Source: an uncultured Sphingomonadaceae bacterium
GTDB taxonomy: Bacteria > Pseudomonadota > Alphaproteobacteria > Sphingomonadales > Sphingomonadaceae
Length of the DNA stretch: 64,000 bases
Reading direction: 5' to 3'
Assembly: GCA_947499255.1 (NCBI GenBank)
Contig: CANMNF010000001.1
Coordinates: 992,001 to 1,056,000 of the forward strand
The notes below the pieces were generated by a model, which worked only from the letters and a program-made list of their open reading frames with translations, ran no database searches and was not told the origin of the DNA. The translations under genes were made by a program, and so were the position numbers. Of this stretch, positions 1-64,000 are shown piece after piece. Numbering within the stretch: the first letter of the stretch is position 1; each line of letters begins with the position of its first letter.

Positions 1-7
1 GAACTGG

Positions 8-21
8 CACGCTTCGGCGTG
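8..21 (+). other. Short UUCG hairpin at the left edge
   Basis: Positions 8-12 (CACGC) and 17-21 (GCGTG) pair perfectly around a TTCG tetraloop. It lies just upstream of a stronger terminator. It may be part of the 3' untranslated region of a gene ending left of the window; no coding sequence can be assigned to bases 1-39. Confidence 0.4.
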
Positions 22-39
22 TTAACTCCCTAAACCTTG

Positions 40-74
40 GCCACCTCGTGCGTTTTGCACGGGGTGGCTTTTTT
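40..74 (+). terminator. Rho-independent terminator
   Basis: GCCACC plus CGTGC (40-51) pair with GCACG plus GGTGGC (57-68) around a GTTTT loop, with one internal mismatch, followed by a run of six T at 69-74. The T-tract on the plus strand says it ends a plus-strand transcript entering from the left of the window. The next gene converges from the minus strand and ends at 90. Confidence 0.8.
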
Positions 75-89
75 CTTGGAAATTCATTG

Positions 90-1055
90 TTATTCCGCTG
101 CTTGCGGCAAAGCGTTTTGGCGGCTGGCCAATTCATCGGCCAAGCGGCGCACCAAAGATGCAATCATTTGCGTGGTTTCACTCAGGCCTACTCCCGGCTC
201 TCGCAAAGCTTTATCCAGATACACAGTGCGGCATACTTCGATTTGCATCGCATTCAGGCCGCGGGTGGGCGCACCGTGCCGATCAAGAACATAGCCACCG
301 GCATAGGGACGATTATGCGCTGCCAACCGCCCTGCCCTGTCAAAATGGTTTAGTGCGGTGCGGACCAGTGTGGGATCGCACGAAGCGCCAAAACGATCGC
401 CCAACACAAAATCCACCGCCGGATTGCGCCCTGATTTGGAGCCGAGCGGCGGCATCGAATGCAGATCCAGCAACAAGGCAGCGCCCCACCTGTCACGCAG
501 AGCCTCAAGCGTTTGTGCTACAGCTGCGTGATAGGGACGATGCACCTGCCCAATGCGCGCATTGAGCTCGTCACGCGTCAAACGGCGGCGCCACAATTCG
601 CCCATCCCCGGCAATCGGCGCGGCACCAGTCCAAGCCCGCTGCGCGCCCGGCGACCCGCGGCATGGCGGATCGCGCTGGCGGGAGCGCCTTCAGCGACCA
701 TGTCCCAATCCATATCATCAACAGCGCGGTTCAGATCGACCATTGCGCGCGGCGCATGAGCCACGAGCAAGCTTGCTCCTGTTTCCTGCGCAACGGCCCT
801 TCCCACAAGATCGATCATGCGATCTTCCAGCCGCAGGGATGATTCGCGCGGCGCGCGCATGCGCTGAGTTAAAGCGGGCGGATAATGGCGGCCTGCATGA
901 GGCACTGCGATGAGTATCGGGAAAGGCGCTGGTTTTTGTTGGCTAAGCGTGAAAGCTGGATGGCCTTCTGCGCCCGGAATTTCGCCGCCATCATGGCTTT
1001 GTTGCGCGTGATTTGATGGAGCCGAATCGTTTTGGCTGTGGCCTATGGCTTTCAT
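90..1055 (-). CDS. N-formylglutamate amidohydrolase family protein
   Basis: A predicted FGase-family hydrolase that releases glutamate from N-formylglutamate (last step of one histidine-degradation route) or acts on related N-formyl/N-acyl amino acids. Family signs are an N-terminal LIAVPHAGRHYP segment, a DLNRAVDD segment, LLLDLHSMPP in the middle and MQIEVCRTVYLD near the C-terminus. The reading frame is open to 1145, but I prefer the ATG at 1055 because the added N-terminal residues match no family feature; about 40 low-complexity residues still precede the conserved start, so the true start could be further in. No hut genes are adjacent, so the role in histidine degradation is not shown by context. 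Family assignment is good; substrate is inferred. Confidence 0.8.
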   Translation of the reverse strand: MKAIGHSQNDSAPSNHAQQSHDGGEIPGAEGHPAFTLSQQKPAPFPILIAVPHAGRHYPPALTQRMRAPRESSLRLEDRMIDLVGRAVAQETGASLLVAHAPRAMVDLNRAVDDMDWDMVAEGAPASAIRHAAGRRARSGLGLVPRRLPGMGELWRRRLTRDELNARIGQVHRPYHAAVAQTLEALRDRWGAALLLDLHSMPPLGSKSGRNPAVDFVLGDRFGASCDPTLVRTALNHFDRAGRLAAHNRPYAGGYVLDRHGAPTRGLNAMQIEVCRTVYLDKALREPGVGLSETTQMIASLVRRLADELASRQNALPQAAE

Positions 1056-1222
1056 AAATTCACTGCTGCCGCTGTTTTTAACCACTGTCAAAAGCTGTTG
1101 TGTCAAAGCAGGGCATCTCCAAATCGACACGGGATTTTTACACAAGCGGCGCTATGCACGGTTTCTCAACACGGCACAGCATCAACCGCTTGCCACAAAC
1201 CACTTGGACGAAGGGCCCCGGA

Positions 1223-1597
1223 ATGATCCGCATCCTGCTTGCAGAAGACGACGAAGCCATGCGCACTTACCTTAAGCGCGCATTGGAGCAGGCTGGACAT
1301 TCGGTGATGGCCGTGGACCGTGGCACAGCCGCGCTGCCGCTGCTTGAAACAGAGATCTACGATCTGCTTTTGTCCGATATCGTGATGCCGGAAATGGACG
1401 GGATCGAATTGGCGCAGCGCTGCAACGAAATCAGCCCCAGCACCAAAGTGATGTTCATCACCGGCTTTGCCGCTGTGGCTCTGCGCGCCAATCGCGAAGC
1501 GCCTCAAGCCAAAACGCTTTCCAAGCCGTTCCACCTCAAAGATCTGGTTCTGGAAGTTGAGCGGATGTTTGACGAAGCTTTCGCTGCGTCAATCTAA
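1223..1597 (+). CDS. cpdR: CpdR-type single-domain response regulator
   Basis: A stand-alone receiver domain of 124 residues. In alphaproteobacteria CpdR is phosphorylated by the CckA-ChpT relay; unphosphorylated CpdR acts as an adaptor that primes ClpXP for cell-cycle-regulated proteolysis. Sequence signs: acidic pocket AEDDEA near the N-terminus, phospho-acceptor Asp52 in LLLSDIVMPEMDG, a conserved Thr in FITGF, and Lys in SKPFH. There is no output domain. The ATG at 1223 was chosen because it begins directly at the receiver fold (MIRILLAEDD); in-frame codons upstream encode nothing receiver-like. The cognate hybrid kinase CckA is at 24083-26533. The gene is followed by tRNA-Val. Confidence 0.88.
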   Translation: MIRILLAEDDEAMRTYLKRALEQAGHSVMAVDRGTAALPLLETEIYDLLLSDIVMPEMDGIELAQRCNEISPSTKVMFITGFAAVALRANREAPQAKTLSKPFHLKDLVLEVERMFDEAFAASI

Positions 1598-1693
1598 CGC
1601 ACTTTTCAATCGCGTTTTTTCGGACCGTGCAAGGCTTTCCGCTTGCGTGATAAAAGGACCGGCGCTAATGCGCCCGCCTGTCTGGATGCAAGT

Positions 1694-1768
1694 GGGCGTA
1701 TAGCTCAGTGGTAGAGCACTGTGTTGACATCGCAGGGGCCGGGAGTTCAACTCTCTCTACGCCCACCA
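1694..1768 (+). tRNA. tRNA-Val (anticodon GAC)
   Basis: A complete cloverleaf of 75 nt with an encoded CCA. The acceptor strand GGGCGTA at 1694 pairs with TACGCCC ending at 1764, followed by discriminator A and CCA (1766-1768). The D arm is AGCTCAGTGGTAGAGC. The anticodon stem CTGTG/CGCAG encloses the loop TTGACAT, giving anticodon GAC, which reads GUC valine codons. The T arm contains the GGGAGTTCAACTCTC pattern. It stands alone between cpdR and a converging MerR gene. Confidence 0.97.
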
Positions 1769-1812
1769 TCCGGCTCTTTAAAAAATCTGCGAATTTGCCG
1801 CAGCGCACACGG

Positions 1813-2253
1813 TTAACGCTGGGCGATGTAATCGCGCGCTTGTTCCTCGATCACTTCAAGCTCGTTGATTGTCTCTTCAATCGCAACGCGCTGGGCCCGC
1901 AATTCATCGAGCCGCACGACCACCCGCTCCAGCAACCGGCGCGTTTGCTCAACATGAGCGGGATCGTGATTGGTATCATAAAGCGAAAGATGTTCCGCAA
2001 TTTCGCGGATTGAAAAGCCCAACCGCTTGCCGCGCAGGATCAGGCGCATACGGCCCATCTCACGTTTGGAATAGACCCGCATTGCGCCCACCCGGCGCGG
2101 ATTGATCAGGCCTTTATCTTCGTAAAACCGCAAGGTGCGTTGCGTCACGCCAAGTTCGGCTGAAGCCTCTGCAATAGTGGCGAGATGATCATCGCCCATT
2201 GGCGGCGTGTTATCGGATGCCTCTATGCTTGGGCTGGCTATGTCGCTTGTCAT
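1813..2253 (-). CDS. MerR-family transcriptional regulator
   Basis: A 146-residue MerR-type activator/repressor. The winged HTH spans about residues 24-60 (TIAEASAELGVTQRTLRFYE and the following DKGLINPRR wing), followed by a long C-terminal dimerisation helix (about residues 90-140, rich in E, R, L). There is no cysteine metal-binding motif, so it is not a metal sensor; it resembles the LiuR-like MerR proteins that control acyl-CoA and branched-chain catabolism. It overlaps the end of fadD by 4 bases, so it is translationally coupled to it. The divergent fadD/fadA intergenic region holds a LiuR-like site, so it probably autoregulates the whole locus. The ligand is unknown, likely an acyl-CoA. 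Confidence 0.85.
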   Translation of the reverse strand: MTSDIASPSIEASDNTPPMGDDHLATIAEASAELGVTQRTLRFYEDKGLINPRRVGAMRVYSKREMGRMRLILRGKRLGFSIREIAEHLSLYDTNHDPAHVEQTRRLLERVVVRLDELRAQRVAIEETINELEVIEEQARDYIAQR

Positions 2254-3989
2254 TCAGCTGCCTCCTTGGGCGTATTCTCGCTATTGGCTGCCGCCTTTGC
2301 AGCAGCAGCTTTTGCCTTTTCTTCTGCGACCAATTCTTTCTTTTCAAGCTTGCCGACCAAAGTCTTGGGAAGCTCGTCTCGAAATTCGTAAGCGTCGGGC
2401 ATTTCGATCGGATTGAGCCGTTCTTTTAGGAAGGCATCAAGCTCCTCCTCGCTCAATTCCATGCCTTCTTTTAGCGCGATATAAAGCTTGGGCGCTTCAC
2501 CGCGATAATCATCAGGAATGCCGATGGCGATCGCTTCTTTCACCGCTTCGTGTTCGTATGCGGCATCTTCAATCGCGCGCGGATACACGTTGTAGCCTGA
2601 GCACAAGATGATGTCCTTCATCCGGTCCACAAGGAACAGGTATCCGTCTTCATCAAGGTAGCCGATATCACCGGTGCGCAATGCTCCATCGGCAAAGGTT
2701 TCCTCGGTCGCGCCGGGGCGGTTCCAGTATCCTTTCATCACTTGCGGTCCGCGCGCGCACACTTCGCCCTTCGCGCCGGGTTCTGTAACCATTGCGCCTG
2801 TTTCAGGATCGCGTAGCTCGATGATTGTGTGCGGAAATGCCGGACCACATGAATTGTCTTTAACAGGCGTGCGGCCAAGCAGCGGATTGCTGGTGATGAT
2901 CGGTGATGCTTCGGTAAGTCCGTAACCTTCCGATACCGGCGACCCGGTACGTTCTTCAAAACGGCGCCGCACATCAAGCGGCAATGGCGCGCCGCCTGAA
3001 ATGCTTGTGCGTACTGCGGACAGGTCTGGCACCTTGTCATCGGGCAATTGGCCAAAAGCGTTGTAAATCGTGGGTACGCCAAAGATCTGCGTTGGCGGTT
3101 TGCGCTTTAATGTCTTGAGCACCTCGTCCATTTCAAAACGCGGCAACAATACCAATTCAGAACCTGTCTCAATACCGAAATTCAGCACACAAGTGAGCGC
3201 GAAGACATGGAATAGAGGCAGCACCCCCAAAGTGCGTTCCTGAACATCACGCTCTTCTCCCACATGGAGCACCATTTGCGCAGCATTTGCGGCAAGGTTG
3301 GCATGGGTTAGCATGGCGCCTTTGGGCCGCCCGGTCGTGCCGCCAGTATATTGCAGCACCGCCACATCATGCGGATCGAGCGAGACGGGCTTGAGCGGTG
3401 TCTGATCCTCAACCAGATCATTGTAATCGATATAGGTGATGTCGGCGCGGCGCTTCGCCAGTGACGAGCGTTTTACGGTGCGAAGGCCCACCGATTTCCA
3501 GAAAGAGAGCACGTCGGCCATCGGGCACAACACAATCGCTTCCAGATCGCCTTTGCCCCAAGCGTGCGCCACCTTGTCATGGATCATAGCCAGATCAGGC
3601 ACCGCGACCATTTTTGCACCTGAATCGGTGACGAGGAATTCCACTTCGCTATCAGAATAAAGCGGGTTCAAATTGACCACCACACCGCCTGCGCGCAGGA
3701 CGGCATAATACATGATCACAGAATACGGCGTGTTGGGCAGGCACAGGCCGAACCGGTCTCCTTGGTTCAATCCGGCAGACTGAAGCCCAGCCGCCACGTG
3801 ATCAACCAATTCTCCGATCTCGCCATAGGTCCATTCCCGGCCCAAGAAATCGATAGCGATTCGTTGTGGCCAGGTGGAGACGGCATAATCAAACGGCTCT
3901 GTTAACAGCCGGGGGCGCAGATTGCCCTCAGCATCCAGAATCCGACTTGTATCGAGCGGGCGGGACGCGACCCCCTTGCTGCTCATCAT
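2250..3989 (-). CDS. fadD: Long-chain fatty acid-CoA ligase
   Basis: Adenylate-forming enzyme that activates fatty acids with ATP and CoA, the entry step of beta-oxidation. The AMP-binding P-loop motif YTGGTTGRPKGAMLTH, the SEGYGLTEASP motif, TGDIGYLDEDGY and the hinge DRMKDIILCSGYNVYP are all present, and its 579 residues fit the family. The C-terminus carries a Lys/Ala/Glu-rich tail beyond the usual end. Two ATGs in a row open the frame (3989, 3986); either may be used. It is first in a two-gene minus-strand operon with the MerR regulator and is divergent from fadA. Chain-length preference cannot be told from sequence. Confidence 0.92.
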   Translation of the reverse strand: MMSSKGVASRPLDTSRILDAEGNLRPRLLTEPFDYAVSTWPQRIAIDFLGREWTYGEIGELVDHVAAGLQSAGLNQGDRFGLCLPNTPYSVIMYYAVLRAGGVVVNLNPLYSDSEVEFLVTDSGAKMVAVPDLAMIHDKVAHAWGKGDLEAIVLCPMADVLSFWKSVGLRTVKRSSLAKRRADITYIDYNDLVEDQTPLKPVSLDPHDVAVLQYTGGTTGRPKGAMLTHANLAANAAQMVLHVGEERDVQERTLGVLPLFHVFALTCVLNFGIETGSELVLLPRFEMDEVLKTLKRKPPTQIFGVPTIYNAFGQLPDDKVPDLSAVRTSISGGAPLPLDVRRRFEERTGSPVSEGYGLTEASPIITSNPLLGRTPVKDNSCGPAFPHTIIELRDPETGAMVTEPGAKGEVCARGPQVMKGYWNRPGATEETFADGALRTGDIGYLDEDGYLFLVDRMKDIILCSGYNVYPRAIEDAAYEHEAVKEAIAIGIPDDYRGEAPKLYIALKEGMELSEEELDAFLKERLNPIEMPDAYEFRDELPKTLVGKLEKKELVAEEKAKAAAAKAAANSENTPKEAAE

Positions 3990-4048
3990 CTATCCTTTCA
4001 CCGTAAAATGCGGCATTCCTTTGTGATCCGCATCTTGATTTTTGCTTG

Positions 4049-4068
4049 CCTTGACGTTTACGTAAGGG
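4049..4068. promoter_or_regulatory. LiuR-like MerR operator in the fadD/fadA intergenic region
   Basis: The sequence CCTTGACGTTTACGTAAGG (4049-4067) lies between the divergent fadD and fadA genes. It has CCTT/AAGG arms and an ACGTTTACGT core, resembling the operator I recall for LiuR-type MerR regulators. Its position between two divergent starts, with a MerR gene in one of the operons, fits a shared operator. No footprint or alignment was available. Confidence 0.5.
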
Positions 4069-4141
4069 CATAGACGCTATCGTAACCATTCAGCGCAAAA
4101 GGTCAATGCGCAGTTATTTATGTAGAGAGGCACGATTAGAC

Positions 4142-5263
4142 ATGAGTGATGTCGTCATTGCGGGCTATGTCCGCTCCCCCTTCCATCCGGCTTATCGCGG
4201 CGCTCTTGCCAAGGTTCGTCCCGATGATCTTGCAGCCAATACCATTCGCGGTCTGATCGACCGCACCGGCGTCAAAGCGGACGACATCGAAGATGTAGTG
4301 ATGGGCTGTGCTTTCCCCGAGGGCGAGCAGGGATTTAACATCGCTCGGCTGACAGTTTTGCTCGCAGGCCTGCCGCAAAGCATTGGCGGGATCACCATGA
4401 ACAGGTTCTGCGGATCCAGCATGAGCGCAATCCATTATGCCGCTGGTCAGATTGCCATGGGCGCAGGCGAGGTGTTTATCGCCGCCGGTGTCGAAGCAAT
4501 GAGCCGGGTGCCGATGACAGGTTTTAACCCGATGCCGCATCCTGAGCTTTCCAAAACCAGTGCCGCTTATGTTGGCATGGGCGATACTGCGGAAAATCTT
4601 GCCAAGAAGTACGAAATTGATCGCGCCGCCCAAGAAGAATTTGCGGTGAACAGCCAGCAAAAAGCTGGCGCAGCGATGGCCAAGAATGCCTTCAAGGACG
4701 AAATCGTGCCCTATGGCGATATCGATACAGACGGCACGCCTCGTCCCGATACAACTGCCGAGGCGCTGGCCGGCCTTAAACTCGCCTTTGACGAAAATGG
4801 CACCGTCACCGCTGGCACCGCCTCCCCGCTTACCGATGGCGCGAGCGCAGTTCTGGTGTGCAGTGCGGATTATGCGGCGAAAAACGGCCTGACGGTTCTC
4901 GCCAAAATAAAGAGCATGGCCATTTCCGGCTGCGCGCCTGAAATCATGGGCATCGGCCCGGTTGAGGCGACTAAGAAGGCTCTTGATCGCGCTGGACTGT
5001 CCATCGACGATATCGACATTGTTGAGCTCAACGAAGCGTTCTCCAGCCAGTCTTTGGCCTGTATTGCTGATCTTGGCATTCCTGAGGAAAAGATCAATCT
5101 GGATGGCGGTGCGATTGCGATCGGTCATCCGCTGGGCGCAACGGGCGCTCGCATTGTTGGAAAGGCAGCCGCGCTGCTTGGACGCGAAGGTAAGAAATAC
5201 GCTCTGGCCACCCAGTGCATTGGCGGTGGCCAAGGCATCGCGACGATTTTGGAGGCCGCATAA
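4142..5263 (+). CDS. fadA: Acetyl-CoA C-acyltransferase (3-ketoacyl-CoA thiolase)
   Basis: Thiolase that cleaves 3-ketoacyl-CoA with CoA in the last step of each beta-oxidation cycle. Nucleophile Cys90 lies in NRFCGSSMSAIHYAAGQ; the C-terminal catalytic His is in GGAIAIGHPLGATGARI and the second Cys in ATQCIGGGQG. Its 373 residues are normal for a thiolase. The ATG at 4142 was chosen because it starts the conserved VVIAGYVRSPF segment and has a GAGAGG purine stretch upstream; an earlier in-frame ATG at 4106 adds residues not seen in thiolases. The stop codon is immediately followed by the fadB start, so the two subunits of the trifunctional complex are co-translated. Confidence 0.95.
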   Translation: MSDVVIAGYVRSPFHPAYRGALAKVRPDDLAANTIRGLIDRTGVKADDIEDVVMGCAFPEGEQGFNIARLTVLLAGLPQSIGGITMNRFCGSSMSAIHYAAGQIAMGAGEVFIAAGVEAMSRVPMTGFNPMPHPELSKTSAAYVGMGDTAENLAKKYEIDRAAQEEFAVNSQQKAGAAMAKNAFKDEIVPYGDIDTDGTPRPDTTAEALAGLKLAFDENGTVTAGTASPLTDGASAVLVCSADYAAKNGLTVLAKIKSMAISGCAPEIMGIGPVEATKKALDRAGLSIDDIDIVELNEAFSSQSLACIADLGIPEEKINLDGGAIAIGHPLGATGARIVGKAAALLGREGKKYALATQCIGGGQGIATILEAA

Positions 5264-7591
5264 ATGTCTGATACCATCAATAAAGTTTGCGTGATTGGCG
5301 CAGGCACGATGGGCGCAGGTATTGCCGCGCAGGTCGCCAATGCTGGCATCCCTGTGCTGCTGCTCGACATCGTGCCGCGCGAAGGCGACAATCGCAGCGC
5401 CATCGCTGAAGGCGCGGTGAAGAAAATGCTCAAGACCAGCCCCGCGCCATTTATGAACAAGCGCGCGGCCAAGCTTGTCGAAACCGGCAATATTGAAGAT
5501 GATCTGGGCAAAGTTGCCGAGTGTGATTGGGTGGTCGAAGCGATCATCGAAAAGCTCGATATCAAGCAGGATCTCTACGCCAAGCTGGAAGAGGTGCGTA
5601 AACCCGGCACTGCGGTCAGCTCAAACACCTCCACCATTCCCCTAGAGCAGCTGACCAGTGGCCGTTCGGACCAGTTCCGCAAGGACTTTCTGATTACCCA
5701 CTTCTTCAATCCGCCGCGTTATATGCGTCTGATTGAGATTGTCTCTGGCCCGCATAGCGACACAGATACGGTCGCCAAGGTCACCGATTTCGTGGACCGT
5801 CAACTGGGCAAAACCCCTGTTGTGGCTGAAGATTCCCCCGGCTTTATCGCCAACCGGATCGGCACGTTCTGGATTCAGGCGGCGATCAATTCGGCCATAG
5901 ATATGGGCGTTTCGGTTGAAGATGCCGATGCCATTGGCGGCAAACCGATGGGCATTCCCAAAACGGGCGTATTCGGACTGGTCGATCTTATCGGCCTTGA
6001 TCTGATGCCCTACCTGCAAAAGAGTCTTACAGACACTTTGCCCAAGGACGATCCCTATCAAGCAATCGCCCGGTCAGAGCCACTGCTCGAAAAGCTCATT
6101 TCCGAAGGGTATACCGGCCGCAAAGGCAAAGGTGGTTTTTACCGCATGAACAAGGATGGCGGGAAGAAAGTCAAAGAGGCTATCGACCTGAAATCCGGCG
6201 AATACGCGCATGCGGCGCGCCCTGTCTCGATCCGTGGCAGCGCGGCCAAAGGTGATCTTGGCAAGCTTATCTCCATCCCCGGCCCAATTGGCGATTATGC
6301 CTGGGCTGTGCTTGGCCCTACCCTTGCTTATTCAGCGATGATTGTGCCCGAAGCGACAAAGACGGTTGTTGGCGTCGATGATGCGATGAAGCTGGGCTAC
6401 AATTGGAAGATGGGCCCGTTCGAGATGATCGACAAAATCGGTGCTGCTGCACTGGTGACGCGTCTTGAAGAGAGCGACATCGCTGTGCCCGAACTGTTGA
6501 AAGCGGTTGGCGATGGCAGCTTCTACCGTGTTGAAGATGGCAAGCGTCAATATTTCGGCACCGATGGCCAATATCACGATGTAGAGCGCGCCGAGGGCGT
6601 GCTGCTGCTCGAAGATATCAAGCTCAATTCTGAACCTATCATCCGCAACGGTTCTGCCGCTTTGTGGGATGTGGGTGATGGTGTTGCCTGCCTTGAATTT
6701 ACCGGCAAAATGAACTCGCTTGATGTGGAAGTGATGAAGCTGATCCAAAAGGCGATCCCCATCGTCTCGAAGGATTACAAGGCGATGGTTGTCTATAACG
6801 AAGGCAGCAACTTTTCCGCCGGAGCTAATCTCGGCCTTGCGATTTTCGCGATGAATATCGCGGCTTGGAGCGAAGTTGAAAAGCTGATCCGTCAGGGTCA
6901 AAAGGCTTACAAAGCGTTGAAATATGCACCCTTCCCCGTGGTTTCTGCCCCGTCTGGCCTTGCGCTGGGTGGTGGCTGTGAAATCGTGCTCAATTCCGAT
7001 GCGGTGCAGGCCCATGCCGAAACCTATATTGGCCTGGTTGAGACAGGCGTGGGCATCATTCCTGGCTGGGGCGGTTGCAGCGAGATGATTGAGCGCTGGC
7101 AAAACAATCCGCGCCATCCCAATGGCCCGATGCCCGCTGTGTCCAAAGCGTTTGAGCTGATTTCAACCGCGACGGTGGCAAAATCTGCCGCCGAAGCGCG
7201 CGATCACGGCTTTTTGCGTAAGCATGATCAGGTGACCATGAACCGTGATCGCCTGTTGCACGATGCCAAGGAACATGCGCTGTCGATGGTCGAAGGCTAT
7301 GCCCCGCCTAAGAAGCCTGAATTCCGCCTGCCGGGCGAAACAGGCCGCGCTGCGCTCAAACTTGCGGTGGATAGTTTCCGCAAGCAGGGCATGGCTACGC
7401 CGCATGATGTAACCGTCGCTGAAGAGTTGGCTATCGTGCTGACCGGCGGCAACACCGACATGACCGAAGTGGTGACCGAGGATCAAATGCTGGAGCTGGA
7501 GGTTGCCGGTTTTATGCGTCTGGCACGCAATCCCAAGTCGCAGGCCCGGGTCGAGCATATGCTTGAAACGGGTAAGCCGCTTCGGAACTGA
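5264..7591 (+). CDS. fadB: 3-hydroxyacyl-CoA dehydrogenase / enoyl-CoA hydratase fusion
   Basis: Multifunctional beta-oxidation alpha subunit, 775 residues. Here the dehydrogenase comes first: the NAD-binding motif VIGAGTMGAGIAAQVANAG is at the N-terminus, followed by HFFNPPRYMRLIEIV and the FIANRIG region. The hydratase/isomerase module is C-terminal, with an oxyanion-hole segment NFSAGANLGL and both catalytic glutamates in GGGCEI and LVETGVGIIPG. This order is the reverse of E. coli FadB, where the hydratase domain is N-terminal, and is common in alphaproteobacteria. The start codon directly abuts the thiolase stop, which supports assembly of a FadAB complex. Confidence 0.92.
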   Translation: MSDTINKVCVIGAGTMGAGIAAQVANAGIPVLLLDIVPREGDNRSAIAEGAVKKMLKTSPAPFMNKRAAKLVETGNIEDDLGKVAECDWVVEAIIEKLDIKQDLYAKLEEVRKPGTAVSSNTSTIPLEQLTSGRSDQFRKDFLITHFFNPPRYMRLIEIVSGPHSDTDTVAKVTDFVDRQLGKTPVVAEDSPGFIANRIGTFWIQAAINSAIDMGVSVEDADAIGGKPMGIPKTGVFGLVDLIGLDLMPYLQKSLTDTLPKDDPYQAIARSEPLLEKLISEGYTGRKGKGGFYRMNKDGGKKVKEAIDLKSGEYAHAARPVSIRGSAAKGDLGKLISIPGPIGDYAWAVLGPTLAYSAMIVPEATKTVVGVDDAMKLGYNWKMGPFEMIDKIGAAALVTRLEESDIAVPELLKAVGDGSFYRVEDGKRQYFGTDGQYHDVERAEGVLLLEDIKLNSEPIIRNGSAALWDVGDGVACLEFTGKMNSLDVEVMKLIQKAIPIVSKDYKAMVVYNEGSNFSAGANLGLAIFAMNIAAWSEVEKLIRQGQKAYKALKYAPFPVVSAPSGLALGGGCEIVLNSDAVQAHAETYIGLVETGVGIIPGWGGCSEMIERWQNNPRHPNGPMPAVSKAFELISTATVAKSAAEARDHGFLRKHDQVTMNRDRLLHDAKEHALSMVEGYAPPKKPEFRLPGETGRAALKLAVDSFRKQGMATPHDVTVAEELAIVLTGGNTDMTEVVTEDQMLELEVAGFMRLARNPKSQARVEHMLETGKPLRN

Positions 7592-7614
7592 TTGAGAGAG
7601 AAGAGAGAACCGCC

Positions 7615-9405
7615 ATGCAAGTCTATGACGCCCCTATTCGCGACATGCGCTTCAACCTTGAAGAGCTGCACAATGATGATGGCTTTGGCGACACCGAAGG
7701 CTTCGAGGATTTCGATCCCGATACGATGGTCGCCATCCTTGAAGAAGCCAACAAGCTCGCCAAAGAAGTGCTGCTGCCGATCAACTGGCCCGGTGACCAA
7801 GAAGGTTGCCGCCTCGAAAACGGCGTCGTGCGCACGCCCAAAGGTTTTCAGGAAGCTTACAAGCAGTTTTGCGAATCCGGCTGGGCTGGCCTTGCGGTAG
7901 ACCCGAAATGGGGCGGCCAAGGCGCACCGCATGTCCTGGCCAAAATGGTTGAGGAAATGAGCTGTTCGTCGAACCTCTCCTTCGGCCTGTATCCCGGCCT
8001 TACCAATGGCGCGATTATTGCGCTTGAAGGCTATGGCTCGGAAGATCTCAAGGAGTTCTACCTCCCTCGCATGACCAGCGGCGAATGGTCGGGAACCATG
8101 TGTCTGACAGAGCCGCATTGCGGCACTGATCTTGGCATGTTGCGTACCAAAGCTGTACCGCAAGACGATGGCAGCGGGCTGATCACGGGCAATAAGATCT
8201 TTATCTCAGCTGGCGATCATGATCTGGCGGACAATATCATCCACCTCGTGCTCGCGCGCCTGCCTGATGCGCCTGATGGTGTGAAGGGTATCTCGCTGTT
8301 CCTCGTGCCCAAATATCTGCCGCATGATGATGGCTCGCTAGGTGATGCGAACAATGTCATCTGCACAGCGATTGAGCACAAGATGGGCCTGAAAGCGTCG
8401 GCCACGTGTCAGATGAGCTTTGACGATTCCAAAGGCTGGTTGATCGGAGAGCCCAATAAGGGCCTCGAAGCCATGTTCCTGATGATGAATACAGAGCGTG
8501 TTGCCGTTGGTATTCAAGGGCTTGGCGTCGGAGAAATCGCTTACCAGTCTGCTGTCTATTACGCCAAGGACCGCATCCAAGGCCGCTCACTTTCGGGTGT
8601 TAAGAACCCCGATGCCGCCGCTGATCCGATCATCGTGCACCCCGATGTGCGCCGCATGTTGATGACGATGCGCGCCTACAACGAAGGCAGCCGCGCGCTT
8701 AGCGCATGGGTCGCCCGCGCGTTGGACGCCAGCCATGCTGCAAAAGAGCCCGAAGCCAAGGAACGCGCTGCCGATTTCGTCGCACTGATGACACCCGTGG
8801 TCAAAGCGCTGTTCACCGATCTTGGTCATGAATCTTCCCATTTGGGCATTCAGGTTTATGGCGGGCATGGTTACGTGCAGGAAACCGGCGTTGAACAGTT
8901 CGCGCGTGATGCGCGTATCGCGCAAATTTACGAAGGCACGAACGGCATTCAGGCGCTGGACCTTGTGGGACGCAAACTGCCCCATCGCATGGGTCGCAAT
9001 TTGCGCGCTTTCTTCCATCCGGTGTCCAACTTCATCGAAGAAAATGGCGCTGATCCCAAAATCGGCAAAATGGTCGGCGGATTGCAGCAGAGCTTTGGTG
9101 CCTTGCAGCTTTCTACCGGGCACATTGCGCGTAAAGGCATGAAAGATCCCGAAGAAGCCGCCGCTGCGGCCAGCGATTATCTGCGCTTATTGGGCTTTGT
9201 CGCGATGGGTTACACCTTCGCCAAGGCCGCACAGCTGGCCCATGCGAAGCTGGAAGAAGGCACCAGTGAAGCAGAGTTCTACAAAAGCAAGCTGATCACC
9301 GCGCAGTTCTTCTTTGATCGCCTTTTGCCGGTCGCAACGGCGCAGTTCATGGCGATCACTTCGGGCAAAGCCAGCATGATGGACTTGCCGGCAGAAGCGT
9401 TTTGA
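7615..9405 (+). CDS. Acyl-CoA dehydrogenase
   Basis: FAD-dependent acyl-CoA dehydrogenase, the first oxidation of beta-oxidation, 596 residues. It has the middle-domain signature MCLTEPHCGTDLGMLRTKA and the C-terminal IYEGTNGIQALDLVGRK, whose Glu is the position of the catalytic base in this family. The extended C-terminus (about 100 residues past the core) is typical of the long-chain ACAD subgroup. A purine-rich GAGAGAGAAGAGAGA ribosome-binding region precedes the ATG at 7615. It is third in the plus-strand operon, 23 bases after fadB, and its stop overlaps the next start. Confidence 0.92.
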   Translation: MQVYDAPIRDMRFNLEELHNDDGFGDTEGFEDFDPDTMVAILEEANKLAKEVLLPINWPGDQEGCRLENGVVRTPKGFQEAYKQFCESGWAGLAVDPKWGGQGAPHVLAKMVEEMSCSSNLSFGLYPGLTNGAIIALEGYGSEDLKEFYLPRMTSGEWSGTMCLTEPHCGTDLGMLRTKAVPQDDGSGLITGNKIFISAGDHDLADNIIHLVLARLPDAPDGVKGISLFLVPKYLPHDDGSLGDANNVICTAIEHKMGLKASATCQMSFDDSKGWLIGEPNKGLEAMFLMMNTERVAVGIQGLGVGEIAYQSAVYYAKDRIQGRSLSGVKNPDAAADPIIVHPDVRRMLMTMRAYNEGSRALSAWVARALDASHAAKEPEAKERAADFVALMTPVVKALFTDLGHESSHLGIQVYGGHGYVQETGVEQFARDARIAQIYEGTNGIQALDLVGRKLPHRMGRNLRAFFHPVSNFIEENGADPKIGKMVGGLQQSFGALQLSTGHIARKGMKDPEEAAAAASDYLRLLGFVAMGYTFAKAAQLAHAKLEEGTSEAEFYKSKLITAQFFFDRLLPVATAQFMAITSGKASMMDLPAEAF

Positions 9406-10319
9406 ACGCCCAATTGGAAGCGTTCCGCGCGCGGCTGAAAGCGCCTGCAATTGTCGCGCCGATGTTTCTGATTTCGGGGCCGGATCTTGTGGTGGAAAGC
9501 TGCAAGGCTGGCCTCGCAGGCTCCTTCCCCGCGCTTAATCAACGCACCGGCGAAGGGTTTGAAGAATGGCTGGTTGATATCCAAAGCCGGCTTGGCCCGG
9601 ATAATGCGCCCTATGGCGTGAACTTGATCGTCCACAAGACCAATCCGCGCCTGCAAAGCGATCTGGAACTTGTGGTGAAACACAAGGTGCCGTTCGTCAT
9701 CACATCGCTTGGCGCGGTTAGCGATCTGGTGGATGCGGTGCATTCTTATGGCGGCTTGGTGTTCCATGATGTGATTTCGCGCCGCCATGCCGAAAAAGCT
9801 GCGCAAGCGGGCGTGGATGGCATTATCGCAGTTGCTGCCGGTGCCGGTGGCCATGCTGGCCTTCTTAGCCCCTTTGCCCTGGTATCAGAAATTCGCGAAG
9901 TGTTTGACGGCGCGATCATCTTATCAGGCTCGATGAGCCATGGTGGCCACATCGCCGCCGCTCAAGCTTTGGGTGCCGACTTTGCCTATTTCGGCTCACA
10001 CTTTATCGCTGCGCAAGAAAGCATGGCGGTTGAAAATCAAAAGCAGATGATGATCGACTGTGCGGCCAAGGACATCACCTACACTGACAAGGTGTCGGGC
10101 GTGAACGCGAACTTCCTCACCCCCAGCCTTGAAGCGGCCAGCCTGCCCGATTTGCATGGCGGCATGTCGCTTTCTGATGAGGCGAAGGCTTGGAAAACGG
10201 TGTGGTCCGCCGGGCATGGTGTTGGTGGCACGAAATCAGTACGTCCCACAGGACAGATTGCCGCTCAGCTTATAAGCGAATACCGCGAAGCTTGTGCAAG
10301 ACTTGGCAAACAGATTTAA
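9402..10319 (+). CDS. Nitronate monooxygenase / 2-nitropropane dioxygenase family flavoprotein
   Basis: FMN-dependent TIM-barrel protein of 305 residues. The family pattern is seen in APMFLISGPDLV at the N-terminus, GLVFHDV, GVDGIIAVAAGAGGHAG and an ALGADFAYFGSHFIA phosphate-binding segment. Start: no ATG is available near the conserved N-terminus, and a TTG at 9402 overlaps the acyl-CoA dehydrogenase stop (TTGA), so translational coupling is likely. Being last in a beta-oxidation operon, it may act on an acyl-CoA or fatty-acid-derived substrate (the fold is shared with FabK-like enoyl reductases) rather than nitroalkanes; that is inference. Confidence 0.85.
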   Translation: MNAQLEAFRARLKAPAIVAPMFLISGPDLVVESCKAGLAGSFPALNQRTGEGFEEWLVDIQSRLGPDNAPYGVNLIVHKTNPRLQSDLELVVKHKVPFVITSLGAVSDLVDAVHSYGGLVFHDVISRRHAEKAAQAGVDGIIAVAAGAGGHAGLLSPFALVSEIREVFDGAIILSGSMSHGGHIAAAQALGADFAYFGSHFIAAQESMAVENQKQMMIDCAAKDITYTDKVSGVNANFLTPSLEAASLPDLHGGMSLSDEAKAWKTVWSAGHGVGGTKSVRPTGQIAAQLISEYREACARLGKQI

Positions 10320-10349
10320 CGCCCGCCCCTCGCTCCGGCAGCGCGCCTG

Positions 10350-11408
10350 ATGGCGATACCGCGCATAACCGCGATTGCCACGGCTGTCCCTGATCTTGAT
10401 GTGCATGCGCATTATTCCGCATGGGCTGAAACGCAGCTGAGCGAGGAACGGCAACGCGCGGCCTTTGCACGGATGATAGCGCGTGGCGGCATCGATCATC
10501 GCTGGTCTGTGCTCAGCCCCGAAGATGGTCGCCTCGAACCCGGATCGTTTTACAATGCAGGCGGTCCGCCCGGCACCGCTGAACGCATGCGCCGCTATGC
10601 TGATGCTGCGCCCGATTTGGCTCTCAAAGCGATTGCGAAACTGCCCGATGTGTCCGGCATCACGCATCTGGTGCTGGCCAGCTGCACCGGCTTTATGGCG
10701 CCCGGCCTTGATCAGGTCATCGCGCGGCGTTTGGGGCTTGCTGCCAATGTAGAGCGCAGCGTGATCGGCTTTATGGGCTGTTATGCTGGCATCACCGCCT
10801 TGCGCAGCGCGGCCCATTTGGTGCGATCTGTGCCCGATGCGCGCGTGCTCGTTATCTCGGTGGAGCTTTGCACGCTGCACATGCAACACACCGACAATAT
10901 CGAGGCGCTGCTTGCGATGAGCCAGTTTGCCGATGGCGCGGCGGCGGCTTTGGTGACAGGCGATGGCGCAGGGTTGGCTCTGGGTGACGGCGTTTCGGCA
11001 ACGTTGGAGGAGAGCGAAGAGCTGATCACTTGGGCGATCACCGATACCGGCTTTGCCATGCATCTGTCTGGCGCGGTGCCGGGGCGGTTTGGTGATGCGC
11101 TGGGCGATCCCGCGCTGACCAGCCAGATCACTGGCACACGGCCTGCAAATGACATCGCGCAATGGGCCGTGCATCCCGGCGGGCGCTCTGTGCTTGATGC
11201 GGTGGAGCGCGGGCTTGCCCTATCTCCCGATGCCCTCACCACGTCGCGCGATGTGCTGCGCGAATTTGGCAATATGTCTTCTGCAACGGTGATTTTTGTT
11301 CTCGAACGGTTGATGGCAAAGCGGTCTGAAAGCGGCGTCGCGATGGCTTTTGGCCCCGGCCTGGCTCTTGAGGGACTGCATTTTGGATGGGCCAATGATG
11401 CTGGCTGA
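10350..11408 (+). CDS. Type III polyketide synthase
   Basis: Chalcone/stilbene-synthase-like homodimeric condensing enzyme, 352 residues. It loads a starter acyl-CoA on a cysteine and extends it with malonyl-CoA. The full catalytic triad is visible: Cys112 (ASCTGF), His275 (AVHPGG) and Asn308 (FGNMSS). The cyclisation-region segment GFMGCYAG is present. It begins 30 bases after the nitronate monooxygenase gene on the same strand and overlaps the following methyltransferase, forming a PKS-methyltransferase-oxidoreductase unit. The product is probably an alkylresorcinol- or alkylpyrone-type phenolic lipid or a related quinone; that is inference from known bacterial clusters such as srsABC. Confidence 0.92.
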   Translation: MAIPRITAIATAVPDLDVHAHYSAWAETQLSEERQRAAFARMIARGGIDHRWSVLSPEDGRLEPGSFYNAGGPPGTAERMRRYADAAPDLALKAIAKLPDVSGITHLVLASCTGFMAPGLDQVIARRLGLAANVERSVIGFMGCYAGITALRSAAHLVRSVPDARVLVISVELCTLHMQHTDNIEALLAMSQFADGAAAALVTGDGAGLALGDGVSATLEESEELITWAITDTGFAMHLSGAVPGRFGDALGDPALTSQITGTRPANDIAQWAVHPGGRSVLDAVERGLALSPDALTTSRDVLREFGNMSSATVIFVLERLMAKRSESGVAMAFGPGLALEGLHFGWANDAG

Positions 11409-12081
11409 ACGGCGCATCACCGAAGAGATCATGGACGATTCCGATCTGCCGCCGCAGGTCTACGATGCGGTGCTGGCTGATCTGGCCAAAGTTAATCGCC
11501 TCACCATGGCGCATCGCCCGACGCTAAATTTTCTAGAGCGCTGCGTTGGTGGGCGCGATACTTTCACTCTGCTGGATGTGGGATATGGGCATGGCGATAT
11601 GCTGCGAGAAATCGCCGCTTGGGCGCAAAAGCGCGGTATCAAGGCGCAGCTCACCGGTATTGATCTCAATCCCAAAAGCGAAGCCGCCGCGCGCGCTGCG
11701 ACCGATCCTGCCCTACCGATTACCTACAAAACCGGCGATTATCAGGACTTTGATAGCGGCTTTGATGTAATCGTCTCAAGTCTTGTTGCCCATCATATGA
11801 CGCATTCCCAATTGCTAACCTTCTTACGCTTTATGGACAGCGAAGCGCAGCAGGGATGGTTTATCAATGACTTGCACCGCCACACACTCAGCTATCTTGG
11901 CTATCCGCTGCTAGCGCGGTTGATGGGGTGGCATGATATTGTGCGCAAAGACGGGCAGACATCCATCGCCCGCAGCTATCGCCCTCAAGAATGGCAGGAT
12001 ATGTTTGCGCAAGCCAATATCAACGGCGCGCAGGTAGAGCGGTTTTTCCCTTTCCGGCTATGCGTATCATGGATCAAATGA
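11395..12081 (+). CDS. Class I SAM-dependent methyltransferase
   Basis: About 228 residues. SAM-binding motif I is LLDVGYGHGDML, followed by acidic LTGIDLNPKS (motif II). VIVSSLVAHHMT sits at the motif IV position. The start lies inside the PKS gene: two adjacent ATGs at 11395 and 11398 overlap the PKS stop, so the choice between them is open. Its end overlaps the next gene by ATGA. Cluster context suggests O- or C-methylation of the polyketide product. Earlier in-frame codons overlap the PKS far more and add nothing family-like. Confidence 0.85.
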   Translation: MMLAERRITEEIMDDSDLPPQVYDAVLADLAKVNRLTMAHRPTLNFLERCVGGRDTFTLLDVGYGHGDMLREIAAWAQKRGIKAQLTGIDLNPKSEAAARAATDPALPITYKTGDYQDFDSGFDVIVSSLVAHHMTHSQLLTFLRFMDSEAQQGWFINDLHRHTLSYLGYPLLARLMGWHDIVRKDGQTSIARSYRPQEWQDMFAQANINGAQVERFFPFRLCVSWIK

Positions 12082-13193
12082 CACACAATGCTGTGATCTT
12101 GGGCGCAGGCCCCGCGGGCTGTGCGGCGGCGATCACGATGGCAGGTGCAGGCGCGACGCCGCTTTTGATCGACAGGGACGAAACGCCGCGCGATCCGCTG
12201 TGTGGCGGCTTTTTAAGTTGGCGCACAGCAGAGCAATTGCGCGGTCTTGGCATCAATTGCGCTTCGTTGGGTGCGCACCGAGTGGATACGCTTGCTCTTT
12301 TCACGCCAAGTGGCAGCACTACAGTTCCTCTGCCCCGCCCCGCTTTCGGGCTATCTCGCCACGCGCTCGATAGCGCGATGCGAACAGCAGCGATGGACGC
12401 GGGCGCAGATTTCGCGTGCGACACTATCCGCACCCTTGCGCCGGGCGAAGTAACCGGTCGCCGCACCACGTGGCAATCGGACAGCATTTTCCTGGCCACA
12501 GGCAAAGAAGATGTTCGCGGCCATTCGCGCCCGCGCCTCAGTCCCGATCCCGCCTTGGGATTGCGCATTCGTGTACCCGCTTCGCAAGAACAACGGCGCC
12601 TTATGCAAGGCCAGATCGAACTGCACATGTTCCAAGGCGGCTATGCGGGAATAGTCTTGCAGGAAGATGGCTCAGCCAATGTCTGCCTTGCTTTGCGCAA
12701 ATCTGCGCTCACCGCGTGCGATCATGATCCAGCGCAGCTTTTGGCCCAAATTGCGCAGGACAATGCCGCATTGGCCGCGCGGCTTGGCGATGATTGGCCC
12801 GATTGCCGCATCGAGACCATTGGCGCTGTCCCTTACGGCTATATTGCTAAAACCACGCAATCGGGCGTATTCCGCTTGGGCGATCAGGCCGCTGTTATCC
12901 CCTCTTTGGCAGGCGAGGGAATCGGTCTTGCCTTGGCGAGCGGGATCATGGCTGCACAAAGCTGGCAAACAGGCGGAGCGAACGCAGCCGCCGCTTATCA
13001 AAGCAAATTTGCGCGTGCCGCAACGCGTCCGGTGCGCACCGCTGCCATCATCCGAAAACTGGCGGAAAGTCCCATAAACAGCCGCTTGGCCATCATTGCA
13101 GCGCGCTTCATGCCCGGTCTGTTTCAAGCAATTGCATCGGCCACACGCATTGATGCGCGCGCCTCTCTTGCGCGAGGGGCATCTGCTGCTTAA
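12078..13193 (+). CDS. FAD-dependent oxidoreductase (geranylgeranyl-reductase / hydroxylase-like)
   Basis: Flavoprotein of 371 residues with the N-terminal dinucleotide-binding motif AVILGAGPAGCAAAITMAGAG, an LCGGFLS segment typical of the GGR-like branch, and the FAD motif RLGDQAAVIPSLAGEGIGLA near the C-terminal third. The start at 12078 is chosen because ATGA overlaps the methyltransferase stop, matching the tight coupling in this cluster, and it sits just before the nucleotide-binding fold; ATGs at 12060 and 12069 are possible. It probably hydroxylates or otherwise oxidises the type III PKS product, as flavoproteins do in known phenolic-lipid clusters (inference). Confidence 0.85.
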   Translation: MTHNAVILGAGPAGCAAAITMAGAGATPLLIDRDETPRDPLCGGFLSWRTAEQLRGLGINCASLGAHRVDTLALFTPSGSTTVPLPRPAFGLSRHALDSAMRTAAMDAGADFACDTIRTLAPGEVTGRRTTWQSDSIFLATGKEDVRGHSRPRLSPDPALGLRIRVPASQEQRRLMQGQIELHMFQGGYAGIVLQEDGSANVCLALRKSALTACDHDPAQLLAQIAQDNAALAARLGDDWPDCRIETIGAVPYGYIAKTTQSGVFRLGDQAAVIPSLAGEGIGLALASGIMAAQSWQTGGANAAAAYQSKFARAATRPVRTAAIIRKLAESPINSRLAIIAARFMPGLFQAIASATRIDARASLARGASAA

Positions 13194-13240
13194 GAGGTGC
13201 GCAAATTTCCCGATAAATTCCAGACAAAACAGGACACCCC

Positions 13241-14467
13241 ATGGCCAAGATTAAGGTAGCGAACCCGGTTGTAGAGATCGACGGCGATGAAATGACCAAG
13301 ATCATCTGGCAATGGATCCGCGAACGCTTGATCCTGCCTTATCTTGATGTCGATCTGAAATATTATGACCTCTCGATTGAGAAGCGTGACGAAACCGATG
13401 ACCAGATTACGGTAGATTGCGCCAATGCGATCAAGGAACATGGCGTCGGCGTAAAATGCGCCACGATCACTCCTGACGAAGCGCGCGTCGAAGAATTTGA
13501 CCTTAAAAAAATGTGGCGTTCGCCCAATGGAACGATCCGCAACATCCTTGGCGGCGTGGTTTTTCGTGAGCCTATCGTGATCGACAATGTGCCGCGCCTT
13601 GTGCCCGGTTGGACGGACCCCATCGTTGTGGGCCGCCATGCTTTTGGTGACCAATATCGCGCCACCGATACGCTGATCCCGGGTGCAGGTAAGCTGCGCC
13701 TCGTATTCGAAGGCGAAGATGGCGAGAAAATCGATCTCGACGTGTTTGAATTTGAAAAGCCAGGTGTCGCGATGGCGATGTACAATCTGGATGATTCCAT
13801 CCGCGATTTTGCTCGTGCCAGTCTGAATTACGGCCTTGATCGTGGTTGGCCGGTATATCTATCGACCAAGAACACCATTCTCAAAAAGTATGATGGCCGC
13901 TTCAAAGATCTCTTTCAGGAAATCTTTGACACCGAGTTTGCCGACAAGTTCGAAGAAGCCGGCATCACTTACGAGCACCGTTTGATCGATGACATGGTTG
14001 CCGCCGCGCTGAAGTGGAGCGGCAAGTTCGTGTGGGCTTGTAAGAACTATGATGGCGATGTGCAGTCTGACATCGTGGCACAAGGCTTTGGCTCGCTTGG
14101 CCTGATGACATCTGTGTTGATGACCCCCGATGGCAAAACCGTCGAAGCGGAAGCCGCGCACGGCACAGTCACCCGCCATTATCGTCAGCATCAAGAAGGC
14201 AAGGCAACCTCGACCAACCCGATCGCCTCGATCTTCGCTTGGACGCGTGGCCTGATGTATCGTGGACGCTTCGACAACACGCCCGATGTGGTATCCTTTG
14301 CCGAAACGCTTGAGCGTGTTTGCATTGAATGTGTTGAACAAGGCAAAATGACCAAGGATCTCGCGCTGCTAATCGGCCCCAGCCAAAGCTGGATGACGAC
14401 CGAGCAGTTCTTCGAAGCCATCGTTGAAGGCCTCGAAAAAGAGATGAAGTCACAAGGTTTGGGCTAA
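13241..14467 (+). CDS. icd: NADP-dependent isocitrate dehydrogenase
   Basis: TCA-cycle enzyme converting isocitrate to 2-oxoglutarate with NADP reduction, 408 residues. It belongs to the homodimeric, eukaryote-like branch: [19 protein letters not shown] at the N-terminus, [12 protein letters not shown], the metal/substrate-binding [18 protein letters not shown] and the cofactor region [15 protein letters not shown]. The ATG at 13241 is the only sensible start. It stands alone and is followed by a strong hairpin. Confidence 0.96.
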
Positions 14468-14475
14468 CCCTGATC

Positions 14476-14507
14476 TGGCGTCACGCGCTTTGCGGTGCGT
14501 GACGCCA
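14476..14507 (+). terminator. Terminator-like hairpin after icd
   Basis: A perfect 11-bp stem TGGCGTCACGC (14476-14486) / GCGTGACGCCA (14497-14507) with a 10-base loop begins nine bases after the icd stop. The T-tract is not immediate (GTTTTTAT comes about 13 bases later), so it may also serve as an mRNA-stabilising structure. Confidence 0.65.
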
Positions 14508-14594
14508 ACCTGGCTTCTGTTGTTTTTATGATGATGCCCGCCATTTTACTATGACGCATTGCAGCAAGCCCCTGTTCTGACATAGGGTGCCGCC

Positions 14595-16358
14595 ATGCAC
14601 GGCCACGAAATCACCCCTTTCATGAAAGACGCCTTGGTTATCCTGGGCGCAGCGGGAATTGTTATCCCGCTTTTCGCCCGTTTTCGGGTGACCCCCATCA
14701 TCGGATTTATTTTCGTTGGCGTGTTGGTCGGGCCCTATGGCTTGGGGCGAATGATTTTTGAAGTCCCCCTGCTCGAACATGTCACGATTACCGATCCAGA
14801 ACGGCTTGCCCCCTTTGCGGAATTTGGCATCATTTTGCTGCTGTTCGCTATCGGGTTGGAGCTGAGTTTCAATCGCTTATGGCAATTGCGCAGGTTGGTC
14901 TTCGGTCTTGGCGCGCTGGAATTGCTAGTGATCGGTTCTCTGCTGGCCGCTTTCCTATCGATGATGGGGCAATATTGGACCGGCGCAATTGCGCTTGGCC
15001 TTGCCCTGGCCTTTTCATCGACCGCGCTGGTCTTGCGCATATCGGGCACCAATACGCCGGTGGGCCGCGCCGCCCTTTCCATGCTGTTGTTCGAAGATAT
15101 TATGATCGTCCCGGTGATTTTCTTCCTCGGCGCACTGGCACCACATGCGGGCGCAGATGGACTTTCCGGCATCTTTACCACCATCTGGCAAGGCTTGCTG
15201 GTGGTGGGCGTTATGATGGTCGGAGGCAGGGTTTTGCTCCCGCGCCTCTTCGCACAGGCCGCGCGCACGAAAAGCCCCGAGCTGTTTCTAGCCGCAAGCT
15301 TGCTGGTAGTAATCGGGGCAAGTTTGGCCACCGGTCTTGTTGGCCTGTCTCCCATTGTGGGCGCGCTGCTCGCCGGGTTGTTGATCGCCGAAACTGAATA
15401 CCACAATGAAGTTGAGGGCATTATGGAGCCCTTCAAGGGACTTGCTTTGGGGATATTCCTCATCACCGTGGGCATGGGCATCGATGTCACCACGATCTGG
15501 GCTGATCTGTGGACGATCATTGGTGCGGTTGTCGGCGTGCTGACGATCAAGGCCGTGGTCACCGGCGTATTGCTGCGATTGATGGGCGCGCGCCGAGCCA
15601 CTGCGACAGAAACGGGCATTTTGATGGCCAGCCCATCGGAAACCACGCTTATCGTTCTCGCCGCTGCCACCAGCGCAATGCTGATCCAGCCCGGCACTGC
15701 CCAATTCTGGCAAATCGTCACCGCCATTGGCCTGACGATCACACCGCTGCTCGCCATGTTGGGCAAAACACTCGCGCGGCGCGTAGAGCCAATTGCCAGC
15801 ATTCCTGAGGAAGACGGCGACCCATCAACTCCGCGGGTAATTATCGTGGGCTTTGGACGGGTCGGGAAACTGATCGCGGAGATGCTTGATAAGCATGAGA
15901 TACCTTACGTCGCGCTCGATGCAGACTCCGATTTGGTCGATGGCGCAAGGCGCGAGGGATATCGCGCCGTATTCGGCAATGCGACGCGTGATGATGCATT
16001 GGATAAGCTGGGCATCGCAAAAGCGCCGGCCGTCATTCTGACGATGGATGAACATGTGTTGGCGCAAAGGCTGGTAAAGAAATTGCGCGCCGCCTATCCC
16101 GCATTGCCGATCATCACCCGCGCCCGCGATAGCTTCCACGCAGCCCAACTGTATCGCAGCGGAGCAAGCCATGCCGTGCCCGAAACGCTGGAAAGCTCTT
16201 TGCAATTGTCCGAAGCTGTACTGGTCGATATCGGCGTGCCGATGGGCCCGGTGATCGCCTCCATCCACGAAAAGCGAGACGAATTTCGCGAGCATATTCA
16301 GAAAGAAGGCGCGCTGGAGACAAAGCCCAAACTGCGGACCAGTACTGCTGAGGGTTAG
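14595..16358 (+). CDS. CPA2-family monovalent cation:proton antiporter with TrkA-N domain
   Basis: Kef-type potassium/proton antiporter, 587 residues. The N-terminal two thirds hold about 12 hydrophobic segments with the conserved FRVTPIIGFIFVGVLVGPYGLG and the LLFAIGLELSF signature. The C-terminus (from about residue 410) is a Rossmann TrkA-N/RCK domain starting VIIVGFGRVGKLIAEML with the acidic YVALDADSD strand end. The RCK domain gates the channel by binding nucleotides. It lacks an obvious KefF/KefG partner nearby, so glutathione-gated control is not supported. It acts in the inner membrane in potassium and pH homeostasis. Confidence 0.9.
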   Translation: MHGHEITPFMKDALVILGAAGIVIPLFARFRVTPIIGFIFVGVLVGPYGLGRMIFEVPLLEHVTITDPERLAPFAEFGIILLLFAIGLELSFNRLWQLRRLVFGLGALELLVIGSLLAAFLSMMGQYWTGAIALGLALAFSSTALVLRISGTNTPVGRAALSMLLFEDIMIVPVIFFLGALAPHAGADGLSGIFTTIWQGLLVVGVMMVGGRVLLPRLFAQAARTKSPELFLAASLLVVIGASLATGLVGLSPIVGALLAGLLIAETEYHNEVEGIMEPFKGLALGIFLITVGMGIDVTTIWADLWTIIGAVVGVLTIKAVVTGVLLRLMGARRATATETGILMASPSETTLIVLAAATSAMLIQPGTAQFWQIVTAIGLTITPLLAMLGKTLARRVEPIASIPEEDGDPSTPRVIIVGFGRVGKLIAEMLDKHEIPYVALDADSDLVDGARREGYRAVFGNATRDDALDKLGIAKAPAVILTMDEHVLAQRLVKKLRAAYPALPIITRARDSFHAAQLYRSGASHAVPETLESSLQLSEAVLVDIGVPMGPVIASIHEKRDEFREHIQKEGALETKPKLRTSTAEG

Positions 16359-16414
16359 TATATCGGGATACAAATCAGCACTTTGAGCATTGTTAAAGAA
16401 AGGAGAGTTTTCAC

Positions 16415-16594
16415 ATGAGCGATAAGTCAGATCCAACCAAACCCATCTCTAACGATGAAAAGTTTAAGCCGGCAAAGGTTGCCGATGGTAGCCCGGCCAA
16501 CGCACGCGCTGAGCATGATATGAAAGACGTTCCTGCAGGCAGCGAGGAAGATCGGCGCCGGTCCTCCCAGAACCGCGTCTCCGATCAAGGCTGA
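16415..16594 (+). CDS. Small hydrophilic protein of 59 residues, unknown function
   Basis: A short open frame starting at ATG 16415 with a strong Shine-Dalgarno (AAGGAGAG, about 8 bases upstream). The protein starts MSDKSDPTKPIS and ends QNRVSDQG; it is very hydrophilic, rich in Asp, Lys, Ser, Glu and Arg, and has no hydrophobic segment, so it is probably cytosolic and disordered. It lies 56 bases after the antiporter stop on the same strand. The excellent ribosome-binding site and codon-like composition support real translation. No family recognised; small stress-related proteins of this kind are common in sphingomonads. Confidence 0.6.
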   Translation: MSDKSDPTKPISNDEKFKPAKVADGSPANARAEHDMKDVPAGSEEDRRRSSQNRVSDQG

Positions 16595-16699
16595 ACATAC
16601 AAGCAGTAGTTAGCCGACTTTGGTTTGGGCAACTTTGGCTATGCTGACTAAGGCAGCGCCGACTTTGACCGTGTTGACCTAACCAGCACTGATTTTGGT

Positions 16700-19366
16700 T
16701 TATTCGGCTTTGGCTAAGCTAGCTTTTATGGCGGCAATCGCTTCGTCCGCCTTATCGCCATCCGGACCGCCACCTTGCGCCATATCGGGGCGACCACCGC
16801 CGCCTTTGCCGCCAACAGCTGCAACGCCTGCACGGACCAAATCGACAGCGGTAAAGCGGACAACCAAATCTTGGGTGACCGCCGCCGCTACGGCAGCTTT
16901 GCCGTCATTTACAGCGATAATTGCGGCAACGCCGCTGCCCATGCGCGTTTTTGCGTCATCAAGAAGGCCGCGCAGCTCCTTGGGATTCATGCCGTGTAAC
17001 ACTTGGCCAGAGAAGTTTACGCCGCCAACCTCTTCACTTGCTGCAGGCGCTCCACCAGAGCCGCCGCCACCCAAGGCAAGTGCTTTTTTCGCTTCGGTGA
17101 GTTCTTTTTCGAGCCGCTTACGCTCATCAAGCAATGCCGTGACCCGTTCTTCGACCTCTTCAGGATTGGTCTTGAGCGCGGATGCGACATTCTTCAATGC
17201 GTCTTCACGGCCCACTACCCAGCGACGCGCATCCTCACCTGTCAACGCTTCAATACGCCGCACGCCTGAACTCACTGCGCTTTCGCTTATGATGCGGAAC
17301 AGGCCGATATCACCCGTCGCCCGCACATGGGTGCCGCCGCACAGCTCCACCGAATACGTCCGGCTAGAGCCTTTCCAATCGTTTTCCCCGATAGACAAGA
17401 CGCGCACTTCATCGCCATATTTCTCACCAAAGAGCGCCATTGCCCCCGCTTCGATGGCCTCATCAGGGCTCATCAACCGGGTGACGACTTCGTCATTGCT
17501 ACGAATTTCCGCATTTACTTCCGCTTCAACGGCAGCAATTTCTTCTGCGGTCAGCGCTTTGGGATGCGCGAAATCAAACCGTAAACGATCTTGGGCAACC
17601 AACGATCCTTTTTGCGTGACATGATCGCCTAAATGATTGCGCAGCGCTGCGTGCACAAGGTGCGTGGCTGAATGATTGGCTCTGATCGCGTTGCGGCACA
17701 CCACGTCGACATCTAACCGGATGGTATCATCAACGCTGATTGTGCCTTTCGCTATTTTCCCATGATGGGCGTGCAATCGACCCAAAGGCTTGGAGGTGTC
17801 GCGCACTTCCATCGCAAGGCTATTCTCATCCGAAATGGTGCCAGCATCGCCCGACTGGCCGCCGCTTTCACCATAAAACGGCGTTTGGTTGGTGAGCACG
17901 GTCACTTCCTGACCGGCATCGGCGTGCTGCACTTCCTTGCCATCCACCACGATGGCGACAACGCGCCCCTCGCCCGATGTGGCGGAGTAACCGGTGAATT
18001 CGGTCGCGCCTTCGCGCTCTGCAATATCGAACCACATTTCGCTGTCAGCAGCGGCACCAGAACCTTTCCAGGCTGCGCGCGCAGCTGCTTTTTGCCGCTC
18101 CATCGCAGCGTCAAAACCGGCGCGATCAACGCCAATATCGCGCGCGCGCAAAGCATCTTCGGTCAGGTCATAAGGGAAGCCGAAAGTGTCATACAGTTTA
18201 AAAGCTGTTTCACCGCGAAGACTATCTCCAGCGCTAAGCGAACGGGTTTCTTCATCCAGAAGCCGCAATCCTTTTTCCAGCGTCTGGCGGAAGCGCGTTT
18301 CTTCGCGTTCTAGGACTTCGCCGATCAATGCCTGCGCACGGGACAGTTCAGGATAGTGCTGCCCCATCTCGGTGATCAAGGATGGCACCAATCGATGCAT
18401 CAACGGATCGCTAGCACCGAGCAAATGCGCATGACGCATGGCGCGGCGCATTATGCGGCGAAGCACATAGCCGCGCCCTTCGTTGGAAGGGAGAACTCCA
18501 TCTGCAATCAGGAAACTGGTGGAGCGCAAATGGTCAGCAATGATCCGGTGGCTGGCAAGCTGTTCACCTTCTGCCTTCGCGCCAGCCAGATCTTCACTGG
18601 CCGCGATGAGGTTTTGAAAGGTGTCGGTCTCAAAAACTGAATGCACACCCTGAAGGATGGTCGCAATCCGCTCCAGCCCCATGCCCGTATCAATGCTCGG
18701 CCTTGGAAGATCGCCGATGATGGTATCGCTTTCCTGCACATGCTGCATGAAAACAAGGTTCCAGATTTCGACAAACCGATCACCGTCCTCATCGGGGGAG
18801 CCAGGTGGGCCGCCTGCGATATCAGGACCATGATCCCAGAATATTTCAGAGCTCGGGCCGCATGGCCCATCAGAGCCCATGGCCCAGAAATTATCCTTGG
18901 TAGCGATGCGGATAATCCGCTCATCAGGCAGGCCCGCAATCTTGCGCCACAGATCTGCGGCCTCATCGTCAGTATGGTAGACTGTCACCGTTAGGCGATC
19001 TGCAGGCAAGCCGTAGCCTTTGGTGACAAGATCCCACGCCAGTTCAATTGCGTGGTCTTTGAAATAATCACCAAAGCTGAAATTACCGAGCATTTCGAAT
19101 AAGGTCAGGTGCCTCGCGGTGTAGCCCACATTGTCGAGATCATTATGCTTGCCGCCTGCGCGCACGCATTTCTGGCTCGACGTTGCTCTGGGTGCTGGCG
19201 GTGTTTCCAAGCCGGTAAAAACATTCTTGAATGGCACCATCCCGGCATTGACGAACATTAGCGAGGGATCGTTATAAGGCACGAGCGGCGCCGAGGGCAC
19301 CACTGTGTGATCAGCAGCAGCAAAGTGGTCCAGAAAGGCGCGGCGAATGTCGTTTGTCGAATGCAT
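16700..19366 (-). CDS. alaS: Alanyl-tRNA synthetase
   Basis: Class II synthetase charging tRNA-Ala, 888 residues. N-terminal catalytic core starts [13 protein letters not shown] with motif 1-3 regions (for example [22 protein letters not shown]). The editing domain zinc ligands are visible as HSATH and CGGTH. The C-terminal coiled-coil/C-Ala region ends with a Gly-rich segment [13 protein letters not shown] and [10 protein letters not shown] chose ATG 19366 because the family begins at M-x-STN; an in-frame ATG at 19375 is possible. About 100 bases of intergenic sequence separate its stop from the upstream 59-residue gene on the other strand. Confidence 0.96.
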
Positions 19367-19453
19367 GACGGGCAATTACTGCTTGCTGGCCTGTGTCACA
19401 AGTCAATTGGTGAACTGCGAAGCGTCTTGTCACACACGGAAACGGAGAAACCA

Positions 19454-19482
19454 GCACTAGCGGGGGTTGAGTTCGCTAGTGC
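19454..19482 (-). terminator. Terminator-like hairpin downstream of recA
   Basis: A perfect 9-bp stem GCACTAGCG (19454-19462) / CGCTAGTGC (19474-19482) lies between recA and alaS. Read on the minus strand it follows the recA stop by about 80 bases and is trailed by TGGTTTCTCCGTTT, a weak T-rich tail. It likely ends recA transcription. Confidence 0.55.
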
Positions 19483-19563
19483 CGGCTCCGGTTTGGTAGG
19501 GCCGTTTGTTTATTGAACAGATCCGCAAAGGACAATTTGCGAGCGGTCCGACCCTCTTGAGGA

Positions 19564-20628
19564 TTAGCTTTCAGAATCCGCGTCCGGTCCTGTCATCATT
19601 TCCTCGGCGACCTCGTCGGTCTTACCGCGAATAGCGGCTTCCAACTTGTCGCAAATCTCGGGATTTTCTTTCAGATAGTTCTTGGAATTTTCGCGGCCTT
19701 GACCAATGCGAATACTATCGTAGCTGAACCAACTACCTGATTTTTCGACAATTCCGGCCTTGACACCGAGATCGAGAATTTCACCAATCTTGGAGATACC
19801 TTCGCCATACATGATATCAAATTCGACCTGCTTGAAAGGCGGTGCGACCTTGTTCTTCACCACTTTCACGCGAGTTGAATTGCCGATCACTTCATCGCGA
19901 TCCTTGATCTGACCGGTGCGGCGAATATCAAGGCGGACCGACGCATAGAATTTCAGCGCATTGCCACCCGTGGTTGTTTCCGGGTTGCCATACATCACTC
20001 CAATTTTCATGCGCAGTTGGTTGATAAAGATCACCATGCATTTTGAACGATTGATCGAACCGGTCAGTTTGCGCAGGCTTTGTGACATCAAACGGGCTTG
20101 CAGGCCGACATGAGCATCGCCCATTTCGCCTTCGATTTCGGCCCGCGGCACCAATGCGGCGACCGAATCGACCACCAGCACATCAATCGCATTGGAGCGC
20201 ACTAGCGTATCGACGATTTCCAAGGCCTGTTCACCGGTATCGGGCTGCGAAACGATCAGCTCGTCGATATCCACACCCAATTTCTTCGCATAAACGGGAT
20301 CCAGCGCATGTTCGGCATCGACAAAGGCCACAGTGCCGCCACCTTTTTGCGCTTCGGCCAGCACATGTAGTGCCAAGGTTGTTTTGCCGGAGCTTTCCGG
20401 GCCATAAATTTCGATCACGCGGCCTTTGGGCAGGCCACCAATACCAAGCGCGATATCCAACCCCAAAGAGCCAGTGGAAATCGATTCCACATTCATCGCC
20501 TCTTTGCTGCCCAGCTTCATCGCTGAGCCTTTGCCGAATGCGCGATCAATCTGCTGTAATGCGGCGTCGAGCGCCTTCTGACGGTCCACTGTCTTTTCCT
20601 TCTCAACGATCTTCAATTGCGCTGCCAT
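19564..20628 (-). CDS. recA: Recombinase RecA
   Basis: DNA strand-exchange ATPase and co-protease for LexA, 354 residues. Walker A is [10 protein letters not shown], the MAW-like region [36 protein letters not shown] is intact, and the C-terminus ends in an acidic tail (TGPDADSES) as usual. ATG 20628 opens the standard N-terminal helix ([21 protein letters not shown]). An SOS box lies 76-91 bases upstream, so it is expected to be LexA-controlled. Divergence from nothing: the next gene upstream is on the same strand but ends at 20774. Confidence 0.98.
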
Positions 20629-20704
20629 GACACGGCCTCCGTCAGCTTTCTAGGGTCATTACCAAGTCTTCAACTGCCATCGGTGTACGCACTTTGTTCC
20701 AAAA

Positions 20705-20719
20705 GAACAAGAGTGGAAC
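20705..20719 (-). promoter_or_regulatory. LexA (SOS) box upstream of recA
   Basis: On the minus strand the sequence is GTTC-CACTCTT-GTTC, exactly the alphaproteobacterial LexA direct-repeat consensus GTTC-N7-GTTC. It lies about 80 bases upstream of the recA ATG. A further GTTC-like half (TTGTTCC, 20694-20700 on the plus strand) is next to it in opposite orientation. Confidence 0.9.
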
Positions 20720-20773
20720 AGAATTTTTGTTGGATTTGTTGATAAAGGGCCCTCACGCCGAGCAGTGTTGGGT

Positions 20774-22384
20774 CTAAGAGGTTGCTGGTTTTGCGCGCCA
20801 TTCCACCGTGCGTTTACCATGGGCGGGAATGCGTATTTCGGTGATATTCTGCCCGTTTTTCAATTCGCTACGGATATCGCGAAATTGCCATTGTGATGGC
20901 GCGCCCAGTTCTAAACGCAAGGTCACCGCATCATCATTGGCATTGGTCAGCACGATGCGCATTTTTGTCCACCGCGTGTTCTCTTCATTGGGACGATGCA
21001 CGGTTAACCTTTCGCAATGTCCCAAAACCTGGCTCGATTGGCCCAGCGCAATCTCGACATCTTGCCCGCTGGCATAATCGCGCAAGCTTTCTTCCCCAAC
21101 CAACAACTCACCGCGCGGGCCGCGTTCAAAAATCGCCATTTGGCCATTGGGGAGCGCGACACCCAGGCCGTGATCTTCGTCATTGGTGGTTTCGATCAGC
21201 ATGGCGGCTCCGATCGGGCCATTTCTGCTGTCCCATGGCGAACAGGCCAGTTCATAGAGCAATTCGCCTTCGACGCTCTCTCTGCGAAGGAAGGCGATTT
21301 GCTTTAGGCCTTGTGCAGCGACGGTGACGGGTTCGGGTACGCGGTAAAGCTTGAGATCGCCGAGGTTTTCTTCTCTGGCTTCCATCCGCTTACTGCCGGT
21401 CACGATGATCTCCTCTCCAGCAGCATCCTCCATAACCATAGAACGCATCATGGGTGGCGGCGGTGCCGGCGCAGATAGTGCGGCGGGAAATTGCACCGGC
21501 GACCCCGCCGCTGTGCTCCCCAGAGGATAGCATGTCAGTTGCAGCCTGCGCGCTCTGGGCGGATCGGACAGGTCTTGATAATCGCTCGTCACCTCAAGCC
21601 GTCCGGCCACCGCCATCAGCTCGGCATCGGGAAAGCTCTGGCCATTATCGTTGAGCAGGGTCAGCCAGCTGACCAGATCGAAGCGAATATCGTCCGAGCT
21701 GCGCCCTTCATGCAAAGTGGCGACATAGTTCGCTTCCCAGTCAAAGCCCCACGCGAGATAGGACAGGGTGACGGTGTAAGTGCCGCCTTCCTCGCTGGCT
21801 GTATCGATGGTAAAGATCGGTTTGGCGGAGAGGCCATCGGGCACCTCGTCAAAGCTCAGCCGCTCCGGAATGCCCGCGCAGCGCACCGCTTCAAAACCAT
21901 CGGGCGTTTGTAAGACGAGGCCGCCATCGGCGCGAGAGCGGATAATCGCACGCTCAGCGACTTCCTCGCCCGTGCCGGGATTGGTGCGGGTGACGGTGAT
22001 GCGGTTGCCAAGCGTGCCATCGATCAGCGCAGCCGGGCTGAGCAGATCGGCATTGCGGTTCTTTTCAATCGTGCCGCCGGGAAGGCCGGTGACGATTGCG
22101 GTGACAGCCACCATGCCTTCTGCCACGCCTTCAAAACGGATGGTCGAACGGCCTTGGGGGAGCGTGACTTGCCGCGTTTCGGAGATCATCGCGAAACCTT
22201 GCGGCCAATCGCGGTTCATGCGGTCGCCAGTGCTACGATTGGGGTCGCGGTAGATGGTGATGGCGGTAGCGCTGGGGGTGGAGGCTTCGACGATCTGGCG
22301 TTGGGGTTCGCGCTCTTGCGCGGTGGCGGTGGTGGTAATGGTGGTAATGGTGGTTAGAGCAATAGATGCCCCGAGGATTGTCAT
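20774..22384 (-). CDS. Secreted DUF4139 protein (first of a tandem pair)
   Basis: Predicted exported protein of 536 residues with the DUF4139 fold (YVTLSYL-type strand motif TVTLSYLAWGFDWEANYVATL is diagnostic of the family's conserved beta region). From ATG 22384 the protein opens with a Thr/Ile-rich hydrophobic signal peptide (MTILGASIALTTITTIT) ending at an Ala-rich ATAQE cleavage site. The open frame continues upstream to 22501, but those residues look non-coding. It follows its paralogue at 22514-23998 in the same operon. DUF4139 proteins are beta-rich and function is not known; an outer-membrane or periplasmic location is inferred. Confidence 0.75.
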   Translation of the reverse strand: MTILGASIALTTITTITTTATAQEREPQRQIVEASTPSATAITIYRDPNRSTGDRMNRDWPQGFAMISETRQVTLPQGRSTIRFEGVAEGMVAVTAIVTGLPGGTIEKNRNADLLSPAALIDGTLGNRITVTRTNPGTGEEVAERAIIRSRADGGLVLQTPDGFEAVRCAGIPERLSFDEVPDGLSAKPIFTIDTASEEGGTYTVTLSYLAWGFDWEANYVATLHEGRSSDDIRFDLVSWLTLLNDNGQSFPDAELMAVAGRLEVTSDYQDLSDPPRARRLQLTCYPLGSTAAGSPVQFPAALSAPAPPPPMMRSMVMEDAAGEEIIVTGSKRMEAREENLGDLKLYRVPEPVTVAAQGLKQIAFLRRESVEGELLYELACSPWDSRNGPIGAAMLIETTNDEDHGLGVALPNGQMAIFERGPRGELLVGEESLRDYASGQDVEIALGQSSQVLGHCERLTVHRPNEENTRWTKMRIVLTNANDDAVTLRLELGAPSQWQFRDIRSELKNGQNITEIRIPAHGKRTVEWRAKPATS

Positions 22385-22513
22385 TGAGAAGATCCGCAGG
22401 CGAGGAAGCAATCCAGCGGCGTTTTGTAACCCGCTCTGGATTGCCGCGTGGCTTCGGCGCTTGCAATAACGAGAGTGGGTGCAAGGAATTAGGGACCACA
22501 TCGCCCTCGCCCC

Positions 22514-23998
22514 CTAAAACTTTGTCTCATACGTTACGCGCACCACACGCTCGCCATTGGCGGGCACCGTCACGCGATAGAGGCGGGTTCCGGCGTTCAA
22601 TTGCTCGCCTTCAACGTCTTCGGCCACAACCCTGTAATCACTCGCCCACCATCCGCGATCAAGGCCCGATTGGCGCATTTCAACCGTTACCGGCTCAGGC
22701 TTGGCGTTGGTGAAAGTGTAGCGCATGGTGGTGCGATAATGATCAATCGCACGGTCAACCTCGACTGTGCGGATCGTTTCCCCATTCACCTTGACGCGGT
22801 AGCGCGCCGAGCGTTCATATTCAGCGGCGGAAATCTTGTCGCGCTTCTCGACCTCGGCCTGCGCAAAGACGTCAAAGGCATCGCCTGTTGTGAGCGACAA
22901 GGTGCTGCCCATAGGCGTGTGGCCAATGCCGTTCTCGCCAATGAATTGCGGATTGCCCTCGCGGTCGCGCTGGTAAAAGCGCACCGTGCCCGCAGGCAAA
23001 GCATCGCCCAGCCCGCCTTCGCGACTAGAGGAAAAGCTGATCGCAGTTTGCACATTGCGCGGCTCGTTCCAGGTGCTGAGCCAACCGACATGGGTCGAGT
23101 AAACACGCGCCGCCGGAACGCCCTGCACATCGAGGAAGCTGACTTGCTTTGTCTGGTTGTTGGCAATCGTGGTGCGGCCATCAATCGGGTAAAGATAGAA
23201 GTCACCCAGCCGCTCGCGCTCAGCCGTTTCGGTGCCGGGGCGTTGCAATTCGCGGCGTGACGGTGCGCGGCCACCAACATTGCCTGCGACCAGCAGTGTA
23301 TCGGCCTGCGTAAAAGTGGTGCCAGTGGTGTTAGTGAGCGTCACCCAGCCCTGCATATCGATGGTGCCACGCGCTTCATCGAACAGCGCAACATAGTCCG
23401 ACGACCAGCCAAGGCCCGGCGTCAGATAGCGGATCGAGGCAGGCCGTGTGCCGCCGCGCGTGGAATTGAGCGTGACCGAAAGTGTCGGGCGGGCGCGCAG
23501 GTTTGGCGGCACCTTGTCAAAGATCACGCGCACAGGCAAGCCATCATCGCGCAGCACTTCGATGCGGTCATCCACACGGATCACCACGCCGCCAGCCGTT
23601 GAGAGCACCTCGGCGCGCTGCGTAGTTTCGCGGCCCGTGGCGAGATTGGTGCGGATCAACGTGACGGTTTGGCCAATGGCTTTTTCCATCAGCTTTTGCG
23701 GAGTCAGCAGATCGAAATCGAAATTCTGTTCAACAATGCCGGTGTCGGCGGCGTTGAAGCTTAATGTTTCAGGCCGGATCATGGCTGAGACATCGGGGAA
23801 GGTTACCGTGCTGCGTCCGCGCTGGATCGGCAATTGGCGGATGTCTTGCACCAGCGCCTGACCATTATTGTAGATCGTCACCGAAAGATCTCCTTGCGCG
23901 CTTGCTTCGTTGGGATCGGTGCTGTCTTGCGCAAGAAGCGGCGACGCTAAAGCGGCGCTGGCGGCAAGAAGGGCAAGGCTGGTGCGGCGTGTAATCAT
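22514..23998 (-). CDS. Secreted DUF4139 protein (second of a tandem pair)
   Basis: A 494-residue paralogue of the preceding gene. N-terminal signal: Arg-containing MITRRTSLALLAASAALASPLLAQD with a clear LAQ-D cleavage site. The N-terminal domain begins LSVTIYNNGQALVQDIRQLP, and the DUF4139 core has TPGLGWSSDYVALFDEARGTIDMQGWVTLTN. The C-terminal beta domain ends PANGERVVRVTYETKF, closely similar to the end of the neighbour (AHGKRTVEWRAKP). The two genes are 129 bases apart with the same orientation and look like an old duplication. Function unknown. Confidence 0.82.
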   Translation of the reverse strand: MITRRTSLALLAASAALASPLLAQDSTDPNEASAQGDLSVTIYNNGQALVQDIRQLPIQRGRSTVTFPDVSAMIRPETLSFNAADTGIVEQNFDFDLLTPQKLMEKAIGQTVTLIRTNLATGRETTQRAEVLSTAGGVVIRVDDRIEVLRDDGLPVRVIFDKVPPNLRARPTLSVTLNSTRGGTRPASIRYLTPGLGWSSDYVALFDEARGTIDMQGWVTLTNTTGTTFTQADTLLVAGNVGGRAPSRRELQRPGTETAERERLGDFYLYPIDGRTTIANNQTKQVSFLDVQGVPAARVYSTHVGWLSTWNEPRNVQTAISFSSSREGGLGDALPAGTVRFYQRDREGNPQFIGENGIGHTPMGSTLSLTTGDAFDVFAQAEVEKRDKISAAEYERSARYRVKVNGETIRTVEVDRAIDHYRTTMRYTFTNAKPEPVTVEMRQSGLDRGWWASDYRVVAEDVEGEQLNAGTRLYRVTVPANGERVVRVTYETKF

Positions 23999-24082
23999 CG
24001 AACAATTCCCCCAAACACGGTGTGACGATATGGCCCATCATCGACTTTACGGCGCCTGAACGTCTTGTTTTGGGGATGCAGA

Positions 24083-26533
24083 CTAACGCGCCTTTGCCGA
24101 GGCAGCCAGAACTTCGGCCACCTTGTCAGCAATCTGTTGTACGCTGAATGGTTTGGGGATGAAATGCATCGCTTCAATATCGATCTGGTCGCGCAATTGC
24201 GCCTCAGCATAGCCGGACATGAACAGGATAGGCAGATCAGGGGCGAGCTTGCGAATTTCGCGCGCCATCGCAGGGCCGTCCATCGCAGGCATCACCACAT
24301 CGCTGACGATCAGATCAAATTGGCTGCCATTCTGGACGATCTCCAACCCTTCATCGCCATCACTTGCAGTGACCACAGTATAACCCTGCCGCGTGAGCGA
24401 GCGTTCCGCCACGGCACGAACCATGTCCTCATCTTCGACCAGCAGGATGGTGCCTCCGCCTGACCAATCGCGCGCTTCTTCTTCGATTTCAGCCGCCGCC
24501 AGCTCTTCCTCGCTGGCATTGTGGACGGGCAGATACATGGTGAAGCGTGCACCCGACACACGACCATCGGCGCCTTTGGCATTGGCGGCAAAAATAAAGC
24601 CGCCCGATTGTTTGACGATGCCATAGACGGTGGACAGGCCCAGCCCTGTACCTTTGCCTTGTTCCTTGGTGGTGAAGAACGGTTCGAATATCTGGCCCAG
24701 CACTTCTGCCGGAATGCCGCCGCCAGTGTCTTCGGCAATCAGCACGGTGTAATCGCCTGCGGGAATGATTTCAGAACCCATGCGGCGGATATCCTTGGCC
24801 GCCACGCGCCTTGTGGAGAAACGCAGCGTACCGCTCGCCCCTTCGCCGCCTTTGCTTTGGATTGCATCGCGCGCATTGACTGCAAGATTGATAATCACCT
24901 GCTCCAATTGCCGCGGATCAGCGCGTACCGGACCAAGATCGCGGTCATGCCGGACATTGAGCGTGATTTTCGCGCCCAAAAGCCGCTTTAACAGCTGGCT
25001 GACTTCAGACAGGACATCGGGCAATTGCAGGATTTCTGGCTGCAAAGTCTGCTGGCGTGAAAAGGCGAGCAATTGCCGCGTCAGGCTGGCTGCGCGGTTG
25101 GAGTTTGCTTTGATCTGCTGGATGTCATCGTAATCGCTATCGCCGGGTGTATGGCGCAGCAGCATCAGATCGCAATATCCTATGATCGCGGTCAGCACAT
25201 TGTTAAAGTCATGCGCGACACCGCCTGCGAGCTGACCCACGGCCTGCATCTTGGTGGCCTGTGCCAATTCCTGTTTGTAACGCGCTTCCTGACTGGTGTC
25301 GGCAAGGCTGAGCAACACCGCTGCCTCGCCCAATCCGCGTACACCGGCCAGCCGCAGACTGATCGGTTCGTCCCCTGTATCGCGCAGCCGTACGGCAATA
25401 TTACCAGAGCTCGCCGGGCCTTGGGCAAAGCGGCGCACGGCATCGGACATCGCGGTCTTGTCACGCGGAACCACAAGATCAGACGGGTAAGGCGGCAGAT
25501 CGCCATCGCGCAGACCAGCCGCGCGGCGGAAAGCGGGATTGGCGAACAGGAAATGTCCATCACGATCCGTCGTCGCCAGGCCCAATGGCAATTGTTCGAG
25601 CAGCGCTTCCAATTGCGCGGCCTGCCCGCGCACTTCGCTGCCCCATCCCCCAAGACCGATCCCGCTATCGATCAACAGCATCAACGCGGGCACTTGGGCG
25701 GACCTGTGTGATCCGGCATCCTCAGCTGGATCTATCAAAGGCACATGGACCAGCGTTTGCGGCGAGCCTTTGCGCCCTTCGCGCGCGAAGAATATTCGCT
25801 CGCGTTCGTCAGAGCGCAGCAGGCCGACAAAATCCTGCCCCACAAGGCTGGCCGTGTCATCGCCGCTGGCTCTGCGCGCCATCACCGGATTGACCGCGCG
25901 AATGGCGCCATCAGGGCCAACCATTGCCACCGCAATTCCCGCCGCGCCCAAAACGCGCCCAAACAATCCGGTAATATAAGTGCCCACATTGGCGAGTGGA
26001 TCTTGCTGCAATTCCTGCCGCATCAGCCACACACAGTATTCGTCTCCTGCCCCGGCGCGGGTGGTTGAGACTTTCCAGGCGACATCCCCCGCTTTGATAA
26101 CAACCGGTTCCCCGCCATCGCCATCGCGCCACGCCGCGCGCGCCAGCCGGACAAGCGCTTCGCCATCATGATCGGACAGGGGCAGCTTTGGCGGCGCATG
26201 AGCAGTGCCAAATGCGTCATCAAAAACGCTATTGGCGCACACCAACCGGTTTGCCCGGTCGGTAACCGCCATGGCAGAGCGGGAATGCTCCATCGCGGCC
26301 AAAGCAACGGACCAATCGGGCAGGATATCGGAAGTGCCCGCTTCGATCTTGGGGCTAGCGCGCAAAGCAGTCATCGCGATCAGGCCCAGCACCATCAGAC
26401 CACCCGCAAATGCCAACGTGACAATCGCACTGCCACTGACAAATTGGATAAGCGCAACGCTCGCCAAAACGGCCGCCGCGATGGCGAGCGAATCAGTTAA
26501 ACGGCGTTTGGGCTGCAAATGGCTGAAACTCAT
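24083..26533 (-). CDS. cckA: Cell-cycle hybrid histidine kinase CckA
   Basis: A 816-residue hybrid sensor kinase. Two hydrophobic N-terminal segments (about residues 15-55) are followed by PAS-like regions, a HisKA box with His441 in GGVAHDFNNVLTAIIGYCD, a HATPase domain (NLAVNARDAI, GTGLGLSTVYGIVKQSGG), and a C-terminal receiver with phospho-acceptor Asp745 in DLIVSDVVMPAMDG. This architecture and the HDFNN box are typical of CckA, which sends phosphate through ChpT to CtrA and CpdR. ATG 26533 overlaps the stop of the upstream DUF2062 gene by 4 bases, which fixes the start; codons upstream lie inside that gene. Confidence 0.9.
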   Translation of the reverse strand: MSFSHLQPKRRLTDSLAIAAAVLASVALIQFVSGSAIVTLAFAGGLMVLGLIAMTALRASPKIEAGTSDILPDWSVALAAMEHSRSAMAVTDRANRLVCANSVFDDAFGTAHAPPKLPLSDHDGEALVRLARAAWRDGDGGEPVVIKAGDVAWKVSTTRAGAGDEYCVWLMRQELQQDPLANVGTYITGLFGRVLGAAGIAVAMVGPDGAIRAVNPVMARRASGDDTASLVGQDFVGLLRSDERERIFFAREGRKGSPQTLVHVPLIDPAEDAGSHRSAQVPALMLLIDSGIGLGGWGSEVRGQAAQLEALLEQLPLGLATTDRDGHFLFANPAFRRAAGLRDGDLPPYPSDLVVPRDKTAMSDAVRRFAQGPASSGNIAVRLRDTGDEPISLRLAGVRGLGEAAVLLSLADTSQEARYKQELAQATKMQAVGQLAGGVAHDFNNVLTAIIGYCDLMLLRHTPGDSDYDDIQQIKANSNRAASLTRQLLAFSRQQTLQPEILQLPDVLSEVSQLLKRLLGAKITLNVRHDRDLGPVRADPRQLEQVIINLAVNARDAIQSKGGEGASGTLRFSTRRVAAKDIRRMGSEIIPAGDYTVLIAEDTGGGIPAEVLGQIFEPFFTTKEQGKGTGLGLSTVYGIVKQSGGFIFAANAKGADGRVSGARFTMYLPVHNASEEELAAAEIEEEARDWSGGGTILLVEDEDMVRAVAERSLTRQGYTVVTASDGDEGLEIVQNGSQFDLIVSDVVMPAMDGPAMAREIRKLAPDLPILFMSGYAEAQLRDQIDIEAMHFIPKPFSVQQIADKVAEVLAASAKAR

Positions 26534-27093
26534 TCGCCAGCATTTAGCAGCTTTGTATGCCCAGGTCGCCTCGACCAGCGACGAGCGACAAGAAAACGCC
26601 ACAGAAAGCTTGCCAGCAAATAACCAACCGAAGCCGTCACCACAGATAGCACGATAAAACCAAATGCAGTCACCCCGGCAGTTTGCAAAAACCAGCCAAA
26701 ATCGCTCCAAAATCCCGATTTCATGCTTTCATTGGCAGCGCCCAACATGGCCGCATCCGCTTTTAGCACAAATGCGCCGGTTTTGTTGGCCATCACCAGC
26801 CAAAAAGGCACCGTGAAGGGATTGGTCACAAAGGTAATCAAAGCTGCCACCGGCACATTTGCACGGGCAGGCAAAGCCAGAAAAGCGGCGAGAAATATCT
26901 GTCCAAACGGTACGATAAAGGCTGCGAAAAGGCCCAGAGCCACGCCGCGCGGTACAGACCGCCGGGTAAAGCGCCACAGGTCAGAGCGCGCAAAGCGATG
27001 GGCAATAGGCGCAAGCCATTTGTTGCGCGCCATCTCATCGCGTTTGGGCATCCGGGGTGTCCGGGCCGCAATCCAGTTTTTCGCACGCTTCAT
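26530..27093 (-). CDS. DUF2062 membrane protein
   Basis: A 187-residue inner-membrane protein. The DUF2062 signature is seen in RRSVPRGVALGLFAAFIVPFGQI and VTNPFTVPFWLVM, with about three or four hydrophobic helices and a Lys/Arg-rich N-terminus and C-terminus. Start at ATG 27093 gives MKRAKNW; an earlier in-frame codon at 27123 is less likely. It overlaps cckA by ATGA, so the two are co-translated. DUF2062 is found with glycosyltransferase-type genes elsewhere; here the coupling to cckA is the notable context. Function unknown. Confidence 0.8.
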   Translation of the reverse strand: MKRAKNWIAARTPRMPKRDEMARNKWLAPIAHRFARSDLWRFTRRSVPRGVALGLFAAFIVPFGQIFLAAFLALPARANVPVAALITFVTNPFTVPFWLVMANKTGAFVLKADAAMLGAANESMKSGFWSDFGWFLQTAGVTAFGFIVLSVVTASVGYLLASFLWRFLVARRWSRRPGHTKLLNAGE

Positions 27094-27210
27094 TGCGGGG
27101 GCGCTCTTACACCTTTCAAGCAAAGTGGGAATGCGGAATTAAACCGAAAGTGCACAACCTTCGCTTAACAAACAGATGGGGACGCAGAAAAAATAATCCA
27201 GCGGAGAATT

Positions 27211-27693
27211 TTACCCTTTTTCGCGCATCAGACGCGCTTTATCACGCTTCCAATCGCGATCTTTGATTGTCGCGCGTTTATCATGCGCCTGCTTGCCCTT
27301 GGCCAAAGCCAGTTCAACTTTGGCCCGTCCGCGAGAATTGAAATACACCGATAGCGGCACCAGCGTCATGCCCTTGCGCTCTATCGCGCCAAACAGCTTA
27401 TCAATTTCGCGCTCATGCAGCAGCAATTTGCGCCGGCGCTTGGGTTCATGATTGTTGCGATTGCCATGAGAAAATTCAGGGATGTTGGCGTTGACAAGAA
27501 ATACCTCGCCATCCTTCACCTCGGCATAGCTTTCCGCAATCGTGCCTTCGCCCCCGCGCAGCGCTTTCACCTCGGTACCCTGCAAAGCAAGACCTGCTTC
27601 AAACGTATCTTCGATAGAATAATTGAACCGCGCCTTGCGGTTTTCAGCGACAACTTTCTGCTTGTCGAAAGTCTTGGGTTTGGGACGTGCCAT
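27211..27693 (-). CDS. smpB: SsrA-binding protein SmpB
   Basis: The partner of tmRNA in trans-translation, which rescues stalled ribosomes. 160 residues, with the conserved N-terminal [21 protein letters not shown], the OB-fold [12 protein letters not shown] and the basic C-terminal tail ending [17 protein letters not shown], all typical. Standard length. It is transcribed on its own, upstream of (in transcription terms before) the DUF2062-cckA pair, 118 bases away. The tmRNA gene itself was not seen in the window. Confidence 0.95.
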
Positions 27694-27858
27694 CAGGAGG
27701 CGGGATGTAGGCGCGCATCATGCGAATTGCAAAGAGATGTGAAGCGCACGTGTTGCACAAATGAAAATTTCCAACTTTTGATCCACACCAGCAGTAATGC
27801 TTGAAAAAGATGAGATCTTCTTATTAATGTTGGCATGATTTTGTGGAGCGAATTATAC

Positions 27859-29787
27859 ATGTCACGTTTGTTGTCTGCTGTTGTTGCATTGATATGCGCC
27901 GCGACCATTCCTGCCGCAGCTCGCGCGCAAGACGACCTCATCCCTTTGGAAGCTTTTGGCGAATTGCCCGGAGTGGAGACTATCTCGATCTCCCCAGGCG
28001 GTACTCGCATGGCGATGGCGACATGGATTGATGGCGAACAAATACTGATCGTGACGAATGACGAACTAGAACTCCTCAAATCCTATCCCATGGGCGACAT
28101 CAAATTTCGTAATGTCGCTTTTGCCGATGAGGATACGATCCTTTTGCGGCGCGGAGAAACGGTCGATGTTCGCGGATTTGTTGCGGACAAATATGAAGTC
28201 AATCAGGTGATTATGATCCCCCTGGATTCTGATCGTGAAACAAAAGTTGTGTTCGGAGACAGTCGCCGCGTCATAAATACAGTGTTTGGAAACCACGGTG
28301 TCCGCCGCACCGGCTCCGGATGGCGCGGATATTATGGCGCGCTTGAACTCGCCAGAGATGGCAGTTTTGCGCATGGCAGACCGTATCTGCACGAAGTCGA
28401 TTTTACCAATGGTGACCATCGCAGAGTTGCCCGCGCAGCGCCTATCGGCACACGCAAGGATTGGGTGATCGGTAGCCACGGCGGCGTTGCTGCGGAATTC
28501 CAAATTCGAACGAACTCCGGCGAATGGCAAATTCGCAACGGCGCAGGTGACAAGATCGCGGAAGGGCTTAGCCGCACTGGCCGAGTGCGCATAACCGGCC
28601 TGGGCGCAGATGGCACAACATTGATATACAACAAAGAAAATGAGGAAACGGGTGAGCGTGACTGGCTCGAAGTGCCATTGGCGGGCGGCCAGTCTGTGCC
28701 ATTCTTGCCAGATATCGCTTTTACGCGCACTTTCCGCAATCCGGAGAACGGGCACCTGCTTGGGTATCTGACAAACGATGGCCCAGTTTTGTTTGATGAA
28801 GATTTGCAGCGCAAAGTCAGCATGACACTTGCCGCATTCAAAGATGCCAATCCGCGCATTATCGATCACGATGCGCGCTTCAATTCCGTTATCGTGCACA
28901 CACAGGGCAATGGAGATAGCGGCACGTGGTTTCTGGTCGATTTGGAAAAGCGGCGCGGCGAACCGCTAGGTTATGATCGGCCTGCTATCGCGCCAGAGAA
29001 AGTGGCCGCGATCTCTTCAATTGATTATATTGCGCAAGATGGGCTGGAGCTGGACGGCATACTCACTTTGCCCGTGGGCCGTGAAGCGAAAGATTTGCCC
29101 TTGATCGTGCTGCCTCATGGCGGGCCAAGCAGTCACGATACTGTCAGCTTTGATTGGTGGGGACAGGCGTTTGCCTCGCGCGGTTATGCCGTGTTCCAAC
29201 CCAATTTTCGCGGCTCCACCGGGCGCGGTGATGAATTTCGCCGAATGGGCTGGGGCGAATGGGGCGGCAAGATGCAAACCGATATTTCGGACGGTGTCAC
29301 CCATCTTGCCGAACAAGGCATCATTGATCCAGACCGCGCCTGTATCGTTGGGGCCAGTTATGGCGGATATGCAGCGCTTGCCGGTGTAACTTTGCAGCAG
29401 GGTATTTATCAATGCGCTGTATCGGTGAACGGTATCGGCGATATCTGGCAAATGTGGCGCACGGAAAACCGCGAAGCTGCCGGCAGCCGGATGTTTGAAC
29501 GCTCCTTGCGTGATCAGCTGGGCGATAGCTCAACCTGGAACGCTATTTCCCCGCGCGAACATGCCCACAATGCTGATGCGCCTATCCTTCTGATCCATGG
29601 CCGCGATGATACCGTTGTGGAGTTTCAACAAAGCTACAAGATGGCCGATGCGCTGGATGATCACGATAAGCCGCACCGCTTGATTGAACTGGATGGCGAA
29701 GATCACTGGCTCTCACTGCCCGAAACGCGCAAGCGGATGCTGGAAGAAACGATGGCCTTCGTGCTGGAACATAACCCCGCGGATTGA
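27859..29787 (+). CDS. Secreted S9 family (prolyl oligopeptidase-like) serine peptidase
   Basis: An exported alpha/beta-hydrolase peptidase, 642 residues. Signal peptide MSRLLSAVVALICAATIPAAARAQDD with AxA cleavage. The N-terminal half is a beta-propeller-like region; the C-terminal catalytic domain shows the nucleophile Ser500 in GASYGGYAAL, Asp583 in HGRDDTVV and His616 in GEDHWL. The oxyanion-loop segment LPHGGPSSHD is also present. Start ATG 27859 is chosen because it begins the signal peptide; 27835 adds a non-signal extension. Probably periplasmic, degrading short peptides. It ends 11 bases before the converging DUF885 gene. Confidence 0.9.
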   Translation: MSRLLSAVVALICAATIPAAARAQDDLIPLEAFGELPGVETISISPGGTRMAMATWIDGEQILIVTNDELELLKSYPMGDIKFRNVAFADEDTILLRRGETVDVRGFVADKYEVNQVIMIPLDSDRETKVVFGDSRRVINTVFGNHGVRRTGSGWRGYYGALELARDGSFAHGRPYLHEVDFTNGDHRRVARAAPIGTRKDWVIGSHGGVAAEFQIRTNSGEWQIRNGAGDKIAEGLSRTGRVRITGLGADGTTLIYNKENEETGERDWLEVPLAGGQSVPFLPDIAFTRTFRNPENGHLLGYLTNDGPVLFDEDLQRKVSMTLAAFKDANPRIIDHDARFNSVIVHTQGNGDSGTWFLVDLEKRRGEPLGYDRPAIAPEKVAAISSIDYIAQDGLELDGILTLPVGREAKDLPLIVLPHGGPSSHDTVSFDWWGQAFASRGYAVFQPNFRGSTGRGDEFRRMGWGEWGGKMQTDISDGVTHLAEQGIIDPDRACIVGASYGGYAALAGVTLQQGIYQCAVSVNGIGDIWQMWRTENREAAGSRMFERSLRDQLGDSSTWNAISPREHAHNADAPILLIHGRDDTVVEFQQSYKMADALDDHDKPHRLIELDGEDHWLSLPETRKRMLEETMAFVLEHNPAD

Positions 29788-29797
29788 GAGCGATCCG

Positions 29798-31099
29798 CTA
29801 CTGCGCGATCAGCAAATCTTCCGGCAGCGTCGGCGAATTGAGAATGCCGATAAACCGCTCCCAGCGCAGTTCCATATCCGCGTCCCCGCGCTCAATATAC
29901 GCGCCGACGATTTCCTGCCCCAGCGTATAATTGATCACATAGCTGCCATAAGCATCGAGAAAGCCCAGCGAAGCCTCTGCCCGTTCGCGGCTGGAGAGGT
30001 TATATTTCATCAAAGCGGCAATCGCTTCTTCGCGGGTCATCGTCTTGTCACGGTATCCAGCAGCGATAGTGAAATATCCCGCTGAAAGAGCCGAGGTGGC
30101 ATCGCGCAGGGCGTAATAGGTTTCAATATCAGAGGCATCGATGCCGGCAATCGGTGCCAGCACATCACGCTCAAACGCCATCGTCGCGCCATCGGGAAAA
30201 GCGATTTTGACGCCATATTCCGCCGATCCTTCGGAAATGATAGCGCGCGGTGAATATAGCGGAAGCAGCGTATATTCGATCTGGCCCAGCGCGTTCACCC
30301 GGTCCCGCTCAATCAGCGTGGAATAAACATGGTGGCCCGGATACGCCTCATGGCACCCCACATCGAGCGCGCGATCAATCCGCACGGGCAAATCGGTGTT
30401 GATCTCGATCACCGAATGATAATCGCCCTGATAATAATTGAAACCGCCCCACGGCTTGTCTGTCACCAGCGTCAGGTCAAAGCTTTCACTCTCTGGCAAA
30501 TCGATATGCGGCACGGTGCGCTTGCGGCATTCGGCCACGGCGACATCGATAACTTCGCGCAGATTGTCAGCCGGAATGATGAACTGATCACGATAATCGT
30601 TGAGCCGTTGGTGAAGCGGCCCTTCGCCCGGCACCAGTGCATCGATGTGCGCAATCACCGGGTCCAACGTGGCCAGATCGACCAGCTCTGGTCGCACACC
30701 AAAAAGTCCCTCGGCTTCATCCTGAAAGGATATCTCTTCCCCGCGCAGCATCCGCAATCGCACCTTGGCGCTCGACAACATAGCGCGCAGATACCGCACC
30801 CGCTCAGCCTCCAAAGTGCCCGGATCACTCGCAACAGCCGACAACGAGGCATCCAGCGCAATCACGCGGGCTTGCAGCATCGGGAGCGTCATCGCGTCAT
30901 CTTGAGCATCAGCTTTCGCCGTCAGCTCTTCAGGCCCGTAATAGGCATCGACATAGCCGGGATCTTTCAACCCAATCGCCAGCTGGACGGCAAGATAATC
31001 GCTCGCAAGCTGATCGATGCTGGGCGGCTGCTTGTAAGGCGTGGTCGAACAAGCGGTCAGCGCGAAAGCGGCGGCGGCGGTAAGGATGAGGTTACGCAT
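29798..31099 (-). CDS. DUF885 lipoprotein (putative metallopeptidase)
   Basis: A 433-residue predicted lipoprotein: signal peptide with lipobox LTAC-S, so it is anchored in a membrane facing the periplasm. The DUF885 core includes the HEAYPGHHVYS segment, an HExxxH-type putative zinc site, plus SEGSAEYGVKIAF. Members are often placed near carboxypeptidase-like metalloproteins; the peptidase role is inference. It follows dapA on the minus strand by 87 bases and converges with the S9 peptidase gene, an arrangement that puts two envelope hydrolases side by side. Confidence 0.85.
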   Translation of the reverse strand: MRNLILTAAAAFALTACSTTPYKQPPSIDQLASDYLAVQLAIGLKDPGYVDAYYGPEELTAKADAQDDAMTLPMLQARVIALDASLSAVASDPGTLEAERVRYLRAMLSSAKVRLRMLRGEEISFQDEAEGLFGVRPELVDLATLDPVIAHIDALVPGEGPLHQRLNDYRDQFIIPADNLREVIDVAVAECRKRTVPHIDLPESESFDLTLVTDKPWGGFNYYQGDYHSVIEINTDLPVRIDRALDVGCHEAYPGHHVYSTLIERDRVNALGQIEYTLLPLYSPRAIISEGSAEYGVKIAFPDGATMAFERDVLAPIAGIDASDIETYYALRDATSALSAGYFTIAAGYRDKTMTREEAIAALMKYNLSSRERAEASLGFLDAYGSYVINYTLGQEIVGAYIERGDADMELRWERFIGILNSPTLPEDLLIAQ

Positions 31100-31186
31100 G
31101 ATGTCTCCGATTGCCCGTCTTGGCGGGCTGGCGAAGCAATCTAGTTTCAGATGTTGCGATTTTGCGCAAGTGGAAGGTGCGCGGCC

Positions 31187-32068
31187 TTACACGATCCCCG
31201 CAACCTCCAATGCTGCATCCACAATCACCTTCGCCTCTTGCGAGATTGGCGCAATCGGCAGCCGCGTATCGGGTTCGAACCAGTCATGCACGCGGCTTAG
31301 CGCGTATTTTACAGGTGATGGGCTGGCATCGCAGAACATCGCTTCGTGCAAGGGATAGAGCCGTTCATTCAGTTCGCGCGCCTTTGCAAAATCGCCAGCA
31401 GCGGCGGCAGCATGAAATTCAGCACACAAGGCCGGCGCGACATTCGCGGTCACCGAAATGCAGCCCACCTGACCCAACGCATAGCCTGCCAGCACCAGCG
31501 GGTCATCTCCCGAAAGCTGACAGAAATCCGGCCCCGCGCCCTTGCGATGCTTCACCACCCGCGTCAGATCGCCGCTGGCATCTTTGAGTGCCACGATCTT
31601 GTCAGGAAAACGGCGATGCAATTCGATCACCGTTTCAGGCTGAATATCTGTCACCGTGCGCCCCGGCACATTATACAGAATGATCGGCAGATCGCAGCGC
31701 TCGGCGAGATAGCTGAAATGCGCGAGCAATCCTTGTTGACCCGGCCTGTTATAATAAGGCGCGACCAGCAGAACTGCATCCGCGCCTGCAATCTGTGCTT
31801 CCTTGATATGCCACAGGGCGGTTTTCGTATCGTTGGAGCCTGCACCCGCGATCACCGGCACCCGGCCCGCCGCTTCATCTGCGCACGTCCCGATGACCTT
31901 GTGATGCTCATCAATATCCAGCGTCGCGCTTTCGCCTGTGGTCCCGCACGGCACCAATCCATTGGTCCCAGCAGCGATTTGCCAGTCGATTAGCTTGCGG
32001 TAAGCGTGCTCATCAAACGCTTCATCGCGAAAAGGCGTCGCCAAAGCGGGTATTGATCCCGAGAACAT
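31187..32068 (-). CDS. dapA: 4-hydroxy-tetrahydrodipicolinate synthase
   Basis: First committed enzyme of lysine/diaminopimelate biosynthesis, condensing pyruvate with aspartate semialdehyde. TIM barrel of 293 residues: GSIPALATPF start, GTTGESATL phosphate/pyruvate region, catalytic Tyr in ILYNVPGRT, Schiff-base Lys162 in IVALKDASGD. ATG 32068 was chosen because it begins at the family's natural start; the in-frame ATG at 32110 adds 14 unrelated residues. It sits 121 bases from the divergent lytic transglycosylase gene, so a cell-wall theme is plausible. Confidence 0.95.
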   Translation of the reverse strand: MFSGSIPALATPFRDEAFDEHAYRKLIDWQIAAGTNGLVPCGTTGESATLDIDEHHKVIGTCADEAAGRVPVIAGAGSNDTKTALWHIKEAQIAGADAVLLVAPYYNRPGQQGLLAHFSYLAERCDLPIILYNVPGRTVTDIQPETVIELHRRFPDKIVALKDASGDLTRVVKHRKGAGPDFCQLSGDDPLVLAGYALGQVGCISVTANVAPALCAEFHAAAAAGDFAKARELNERLYPLHEAMFCDASPSPVKYALSRVHDWFEPDTRLPIAPISQEAKVIVDAALEVAGIV

Positions 32069-32189
32069 CTTGCGCACTCCTGCGTTAGTAAGAATATCGG
32101 GTCCTTCCACAGCGCTTCATTCTGAATCGTTGTAAAAATTTCTCGATAAGTCGATTTATTCAGCGCCTGATAAGGAGTGCTCTGCCGTA

Positions 32190-34136
32190 ATGTCCAGCAT
32201 GGTTCGTATATCTCTGTGTTTTGCCACCCTGCTTGCCACTGCGGCTGCGCCTCTTCCCGTTGCGGCGCAAGACGCGGCCCAATGGGACCGTGCGCGCGCC
32301 AATCTTGTGGCGGATGGCCCCGGCCCTATGGCAAGCGAAATCGCGCGTTGGGAACGGCTTTACGCTGATCGTGAGGCGCAATTGCCGTTTTTCGAATATG
32401 CCAGCTTTCTGGTCGATAATCCGGGTTTCCCTAACGAGACAACCCTTCGCGCCCGCGCCGAAGAGCGGCTGCGTAATGAATTTGTCCAACCGCAGACATT
32501 GCTCGCCTTTTTTGCCGATAACCCGCCTGTCACCAATTTCGCCAAAGCGCATTATGCGCTCGCTTTGCTGGGAACAGACCGGGCCAAGGCAGAAGCTTTG
32601 GCGGTTGAGGCATGGCGCGGCGGGGAAATGAGCCCGACAGCTGAAATCACTTTGCTCACCAATGTGGGCAACATTTTTACCCAAGATGATCACGATACAC
32701 GCATGAATGCGCTGTTGTGGCAGCGCGATGAGGAGGCCGCTGCGCGCCATTTGGAGCGCACTTCGCGCATGAGCCGCGAGGTGTTTGCCCCGCGCCTTGC
32801 CATCATCCAAGGTGGCAGCGGATCGACCACGATTGACCGCGCCTATGCCGATCCGGGCTATCTCTACAATCGCGTGCGCGAATTGCGCCAGAAGCGCCGC
32901 ACGAGCGAGGCGATCCGCCTGATCACCAATGGCCCGGCTTTGTCGCGCCTGCCGTTCGATCAGACCGCATGGACGACAGAAATGCTGCGCCTTGCACGTG
33001 CGGCGGGCCGCAGCGATGCGATCCGTGTGGCCGAGCGGACCACGCAGGCTTTCGGGCCGGATGAGGACATTTCGCAAAAGGAATTCCGCCTGCGCGATGA
33101 TTACACATCGCTGATGTGGCTTGGCGGAACGCAGGCTTTGTGGGAAGCGGGCGATGGGGCCACCGCCGCGCCGCTGTTTTATCAATATGGCGCAGCTGCA
33201 CGAACACCGCAGACCCGTTCCAAAGGGTTCTTCTGGGCAGGCGAGGCATCGCGCAAAGCTGGTGATATGGCCGAGGCCAGCCGCTATTTCGAGATGGCTG
33301 CAGAGTATCCGGCACGCTTTTACGGTATGTTGGCTCTGAACAAGCTGGGCCGCGAACTCCCGCAGCTTGCCGATATGCCTGCAATTGAACCAAGCAACGA
33401 AGAACGCGCTGCTTTTGTTAACGCGCCTCTCACCCGTGCTGTGTCTGAAGTTGCGCGCGATGCGCCATGGAGCACCGGCATCCGGTTTTACCGCGCCATC
33501 GCCGATCAGGCCGATACTGTGAGCGAACACAAGCTGGTCGCTGATCTCGCGCTGGAAATCGGGCGGCGTGATCTGGCAGTGAATCTTGCTGAGGCGGCAC
33601 AGGCGCACGGCCTCGATGGCTTCACCAAGATCGGCTATCCCACGCTGACAATGCCCGCGGGCAGCAATTTCACGCTGGTCCACGCCATTGCTCGGCAGGA
33701 AAGCCAGTTTGCCGAAAATGCGATCAGCCATGCGGGCGCGCGCGGCGTGATGCAGTTCATGCCCGCAACCGCGCGCGAAGAGGCCCGCCGCGCCGGCGTC
33801 CCCTTCTCCACCAACCGCCTGATCAGCGACCCGCAATATTCGATCCGCCTTGGCTCCAACCATATAGAGCGGCTCGTGCGACTATACGATGGCAGCTACC
33901 CGCTGGCCTTTGCGGCCTATAATGCAGGGCCGGGCAACGTAAACAAATGGCTGCGCCAAAACGGCGATCCGCGCAAAGGCGAGATTGACTGGCTGGAATG
34001 GATCGAGAAAATCGGCTTTTTTGAGACGAAGAACTATGTGCAACGCGTGGTCGAAAACGCGGTGGTGTATGAACAGCTTTATCCCGATCAGGCGAGCTGG
34101 GTCGAGCCGAGGGATGTTGAGGATTTCTTGCGATGA
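32190..34136 (+). CDS. Soluble lytic murein transglycosylase
   Basis: A 648-residue periplasmic enzyme cleaving the MurNAc-GlcNAc bond with anhydro ring formation. Signal peptide about 26 residues ending at PVAAQD. The central part is an alpha-superhelical U-domain; the C-terminal SLT domain carries catalytic Glu504 in RQESQF, followed by the family pattern AGARGVMQFMPATA and AFAAYNAGPGNVNKWLR. Length and domain order match Slt70-type proteins. It is divergent from dapA and is followed by a small membrane protein gene 24 bases downstream. Confidence 0.92.
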   Translation: MSSMVRISLCFATLLATAAAPLPVAAQDAAQWDRARANLVADGPGPMASEIARWERLYADREAQLPFFEYASFLVDNPGFPNETTLRARAEERLRNEFVQPQTLLAFFADNPPVTNFAKAHYALALLGTDRAKAEALAVEAWRGGEMSPTAEITLLTNVGNIFTQDDHDTRMNALLWQRDEEAAARHLERTSRMSREVFAPRLAIIQGGSGSTTIDRAYADPGYLYNRVRELRQKRRTSEAIRLITNGPALSRLPFDQTAWTTEMLRLARAAGRSDAIRVAERTTQAFGPDEDISQKEFRLRDDYTSLMWLGGTQALWEAGDGATAAPLFYQYGAAARTPQTRSKGFFWAGEASRKAGDMAEASRYFEMAAEYPARFYGMLALNKLGRELPQLADMPAIEPSNEERAAFVNAPLTRAVSEVARDAPWSTGIRFYRAIADQADTVSEHKLVADLALEIGRRDLAVNLAEAAQAHGLDGFTKIGYPTLTMPAGSNFTLVHAIARQESQFAENAISHAGARGVMQFMPATAREEARRAGVPFSTNRLISDPQYSIRLGSNHIERLVRLYDGSYPLAFAAYNAGPGNVNKWLRQNGDPRKGEIDWLEWIEKIGFFETKNYVQRVVENAVVYEQLYPDQASWVEPRDVEDFLR

Positions 34137-34160
34137 GCTGGTTAGTGCAAAGCCGATGGC

Positions 34161-34577
34161 ATGACTGACAATTTGGTCCGTAAGGGCTTCATACTTGCTG
34201 GGTTAAGCAACATCCTTGGCGTCGTGATTTGTTCAAAGGCATTTTCCAATCAGGTGATGCTGGAGACGCAGCCATCGGTGATGGGCCTTTTCGGATTGAT
34301 TGGGATTGTCTTGTGGGGGCTTAGCTACATCGCGGTCAGTAGCAGTTACAAAAATGTGAAGTGGTTGGTGGGCGTTTTCGTGATCGAAAAGCTGGCTTAC
34401 GTGATCGCCTGGTTGAGCTTCATTACCTCTCAATCGTTGAACGCAATTTACGCACAAGATGTGCTCGCAGGCATATTTTTCACAATATACGGGATCAACG
34501 ATTTTCTTTTTATGCTGTTTTTTGGGTTTGTCTTCCTTAAGCGGTGCAAACCCGCCACAAACCGTCTGGCGGCATAA
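34161..34577 (+). CDS. Small four-helix membrane protein, unknown function
   Basis: 138 residues with four hydrophobic segments (about residues 10-28, 42-60, 68-88, 105-125) and a positively charged tail. It begins ATGACTGACAATTTGG 24 bases after the Slt gene on the same strand, so it may be read-through co-transcribed. I do not recognise the family. Location in the inner membrane is clear from composition; role unknown. Confidence 0.75.
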   Translation: MTDNLVRKGFILAGLSNILGVVICSKAFSNQVMLETQPSVMGLFGLIGIVLWGLSYIAVSSSYKNVKWLVGVFVIEKLAYVIAWLSFITSQSLNAIYAQDVLAGIFFTIYGINDFLFMLFFGFVFLKRCKPATNRLAA

Positions 34578-34658
34578 CCGTCGTGATGCCCATGCAAGCC
34601 TAGGTCATATTGCGAGCTCGCAAATGGCATTTCACCTGCGCAGGCATACCAACATTGC

Positions 34659-35198
34659 TTATTGTTCCGACGCTATCTTTTCATTGCCGATGAAGCCAAA
34701 TTTCAAGCTGGGATCATAGGCCGCGGCATATTTGATAACAGTACGCAGGCACGAAAGCTTTGCCTCGACTTCACCTCGCGTGAGCCACAAACCTGCCTCT
34801 GGCTTGAGAGTAATCCAGCCAACGCGCCCTTCAAGCACCGACCCCGGCTCTAGGTCGCAATGACGCTCCAGTGCTGCCGCAAACAAGCTTTCTGTTTTAA
34901 AATCGGCACGCTTGGGAAGCCCCTCCCATTTTCCAATCTTGCGCAACTGGGCCTCAAAGTCAGCCAGCAGGCGTGGGCGCGCCAGCTCAGCCCTCCATTG
35001 TATCTGGGTGAAAGGTTTCGCGCGAAAAAGGAAGGGTGCCCACCACCCTTCAATGGTGAGACCGAGAAGCAGGCGAGCGAGCGGGTTGCAGATCAATTCG
35101 CGCGGATGTTTAACGCCTTTTCTGGCTAGATCCTGAGAAACATACTTACGGTGTGCTAGTTTGCGCAAATCACTATTTGATGATAGCCAAATGGGCAT
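34659..35198 (-). CDS. Hypothetical protein, unknown family
   Basis: A 179-residue open frame on the minus strand. The C-terminal half reads like a genuine soluble protein, with mixed charged and hydrophobic helices (KTESLFAAALERHCDLEPG, TLKPEAGLWLTRGEVEAKL). The N-terminal part is less convincing, and an internal start is possible. The sequence here is more AT-rich than the flanking genes and lies next to phage-like fragments, suggesting transferred DNA. Minus-strand coding is the better of the two frames in this stretch, but the evidence is composition only. Confidence 0.4.
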   Translation of the reverse strand: MPIWLSSNSDLRKLAHRKYVSQDLARKGVKHPRELICNPLARLLLGLTIEGWWAPFLFRAKPFTQIQWRAELARPRLLADFEAQLRKIGKWEGLPKRADFKTESLFAAALERHCDLEPGSVLEGRVGWITLKPEAGLWLTRGEVEAKLSCLRTVIKYAAAYDPSLKFGFIGNEKIASEQ

Positions 35199-35424
35199 GA
35201 AGAGATTTATTGCCCTGTTGGCTGTTCCTTTGGTTGCCTGTCAGTCCCAAGCTGAAAGCCTTGAGCGGCAATATGAGATTGTTCAAGATACCGGAAGTAA
35301 GCAAGAAATTTGCCAAAAAGCCAGACAGGTTGAAGCGGCTTGGTTGGCGAAAGAAAACGCCAAGAAGTATAAAGAATGGCGCAGCACTGCGGGAATGGAT
35401 TGCTTGAGGGCAAGCTTCCCGTAA
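35197..35424 (+). CDS. Small putative lipoprotein
   Basis: 75 residues starting at ATG 35197. Signal peptide MKRFIALLAVPLVAC with a lipobox LVAC-Q at residue 15, then a hydrophilic region rich in Lys, Glu and Gln ending KEWRSTAGMDCLRASFP with one more cysteine. It sits upstream of a terminator and a truncated phage tail gene, so it may be a phage cargo or lysis-type lipoprotein. No family recognised. Confidence 0.55.
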   Translation: MKRFIALLAVPLVACQSQAESLERQYEIVQDTGSKQEICQKARQVEAAWLAKENAKKYKEWRSTAGMDCLRASFP

Positions 35425-35453
35425 GCTTTCCCCAAACCAGCGACAACCCAACC

Positions 35454-35478
35454 GGGCGGCTAAGAGCCGCCCTTTTTT
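35454..35478 (+). terminator. Rho-independent terminator
   Basis: A perfect 8-bp GC-rich stem GGGCGGCT (35454-35461) / AGCCGCCC (35465-35472) with a 3-base loop, followed by TTTTTT (35473-35478). It ends the small lipoprotein gene and stands directly before the ribosome-binding site of the gp10-like fragment. Confidence 0.9.
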
Positions 35479-35899
35479 ATGGAGGCGCTTTATGCTGAAA
35501 ATCGGCATCACGGGCACAAGGGAGGTGCTTCAAGCACTTGACCAACTCCCACTTCAGGTGCGCGAAAGCATCGGTAAAAAGGCTCTCCGTAAAGCCGCAA
35601 ATGTCATTCGAGACGAAGCTCGCCTTCGCGCGCCGAAAGACACCGGCAAAATGGCCAACCATATAGGCTGACATCGCCTCACGATTTGTGAAACTAACAA
35701 TCGCAAGGCCCACATCGGCAGCTTCTTTTATGCAAGGGAAATGTGCTGGCTTGGCCTCTGCATCATCATCAATAAGAACTTCAACACTTTGAAGGTAATC
35801 CTGATAGGTCACCGTATAGCCGCCAGCATTCAGCCCGCATTCGGCAAGCCTTTCTTGCACAATCTGCACTTCTTGCGCAGCATATGGTGGTAAGTCCAT
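35477..35899 (-). CDS. Hypothetical protein with a C-terminus fused to antisense phage sequence
   Basis: 140 residues from ATG 35899, preceded by a GAGG ribosome-binding region. Residues 1 to about 79 look genuine (AQEVQIVQERLAECGLNAGG, IDDDAEAKPAHFPCIKEAAD). From about residue 80 (position 35663) onward the frame simply reads the complement of the gp10-like fragment. This points to a rearrangement that replaced the true C-terminus. Two cysteines remain in the genuine part. No family recognised; probably non-functional or altered. Confidence 0.5.
   Translation of the reverse strand: MDLPPYAAQEVQIVQERLAECGLNAGGYTVTYQDYLQSVEVLIDDDAEAKPAHFPCIKEAADVGLAIVSFTNREAMSAYMVGHFAGVFRRAKASFVSNDICGFTESLFTDAFAHLKWELVKCLKHLPCARDADFQHKAPP
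35492..35671 (+). pseudogene. Truncated HK97 gp10-type phage protein
   Basis: A 59-residue open frame with a GGAGGCG ribosome-binding site upstream of ATG 35492. The sequence (LPLQVRESIGKKALRKAANV, then IRDEARLRAPKDTGKMANHI) matches the N-terminal part of HK97 gp10-like head-tail/tail completion proteins, where a Lys/Arg-rich helix is followed by the hallmark APxDTG motif. Family members are about twice this length; here the frame ends in TGA right after the motif. It is therefore a remnant of a prophage, cut near position 35663. Assignment by pattern only. Confidence 0.65.
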
Positions 35900-35956
35900 T
35901 TCACGGCCTCGCTTTTCCAGTGGTTGGGGGCGAACAGCTTAGCTATATTGCACCCA

Positions 35957-36448
35957 ATGCCTACCCCCAACTCCTCCAACCCCATCACGCCTGCAGGTCT
36001 CGCCGCCATCAGGGCGCGCTATGATCATCTGCTTGGCACAGAACGGCCGGAGATTACCGCCATCGTAAGCTGGGCGGCGGGCAATGGGGATCGCTCCGAA
36101 AATGGCGATTATCTTTATGGCCGCAAACGGATGCGCGAGATTGATCGCGAGCTAGCCTTCCTCGCCAAAGTGATGAAACATTCACAGGTGCTTGATCCTG
36201 CAAAACAGCCGGACAAATCGCGCGTGTTCTTTGGCGCCACTGTCACCATCGCGGATGAGGATGATGAGGAACGCCAAGTCACTCTTGTCGGTGATCATGA
36301 GCAGGATGCGGGCGCTGGCCTCGTTGGCTGGTCATCGCCCATGGCGCGCGCGCTACGCGGGGCATCCTTGGGCGATCTGCGGACAGTGCGCCTGCCCGGC
36401 GGCACCAAGGAATGGGAAGTCATCGCGATCACCTATCCTGAAAACTAG
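35957..36448 (+). CDS. greB: Transcription elongation factor GreB
   Basis: A transcript-cleavage factor that rescues backtracked RNA polymerase. 163 residues: N-terminal coiled-coil hairpin with the acidic tip GNGDRSENGDYLYGRKRMREIDREL, then the FKBP-like C-terminal domain (RVFFGATVTIADEDDEERQVTLVG, SPMARALRGASLGD). The tip Asp/Glu pair (ENGDY) is intact. Start ATG 35957 rather than 35924 because the family starts near there. Its stop overlaps the converging patatin stop by 3 bases. Confidence 0.92.
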   Translation: MPTPNSSNPITPAGLAAIRARYDHLLGTERPEITAIVSWAAGNGDRSENGDYLYGRKRMREIDRELAFLAKVMKHSQVLDPAKQPDKSRVFFGATVTIADEDDEERQVTLVGDHEQDAGAGLVGWSSPMARALRGASLGDLRTVRLPGGTKEWEVIAITYPEN

Positions 36449-37554
36449 CCTCCGCGCACCCGCGCGCCTTCGGGATTGGTGAGGTCATAGGTCACAATGC
36501 CGCGCTGTGCCTGATCGCGGTTTTGCCACAAGTCATGGCCAAGCGAGCAGGCTGCATCCTTGGCCCCGGTGCTCCAATGATCGTTTACTGTGGCGCGCGA
36601 AAACTCATAATCCTTGGAATAGCTATCATGGCTTTCGCGCCGATTGATGAGGTGCATCACCCGTATTGCGCCCGGCCCATCATTGGCCGTCAAAGCGGCG
36701 AGATCGGGATCATCGCGCAATTCCTCAGGCAGCTTTGCGGCCAAGCGCGCGGCGGCAAGGCGCAGTTCTTCAAGGTTTTGCATCGCATCGGTGTTAAAGC
36801 GCGTGCGACTGGAATAGCGGATGTCCTTTTCGCGTTGGATCACTTCGGAAAGATCGCGCGGCAGTTCGCCCCGCGCATGGAACAGATCGATTTGATAGAT
36901 CGTCATGTCGCACCGCTCGGCCTCATCAATCACATATTGCAATGGCGTGTTGGAGACGAGCCCGCCATCCCAATAGGCCGCGCCGTCTATCTCCACCGGC
37001 GGGAAGCCCGGCGGCAGCGCGCCCGATGCCATGATATGTTCAGGCGCGATGGTCTGACGGCGATTGTCGAACCATGTGAGATTGCCCGTCGCAACATTTA
37101 CCGCACCCACACTCAAACGCATATCGCCGCCATTAATCCGGTCAAAATCGATGAGATCCAGCAGAGTATCGCGCAAAGGCGCTGTGTCATAAATGCTGGT
37201 GGCAAAAGGCTGGGGCAAGCGCGGGCGGAAGAAACCGGGCGCTCCAAAAGCGGCGATCGTGTTGGCCGCCGTCTCATTGAAAAAGCGGCGCATGGGGCCA
37301 CTATCGGCAGGCGCAATGGCGAGGACTTCGGCACTAACAATATCCCAGAACGCGCGCAGCATGGGCACGCGATCATCGGGCTTGTTCCCCGCGATCAGCG
37401 CGGCATTGATCGCGCCGATAGAGATTCCGGCGCACCAATGCGGTTCAACTGTGTTGCCATGGAGCGCCTCATAAACCCCCGCCTGATACGCACCAAGCGC
37501 ACCGCCGCCTTGCAGGACGAGGATTTCGGGGTGGTTGGCGGTTGGTTTGGGCAT
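36445..37554 (-). CDS. Patatin-like phospholipase
   Basis: A 369-residue esterase with the Ser-Asp dyad of patatins: glycine-rich oxyanion motif QGGGALGAYQAGVYEAL, nucleophile Ser45 in GISIGAINA, and DGGLVSNTPLQ carrying the catalytic Asp. Start at ATG 37554 opens just before the oxyanion loop; the frame runs open to 37761, but those residues look non-coding and enter a divergent region. The C-terminal part is conserved in the DUF3734-bearing branch of bacterial patatins (inference). Converges with greB, overlapping stop codons. Confidence 0.9.
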   Translation of the reverse strand: MPKPTANHPEILVLQGGGALGAYQAGVYEALHGNTVEPHWCAGISIGAINAALIAGNKPDDRVPMLRAFWDIVSAEVLAIAPADSGPMRRFFNETAANTIAAFGAPGFFRPRLPQPFATSIYDTAPLRDTLLDLIDFDRINGGDMRLSVGAVNVATGNLTWFDNRRQTIAPEHIMASGALPPGFPPVEIDGAAYWDGGLVSNTPLQYVIDEAERCDMTIYQIDLFHARGELPRDLSEVIQREKDIRYSSRTRFNTDAMQNLEELRLAAARLAAKLPEELRDDPDLAALTANDGPGAIRVMHLINRRESHDSYSKDYEFSRATVNDHWSTGAKDAACSLGHDLWQNRDQAQRGIVTYDLTNPEGARVRGG

Positions 37555-37675
37555 GTGGTGGGTGTGGCGGAGTTTATGCTGCGGTGCAATATTTTTACTT
37601 GTCCGATGACAACTGTTTCGCTTGACTAATAGCGCACGCCACCGAGGGACAGCCGAGAAAAAACATCGGAATCCA

Positions 37676-38359
37676 TCAATCAAAACCCTTCCTAAACAGC
37701 CCGGAAAAGTTTCCTGAGGGGATATCTTCTGGGAACTCAGCGGATGAAAAGCCCATCTCATAGATACTTTTTAACCACCCCAACCGCTCCTCAATCCCGC
37801 TGGTTACCGGGTCATCTGTAAGTTGCACGGTGATCCTGCGCAGTGTCACGCCCTCGCCAAAGCTCGCTGCCAGATCATCGGGATCAACCCGCGCCACGCT
37901 GGTGGGATCATCCAGATCGGCAAAGGTCACAAGCATTGGACGGTTATCAAAAGGCAAATCTCCTCCCGCCTGCTGTTCTTTCATCAGACGTGTGCGGCGG
38001 ATGCCGGAATATTCACCTTCAAACTGGCGTGTGTCGACAGCGGCATAAGGCCACCACTTCGCGGCATCGACATTGTTTTGCGAGCGCAACAGCGCAAACA
38101 ATACGCGGCTATCGGGTAACTCCACCGCTACCACCTCACCGCGCAACCGGGCGCGAATGCCTCGCGCCTCCGGCAGGGTTAAACCATCGTCGCCCGTTTC
38201 CCTGACCACAACTTCAATCACGCTCGATCCAGATCGTAGTCCGTCCGGTGTCTCAACCTCAACGGTCAGGCGATATCGGAATGTCTCCTGCTTCACGCCG
38301 CACCCTGTCAAAACAAGCACGAACGGCAAGGCCAAGAAGGCAAGAATTCGAGACAACAC
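37676..38359 (-). CDS. Hypothetical lipoprotein
   Basis: 227 residues with an N-terminal signal and lipobox LTGC-G (MLSRILAFLALPFVLVLTGC). The mature part is mixed alpha/beta with many charged residues and no cysteine beyond the lipid-anchor; segments such as TVEVETPDGLRSGSSVIEV resemble an immunoglobulin-like strand. It is transcribed toward patatin, which follows 121 bases downstream. Family not recognised; surface or periplasmic role is likely. Confidence 0.75.
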   Translation of the reverse strand: MLSRILAFLALPFVLVLTGCGVKQETFRYRLTVEVETPDGLRSGSSVIEVVVRETGDDGLTLPEARGIRARLRGEVVAVELPDSRVLFALLRSQNNVDAAKWWPYAAVDTRQFEGEYSGIRRTRLMKEQQAGGDLPFDNRPMLVTFADLDDPTSVARVDPDDLAASFGEGVTLRRITVQLTDDPVTSGIEERLGWLKSIYEMGFSSAEFPEDIPSGNFSGLFRKGFD

Positions 38360-38415
38360 TTTCCTCCAAACGAACCCCTACACTTGTATCCAAAACCCCT
38401 TAAGGCAAAGAAAAA

Positions 38416-38439
38416 GGCCGCGAGTTTGCACTCGCGGCC
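38416..38439 (-). terminator. Rho-independent terminator of the yqiJ-yqiK operon
   Basis: A 9-bp perfect stem GGCCGCGAG / CTCGCGGCC (38416-38424, 38431-38439) with a 6-base loop, and on the minus strand it is followed by TTTTTCTTT. It stands 24 bases past the flotillin stop, so it is the terminator of that operon. Confidence 0.9.
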
Positions 38440-38463
38440 TCTCTTTTATTGAGTAGGGTAAGC

Positions 38464-40227
38464 TTATTCAGCCACCTCTGGCGCACTTTTATCGTCAGCA
38501 TCGCTCTCTGCTTCGCCGCCGTCATTGTCCGCCAGATCGCCCAACAGGTCGATCATGGAGGCATCGTCGGTGCCGTTCAGATCGGCTGCGCCTTGGGCCA
38601 ATTTGCCAAGAGACGAACCATCAAGGCCCAGCTCTTTCATCAAGCCGTCCAGCACGGGAGCTTGTGCACGGTATGCCAAGGCTGCGCTGACCGCATCAGT
38701 CGCAAGGTTCCCCGAACCACCGCCTGCGCCAGATCCGCCGGAGCCGTTCGAGCCACCGCCAGAACCGCCGCCGCCATTGTTCGTGAGGCCATCGACCTGC
38801 ACGATCTTGATGGAGTCAATCGCTTCCATGGGCTTGGCGCTTTCGCGGATGACTTCGGGCAGTACTTTGAGCAGAGCAAGCTTGGTTTGCAGGCTGATCT
38901 GATCCATCGAGAGGATGTTCGCCGCCTCATTGATCGCTTCCTGACCTGCCGCTTCCACTTCAAACCGAACACGGTCAGCTTCGGCGCGCAGCACTTCAGC
39001 ATCGGCATCACCTTTGGCTTCAAGCCTTGCAGCTTCAGCGCGGTTGGTCGCTGCGTCCTTTTCCGCTTCGGCTTCGACCTTGATGCCAATCGCTTCACGC
39101 TCGGCGACCTTGGCCGCCTCGATCAGCTCAATCTTCTTCTGACGTTCAGCGATCTCGCTTTCCCGCGCCGTTCCGACCTGCTCTTCAGCGGCAACCGCTT
39201 TGGCACGGGCCGCATCGGCTTCGGCCTTGGCCTGACTTTCTTCGCGAGACTTGTTCTGCACCGCGATCTGCTGTTCCTGACGGGCGATTTCCAGAGCGCG
39301 CACCTGATCAATGCGGGCTTCTTCGACCAGCCGATCAGCTTCGATCTGCTGTGCGTCCACCTGCTTTTTCGCTTCGATCTTTGCCGCATCGGCTTCGCGC
39401 TGACGCTCCGCCTGTTCACGCGCGATTTCAGAGTTTTGTGAGGCCCGGCGCACTTCAATTTCGCGTTCTTGGGAAAGGCGTGCATATTCCTGGTCACGAC
39501 CAATCTCGAAGCTTTTTTGATCCGCTTCAAGGTTCTTCGTTTCCATCTGTACGCGGGTGTCCTGCTCGATATCGTTGCGCAGTTTCTTGCGCGCTTCAAT
39601 CTGCTCGGTCAGCTTGGTGAGGCCTTCGGCGTCAAAAGCATTGTTGGCGTTGAAATGCTCAATGCTCGTCTGGTCCAGCCCGGTTAGAGAAACCGATTCC
39701 AGTTCCAGACCGTTCATCGCGAGGTCGTTAGACGAGACTTGCTGCACCTTTTGCACAAAGTCTGCGCGTTGTTCGTGCAGTTCATTCATGGTCATGCCAG
39801 CCGCCACAGAGCGCAGCGCATCCACGAACTTGCCTTCGACAAGGTCTTTCAACATTTCAGGCTGCATAGTGCGCATACCCAGCGTTTGTGCAGCCATGCC
39901 GATGGCTTCGGCATCCGGCTTCACGCGGACATAAAATTCTGCCTTCACGTCAATCCGCAACCGATCCAGCGTAATCAACGCTTCGGTATCGTTGCGCACC
40001 ACGGCCAGCACCAGCGTGTTCATGTTCACCGGCATTGTTTCATGAAAGATCGGGAAGACGAGCGCGCCGCCATTCATAACGACCTTTTCTCCGCCCACGC
40101 CTGTTCGCACAAAAGCGGTCTCTTTCGAGGCGCGGCGATAGAGTTTGGTGAAGAAGATCAATATCGCGAAAAACGCGATGACAATGCCACCGGTGCCGAT
40201 GAGGGATGTGTCTACTAAAAAGTCCAT
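38464..40227 (-). CDS. yqiK: Flotillin-family protein YqiK
   Basis: A 587-residue inner-membrane scaffold protein. One N-terminal transmembrane helix (IGTGGIVIAFFAILIFFTKLY), an SPFH/prohibitin domain (about residues 30-220, with NMNTLVLAVVRNDTEALIT), then a long Ala/Glu/Lys/Arg coiled coil to about residue 450 and a Gly/Ser-rich linker (NNGGGGSGGGSNGSGG) before an acidic tail. Flotillins organise membrane microdomains. It is the second gene of a yqiJ-yqiK pair, 32 bases after yqiJ, an arrangement known from E. coli. Confidence 0.9.
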   Translation of the reverse strand: MDFLVDTSLIGTGGIVIAFFAILIFFTKLYRRASKETAFVRTGVGGEKVVMNGGALVFPIFHETMPVNMNTLVLAVVRNDTEALITLDRLRIDVKAEFYVRVKPDAEAIGMAAQTLGMRTMQPEMLKDLVEGKFVDALRSVAAGMTMNELHEQRADFVQKVQQVSSNDLAMNGLELESVSLTGLDQTSIEHFNANNAFDAEGLTKLTEQIEARKKLRNDIEQDTRVQMETKNLEADQKSFEIGRDQEYARLSQEREIEVRRASQNSEIAREQAERQREADAAKIEAKKQVDAQQIEADRLVEEARIDQVRALEIARQEQQIAVQNKSREESQAKAEADAARAKAVAAEEQVGTARESEIAERQKKIELIEAAKVAEREAIGIKVEAEAEKDAATNRAEAARLEAKGDADAEVLRAEADRVRFEVEAAGQEAINEAANILSMDQISLQTKLALLKVLPEVIRESAKPMEAIDSIKIVQVDGLTNNGGGGSGGGSNGSGGSGAGGGSGNLATDAVSAALAYRAQAPVLDGLMKELGLDGSSLGKLAQGAADLNGTDDASMIDLLGDLADNDGGEAESDADDKSAPEVAE

Positions 40228-40259
40228 TTCTTCTCCTGTTACATTTGTGTTTTGCTGGT

Positions 40260-40922
40260 TCAGGCGGTCGGTGCCAGTTTCCTTTCCGACAAGGCGACGC
40301 CGTAAAACGTCTGCCCTTCACGCCGCACCAGCAGCAATTCGTCGCTTTCATGCATCCGGCTGCCAGCTTCGTGTGGCTCCACCATGACATAATGCGTCTG
40401 GCCATGGCGGTCTTTCACCTTGGCGCGGGCCGGATGATCAATTGCGGAATACCCCGTGGTGATAACGGCACGCCGCCCCACCAAGCTATTCAGGCTTACC
40501 GCGCTGGTTTCATCCTGCGGCAGGATCGCTCCCAAAGGCCGCACAAGCAGCGCGGTTACTGGCAAAGTGGCACCACCTGCAATCAGTGCTGCCAACCATG
40601 GGAACAAAGGGGTGCCGGTTAAGCTGTCCGCAAAGCCCTGCACGCTCATGCCAATCACGGTGAAGAGCAGCAGAAAAACGATCAGCCAGATCAAAAACGG
40701 CACCTTGCCCAGCCCCAGCAGCGTTGTAATCGCGCCGCCAATACTGGCCGAGGTAGGATCGACATCGATATCGACATCGGGATCCAGATTGAGGCCCAGA
40801 TCGCCGCTGATATCAGTCGCGCTGTCAAATTCGCCAACGCCGATCAATTGCATCACCGCCAACAGCACCATAATCCCGAAAGAGATGGCAAAAGGCAGAT
40901 TATATTCGGCAAGCAGGCTCAT
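40260..40922 (-). CDS. yqiJ: YqiJ-like OB-fold membrane protein
   Basis: 220 residues with three or four hydrophobic segments (for example FAISFGIMVLLAVMQLIGVG, FLIWLIVFLLLFTVIGM) and a C-terminal OB-fold-like soluble region (LVGRRAVITTGYSAIDHPARAKV). The acidic stretch LDPDVDIDVDPT lies between. It matches the NfeD-like YqiJ family that pairs with flotillins. Start at ATG 40922 opens directly before the first helix; codons upstream at 40937 are less likely. It is divergent from the IalB-like gene, sharing a 175-base promoter region. Confidence 0.82.
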   Translation of the reverse strand: MSLLAEYNLPFAISFGIMVLLAVMQLIGVGEFDSATDISGDLGLNLDPDVDIDVDPTSASIGGAITTLLGLGKVPFLIWLIVFLLLFTVIGMSVQGFADSLTGTPLFPWLAALIAGGATLPVTALLVRPLGAILPQDETSAVSLNSLVGRRAVITTGYSAIDHPARAKVKDRHGQTHYVMVEPHEAGSRMHESDELLLVRREGQTFYGVALSERKLAPTA

Positions 40923-41097
40923 TTCATCGCACCGCACAGCTTGCGCTGGCAGCGTCCTTTGGTGTTCTGGGATTTACCGGGATCGGTTCCCCTTCCGACT
41001 TGTATTCATATAGCATAAAGGTTCGATAATTTCCAGTGAAACCGGATTCCCCACGTACGATTTTGCGTTTTTCGCGTCTTGGCATAGGTACAATGCG

Positions 41098-41592
41098 ATG
41101 CGTTTGACTGTCTATACTTACCCCGCCGCTTTTCTATTGGCGTTGGCCGTGCCTGCCGCTGCGCAAGACAGCCTTGGCGTGTTTGGCGATTGGGGCGCGT
41201 TTCGCGATCAGGAAGCAGAGCGCTGCTATGCCATTGCGATGCCGCGTGAGAGGCGCGGCAGGCGCGATTTTGCCGCTTTTGCCAGCGTTGGCACATGGCC
41301 GGGCAAAGGCGTGCGCGGCCAGTTGCATTTCCGCAGTTCGCTCGCTTTGCCCAGCAATGCACAGGTGACTTTGGTGGTGGGGGATGAACGCTTTGTGCTG
41401 ACAGGCAGTGGCAGCGATGCCTGGGCGCGCGATGATGGGCAGGATGCCGCGATCCGCGCAGCCATGCGTTCAGCCTCTTCGATGAGCCTGCGCTCACGCG
41501 ACACGCGCGGTGTGAATTTCGTTGACCGTTACAGCCTTGAAGGCGTGGCCACAGCAATGGATGCCGCAACCGTTGGATGCGCGCAGCGATAA
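41098..41592 (+). CDS. Invasion-associated locus B (IalB)-like secreted protein
   Basis: 164 residues: signal peptide ending VPAAAQD, then the compact beta domain with GDWGAFRDQEAERCYAIAMP, the hallmark of IalB-like proteins in alphaproteobacteria. Two cysteines (about residues 42 and 162) may form a disulfide. IalB family members are periplasmic and have been tied to host invasion in Bartonella, but most family members are in free-living bacteria. It lies upstream of rlmN by 67 bases on the same strand. Confidence 0.7.
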   Translation: MRLTVYTYPAAFLLALAVPAAAQDSLGVFGDWGAFRDQEAERCYAIAMPRERRGRRDFAAFASVGTWPGKGVRGQLHFRSSLALPSNAQVTLVVGDERFVLTGSGSDAWARDDGQDAAIRAAMRSASSMSLRSRDTRGVNFVDRYSLEGVATAMDAATVGCAQR

Positions 41593-41659
41593 CGCAGCAA
41601 TAGCAAGCTATCGCAGCGCCTAGCATTCCGGCGCGCGCTCGCTTATATGGCGCGCTCTC

Positions 41660-42895
41660 ATGGCCGATACTGAACTTATGCCGATACCGGGACAAATTGA
41701 TCCCGTCCCCGCCCCGCGCGACATCACGCCGCGCGAAGATGGTCGTCTTGACCTGATTGGCTTGCCCAAATCGCGCATCCGCGAATTGTTTGCCGAGGCG
41801 GGGTTGGATGAAAAACAGGCCAAGCTGCGCTCCAAGCAAGTCTATCACTGGCTGTATCATCGCGGTGTGACCGATTTCACCGAAATGACCGATCTTGGCA
41901 AAACCATGCGCCCGTGGCTGACGCAGCGGTTTGTGATCGGCCGCCCCGAAGTGGTCGAAGCGCAGCATAGCGCAGATGGGACGCGCAAATGGCTTTTGCG
42001 GACATCGGATGGGCATGATTTTGAAATGGTCTTCATCCCCGATGCCAATCGCGGGACTTTGTGCGTGTCGAGCCAGGTGGGCTGCACGCTCAATTGCACC
42101 TTCTGCCATACCGGCACGATGCGTCTGGTGCGCAATCTGACACCGGGCGAGATTGTCGGCCAAGTTATGCTGGCGCGCGATGCTTTGGGTGAATGGCCCA
42201 AAGGCCGCATGGATATGGCCGAAGATGAGGACGAGACCGCTTATACTTCGGATGGCCGCCTGCTCACCAATATCGTGATGATGGGCATGGGTGAGCCTTT
42301 GTACAATTTCGATAATGTGCGCGATGCGCTGAATCTGGTGATGGATGGCGAAGGGTTAGCCTTGTCCAAACGCCGCATCACTTTGTCGACCAGCGGCGTT
42401 GTGCCGATGATGGAGCGGTGTGGCGCAGAAATCGGCGTCAATCTGGCGGTCTCACTGCATGCTGTGACAAAGCCGGTGCGCGATGAGATCGTGCCGATAA
42501 ACCGCAAATATGGCATTGAAGAACTGCTCAAAGCCTGTGCCGATTATCCCGGCGCCAGCAATGCGCGGCGTATCACGTTTGAATATGTGATGCTGGATGG
42601 AAAGAACGATAGCGACGAAGACGCGCATGAATTGGTGCGCCTTTTGAAAGCGCATAATCTGCCTGCCAAAGTCAATCTGATCCCGTTTAATCCATGGCCC
42701 GGTGCGCAATATGAATGTTCCAGCCCGGAGCGGATCCGGTCCTTCTCCAACATCGTGTTCGAAGGCGGCATTTCCGCCCCCATCCGCACACCGCGCGGCC
42801 GTGATATTGATGCTGCCTGCGGACAATTGCGCACCGCAGCTGAAAAGAAAAGCCGGGCCGAGCGTGACCGTGAAGAAGCCGCAGCCAATAGCTAA
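41660..42895 (+). CDS. rlmN: 23S rRNA / tRNA adenine-C2 methyltransferase RlmN
   Basis: Radical SAM enzyme methylating C2 of A2503 in 23S rRNA and A37 in some tRNAs. 411 residues. Radical-SAM cluster motif CxxxCxxC is at Cys142, Cys146 and Cys149 ([12 protein letters not shown]). The family hallmarks [24 protein letters not shown] and [10 protein letters not shown] are present, and the conserved C-terminal cysteine needed for the second methylation step is seen near AACGQLR. Standard length. It is followed 11 bases later by a membrane protein gene in the same direction. Confidence 0.96.
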
Positions 42896-42906
42896 GGCAT
42901 GTACGT

Positions 42907-43938
42907 TTGGCAGATGCAGTAACACACCGCCGTCGTTTCACAGTGGCAGGCCATCAAGGCCTGGTTATCATGCGCTCACACACCGATGGTGTGATGTCCG
43001 AATTGCAGATCGATGGAACACCAATCGCGCGCGATTTCACCCCAGCCACAGGCGATGATGCCGCACTCAGTCATCACTTGCACGCATCCTTGCCCGATGG
43101 CCGCACTTTGCACATCGAAGCAGGCTGGATCAGCGCGCGTGATATTACAATTGCCGTGCATGTGGATGGCGAACTGATCTTTCAAAGTCATTCAGGCGAA
43201 CCCATCGTCCATGGCGAAAGCGTCTATGGAGGAGCAGGACCAACACTGCCAAAATCCGGTGGCATAGCTGTTCGCGAAAGATGGCAAAACGGCAACTCAG
43301 AGCTTGCCAATCAGGATGAGGGTTACGATCCAACCGTCTGGAAACGCAATCAAATCCCGCTTGGCATAGATATTGGTCTAGGGCTGCTTTTCTTTGTGAT
43401 TGCCAAGCTTACCGATCTTACCACCGCCGCCGTCGCAGGCGCGGTCATTGGCATTGCGCTGCTGATTATCCAGCGTATTTCAAAAATCGATCTGCTTGGC
43501 GGTCTGGCCATGTTCGGCATTGTAATGATGCTGATTTCCGCCGGTCTCGCGATTATTTTTGATAGCGAGGATGCGGTCAAATATCGCACCACCTTCATGG
43601 GACTTCTGGGCGCGACGCTGTTTTTTACAGACGGCGCTCTGGGAGGCAAACGCCTGGTGAAGCGGCTGCTGCTCTATTTGCCTTACACCGATCTTGATCC
43701 GGTGCGCCTTGGCCTTGGCATGGGCTTGATGGGTCTGGTGATGGCAGGTGTTAATCAAGCGGTGGCGATGCTCGCTTCGACGGATGTCTGGCTGTTTTAT
43801 ACGACGTTTGGCGATTTTGTGCTGACCATGGGGCTGATCCTGATCGTCTTTCGCTGGGCGCGCGGACAAATGGCGCGCGAGGCCTATCCCGCTTATCGGA
43901 CACGCGAACAACGCTGGCCTGACGAGGTTATGGGATGA
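42907..43938 (+). CDS. YciB/IspA-like inner membrane protein with an N-terminal soluble domain
   Basis: 343 residues. The C-terminal 200 residues match the intracellular septation/YciB family (LLFFVIAKLTDLTTAA, then KYRTTFMGLLGATLFFTDG, about five helices). The N-terminal about 130 residues are a separate soluble beta-rich domain (LQIDGTPIARDF, TLHIEAGWISARDITIAV) that normal YciB (about 180 residues) lacks. Start: TTG 42907 is used because the beta region extends upstream of the next ATG (42970), with AAGG eight to ten bases before. Overlaps the following MOSC gene by ATGA. Confidence 0.7.
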   Translation: MADAVTHRRRFTVAGHQGLVIMRSHTDGVMSELQIDGTPIARDFTPATGDDAALSHHLHASLPDGRTLHIEAGWISARDITIAVHVDGELIFQSHSGEPIVHGESVYGGAGPTLPKSGGIAVRERWQNGNSELANQDEGYDPTVWKRNQIPLGIDIGLGLLFFVIAKLTDLTTAAVAGAVIGIALLIIQRISKIDLLGGLAMFGIVMMLISAGLAIIFDSEDAVKYRTTFMGLLGATLFFTDGALGGKRLVKRLLLYLPYTDLDPVRLGLGMGLMGLVMAGVNQAVAMLASTDVWLFYTTFGDFVLTMGLILIVFRWARGQMAREAYPAYRTREQRWPDEVMG

Positions 43939-44582
43939 ACGCGTGGCGCGTCGAAGCTCTGCTAGGTGCTGCGGCCCAGCCTTTTCGCGGCGATCACACC
44001 AGTGCCATTGCCAAGCAGCCATTGGACGGCCCTGTCCTGATCCACCGCGAAGGTTTGACAGGCGACGAACAGGCCGACCGCACAGTGCATGGCGGGCCGG
44101 AAAAGGCGGTGCATTGCTACCCCCTCGATCATCACGCCGCGTGGCGCGATATGTTGGGCCTTCACCCTTTGCTGGAGGATCCGGGCGCTTTTGGCAGCAA
44201 TCTTGCCATTCGCGGCCTTTCCGAAACCGATGTCCATATTGGCGACCGTTTCCGTTTTGGCGGCGCGCTCATCGAATTGTGCCAGCCGCGCCAGCCTTGT
44301 TGGAAGATTGAGCATCGTTTTGATCAGAAGCGCATGGTAGCCCACATCCTGCAAACGGGGTGCTGCGGGTTCTATTTCCGCGTGCTGGAAGAAGGCCATA
44401 CGCAAGCTGGCGATATGTTGGAACGGGTGGAGACGGGCCATGAGGAATGGTCTGTTGCGCGCGTGTTTGAAACGCTGTTTGGCCTCGGCTCCAAACCCTC
44501 ACCAGACGATATCGCAGCTTTGCTCAAACTGGATTGCTTGGCCGAAGAATTGAAAGCCAGCATCGCCCGCAAATTCACCTGA
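43935..44582 (+). CDS. MOSC domain protein (YiiM-like)
   Basis: 215 residues. The MOSC fold is a beta-barrel linked to molybdenum-cofactor sulfuration and to reduction of hydroxylated N compounds. Key features are LTGDEQADRTVHGGPEKAVHCYP, GAFGSNLAIRGLSE and Cys122 in QPRQPCWKI, the invariant MOSC cysteine. It overlaps the preceding YciB-like gene by ATGA. Physiology is not shown; E. coli YiiM reduces 6-N-hydroxylaminopurine, a plausible role here. Confidence 0.9.
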   Translation: MNAWRVEALLGAAAQPFRGDHTSAIAKQPLDGPVLIHREGLTGDEQADRTVHGGPEKAVHCYPLDHHAAWRDMLGLHPLLEDPGAFGSNLAIRGLSETDVHIGDRFRFGGALIELCQPRQPCWKIEHRFDQKRMVAHILQTGCCGFYFRVLEEGHTQAGDMLERVETGHEEWSVARVFETLFGLGSKPSPDDIAALLKLDCLAEELKASIARKFT

Positions 44583-44631
44583 GCTCCACGAATTTACCCA
44601 AAGTGGACAAAAACGCGCTATGGGCACCGGT

Positions 44632-46698
44632 ATGAGCGCGAAAACACACGAGTTTTATGATCTGCACACGCATGGCTTTGTCCGCGTGGGTACGTCCACC
44701 CCCAAAGTTCGCACCGCCGATATCGCTTATAATTGCGCCGGTATAATTGAAGAGGCGGACAAGGCGCACAAAGCCGACATTGATCTGTTGGTCTATCCAG
44801 AATTGTGCCTGTCATCCTACGCGCTGGATGATCTGTTGCTGCAATCCGCTCTGCTCGATGATGTTGAGCGCGCGATTGCCACCATTGCCGGGGCCAGTAA
44901 AGGCATGACGCCGGTGCTGATCATCGGTGCGCCTCTGCGCCGTCAGGGGCGGCTGTATAATTGCGCGGTTGTTATTGCGCGCGGCGAAGTTCTGGGTGTC
45001 ATCCCCAAAAGCTTCCTGCCCAATTACCGCGAATTTTATGAAAAGCGCCATTTCTCGCATGGCCGCAATTGCCGCGATTTGTGGTTGGCGGTGAACGGTG
45101 AGGAAGTGCCCTTTGGCGTTGATCTGATCTTTGCCGCTTCCAACTTGCCCGGCTTCACCTTTGGGGTGGAAATTTGTGAGGATTTCTGGGCGCCCGAACC
45201 GCCCGGAACACGCGCTGCATTGGCGGGCGCGACGATCCTTGCCAATCTGTCTGCCTCCCCCATCACCATTGGCCGCAGCGATGATCGGCATTTGCATTGC
45301 CGCTCCATGTCCGCGCGCTCAATCTGCGCTTATGCCTATTCCGCCAGTGGACATGGCGAAAGCACCACCGATCTTGCATGGGATGGCCAAGGCGTTGTCT
45401 ATGAGCTTGGCGAGCTGATGGTCGAAAGCGTGCGCTTCGATCTCGCGCCAGAGCTGTGCATGATCGATGTGGATACGCGCCGCATCCTGTCAGAACGTAT
45501 GCGCAATCAGACATGGGGTGATGCCGCCGAGGCCGCTGGCCGTCCGGAAGACACATATCGCACGGTCGGCTTTGTCCATAATTATGCCCAAGGCGATATC
45601 GGCCTCAATCGCCCGGTGCGCCGTTTCCCCTTCGTGCCCAACCGCGCGGACAAATTGGATCACGACGCGTACGAAGCGTTCAACATCCAGGTTGATGCGC
45701 TGATGCGGCGTATACAAGCGACCAGGCCCAAATCGCTGGTAATCGGCATTTCGGGCGGCTTGGACAGCACGCATGCGTTGATCATAGCAGCCAAAGCGTG
45801 TGATCGCCTTGGCCTGCCCCGCTCCATCATCCGCGCTTACACCATGCCCGGCTTCGCCACGTCAGACCGGACGAAAAGCAATGCGTGGAAGCTGATGGAG
45901 GCGTTCGAAGTTACCGCCGAAGAAATCGACATCAAGCCAACGGCTGAAATCATGCTCAAAAACATCGGCCATGCTTTTGCCGATGGGGAGCCGGTTTATG
46001 ATGTGACGTTTGAAAATGTCCAAGCAGGCCTGCGCACCGATTATCTGTTCCGCCTTGCTGGCCAGCATAATGGCTTTGTCATCGGCACAGGCGATTTAAG
46101 CGAGTTGGCGCTGGGCTGGTGCACTTATGGTGTGGGTGATCATATGAGCCATTATGGCGTCAATTCAGGCGTCCCCAAAACGCTCATCCAATATCTCATC
46201 CGCTGGGCGACGCGCACTGATCAATTCGCTGATGCGTGTGACGATGCGCTTGAAGATGTGCTCGATACCGAAATCAGCCCGGAGCTGGTGCCAGCAGGTG
46301 CAGATGGCAAAATCCAAAGCACGCAGGAACGCATTGGTCCATATGAGCTTAATGATTTTTTCCTGCATCATATTTTGCGCTGGGGGCAAAAACCAAGCCA
46401 TGTCGCCTTTCTTGCCTATCACGCATGGAAAGATGCACAAACGGGTGTCTGGCCTGAAAGTTTTCCCCATGATTTGAAGAACGAATATGATCTGGATACC
46501 ATCGCCAAATGGCTGGAAAACTTCGTCAAACGCTTCTTCGCTTTTAGCCAGTTTAAGCGCAGCGCTTTGCCCAATGGGCCCAAGGTTTCCAGCGGCGGAT
46601 CGCTATCCCCGCGCGGTGATTGGCGCGCGCCATCCGATGCGGTAGCCGATGTATGGCTCAATGAATTGCGCGACAAAGTGCCCATCAGCGACGACTAA
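44632..46698 (+). CDS. nadE: Glutamine-dependent NAD+ synthetase
   Basis: 688 residues; amidates nicotinate adenine dinucleotide to NAD with ATP, using ammonia released from glutamine. N-terminal nitrilase-like glutaminase with Glu57, Lys126 (VIPKSFLPNY) and Cys182 (GVEICEDFWAP); C-terminal ATP-pyrophosphatase domain with SGGLDSTHALI. Of two candidate starts I use ATG 44632 (MSAKTHEFY), since the family starts just before the FYDLHTHGF segment; ATG 44620 would add four residues. No ribosome-binding site decides between them. Confidence 0.93.
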   Translation: MSAKTHEFYDLHTHGFVRVGTSTPKVRTADIAYNCAGIIEEADKAHKADIDLLVYPELCLSSYALDDLLLQSALLDDVERAIATIAGASKGMTPVLIIGAPLRRQGRLYNCAVVIARGEVLGVIPKSFLPNYREFYEKRHFSHGRNCRDLWLAVNGEEVPFGVDLIFAASNLPGFTFGVEICEDFWAPEPPGTRAALAGATILANLSASPITIGRSDDRHLHCRSMSARSICAYAYSASGHGESTTDLAWDGQGVVYELGELMVESVRFDLAPELCMIDVDTRRILSERMRNQTWGDAAEAAGRPEDTYRTVGFVHNYAQGDIGLNRPVRRFPFVPNRADKLDHDAYEAFNIQVDALMRRIQATRPKSLVIGISGGLDSTHALIIAAKACDRLGLPRSIIRAYTMPGFATSDRTKSNAWKLMEAFEVTAEEIDIKPTAEIMLKNIGHAFADGEPVYDVTFENVQAGLRTDYLFRLAGQHNGFVIGTGDLSELALGWCTYGVGDHMSHYGVNSGVPKTLIQYLIRWATRTDQFADACDDALEDVLDTEISPELVPAGADGKIQSTQERIGPYELNDFFLHHILRWGQKPSHVAFLAYHAWKDAQTGVWPESFPHDLKNEYDLDTIAKWLENFVKRFFAFSQFKRSALPNGPKVSSGGSLSPRGDWRAPSDAVADVWLNELRDKVPISDD

Positions 46699-46770
46699 GC
46701 GGATTGCCCGCGTTGACCAACATGGCACGGGTCCGTAAACTGATGGAGACAGACGTAGGAGGAGGTCCCT

Positions 46771-47379
46771 ATGCGACAGTGCACCCAGGTTTTTGGCTCT
46801 CTTGCCGCGATTGCCGCGTGCATTGGTATGGTCGCCCCTGCCCATGCACAATTTGGCGGCCTTGTCCGTGATCTTGAAAAAGCGGCTCGTGACAATGCCA
46901 ACAATGACGACGGCGACACCGACAGCAATACCGAAGTGACATGTGAGCAAAAGGCATCGCAAGATGTCGGCGCGCGGCTGCTTGGCGGAATTTTGGGCCG
47001 CACCGCGCGCGATCAGGCGCGCCGCGCAGGCTTGCCAACCTTTGTTCCGGTGACTGAATTTTCTGATCAGATCAGCGCCGCCATCGCCTGTCAGTTGGAC
47101 CCGCAAGAGCAGAAACAGGCCGCCGATGCGACATTGGAAGCGACGCGTGGGGATGATGAAACAGGCCTTGCGCAAGTGGGCACAAGCTCATCATGGCGAT
47201 CGGAAAGCCGCGACGATGTGACCGGCACCTCCACTGTCAGCGGACGTCAGGAAACGAGCATTGACGGGATGGATTGTATCACCGTCACCGATGTGATCAT
47301 CGTACAAGGCGAAGAAACCACAGCAGAAAAACGCATGTGCCGCGCACCGGGCGCCGCGCGCTATTCCATCGTCGCATGA
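46771..47379 (+). CDS. Secreted protein, unknown function
   Basis: 202 residues. Excellent Shine-Dalgarno AGGAGGAGG just upstream of the ATG. N-terminal signal peptide (SLAAIAACIGMVAPAHAQ) followed by a polar, Asp/Asn/Gly-rich mature protein with four cysteines (VTCEQKAS, AIACQLDP, MDCITVTD and RMCRAP), which suggests disulfides and a periplasmic location. Not a family I recognise. It is followed 8 bases downstream by the ClpP-like gene, so the two are probably co-expressed. Confidence 0.75.
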   Translation: MRQCTQVFGSLAAIAACIGMVAPAHAQFGGLVRDLEKAARDNANNDDGDTDSNTEVTCEQKASQDVGARLLGGILGRTARDQARRAGLPTFVPVTEFSDQISAAIACQLDPQEQKQAADATLEATRGDDETGLAQVGTSSSWRSESRDDVTGTSTVSGRQETSIDGMDCITVTDVIIVQGEETTAEKRMCRAPGAARYSIVA

Positions 47380-47386
47380 GCCGCGC

Positions 47387-48094
47387 GTGAGAAAGGCTGC
47401 GCGCATTCTGGCAGGGCTTGCCGCCTTTGCGATGTTGTCTGCACAAAGCGCGCCTGATCCGCGCAATCCCAGCTGCCCGGCAGAGCCCGATTGGGGGCCA
47501 AGCGAACGCATGACGCTGACCGCGCGCGATGTGGATGGGACGCGGGTGCTGATTGCACAAGGCATTATCGATTCCACTTTGCCAAACCGGCTGCAAGCGA
47601 TCCTCAATGAAGATGAGATGATCGCGGAGATCTGGCTGAAATCGCGCGGGGGCAATGCAAATGCGGGCAATCAGGCGGGCCGGGTGATCCGCTCCATTCC
47701 TGGCATGTTGACCCGCATCCCGGCAGGCTGGACGTGTTTTTCGGCCTGCAATTTTGTATTTATGGGCGGCGACAGGCGGCATGTGGAGCCCGGCGGCATC
47801 TTCATGGTGCATATGTTCACTCACACCTCCGATCGCTCAATCATCAATGAAAGCGTGCTTGATGGCACCAAAGCGACGACCGAACTGATCGCGGATATTG
47901 AGCAATCCTCTGCTCTGCTGGCGAGCGAGGACAATGATTTCCTGATCCGCATGGGTATTTCGCGCAAGCTGTTGACCGAGGTGATGTATCGCCAACAAGC
48001 GGTGCGCACTGACGAAAATCCCAGCACGCGCTATTGCCTTTCTCAAGAAGAAGTGCGCAAATACAACGTGATGCCTGAGGAAAGACAGCTCTGA
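47387..48094 (+). CDS. Secreted ClpP/crotonase-like protein (COG3904-type)
   Basis: 235 residues starting at GTG 47387. A short hydrophobic N-terminus (ARILAGLAAFAMLSAQSAP) precedes a ClpP-crotonase-like fold: WLKSRGGNANAGNQAGRVIRSI is the oxyanion-loop-type segment, and TCFSACNFVFMGGDRRHVEPGG fits the Ser-nucleophile region of the periplasmic COG3904 family. Catalysis is not proven. It lies 8 bases after the secreted gene at 46771 and 2 bases before the SDR gene. Start GTG because no ATG lies near the signal peptide. Confidence 0.7.
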   Translation: MRKAARILAGLAAFAMLSAQSAPDPRNPSCPAEPDWGPSERMTLTARDVDGTRVLIAQGIIDSTLPNRLQAILNEDEMIAEIWLKSRGGNANAGNQAGRVIRSIPGMLTRIPAGWTCFSACNFVFMGGDRRHVEPGGIFMVHMFTHTSDRSIINESVLDGTKATTELIADIEQSSALLASEDNDFLIRMGISRKLLTEVMYRQQAVRTDENPSTRYCLSQEEVRKYNVMPEERQL

Positions 48095-48096
48095 CC

Positions 48097-48846
48097 TTGC
48101 CCGCAGTCCTTGTTACTGGCGGAGCAAAGCGCATTGGCGCGCAGATCTGTCGCCGCTTTGCTGAGGCGGGTTGGCATGTTGTGGTGCATTATAACAGCTC
48201 TGCGGGAGCCGCGCAGAAGCTGTCCGATACGTTGCCTTCTGCTGAGATTGCGCAGGCTGATTTGTCTGATCCGCAAGCAGGCGCTGATCTGGTGCGCACA
48301 TTGGCCGCAAAGCTTCCCGATTGGCGCTGCCTGATCGCCAACGCCTCTACTTTTGCAGAGGATGAGGTAACCGCGCTCAATCCTGTGACGAACCACAAGG
48401 CAATGCAGATCAACGCGGTCACTCCGGCCTTGGTGGCCCAAACCTATTTTGCCCATGGCAAAAGCGATGGCGGGCGCCGGGTGATCCAGATCACCGATAT
48501 GAAGCTTGCCAATATGAACCCCGATTTCTTCAGCTACACGATGAGCAAAGCTGCCGCCGATGTCGCTGCACAGATGCTGGCGATGGTGCATGATGGCGAG
48601 GACCGCGTATATCGCCTCGCCCCCGGCGCGATCCTTGCCAGCCACGATCAAACTGAAGATGAGGCGGACCGGTCACATTTGCGCAACCTGTTGAAAAGGC
48701 GCACCGATGCAGCGGAAATTGCCGATACTGCATTATTTATGGCGCAAGGGCCTTTGGCATCGGGTGAAACGATATATGTCGATAGCGGTCAGCACCTGCT
48801 GCGCCAGCCGCGCGATGTGATTTATCTGGAACGTGAGGGGGCGTAA
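48097..48846 (+). CDS. SDR oxidoreductase, pteridine-reductase (FolM) like
   Basis: 249 residues. Rossmann motif VLVTGGAKRIGAQIC, NADPH-preferring basic residues at the N-terminus, and the catalytic pair Tyr147-Lys151 in FSYTMSK. At the position of the usual SDR serine there is Asp134 (QITDMKL), the substitution typical of pteridine reductases and FolM; the NASTFAED segment also fits. It probably reduces dihydropterins or dihydrofolate. Start is a TTG at 48097, 2 bases after the previous stop, so it is translationally coupled. Confidence 0.75.
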   Translation: MPAVLVTGGAKRIGAQICRRFAEAGWHVVVHYNSSAGAAQKLSDTLPSAEIAQADLSDPQAGADLVRTLAAKLPDWRCLIANASTFAEDEVTALNPVTNHKAMQINAVTPALVAQTYFAHGKSDGGRRVIQITDMKLANMNPDFFSYTMSKAAADVAAQMLAMVHDGEDRVYRLAPGAILASHDQTEDEADRSHLRNLLKRRTDAAEIADTALFMAQGPLASGETIYVDSGQHLLRQPRDVIYLEREGA

Positions 48847-48848
48847 TC

Positions 48849-49535
48849 ATGGCCAAAGGAACGACGCTGCCGAAAAAGCGCCACGCGCTCTCCACCCGCA
48901 TCTGGCATTGGATCAATGCGGTATCGATCATCGTCTTGTTTATGAGCGGGCTGAACATCGCCAATGCTCACAAGCGCCTATATTGGGGCAATGACGGCTA
49001 TGACCCGGCAATGGCGTGGTTCACCCATGGCAAGTTTCCCGGTTGGGCCACGATCCCTGATTTTTATAGCTTGGCTATCGCGCGGGATTGGCATGTGTTG
49101 TTCAGCCTGGTGTTCGGCTTCAGCTTCCTTGCCTTTATGATCGCAGCGGCTTTGAACGGCCATATCGTGCGCGATCTGTTTGCGCGGGCCAAGGAATGGC
49201 GCTGGTCCAACATCTGGACAGATATTCGTGAGCATTTGAAGCTGAATTTTGAACATGGCACGGGCAAGTATAATATCTTGCAGAAAATCGCCTATGCCCT
49301 TGTTATCTTTATTGCTTTGCCGATGATGATCTTTACCGGCATGGTCATGAGCCCTGGCATGGAGGCAGCATGGCCATGGATGACAGACCTGTTTGGCGGA
49401 CGGCAAAGCGCGCGTTCATTGCACTTCATTTTCGCCTTTGGGCTGGTCGGATTTTTGGCGCTGCATCTGGTGCTGGTGATACTCGCAGGGCCGTTCAGGC
49501 AGATCCACGATATGATTACCGGAGGGCGTGAATAA
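48849..49535 (+). CDS. Cytochrome b/b6-type membrane protein
   Basis: 228 residues with four hydrophobic helices and paired histidines (TRIWHWINAV, RDWHVLFSLV, RSLHFIFAFG, LALHLVLVIL) placed to bind two b-type hemes. The pattern fits the bacterial Ni/Fe-hydrogenase/formate-dehydrogenase-type cytochrome b subunit and the MsrQ-like class. Its stop codon overlaps the start of the molybdopterin enzyme by one base (TAATG), so it is the likely membrane electron donor for it. Confidence 0.85.
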   Translation: MAKGTTLPKKRHALSTRIWHWINAVSIIVLFMSGLNIANAHKRLYWGNDGYDPAMAWFTHGKFPGWATIPDFYSLAIARDWHVLFSLVFGFSFLAFMIAAALNGHIVRDLFARAKEWRWSNIWTDIREHLKLNFEHGTGKYNILQKIAYALVIFIALPMMIFTGMVMSPGMEAAWPWMTDLFGGRQSARSLHFIFAFGLVGFLALHLVLVILAGPFRQIHDMITGGRE

Positions 49536-50278
49536 TGCAGCGCAGAAACTTCCTTGTCGCTGCTGGTGCAGCATTCCTCACGGCCTGCAACAAGGTTGGC
49601 GAAACTGAGACTTTTGCCAAGCTGGTTGAAGGCGCACAAAATTGGCATCGCGGGCTTCACCGATCGCTGGGTGGTGGGCGCATCACCATGGCGCCGGAAT
49701 ATACCCGCGCCGAGCTGTCGCCCAATTTCCGCGGCAATGGATCGCGCACCGTGGGCACGCCTGAATATGACGCGGCCCAGGCCGAAGGCTTTGTGAATTG
49801 GCAGTTGGCCATAGATGGCTTGGTCGAAAATCCCTTGATGCTGAACATGGAAGCGATCCGCGCCCTGCCCCAACGCACCCAGATTACCCGTCACGATTGC
49901 GTCGAAGGGTGGAGCGCGATTGGCGAATGGACTGGCCCGCAACTCTCCGCGATCCTGAACACGGCGAAGGTAAAAGAGGGTGCGAACTTCGTGGTCTTTC
50001 ACTGCGCCGACAATCTCAACGGCGCAGATTATTACGAAAGCTGCGACATGGACGATGCGTTTCACCCGCAGACCATCGTCGCGCATGAGCTGAATGGTGA
50101 AGCCCTGCCGATTAAGAACGGTGCGCCTTTGCGGCTACGGCTTGAACGACAATTGGGATACAAACATCCCAAATTTCTCACCCATATCGAAGTCGTCGCC
50201 AGCCTTGATGATATTCACGGCGGCCTGGGCGGATATTGGGAAGATCGCGCCGGTTATCAGTGGTATGCGGGTATTTAG
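49535..50278 (+). CDS. Molybdopterin-dependent oxidoreductase (sulfite-oxidase fold)
   Basis: 247 residues. The N-terminus carries a Tat-like QRRNFLVAAGAAF sequence and an LTAC lipobox, so it may be a Tat-exported lipoprotein. The SUOX-type Moco domain has the molybdenum-ligand Cys122 in TRHDCVEGWSAIG and the supporting RLRLERQLGYKHPKFLTHI. Paired with the heme-b protein before it, it forms a two-component periplasmic reductase resembling MsrPQ, though the substrate is not known. The open reading frame of the following Cfa gene overlaps, but its real start is at 50401. Confidence 0.85.
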   Translation: MQRRNFLVAAGAAFLTACNKVGETETFAKLVEGAQNWHRGLHRSLGGGRITMAPEYTRAELSPNFRGNGSRTVGTPEYDAAQAEGFVNWQLAIDGLVENPLMLNMEAIRALPQRTQITRHDCVEGWSAIGEWTGPQLSAILNTAKVKEGANFVVFHCADNLNGADYYESCDMDDAFHPQTIVAHELNGEALPIKNGAPLRLRLERQLGYKHPKFLTHIEVVASLDDIHGGLGGYWEDRAGYQWYAGI

Positions 50279-50400
50279 CCAGAGCTTGGAACAAGCGGCC
50301 CACGCTGCTTCTTCGCGTTAGGGCCGCCCCCCGCATTGACATCGCGCAAGCCCCTCGCCCACAAGGGCCGCTTGGGCATTCACACGGGGTAGACAAGTAT

Positions 50401-51708
50401 ATGTGGCTTCTGGACAAGTTCCTGGCAAAAGCGATCAACACAGGTAAGCTGATCGTCACCGACCATGATGGCAAAGTCTATGAATATGGCGAAGAAGATG
50501 GCAGTCAGGAGCATGGGCCGCTCAATATCCGGCTAACCAATGCAAAAGCCGCCGCCCACATCGCCAAATATCCGCAAGTTGGCGCAGGCGAGGCCTTTAT
50601 GTGGGGCTGGCTTACCGTTGATGAGCCTTATGACATTCGCGATATGGTGCTGTTTGTCACCATGAATACCAAACGTTTGGGCGATGAAGCGATCAAGCCC
50701 AAAGGCCCTTTGCGCAAAGCGGCGCAAAAGGCGATTGCCAAGCTGGACGGCATCAATCTCAAAGGCAAAGCGCGCAAAAATGCCGAGCACACCTATAATC
50801 TGACGCGGCGTTTGTATGAGCTGTTTCTCGATGAGGATCGGCAATACACCATGGCGTATTATCGGGACACGGCGAACTCTTTGGAGAAAGCGCAGCTGGA
50901 CAAAAAGGCGCATATAGCAGCTAAGATGTACATGGCCGAGGCGCGCGAAATGGACCGCCCGATGCGCGTTTTGGATATCGGTTGTGGCTGGGGCGGCCTC
51001 GCCATGTATCTCAACAAACATTACGATTGCGAAGTGCTGGGCGTGGCCCTTGCGCCCGATCAGATCGCCTTTTGTAAAGAGCGCGCCGAAGCTGCTGGTG
51101 TGGCCGATAAGGTCAAATTCAAGCTGATGGATTACCGCGATGTCGAAGGCGAGTTTGACCGGATCAGCTCGGTCGGACTGCTCGAACATGTGGGCACGGT
51201 GCATTATCCGCAATTCTTTGAACATACCGCGCGGTTGCTGGCGCCCAAAGGCGTGATGTTCTCGCATTGCTGTGGCCGCGCTGGACCTCCCGGCTTCACG
51301 GATGCGTGGACGCGCAAATATATCTTCCCCGGCGGTTATATCCCCGCCCTGTCCGAGCTGGTCACGCAGAGCGAGAAATATGGCTGGCAAGTGATGGATG
51401 TCGAAGCGATGCGCTTCCATTATTCGCACACGCTGGAGGAATGGTACAAGCGCACCGTTATGCATCGCGAGGAGATCACCGATCTTTATGACGCGAATTT
51501 CTATCGCATGTGGTTGTTCTATCTGGCGGGCGCAGAACAGTCTTTCCGCCACGGAACGCTGGTCAATTGGCAGCTGATTTACGTCAAGGATCGCGAAGCC
51601 ATCCCGATGACGGGCGAGTTTGTGTTTGAAGAAAGCGAACGTCTGCGCGCTTTGGAAGAACCGCCCCAATGGCACCTTGACCCAGCGCTGAAAGAAGCGG
51701 CTGAATAG
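50401..51708 (+). CDS. cfa: Cyclopropane-fatty-acyl-phospholipid synthase (first copy)
   Basis: 435 residues; SAM-dependent cyclopropanation of unsaturated phospholipid chains. SAM site VLDIGCGWGGLAMYL, active-site Glu in VGLLEHVG, His in FSHCCG and Tyr in FHYSHTLEEWY are all present. The cysteine at the E. coli Cys354 position is replaced by Ala (FYLAGAEQSF), as in the next copy. ATG 50401 (MWLLDKFLAKAI) is chosen by alignment with the second copy; the frame is open further upstream but those codons overlap the molybdopterin gene. It lies 9 bases before the second copy. Confidence 0.92.
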   Translation: MWLLDKFLAKAINTGKLIVTDHDGKVYEYGEEDGSQEHGPLNIRLTNAKAAAHIAKYPQVGAGEAFMWGWLTVDEPYDIRDMVLFVTMNTKRLGDEAIKPKGPLRKAAQKAIAKLDGINLKGKARKNAEHTYNLTRRLYELFLDEDRQYTMAYYRDTANSLEKAQLDKKAHIAAKMYMAEAREMDRPMRVLDIGCGWGGLAMYLNKHYDCEVLGVALAPDQIAFCKERAEAAGVADKVKFKLMDYRDVEGEFDRISSVGLLEHVGTVHYPQFFEHTARLLAPKGVMFSHCCGRAGPPGFTDAWTRKYIFPGGYIPALSELVTQSEKYGWQVMDVEAMRFHYSHTLEEWYKRTVMHREEITDLYDANFYRMWLFYLAGAEQSFRHGTLVNWQLIYVKDREAIPMTGEFVFEESERLRALEEPPQWHLDPALKEAAE

Positions 51709-51717
51709 CGGCCCACG

Positions 51718-52968
51718 ATGAGCACTACTCTCCTGCGCAAATTCCTTGGAAAAGCGATCACGCAAGGTCGCCTCACTTTGATTGATGCCGCCGGCAATCG
51801 CAGCGATTTTGGCACGCCGACAAAGGGCTTTCCCGAGGTGAGCGTGCGCATGGCCGACAAGCATGTCGCGCGCGATATCTTGCTCGATCCGCGGCTTGGT
51901 GCTGGTGAGTGCTATATGGATGGCCGGCTGATCGTTGAAGAAGGCGATATCATGCAGGTGATCGGGCTTTTGCGGGCCAACAACAATTGGGAACGCGGGG
52001 GACGGATTAAGCCACAACGCGGCCTTAACCAGTTGAAGAACAAGCTGAAGTTTATCGCTAGCAGCTTTAACAAGCGCGACAGTTCGAAACGCAATGTTGC
52101 CGCCCATTATGACATCGGCAATGATCTCTACGCGTTGTTTTTGGACGAGGACTATTGGCAATATAGCTGTGCCTACTGGCCGCGCGAGGATATGACGCTG
52201 GACGAGGCGCAGGTGGCCAAGCTGGCGCATATCGCGGCAAAACTGCATTTGAAACCGGGACAGCGCGTTGTTGATATCGGTTGTGGTTGGGGCGGCCTTG
52301 CGATCTATCTTGCCAAGCATTTCGATGTGCATGTGACCGGCATTACATTGAGCGAAGAACAAACCGCTTTGGCGCGCGAACGGATCGCTGCGGCGGGGCT
52401 GGATGACAAGATCGATATCAAGCTGATCGATTACCGCGAATTCGCCAATTCGGGCGAACGGTTTGATAGGCTGGTTTCTGTTGGCATGTTCGAACATGTC
52501 GGACGACCGCAATTTGAAACCTATTTCCGATCCTGCGCCAATTTGCTCAAGGATGATGGTGTTATGCTGATCCACACCATCGGGCGCTTTGGTGGCCCCG
52601 GCACAACTGATGCCTTTACCACCAAATATATTTTCCCCGGCGGCTACATCCCCGCGCTCAGTGAAACTTTGGCGGCGAGCGAGAAGATGCGGCTCATCCA
52701 TACCGATATCGAAAACTTGCGCGTGCATTATGCGCTGACTCTGCGCGAATGGTACAAACGCTGTGTCGCGAACAAGCAAGCGATCATCGCTCTGATGGAT
52801 GAGCGGTTTTATCGCATGTGGCTGTTCTATCTCTCTGGTGCGACAGCCGTCTTTGAACATGGCGGTATGTGCAATTACCAGATCCAATATACCCGCAGCC
52901 GTCATGCTCTGCCGCTGACGCGCGATTATCTCACCCAGAATGAGCAGGCTTTGACACACCGCACTTAG
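51718..52968 (+). CDS. cfa: Cyclopropane-fatty-acyl-phospholipid synthase (second copy)
   Basis: 416 residues, a clear paralogue of the preceding gene. SAM motif VVDIGCGWGGLAIYL, VGMFEHVG, IHTIGRFGG and VHYALTLREWY are intact. The two copies share the same N-terminal start (STTLLRKFLGKAITQG versus WLLDKFLAKAINTG) and differ throughout, so the duplication is old. The pair might act on different lipids or positions, or one may perform a related methyl transfer; sequence alone does not say. Confidence 0.92.
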   Translation: MSTTLLRKFLGKAITQGRLTLIDAAGNRSDFGTPTKGFPEVSVRMADKHVARDILLDPRLGAGECYMDGRLIVEEGDIMQVIGLLRANNNWERGGRIKPQRGLNQLKNKLKFIASSFNKRDSSKRNVAAHYDIGNDLYALFLDEDYWQYSCAYWPREDMTLDEAQVAKLAHIAAKLHLKPGQRVVDIGCGWGGLAIYLAKHFDVHVTGITLSEEQTALARERIAAAGLDDKIDIKLIDYREFANSGERFDRLVSVGMFEHVGRPQFETYFRSCANLLKDDGVMLIHTIGRFGGPGTTDAFTTKYIFPGGYIPALSETLAASEKMRLIHTDIENLRVHYALTLREWYKRCVANKQAIIALMDERFYRMWLFYLSGATAVFEHGGMCNYQIQYTRSRHALPLTRDYLTQNEQALTHRT

Positions 52969-53055
52969 CAAACGCGATGTGCGTGCAAACTTGACGGGGA
53001 CATCGTGCGCCACACCGCGCTTGCACGCCGCGCGCGGTCTGTGCACAGCCGCGCG

Positions 53056-54402
53056 ATGGTTGCCACCGCCCCGCCTTTGACCCGCGCCAGCGTCTTTCAG
53101 CAGGCCTGGCCCATCATGCTGGGTCAAGCCTCCGTGCCGCTGGTGGGCATTGCTGATACCGCCGTTATCGGACGCACTGGCGATACTGCGGGATTGGCCG
53201 GTGTGGCGTTGGGCGCGAGTGTCATCATGCTGGTCTTTTGGACCTTTGGGTTTTTGCGCATGGGTCTCACCGGCCTTACCGCACAGGCTGCCGGACAGCA
53301 GGACACACGCGAAGTCGAAGCGCTTTTGTTGCGCTCGCTGGTGATCGGCTTTGCGCTTGGGCTGGTGCTGTGGGCGTTGAGCTGGCCGATTACCGCGGGC
53401 CTGTTCGCACTGCTTGCTGGCGGAGAAGCGATCACTGCGGAGGCGAGCGCTTATGTCACAGCGCGTTTCTTCGGGGCACCCGCAGCACTGACGGTCTATG
53501 CCTTTACCGGATGGCTGCTGGGCCTTGGCCGCACGCGAGAGGCGCTGGTGCTGCAAATCGTGATGAACATCGCCAATATCGCAGCCGACATCACGCTTGT
53601 CTGGGGCTTTGACATGGGCGCGATGGGCGTTGGCATGGGCACCGCCTTTGCTGAATGGCTCGCGCTGATTGTGGGCCTGGCGCTGGTGGCGCGGGTGGCG
53701 GGTGCAAGCTTGCCTGCAATCATTGCGCGCACACCGCGCGCTACTTTGCTGGACCGGGCGCGCCTTGCTGCTTTGTTTGCTGTTAATCGGGACATCATGA
53801 TCCGCACAATTGCGCTGCTGATCTTGTTCCTGTGGTTCGCCAATGCCGGCGCGCGTTTGGGCGCGGCGGCTCTGGCGGCCAATCACATCCTGCTGCAATT
53901 CGTCAATTTTGCCGCCTTTGTCCTGGATGCTTTCGCTTTCACCGCAGAAAGCCGGGTGGGCAATGCCATCGGCCAAAAGGACCGCGCGCGTTTCCTCAAA
54001 GCGATCCGCCTGACATCGGAGTTCTCGCTGGGATCGGCTGTGCTGCTCACTGGCATGTTCCTGATCGCAGGCGGTCCGATCATTGCTTTCCTTGCCAAGG
54101 ACGCAGCCGTTGTCGCCGAAGCGCGCAGCTATCTCATCTATGCCGCATTGATCCCTTTGCTTGGTCTTCCCAGCTGGATGCTGGATGGCATCTTTATCGG
54201 CGCCACCAGAGGCGCGGCTTTGCGCAATGCGGGGGTGATGGCGACGCTGGCTTATATCGCGTTGGATCTGGCGCTGCGCCCCATGGGCAATCAAGGCGTG
54301 TGGCTGGCGTTGACGGCCAGCTTCCTTTTGCGCGCTGGCGGTCTTGCCGTGTATTTGCCTGCATTGTTGCGCGATATCAGCGCCAAACCTGATGCAAGTT
54401 GA
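53056..54402 (+). CDS. MATE family efflux transporter (DinF-like)
   Basis: 448 residues with 12 predicted helices; cation-coupled drug or metabolite export. The first segment AWPIMLGQASVPLVGIADTAVIGR and the central repeat VNRDIMIRTIALLILFLWFANAGARLGA are characteristic of the MATE/DinF branch. ATG 53056 (MVATAPPLTRA) is the best start; a GTG at 53005 in frame adds an Arg-rich extension that is not family-like. It is downstream of the Cfa pair, 87 bases away. Confidence 0.9.
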   Translation: MVATAPPLTRASVFQQAWPIMLGQASVPLVGIADTAVIGRTGDTAGLAGVALGASVIMLVFWTFGFLRMGLTGLTAQAAGQQDTREVEALLLRSLVIGFALGLVLWALSWPITAGLFALLAGGEAITAEASAYVTARFFGAPAALTVYAFTGWLLGLGRTREALVLQIVMNIANIAADITLVWGFDMGAMGVGMGTAFAEWLALIVGLALVARVAGASLPAIIARTPRATLLDRARLAALFAVNRDIMIRTIALLILFLWFANAGARLGAAALAANHILLQFVNFAAFVLDAFAFTAESRVGNAIGQKDRARFLKAIRLTSEFSLGSAVLLTGMFLIAGGPIIAFLAKDAAVVAEARSYLIYAALIPLLGLPSWMLDGIFIGATRGAALRNAGVMATLAYIALDLALRPMGNQGVWLALTASFLLRAGGLAVYLPALLRDISAKPDAS

Positions 54403-54681
54403 GCGGCTGCGATGCAGTGCCGCAATTATCCGGGCAAACATCGCAGTGCGGATGAACGCAATGGCATCTGTTTTGTGGCCGCGCGGGCGCGCATGGCAGG
54501 GCTTCGCGCAACCATGCTCAGCCGCTGCTTGCGCAAGGCCAAAGCGTGGCTGAAACCCAGCAGCCAGCGCAAGCTGGATTTGAACGCAGGCATTATCGTG
54601 TGAAACCAGCTCGGACTGCGGCGTTGCAGCGCGGGCCTTCGCCTGATAGGCGCGCCTCCGATTCTGTACGAAAGAGTGCCC

Positions 54682-55902
54682 ATGTCCGATATCAAGAAAG
54701 TCGTCCTCGCTTATAGTGGCGGGCTCGATACCAGCGTCATCCTCAAGTGGCTGCAAGTCACCTACAATTGCGAAGTTGTCACCTTCACCGCCGATCTTGG
54801 CCAAGGTGAGGAACTGGGCCCTGCGCGCGATAAGGCGACGCTGATGGGTATCCCGGATGAGAGCATCTATATCGAAGATCTTCGCGAAGAGTTCGTGCGC
54901 GATTTTGTGTTCCCCATGTTCCGCGCCAATGCCCGGTATGAAGGTGATTATCTGCTCGGCACTTCCATTGCCCGCCCGCTGATCTCGCAACGTCTGGTTG
55001 AGATCGCGGCGGAAACCGGCGCGGATGCCATCGCGCATGGCGCAACCGGCAAAGGCAATGATCAGGTCCGTTTTGAACTGTCTGCCTATGCCCTCAACCC
55101 CGATATCAAGGTCATCGCCCCGTGGCGCGATTGGGAACTGACCAGCCGCACGGCCCTTATCGAATGGGCCGAAGCGCATCAGATCCCTGTGCCCAAAGAC
55201 AAGCGCGGCGAAAGCCCCTTCTCTGTCGATGCGAACCTGCTGCACACCTCTTCGGAAGGCAAAGTGCTGGAAGATCCATGGGTGGAAACGCCCGATTATG
55301 TCTATTCGCGCACCGTCAATCCCGAAGATGCGCCCGATACACCTGAATATATCGAGGTGGGTTTTGAGCGCGGCGATGGCGTCTCCCTGAATGGTCAGGC
55401 GATGAGCCCCGCGACCTTCTTCGAAGCTTTGAACGATCTTGGCCGCAAGCATGGCATTGGCCGGCTTGATCTGGTCGAAAACCGCTTTGTCGGCATGAAA
55501 TCGCGCGGCATGTACGAAACACCGGGCGGCACGATCTATGCCGCGGCCCATCGCGGGATTGAACAGATCTGCCTTGATGGCGGCGCTGCGCATCTCAAAG
55601 ATGAGCTGATGCCGCGTTATGCAGAACTGATCTATAACGGCTTCTGGTTCGCGCCAGAACGCGAAATGCTGCAAGCCGCGATCGATCACAGCCAAGCACG
55701 GGTGAGCGGCACAGTGCGCCTCAAGCTCTATAAAGGCGGTGTGTATCTGGCTGGCCGTAAGTCTGAAAACTCCTTGTATTCTGAAGCGCATGTGACGTTT
55801 GAAGACGATGCTGGCGCCTATGATCAGAAGGACGCAGCAGGTTTCATCAAGCTCAACGCTCTGCGCTTGAAACTGCTGGCAGCTCGCAAACGCCGCGGGT
55901 AA
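54682..55902 (+). CDS. argG: Argininosuccinate synthase
   Basis: 406 residues; joins citrulline and aspartate with ATP in arginine biosynthesis. The PP-loop [38 protein letters not shown] and the tetramer region [17 protein letters not shown] are all present. ATG 54682 opens directly before [11 protein letters not shown]. It stands alone, about 280 bases after MATE, and its downstream region begins the unusual intergenic stretch. Confidence 0.96.
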
Positions 55903-55992
55903 TTCGCCGCGAAAAGCGTTGCGATATTGTCGCTGCAACTGCGAAAAGCGTGTTGCATTGCAATAACTTACCTCACTTGCGATGAGCGGTTG

Positions 55993-56039
55993 AGTTATCC
56001 ACCCTTGTCCACTGGCAATTGCGCCAAAAGTGGATAACT
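55993..56039. promoter_or_regulatory. DnaA-box-like inverted repeat
   Basis: AGTTATCCAC (55993-56002) and its exact complement GTGGATAACT (56030-56039) enclose 27 bases. Each arm holds TTATCCAC, eight of nine positions of the DnaA box TTATCCACA. A weaker TTGTCCACT lies between them (56005-56013), and two more near-matches (ATGTCCACT and TTATCCAAT on the minus strand) lie at 56247-56262. The arrangement could be a DnaA binding cluster, or merely an argG 3' hairpin. Confidence 0.45.
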
Positions 56040-56040
56040 G

Positions 56041-56540
56041 CATGTTGTCAGCCTTGCCCGAATCGCTGAGGCCACGCATCTTCACTCCATCGAAAGCAAC
56101 AAAGGTAACGCATCTTCGGATCGCCTGCCGAGAAGAAGGATCGAAACCCAAGAAGCAATCGACGCAATGTTCAAGTTTCTGCGCTGAGAAACGCAAGCGG
56201 TAAATTCGCAAGAGCAAACGCAAGCGAATCGTTGAAGCGGTTGCAAAGTGGACATTGGATAACCGGTAGGAAACCCCGGTGTTGATGGAACCGTGATCGC
56301 AAGATCGCTGGAGCCGCTTGAAGCACCAGGAAGCTACAGGTTGCGGACAGACCGCTTGGAGCGATGAAGCCCTGCAAAGGAGGACATCTGAGCCAGCATC
56401 AGTCCGGCACCGGCGCGAGCGCCGGGCGACATAGCCGGCAAGGCCTTCGGGCCCAAGGTGACACGCCAGGCGTCAAGTGCTTCTTCGGAAGCCCGCACGT
56501 TGCTGAGAGTGGGGTCGGTAGCAATACCGGCCCCATTTCT
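56041..56540 (+). ncRNA. Candidate structured non-coding RNA
   Basis: Hairpins read directly from the plus strand: ATC(TTCG)GAT at 56112-56121; ATTCGC/GCGAAT at 56203-56229; ACCGG/CCGGT at 56262-56280; GATC(GCAA)GATC at 56295-56306; CCGGCG/CGCCGG at 56410-56425; GGCC(TTCG)GGCC at 56442-56453; GCTTC(TTCG)GAAGC at 56479-56492; and a final 10-bp stem GGGGTCGGTA(GCAA)TACCGGCCCC at 56511-56534, followed by ATTTCTGTT. Three canonical C(UUCG)G and two GNRA loops on one strand fix the orientation. No tmRNA, RNase P or SRP RNA core motif is found. Ends are guesses; the 3' stem may be the terminator. Confidence 0.45.
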
Positions 56541-56646
56541 GTTGGAGCTCTATCAACGCCACAGGTTACCTCAGCTTGGCGCTCACCACCCACTCCTCAC
56601 CGTCACATGGCTGACATCTGCTGCTCCCTTTGCTATGTCGTGCGCG

Positions 56647-57276
56647 ATGAGAGAGGGGATCTCTACCCAGCACCGCGCGCCTGCTCTGGCGTTTGCACTG
56701 CTTGCTCTGGCCTTTGCCGGAGCTGTTGGAGCGCCTGCTGCAACGCTCGCCCAAGAGGTGCGGGACGCGCAGGACACCGCCTACGGTGCCGCCAGCGACA
56801 GCGACCTTGGCAGCGTTCCTGGCAGTGACCCCGATGCTGAGGAGCGCCTCGACATACTGCCTGTCGATGAGGAGCTGACCTTCGCGCAGGCCTTTGCACC
56901 GTTTGACGAGCCTGCCGAGCCTGACCTGCCGCCCACCGCCGTCGACATCACCACCATCGAGCCTGCCACCGATACCGCGCGTGATCTGGGCGCAGGGGTT
57001 GCCTCCTATTACGGGCGGCGGTTCCATGGGCGTCGCACTGCCAATGGAGAGCGGTTCAACATGCGCGCACTTACTGCCGCTCACAAGACGCTGCCCTTTG
57101 GCAGCCGGGTGCGGGTGACCAACACGCGCAATGGCCGCTCTGTCATCGTGCGCATCAACGACCGCGGGCCGTTCATCGCAGGCCGCCATATCGACCTTTC
57201 GCGCAGGGCAGCTGAGGAGATCGGCATGATCCGCTCTGGCCACGCATCGGTCCAGCTTGAGCTGCTGGTGAGCTAG
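56647..57276 (+). CDS. rlpA: RlpA-type septal ring lytic transglycosylase/DPBB protein
   Basis: About 209 residues. Signal peptide ([20 protein letters not shown]), an acidic Asp/Glu/Pro-rich linker, and a C-terminal double-psi beta-barrel with [18 protein letters not shown] and the catalytic Asp in VRINDRGPF. It lacks the SPOR domain that binds denuded glycan in E. coli RlpA, so its localisation may differ. Start chosen at ATG 56647; ATG 56635 is also possible and neither has a good ribosome-binding site. It is followed 6 bases later by the L7/L12-like gene. Confidence 0.85.
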
Positions 57277-57282
57277 GCCGCT

Positions 57283-57630
57283 ATGCACATCCCCCTCTGG
57301 CTCATCATCGCCAATGTCGCCTTGATCGTGGTGCTGATCGGGCGGCTTTGGCGTTCGGGCGAGAGTGGTGATGACATGATCGCGCAGCAACGCCTCGCCA
57401 CGCTGCCGCCCTCATCCAACACACCGGCCAATACACCGGCCAGTACACCCGCACCATCCTCAACCACCACCACCAGCGCCCCACTGGACGAGAGCGCTCT
57501 GATGGCTCGCCCTGACATCGCCGATGCGCTGGCCAAGCGTCGCCACTTGGCCGCGATCCGTCTGGTGCGCCAGGCGACGGGTCTGGGCCTCAAGGATGCC
57601 AAGCAGATCGTGGACCGGTACCGGCATTAG
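57283..57630 (+). CDS. Membrane-anchored protein with an L7/L12-like C-terminal domain
   Basis: 115 residues: one N-terminal transmembrane helix (LWLIIANVALIVVLIGRLW), a Pro/Thr/Ser-rich linker (about residues 40-68), and a C-terminal segment RHLAAIRLVRQATGLGLKDAKQIVD that matches the ribosomal L7/L12 C-terminal domain (PF00542-like). It is too short and misplaced to be the ribosomal protein. Similar small proteins are seen in several bacteria, without a known function. It directly follows rlpA, so it may be co-transcribed with it. Confidence 0.7.
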   Translation: MHIPLWLIIANVALIVVLIGRLWRSGESGDDMIAQQRLATLPPSSNTPANTPASTPAPSSTTTTSAPLDESALMARPDIADALAKRRHLAAIRLVRQATGLGLKDAKQIVDRYRH

Positions 57631-57647
57631 AGCCAAGCCGCCTCGCT

Positions 57648-57962
57648 TCAGTCCCAATCTCCGCGCGAGCACTCGCTCGTAATCCTGACAATCTTGCTTT
57701 CATCGTAACGGCCATAGCTATCAAGCGCGCCGCGCCTCGTCGCTTTGCTCACCACGCATTCGCAAACCTGTTTGTGGAGCGAGGGGTCAGAGATCATCTC
57801 TGACGTTTTCGCCATGCAGCTTTGCACCCGCTGAGCGTTCGCTCCACTTTGCGCATCAACCGCGTCCAGCTGCTCACTGGTTCTGGCGGCATCTGCCAGT
57901 ATGAGCGGCGTGCCGATGGCGAACAAGCCAATGTTCAACCATTTGGGCGCTTGCGCTGCCAT
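57648..57962 (-). CDS. Hypothetical membrane-associated protein with three cysteines in a cluster
   Basis: 104 residues. One hydrophobic helix near the N-terminus (WLNIGLFAIGTPLILAD) followed by a polar domain with Cys residues at about positions 49, 67, 69 and 99 (VQSCMAKT, VCECVVSKA, SECSRGD). The pairing suggests disulfides or metal binding in the periplasm. No family recognised. It converges with the L7/L12-like gene, whose stop is 18 bases away. Confidence 0.6.
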   Translation of the reverse strand: MAAQAPKWLNIGLFAIGTPLILADAARTSEQLDAVDAQSGANAQRVQSCMAKTSEMISDPSLHKQVCECVVSKATRRGALDSYGRYDESKIVRITSECSRGDWD

Positions 57963-58094
57963 ATCCTTCCTCCATCACTGCCGCTGCTATTGCAGATAGT
58001 CTTGAAGAACAGGTGAACTATTGCGACGCACCTATACTTGCCGCGTTATACCAAGCCTTTCAAAACCCTACAAAATGGACACGTTGGACACTGT

Positions 58095-59042
58095 CTAGGG
58101 CGAATTCTCCTGCGCTTGATATCCGCCCCCACCTTGCCCACTTTCGGCAGCAATTTCCGCAGCAGTTTCGGCAGTGGTTTCGGCAGTGGTTTCGGCAGTG
58201 GTTTCAGCAGCTTGCGAGCCCCTGCGATAATCGCGCCAATCTGTGCTGGGCAGTTGGCCGGGCTTGCGCTCTTCACGCGGGTTGGCCTCTTGTTCGGGAT
58301 CCTCCTCCCGGCTCTCTGCCCTGCTCTCTGCCCTGCTCTCTGCCCCGTTCTCCTGCGGACCATCGGCATCCCGCGCATCAGTCGCAAGGCCAGCTTCAGC
58401 GAGCACCGCGCCCTCCCCCGGCATCACCGCATCGCCATCCGCCCGATCACTCGCCTGATCACCAGCCAGACCACCCGCGAACCCATCCCCATCCTCATCC
58501 CCATCACAATCCGCAAACCCGTCCGCAAAATCGCTTTCCATCGTGTCCCAGTCCCGCTCCGCCAAGTCCGCCCGGCGATCCCCAATCGCCTCGCCCGCAT
58601 CGCGCAGATCATCGAGCCCTTCGTCAAAGAACATCGCGGCCTCCTGCGCCGTTTCATCCTCGGCCATCCGGTCCAGCCGCGCGAGATGCGCCAACAGCAA
58701 CCTTGCATCATAGCGCCGCCGCGTCGCCACCTCCTCACCGTGATAATAGACCACCTCTTCCACCCCGTTCATCGCACGGTCGGCCAGCACCTCCTCGGCC
58801 TGCGTGCGCGCAAGGATCAGCGCGCCATGCCACATGGTTTCAAAGCGCGCACAGGCCCGCTTCAAACGATAAACATTCGCCCGGCTCACCCCCACCGCCT
58901 TGGCTGCCGAGCGGACATTGCCACAAATGGCCAGCTGCTCGCAAAAGCGCGCCTGCAAATCACGGGTGAACAGCGTGGAATGCCGCGTGGTGACCGGCGC
59001 CAAGGTGCGCGCGCGAGGCTCCATCATCTGCGCCGCCCCCAT
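58095..59042 (-). CDS. HTH protein with an acidic repeat-rich tail (terminase-small-subunit-like)
   Basis: 315 residues. Residues about 33-62 (FCEQLAICGNVRSAAKAVGV, then SRANVYRLKR) form an HTH; the following GVEEVVYYHGEEVATRRRYD and DARLLLAHLARLD resemble small terminase subunits and related phage HTH proteins. From about residue 130 the protein becomes highly acidic and Gly/Asp/Ala-rich, with tandem tetrapeptides ESRA and AETT. The start overlaps the stop of the upstream 77-residue gene (TAATG), so the two are coupled. Role may be a domesticated phage DNA-binding protein; uncertain. Confidence 0.6.
   Translation of the reverse strand: MGAAQMMEPRARTLAPVTTRHSTLFTRDLQARFCEQLAICGNVRSAAKAVGVSRANVYRLKRACARFETMWHGALILARTQAEEVLADRAMNGVEEVVYYHGEEVATRRRYDARLLLAHLARLDRMAEDETAQEAAMFFDEGLDDLRDAGEAIGDRRADLAERDWDTMESDFADGFADCDGDEDGDGFAGGLAGDQASDRADGDAVMPGEGAVLAEAGLATDARDADGPQENGAESRAESRAESREEDPEQEANPREERKPGQLPSTDWRDYRRGSQAAETTAETTAETTAETAAEIAAESGQGGGGYQAQENSP
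58145..58212. repeat. 12-bp tandem repeat inside the HTH gene
   Basis: The unit GTTTCGGCAGTG recurs three times in a row with a fourth degenerate copy (GTTTCAGCAGCT), and weaker copies upstream. On the coding strand it encodes AETT repeats ending AEIA. It keeps the frame, so length changes by slippage would add or remove four residues. Confidence 0.8.
58311..58346. repeat. 12-bp tandem repeat inside the HTH gene (second)
   Basis: GCTCTCTGCCCT is repeated three times with the last copy slightly changed. On the coding strand it encodes ESRA ESRA ESRE. Like the first repeat, its unit is a multiple of three, so the reading frame is kept. Confidence 0.75.
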
Positions 59043-59275
59043 TACCGCCGCCCCGTATAGGGTTTGGGGGTAGGAAATGTCAGCGAGCGCGCCCGGCCCA
59101 GCACCGCCTCTTCATTGCGCAAATGGGTGAGATGCTGGGCAGGCGTGGTGAGCGGATCACTCGCGATAGCGCCGCTGGCCACAAGGTCGAGCCAGCTTGC
59201 GACATGATCATGCGGCGCAGTGTTGCCATGCGCGGGTACGACGCCATTGCGCGGAGATTTGAGGGGACGATGCAT
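59042..59275 (-). CDS. Hypothetical 77-residue protein
   Basis: Starts at ATG 59275 (MHRPLKSPRNGVVPAHG) and ends at TAA 59042, sharing one base with the next ATG. It is polar, Pro- and His-rich at the N-terminus, with a helix (HDHVASWLDLVASGAIA) in the middle. Its start is about 95 bases downstream of the unknown gene at 59369-59851 in the same direction. It appears to be the first gene of a pair with the HTH protein. Family not recognised. Confidence 0.55.
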   Translation of the reverse strand: MHRPLKSPRNGVVPAHGNTAPHDHVASWLDLVASGAIASDPLTTPAQHLTHLRNEEAVLGRARSLTFPTPKPYTGRR

Positions 59276-59368
59276 TGTGTGCCTCCATAAAGGTGGTTGG
59301 AGGCGGCACGGGAGCGGATGTTTGGGGGTGTAGGAAAGGGGGAGAGCCGACTTCGTCTGCACGACCGA

Positions 59369-59851
59369 TTAGGCTCTCTTTTCTTGCTCCTCTTCGCGAA
59401 TCGCCTCAAGCTCTGCAACATCTTCCGAAAAATCCAAGATCATTTGTATTGGCCGATCTCCAGAACGATAAGCATTATAATGATCAACATCCTGCTTCGC
59501 TTGGAAACAATCATCCACAATAGACCGCCTCCGTTGCGCGAACGATTGTTCCATATGGACGCGTGGAGCAGTATCTATATCAGCCCAAAGTGTAAGCTGG
59601 ACTCCGCCAACACTTTTTCTGACAGGATGTTTTGCGCGATACCAGAGCCCATGATCGTCGAGCCGCTTTTCTTGTCGCAAGCTGTTAGCAAGTGACTCAC
59701 GGCACATTTTGACTACGCTTTTTGGCGTTGGTTGAAATCGCCCTTTCATAACGGCCCATTCGGCGACAACATCCAACGACACTGGCTCGTGCCCTACCTC
59801 TCTAGTGTAGTCGTCAAAAATCTTCTGCATCTGCTCTTTCATATTAGCCAT
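59369..59851 (-). CDS. Hypothetical protein, third gene of the HigB-HTH/ImmA operon
   Basis: 160 residues, all hydrophilic: N-terminal KEQMQKIFDDYTREVGHEPV, then VAEWAVMKGRFQPTPKSVVK, a positively charged centre (ESLANSLRQEKRLDDHG, RQRRRS-type) and an acidic C-terminus (EDVAELEAIREEEQEKRA). No transmembrane or signal. It begins 2 bases after the HTH/ImmA stop, so it is translationally coupled. The conserved-looking LWYRAKHPV and TLWADIDTAPRVHMEQ segments suggest a distinct family that may co-occur with ImmA proteins. Function unknown. Confidence 0.75.
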   Translation of the reverse strand: MANMKEQMQKIFDDYTREVGHEPVSLDVVAEWAVMKGRFQPTPKSVVKMCRESLANSLRQEKRLDDHGLWYRAKHPVRKSVGGVQLTLWADIDTAPRVHMEQSFAQRRRSIVDDCFQAKQDVDHYNAYRSGDRPIQMILDFSEDVAELEAIREEEQEKRA

Positions 59852-59853
59852 AA

Positions 59854-60966
59854 TTACTGTGTGCCTTTACCGCCAACGTGACCCCAGCCATCGGAAATAA
59901 AATTCCTTATTAGGTATTTGCGAATTGGGACCTGATATTTTCGTAGATAGTCATAACGCCCCATTCTCCTTTGCAGCTGACCAACTACAATGGCCGGGTG
60001 AACACCGACACGGGATGCAAAACCAATCACATCTTTCTCTGAGAAATACGGATTCTTTCTAGTGAAAAAGGAGTCCATTTTATCTTTAGGAATACAAAAG
60101 TTTGCAGCTTCACAATTGGCTTTTACTTCACACTCTTCTTCATCAGATTGAGCCTCTGAAAGATTGTCAATCATGCCGATCCTACCCTTGCCATCACCAT
60201 TCAAGACATGTTCGATTTCGTGGCGAAGAACGAACCAGAAATTATCAAGGCGATCATGAAGCGTAGATAACCCAATCACAGGCGTCTTTTCGTCGAGCCA
60301 AGTACAAACGCCATCAATCTTTGCACCGGGCAGCGCTTCAACGATAACAACTCTTACCCCGCATTCTGACAACAGCTCTATGGCTTCAGTCACAGCCTCA
60401 GCATGGATCATCAAGTGCCTCAGTTCTGGAAGGCGAGACGTTAGGCTTGCTTCCGAGTAACTGGGCAAATCCATCGAACGAGCCAATTGCCTTACTCGGA
60501 AAACCCAAGCCAACTGCATTGGCGGAGTTCCATCACCATGAGTACGCTTCGCCGCAAAAGCGAGCTGAGAAATATTATCATTGGCGGACTCGAAAAACTC
60601 ATTCACCTGCATCTCAAGAAGAGTGCCTTCGGTATCCTCAATCCAACCTCTCCGAACCATATCGCGGATGGGAAACTCAGCCTGTAATGCTGCCCTCGTG
60701 CGAACGCTAGGATCGGGCTCCTTAGCCCGGCTTATGTCATAATGACTCTGTAGATTGGCGAAAAATTGGGGATCTACGTCAAATGCGGATCCTAGTGTTT
60801 TAGCCATGTCGGGGCTAATCGCCCTCTTTCCCGAAAGCAGGGGACTTAACTGCTGCTCAGTCTGGCCTAAAATGAACGCAAGATCACGCTGCGACCATCC
60901 GCGCGCCTCCAACTCTTCCCTTATGAAGACTCCAGGCGGACTCTCCTCAACCCGTTTATCAGTCAT
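59854..60966 (-). CDS. XRE-HTH / ImmA-IrrE metallopeptidase fusion (antitoxin-like)
   Basis: 370 residues. An XRE-type HTH at about residues 11-70 (GVFIREELEARGWSQRDLAF, ISPDMAKTLGSAF) resembles HigA-type antitoxins. The C-terminal ImmA/IrrE zinc-peptidase domain has HEIEH at 249-253 (LRHEIEHVLNG) and the downstream third-ligand region CEVKANCEAANFCIP. The ATG at 60966 overlaps the toxin stop as ATGA, and its stop is 2 bases before the third gene. In ImmA/IrrE proteins the peptidase cuts a repressor to switch genes on; here it may cut its own HTH or the toxin partner. Notable is the fusion of both functions in one chain. Confidence 0.85.
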   Translation of the reverse strand: MTDKRVEESPPGVFIREELEARGWSQRDLAFILGQTEQQLSPLLSGKRAISPDMAKTLGSAFDVDPQFFANLQSHYDISRAKEPDPSVRTRAALQAEFPIRDMVRRGWIEDTEGTLLEMQVNEFFESANDNISQLAFAAKRTHGDGTPPMQLAWVFRVRQLARSMDLPSYSEASLTSRLPELRHLMIHAEAVTEAIELLSECGVRVVIVEALPGAKIDGVCTWLDEKTPVIGLSTLHDRLDNFWFVLRHEIEHVLNGDGKGRIGMIDNLSEAQSDEEECEVKANCEAANFCIPKDKMDSFFTRKNPYFSEKDVIGFASRVGVHPAIVVGQLQRRMGRYDYLRKYQVPIRKYLIRNFISDGWGHVGGKGTQ

Positions 60967-61271
60967 CGAGCGACGCTCCCCCTCATCACTTCTCCGACAG
61001 ACAAGATTACCGAACACGGCTTCCTATCTTGTTCAAAAGAAATCATCATTTCCCAATCAGTTGCGACCGCAATTGAATGTCTTCCGGGCAATTGAGAACC
61101 GAAAGGAAGGCCAAAGCTCTTCCAATTTCGAAGAGTCGCGAAATCTGGCGCAGCGCGAATAACTGCGAGCCTTCGCCTTGCAGCTGCTATGACTGCAACC
61201 GGCAAGTTCGTTTCCGCCGCCTTTCCAGTCTCGATTAGCGCGAGAATTGGTTCATCAAAAAGCACTTCCAT
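60963..61271 (-). CDS. HigB-like (RelE superfamily) toxin
   Basis: 102 residues from ATG 61271 (MEVLFDEPILALIETG). A RelE/HigB-like fold is suggested by LPVAVIAAARRRLAVIRAAP, DFATLRNWKSFGLP, the GRHSIAVATDWEMMISFEQD strand-turn-strand and the C-terminal VILSVGEVMRG. These ribonuclease toxins cut mRNA on the ribosome. It is the first gene of the three-gene operon and overlaps the antitoxin-like gene by 4 bases. A TTG at 61280 is the only other candidate start. Confidence 0.7.
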   Translation of the reverse strand: MEVLFDEPILALIETGKAAETNLPVAVIAAARRRLAVIRAAPDFATLRNWKSFGLPFGSQLPGRHSIAVATDWEMMISFEQDRKPCSVILSVGEVMRGSVAR

Positions 61272-61277
61272 TCCTGG

Positions 61278-61306
61278 CAAATACGGCGGAAAAAATACTT
61301 TGTCAA
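61278..61306 (-). promoter_or_regulatory. Predicted promoter of the HigB operon
   Basis: On the minus strand TTGACA (61301-61306), a 17-base spacer, and TATTTG (61278-61283) form a good sigma70-type promoter. The predicted transcription start would be about at the toxin ATG 61271, implying a leaderless or nearly leaderless mRNA. The imperfect CTTAA / TTAAG inverted repeat (61314-61332) just upstream could be an autoregulatory operator. Confidence 0.5.
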
Positions 61307-61378
61307 TAACAACCTTAATGCAAGGCGTTAAGTCGCCTATTTCGATGGATGGTCAAGACAGCCCGCGCCCGTCCCCTC

Positions 61379-61462
61379 TCACCTGCCCAGCATAGCCTTG
61401 ACATACCGACCCGTGTGGCTCCTCGGATTGCGCACGACATCCTCAGCCTTGCCCTCAGCCAT
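61379..61462 (-). pseudogene. Orphan UvrA C-terminal fragment
   Basis: In one minus-strand frame 27 codons run from ATG 61462 to TGA 61379 and encode MAEGKAEDVVRNPRSHTG followed by RYVKAMLGR. This aligns with the end of uvrA just upstream ([17 protein letters not shown], then QYLATMFER): both have the AxG-x-V-PRS-TG-Y-ML/MF pattern that ends UvrA proteins. The frame is closed by stops further upstream, so it is a broken copy of a uvrA 3' end. It lies 31 bases beyond the uvrA stop. Confidence 0.65.
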
Positions 61463-61493
61463 CCTGCCACAGTTTCAGCACAGGCATCATCGC

Positions 61494-64000
61494 CTACCGT
61501 TCGAACATTGTCGCAAGATACTGCCCGGTATAGGACCGCGGCTCCTTGGCGACGGTTTCGGGAGTTCCAGCGGCGATGATCTCACCTCCGCGCACACCGC
61601 CATCCGGACCCAGATCCAGCACCCAATCCGCGGTTTTGATCACATCCAGATTATGCTCAATCACCACCACGGAATTGCCTTGATCCACCAGACGGTGCAG
61701 CACTTCGAGCAGCTTGCGCACATCTTCAAAGTGCAGGCCAGTAGTGGGCTCATCAAGGATATAGAGCGTTTGTCCGGTGGAGCGTTTGGACAGCTCCTTG
61801 GCCAGTTTTACGCGCTGCGCCTCTCCGCCCGATAGCGTGGTGGCTTGCTGGCCCACTTTGACGTAGCCCAGCCCCACCTCGTTGAGCATATGCATTTTGT
61901 CACGGATCGGGGGGACGGCTTTGAAAAAACCCTCGGCATCCTCAATCGTCATATCGAGCACATCGGCAATGGAGAGGCCTTTGAACTTCACCTCCAGCGT
62001 CTCCCGATTGTAACGCCGCCCGCCGCATTCCTCGCAGGTGACATAGACATCGGGGAGGAAGTGCATCTCGATCTTGATCAGGCCATCGCCGGTGCACGCC
62101 TCGCAGCGGCCCCCTTTGACGTTGAAGGAGAAGCGGCCCGGTTTGTATCCGCGCGCTTTGGCTTCGGGCAGGCCGGCGAACCAATCGCGGATATTGGTGA
62201 AGGCGCCGGTATAGGTTGCCGGGTTAGAGCGCGGGGTGCGGCCGATGGGGGATTGGTCGATCTCGATGATCTTGTCGCAATATTCCAGCCCCTCCACCCG
62301 GTCATGCGACCCTGCGATAACGCGCGCATTGTTCAGCGTGCGGGCTGCGGCGGCATAAAGCGTGTCGATGGTGAAAGAGGATTTGCCAGAGCCGCTGACC
62401 CCGGTAACGCAGGTAAACGTGCCCAGGGGGATGGAGGCGGTCACATCCTTGAGGTTGTTCGCCTTTGCGCCATGCACGGTGAGCTGGTGGCCATTGCCTT
62501 TGCGGCGTTCTGGCGGGACGGCGATCTCGCGCCGTCCGGTGAGGTAATCGGCGGTCAGGCTGCGTTTGGCGCGCAGGATCTGTTTGAGCGTGCCTTGCGC
62601 CACCACTTCGCCGCCATGCACGCCTGCGCCCGGCCCCAGATCGACGACATGATCGGCGCTGCGAATGGCGTCCTCATCATGCTCCACCACGATCACGGTA
62701 TTGCCCAAATCGCGCAGGCGTTTCAACGTTTCGAGCAGGCGATCATTGTCGCGCTGATGCAGGCCGATGCTGGGTTCATCCAGCACATAGAGCACGCCGG
62801 AAAGCCCGCTGCCGATCTGGCTGGCAAGGCGAATGCGCTGGCTCTCCCCGCCGCTCAACGTGCCGCTGGTGCGATCAAGGTTGAGGTAATCAAGACCCAC
62901 ATTATCGAGGAAGCCGAGCCGTTCGTTGATCTCTTTCAAAATGGCTTTGGCGATCTGGCTTTGTTGATCGGTCAGCTGATCGTCCAGCGCCAGGAACCAG
63001 GCTTTGGCATCGGACACGCTCATGCGCGTAGGGCTGCTGATATGGGTGCCTGCGATTTTCACCGCCAGCGCCTTTTCATTCAGCCGCGCCCCGCCGCAGC
63101 TTTCACACGGTTGTGCGGTCTGGAATTTGGACAGTTCTTCCTGCATCCAAGCGCTGTCGGTTTGCATCAAGCGGCGTTGCAGATTGCCCAGCACACCTTC
63201 GAACGGCTTTTTGACGGTATATTGCTTGCGCCCATCTTTGAAAGTCAGCGCGACCGCTTTGCCGCGCGTACCGTTGAGAATGATGTCCTGATTGTCCGCC
63301 CCCAGATCGCGCCACGGCGTGTTGAGATCAAAGCCATATTGCGCCGCCAGGCTGCCCAGAACCTGCATGTAATACGGGCTTGGCGGGTTGGATTTGGCCC
63401 ACGGCACCACCGCGCCTTTCTTCAGCGTCAATTCTTCATTGGGCACGACCAATTGCGGATCGAACAGCTGCTTTTCACCAATGCCATCACACGTCGCACA
63501 AGCCCCTTGCGGCGCGTTGAAGGAGAACAGCCGCGGTTCAATCTCTTCAATCGTGAAGCCGCTGACGGGGCAGGCAAACTTCTCTGAAAAGACGATGCGG
63601 TTCGGCGGTAGGCCAGCGCCTTTCATTTTGCCGCCGTCACTCCCACTCGCGCGAGGGGGCTGGGGGGTGGGCGAGGAAGGCGTAGCCGCAGGCCCACCCC
63701 CGGCCCCTCCCACAGGCGGGAGGGGAGATTGACCGAGAAGCTGCGCCACAGTCCCATCTGCAAGGTCCACATAGGCCAGCCCGTCCGCCAGTTTCAGCGC
63801 GGTTTCAAACGAATCCGCCAGCCGCGTTTCCAGCCCCGGTTTTACCGCCAGCCGGTCCACCACAACTTCAATGTCATGCTTGAACTTCTTATCGAGCGCA
63901 GGCGCATCTTCGATCCCGTAAAGCTCGCCATCAATGCGCACTCGCGTGAAGCCTGCTTTCTGCCATTCGGCCAGCTCGCGGCGATATTCGCCTTTGCGCC
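61494..64000 (-). CDS. uvrA: Excinuclease ABC subunit A (partial; continues beyond the right edge)
   Basis: DNA-damage recognition ATPase of nucleotide excision repair. About 835 codons are in the window; the frame stays open to base 64000, where [20 protein letters not shown] is read. Seen here: the CATCDGIG zinc-type module, the signature [21 protein letters not shown] with Walker [17 protein letters not shown], the second ATPase Walker [36 protein letters not shown] and the second signature [18 protein letters not shown]. It contains an unusual insertion of about 45 residues (Pro/Gly/Ser-rich) between ADGTVAQ and [10 protein letters not shown], discussed under findings. Confidence 0.96.
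63637..63732. repeat. Palindromic GC-rich element inserted in frame in uvrA
   Basis: CCCCTCCC / GGGAGGGG (8 bp, about 63703-63725) and GGGGGGTGGGC / GCCCACCCCCGG (about 63661-63703) form nested inverted repeats. The segment is far more G/C-homopolymeric than the rest of the gene. It encodes the Pro/Gly/Ser-rich peptide ([18 protein letters not shown], then [12 protein letters not shown]) and keeps the uvrA frame. Similar palindromic repeats are, as far as I know, dispersed in sphingomonad genomes; no second copy was seen in this window. Confidence 0.65.

Follow-up and report, generated by a model that had tools for sequence, protein, structure and literature searches.

In the window, by which we mean the whole 64,000-nt stretch of the Sphingomonadaceae contig under analysis, a conserved unit is situated between argG (54676-55902; Pfam PF00764 and PF20979), which forms its upstream flank, and an rlpA-like gene that encodes a DPBB domain (Pfam PF03330) and forms its downstream flank. 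The unit is composed of a putative promoter region at about 55995-56082 and, on the plus strand, a predicted noncoding RNA of about 450 nt (56089-56541). A first-pass annotation had placed a large structured RNA at 56041-56540; the end of this placement holds, whereas the unit begins earlier. Two side observations concern the surroundings. A small protein encoded at 57283-57630 contains a short stretch similar to the C-terminal part of ribosomal protein L7/L12 (PF00542, 27.5 bits), and a mechanically called open frame spanning 1896 aa (50533-56223, minus strand) runs antisense to argG and its neighbours, probably as a by-product of codon use.

Upstream region and extent of the RNA

For comparison 95 loci were fetched. 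After removal of the duplicates L031-L035, of L080, L093, and L094, which are without argG, and of L029, which gave no argG match, 86 loci (the window and 85 relatives) were aligned. A motif filter dropped L028 and left 85 loci, 63 of which form alignment A2. Conservation peaks at about 55984-56066 and at the 3' end, and between these peaks lies a variable but structured middle.

Three octamers resembling DnaA boxes are located just upstream of the putative promoter. Box 1 (TTATCCAC, 55995-56002, plus strand) corresponds to TT[ATG]TCCA in 83 of the 86 aligned loci, box 2 (TTGTCCAC, 56005-56012, plus strand) retains TCCAC in 85, and box 3 (TTATCCAC, 56030-56037, minus strand) reads GTGGA[AT]AA in 82 and keeps the same offset in 84. 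The putative -35 element (TTGCCC, 56054-56059, with a conserved CTTG in the alignment) and the putative -10 element (CATCTT, 56077-56082; CAGCTT, CATTCT, CACTTT, and similar in other loci), both on the plus strand, are separated by a 17-base spacer. An E. coli-type consensus scan did not accept the -35 element and called no promoter here. In three loci of genus g35 (L042, L053, and L064), box 3 and the -35 element are 11 bases closer to each other, i.e., by approximately one helical turn, a change that would preserve the helical face.

Between the -35 and -10 elements lies a GANTC site (GAATC, 56060-56064, plus strand), GANTC being described as the CcrM methylation site in the cited part of PMC3667746. 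Within the 52 bases after box 3 and ahead of the RNA start, GANTC occurs in 86 of 100 loci, these being the 86 aligned loci (76 with GANTC) and 14 further ones picked with a motif of which the RNA start is part; L059, which is shortened by the alignment, was scored as a miss. Six downstream control windows yielded 0-4 of 100; after letter shuffling, the mean was 16.5 and the maximum 28. Offsets from box 3 are mostly 21-23 (72 sites) and otherwise often 28-30 (11 sites). The middle base varies, with GACTC at 53, GAATC at 26, GATTC at 11, and GAGTC at 3 sites. The extended form YGAKTCG, reported for activation by GcrA in the cited part of PMC7987155, is found, counting both strands, in 70 of 100 loci. 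Close to the inferred start, GANTC/YGAKTCG is thus found where the sequence of a GcrA/CcrM-controlled promoter would have it.

The RNA is predicted to begin near 56089, judging from the -10 element and a conserved ATCGRAAG-like start, and to end at a terminator-like hairpin. From the inferred start to this hairpin, the RNA of the window measures 450 nt; across 85 loci, with L059 excluded, lengths range from 377 to 602 nt (median 482).

Secondary structure, strand, and identity

On the plus strand of 56041-56540, the three hairpins with UUCG loops (at 56115, 56446, and 56484, with stems of 3, 4, and 5 pairs, respectively) and the two with GCAA loops (at 56299 and 56521) listed in the first-pass annotation were recovered. 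These tetraloops had been regarded as exceeding chance and as restricted to the plus orientation. The former applies to UUCG, as three such hairpins occurred in none of 1000 dinucleotide shuffles (mean 0.109), and less so to GNRA, since two hairpins were reached in 8.6% of the shuffles. The latter fails in the window, where one UUCG hairpin with 4 pairs occurs on the minus strand, but stands as an asymmetry over the 86 loci (222 UUCG hairpins on the plus versus 14 on the minus strand, and 148 versus 16 for GNRA). For the window sequence, the folding energy reaches a z-score of -1.93 on the plus strand (4 of 100 shuffles as good) and -0.83 on the minus strand (19 of 100). This single-sequence signal is modest and only hints at an RNA; it is the comparison of relatives that carries the case.

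In the 3' domain (56410-56503, plus strand), helix a:d (56410-56415 with 56498-56503) surrounds helix b:c (56419-56428 with 56464-56473) and a side hairpin (56479-56483 with 56488-56492), as supported by pair counts in 63 loci; the window's own 56410/56503 is C-C and forms no pair. Including the end hairpin, 94.9% of the cells of this fold are paired in the 63 loci and 195 cells at 19 of 36 pairs are double-changed, compared to means of 87.5% and 58.6 in shuffles, none of 500 of which reached any of five measures, a contrast that is inflated by sequence relatedness. Slid controls, in which relatedness is kept, gave 36-45% paired and at most 36 double-changed cells. Covarying stems, named beforehand as support for the RNA, are seen in this comparison, and together with the conserved unit they bear out a structured RNA between argG and rlpA.

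Initially, a:b and c:d had been chosen as the consensus for the 3' domain. Due to constrained folding, in which a:d plus b:c was more stable in 61 of 63 loci (exceptions L061 and L078), covariance model R2 was built on the latter fold, which we take to be the ground state of the modelled domain. Among the 48 rows from other genera, the proportion of paired cells amounts to 97.2% for a:b, 92.1% for c:d, 95.8% for a:d, and 94.7% for b:c; the last three values exceed all 500 shuffles, and the paired cells of a:b were matched by 50 of 500. The corresponding values for the 15 same-genus rows are 100, 92.5, 84.8, and 97.0%, with so little variation that these rows reveal little about a switch. Part of the dual pairing is automatic, because strands a-d resemble one another.

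In the 5' and middle regions, RNAalifold on 30 same-genus loci revealed two plus-strand elements with double changes. One is a long-range helix (56165-56170 with 56252-56257) with inner helices inside, in which pair 56168/56254 occurs as UA in 19 and CG in 6 loci. The other is a helix (56278-56283 with 56322-56327), in the window capped by a GCAA hairpin, with double changes at 6 of 6 pairs, e.g., UA in 17 and CG in 10 loci for 56282/56323. When structures derived from 14 sequences of the genus were evaluated on 15 further ones (L014 omitted), 77.7-82.7% of the cells were paired (shuffle maxima 71.5-76.7%) and 93-102 were double-changed (maxima 54-60) in three of three splits. The reverse strand of this part folds almost equally well (-86.5 versus -89.5), with similar covariation. 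For this reason, the assignment to the plus strand rests on the tetraloops, on the excess of G-U over A-C cells (115:32 for a:d plus b:c, 53:12 for the side hairpin, and 65:0 for the inner end hairpin), and on the end hairpin.

The end hairpin (56510-56535, followed by a tail to 56541, plus strand) had been described as a 10-bp stem with a weak T-tail. The tail is present as ATTTCT, and according to the consensus fold the stem is 11 pairs long (56510-56520 with 56525-56535). All 14 helix pairs are standard in 63 of 63 loci, and the loop, GCAA in the window, reads GCAA in 57, GCGA in 23, UUCG in 4, and otherwise in 2 of the 86 loci. An exchange between GNRA and UUCG loops is a kind of swap known from RNA hairpins. 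The E. coli-type consensus scan did not accept the hairpin as a terminator.

A scan of the window against Rfam 15 returned a single match, a tRNA at 1694-1765, and for 55700-57000 just two sub-threshold matches appeared at E up to 5. In agreement with the earlier view that the RNA is neither tmRNA nor RNase P RNA, both are encoded elsewhere in the genome, i.e., alpha_tmRNA (RF01849) at G000:C1:71904-72246 (237.7 bits) and RNase P RNA (RF00010) at G000:C3:281068-281512 (265.9 bits). In the open-licence literature searched, no paper on this RNA was recognised. Considering the conserved unit, the covarying helices of the 3' domain, and the held-out tests of the 5' and middle regions, the candidate label of a novel ncRNA, outside any Rfam 15 family, appears supported.

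Occurrence among relatives

By blastn, the unit was detected in 33 of 61 relatives, which equals 33 of the 37 genomes of the genus (own included), and in 77 of 296 genomes of the order. Matches to R2 of at least 60 bits occur in 78 of the 296 order genomes and in 4 of 385 genomes of the class, all of them in family f1; some of the matching loci built the model and thus match by construction, and both searches were run with Infernal's stricter filters. At this threshold nothing was found outside the family among the 385 class genomes, eight of which gave weak matches of at most 39 bits. At E <=0.001, 125 of the 296 genomes match, of which the 47 below 60 bits are mixed.

The three-box pattern is present in 79 of the 296 genomes, once per genome (control 0), and 70 of these are also on the R2 list. 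Seven of the nine others, from genera g32, g59, and g30, display argG, the boxes, a CAGTTTTAAGTCATCGGAAGG-like RNA start, and a GTGGGGGCCGACAGCAATGTCGGCCCCCGTTT-like end hairpin, with an RNA of about 550-705 nt in the six measurable genomes. The match in G146 falls in a coding stretch and looks like chance. Diverged copies were found 3' of argG in four more genera. Genus g36 has argG, the boxes, and the RNA start; its loci L265 and L266 carry the upstream TCCAC boxes wider apart than in the window, by about one helical turn. In genera g47 and g64, a box, GANTC, and the start motif are present, without argG in the fetched locus. Genus g33 contains one-box copies away from argG. L204 (51.8 bits), L207, L209, and L210 of this genus resemble diverged copies that have a single box and GANTC, and L206 and L208 show no box. 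Also among the matches below 60 bits, L211 represents an isolated terminator behind a protein-coding gene. In named genomes, a 34-base pattern of the end hairpin matched at least 118 stretches; among the 80 matches listed are Erythrobacteraceae of the genera Altererythrobacter, Aurantiacibacter, Alteraurantiacibacter, Croceibacterium, Erythrobacter, Parerythrobacter, Pelagerythrobacter, Pontixanthobacter, Porphyrobacter, Qipengyuania, and others.

Within the own genus, no trace of the unit was observed in the 900 bases after argG in G025 (L181) and G033 (L182). G020 (L186) keeps an end-hairpin remnant only, and G021 (L185) a shortened unit. G032, whose contig ends at the locus, was left out of this tally. 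Due to the loss of the unit in some species of the genus, an essential role is disfavoured.

Interpretation and comparison with known systems

Taken jointly, the data favour a noncoding RNA gene under replication-linked control, exerted via GANTC and/or DnaA, to which we assign a probability of roughly two in three. As judged from sequence, the locus very probably represents an autonomous ncRNA gene, and good confidence attaches to the RNA having its own promoter and end. An input of CcrM/GcrA to the promoter seems fairly likely. Control by DnaA is less sure than the GANTC-based control, its odds being slightly better than even. A sigma-70 type promoter with GANTC between -35 and -10 would initiate transcription near 56089, and the three DnaA-box-like sites just upstream make DnaA a candidate regulator. 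The methylation state of GANTC would be read by the sigma-70 cofactor GcrA, the gene of which was found in seven of seven genomes examined and is likewise present in G020, G025, and G033, where the unit has been lost. Because a passing fork turns fully methylated GANTC half methylated, DnaA and GANTC methylation might together produce an RNA pulse coupled to replication, the RNA ending at the terminator-like hairpin.

As to its mode of action, the many hairpins closed by tetraloops and the sequence-constrained 3' domain would suit an RNA that folds and binds protein better than one that acts by antisense pairing, a speculative notion that we hold tentatively, as protein binding is possible rather than probable. 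More doubtful still is the idea of a replication-clock RNA, in which a pulse timed by DnaA and GANTC would meet a 3' domain that switches between exclusive folds (a:d plus b:c and a:b plus c:d), holding and releasing a protein during chromosome copying.

The best surviving alternative, which we consider unlikely, retains the ncRNA gene, but has the octamers bound by another transcription factor and GANTC present incidentally, without cell-cycle control. The octamers are indeed imperfect DnaA boxes, since boxes 1 and 3 have C or T as ninth base instead of the A in the consensus TTWTNCACA (cited part of PMC4585315), and the perfect 9-mer TTATCCACA forms no origin cluster in G236 or G010; furthermore, GANTC is absent from the 52 bases after box 3 in 14 of the 100 loci. 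The variants of the boxes are, on the other hand, mostly allowed by the DnaA consensus (TTATCCAC, TTTTCCAC), and GANTC, at least 20 times commoner than in the control windows, holds its position despite variation of its middle base, which speaks for replication-linked control.

Due to the boxes, a replication origin (oriC) had also been suspected. GC skew, which is weak, and KOPS in twenty 20-kb samples per genome put the unit inside a replichore and away from the origin in G236 and G010. Sites resembling parS occur in 9 of 20 genomes, with 20 places in G176, and represent a weak origin marker. The position off the origin in these two genomes would suit a replication-control DNA site of the DARS/datA kind, for which DnaA binding is the function and transcription secondary, as would the three DnaA-box-like sites, given that the E. 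coli DARS core is described with three DnaA boxes (cited part of PMC4245941). Such a site is nevertheless highly improbable in view of the several hundred bases of covarying RNA and the conserved end hairpin downstream of the boxes, and of the g33 copies with a single box.

Equally improbable is a 3'-UTR-derived RNA processed from the argG mRNA. argG is located upstream in all aligned loci, which were chosen for argG, and also in genera g30, g32, g36, and g59, but the spacer at 55903-55977 is unconserved in the 86-locus alignment, in contrast to the conserved promoter block. Furthermore, the distance from argG to the boxes amounts to approximately 670 bases in one g30 locus, and the g33 copies occur away from argG.

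A very long structured 5' leader acting in cis on rlpA, which the first-pass annotation had offered as a candidate, is very unlikely. The co-oriented rlpA follows the unit in 84 of 86 aligned loci, and the end hairpin was not called a terminator, both of which would agree with a leader. Constant co-oriented adjacency failed, however, as rlpA is reversed in L061 and was not found in one aligned locus, and no rlpA match was obtained in g30, g32, and g59 (loci of seven unit-carrying genomes, fetched to a few hundred bases past the end hairpin). In addition, the conserved terminator-like hairpin with its T-containing tail separates the RNA from rlpA, and argG is the steadier neighbour of the unit.

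A protein-coding gene on either strand can practically be dismissed: in 71 of 86 loci, open frames on the minus strand of the RNA exceed shuffled ones in length, but the plus strand of the element contains only 15% T, which thins minus-strand stops and may be the source of these frames, the window's own element has no minus-strand frame of at least 80 aa, the frame at 56030-56203 has no Pfam match, and conservation at the codon level, named beforehand as a refutation of the RNA, was not seen, since indels across the aligned rows are not in threes (208, 121, and 101 with remainder 1, 2, and 0, respectively; L014 omitted) and starts and stops are not kept (the ATG at 56364 in 1 of 30 rows).

Large structured RNAs are few in bacteria, and many are without an assigned job. 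For the ncRNA gene proposed here, a readable promoter names DnaA, CcrM, and GcrA as candidate regulators, so that timing becomes testable in culturable Erythrobacter, Qipengyuania, and Aurantiacibacter. If the proposal is true, sphingomonads possess a cell-cycle ncRNA whose natural losses inside one genus provide ready comparisons.

With OLE, GOLLD, and ROOL, as far as their descriptions go, the RNA shares a long chain of many hairpins and an unclear task; it is smaller and has no Rfam match. These three families are included in Rfam. The loci DARS1, DARS2, and datA of E. coli, in the cited parts of PMC4245941 and PMC4585315, share with the unit a cluster of DnaA boxes off the origin, whereas here a structured RNA follows the boxes. 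Similar to the GcrA-activated promoters of Caulobacter and Brevundimonas, as described in part in PMC7987155, GANTC lies near a putative sigma-70 type start, with YGAKTCG in 70 of 100 loci and gcrA in the genome; the candidate promoter differs in that it would drive an RNA gene and in its additional DnaA-like boxes. CcnA of Caulobacter crescentus is likewise an alphaproteobacterial ncRNA tied to replication control and cell-cycle regulators, with DnaA boxes and regulator sites at its gene (cited part of PMC8959179). According to this description, CcnA has 182 nt and is located in the origin, its DnaA boxes are intragenic, and its promoter carries a CtrA box, whereas the unit described here is about 450 nt long and lies inside the replichore, with boxes upstream and GANTC in the promoter. 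A CcnA-like ncRNA was therefore rejected on position and length; by function, CcnA is the nearest system seen, differing in size, place, and layout.
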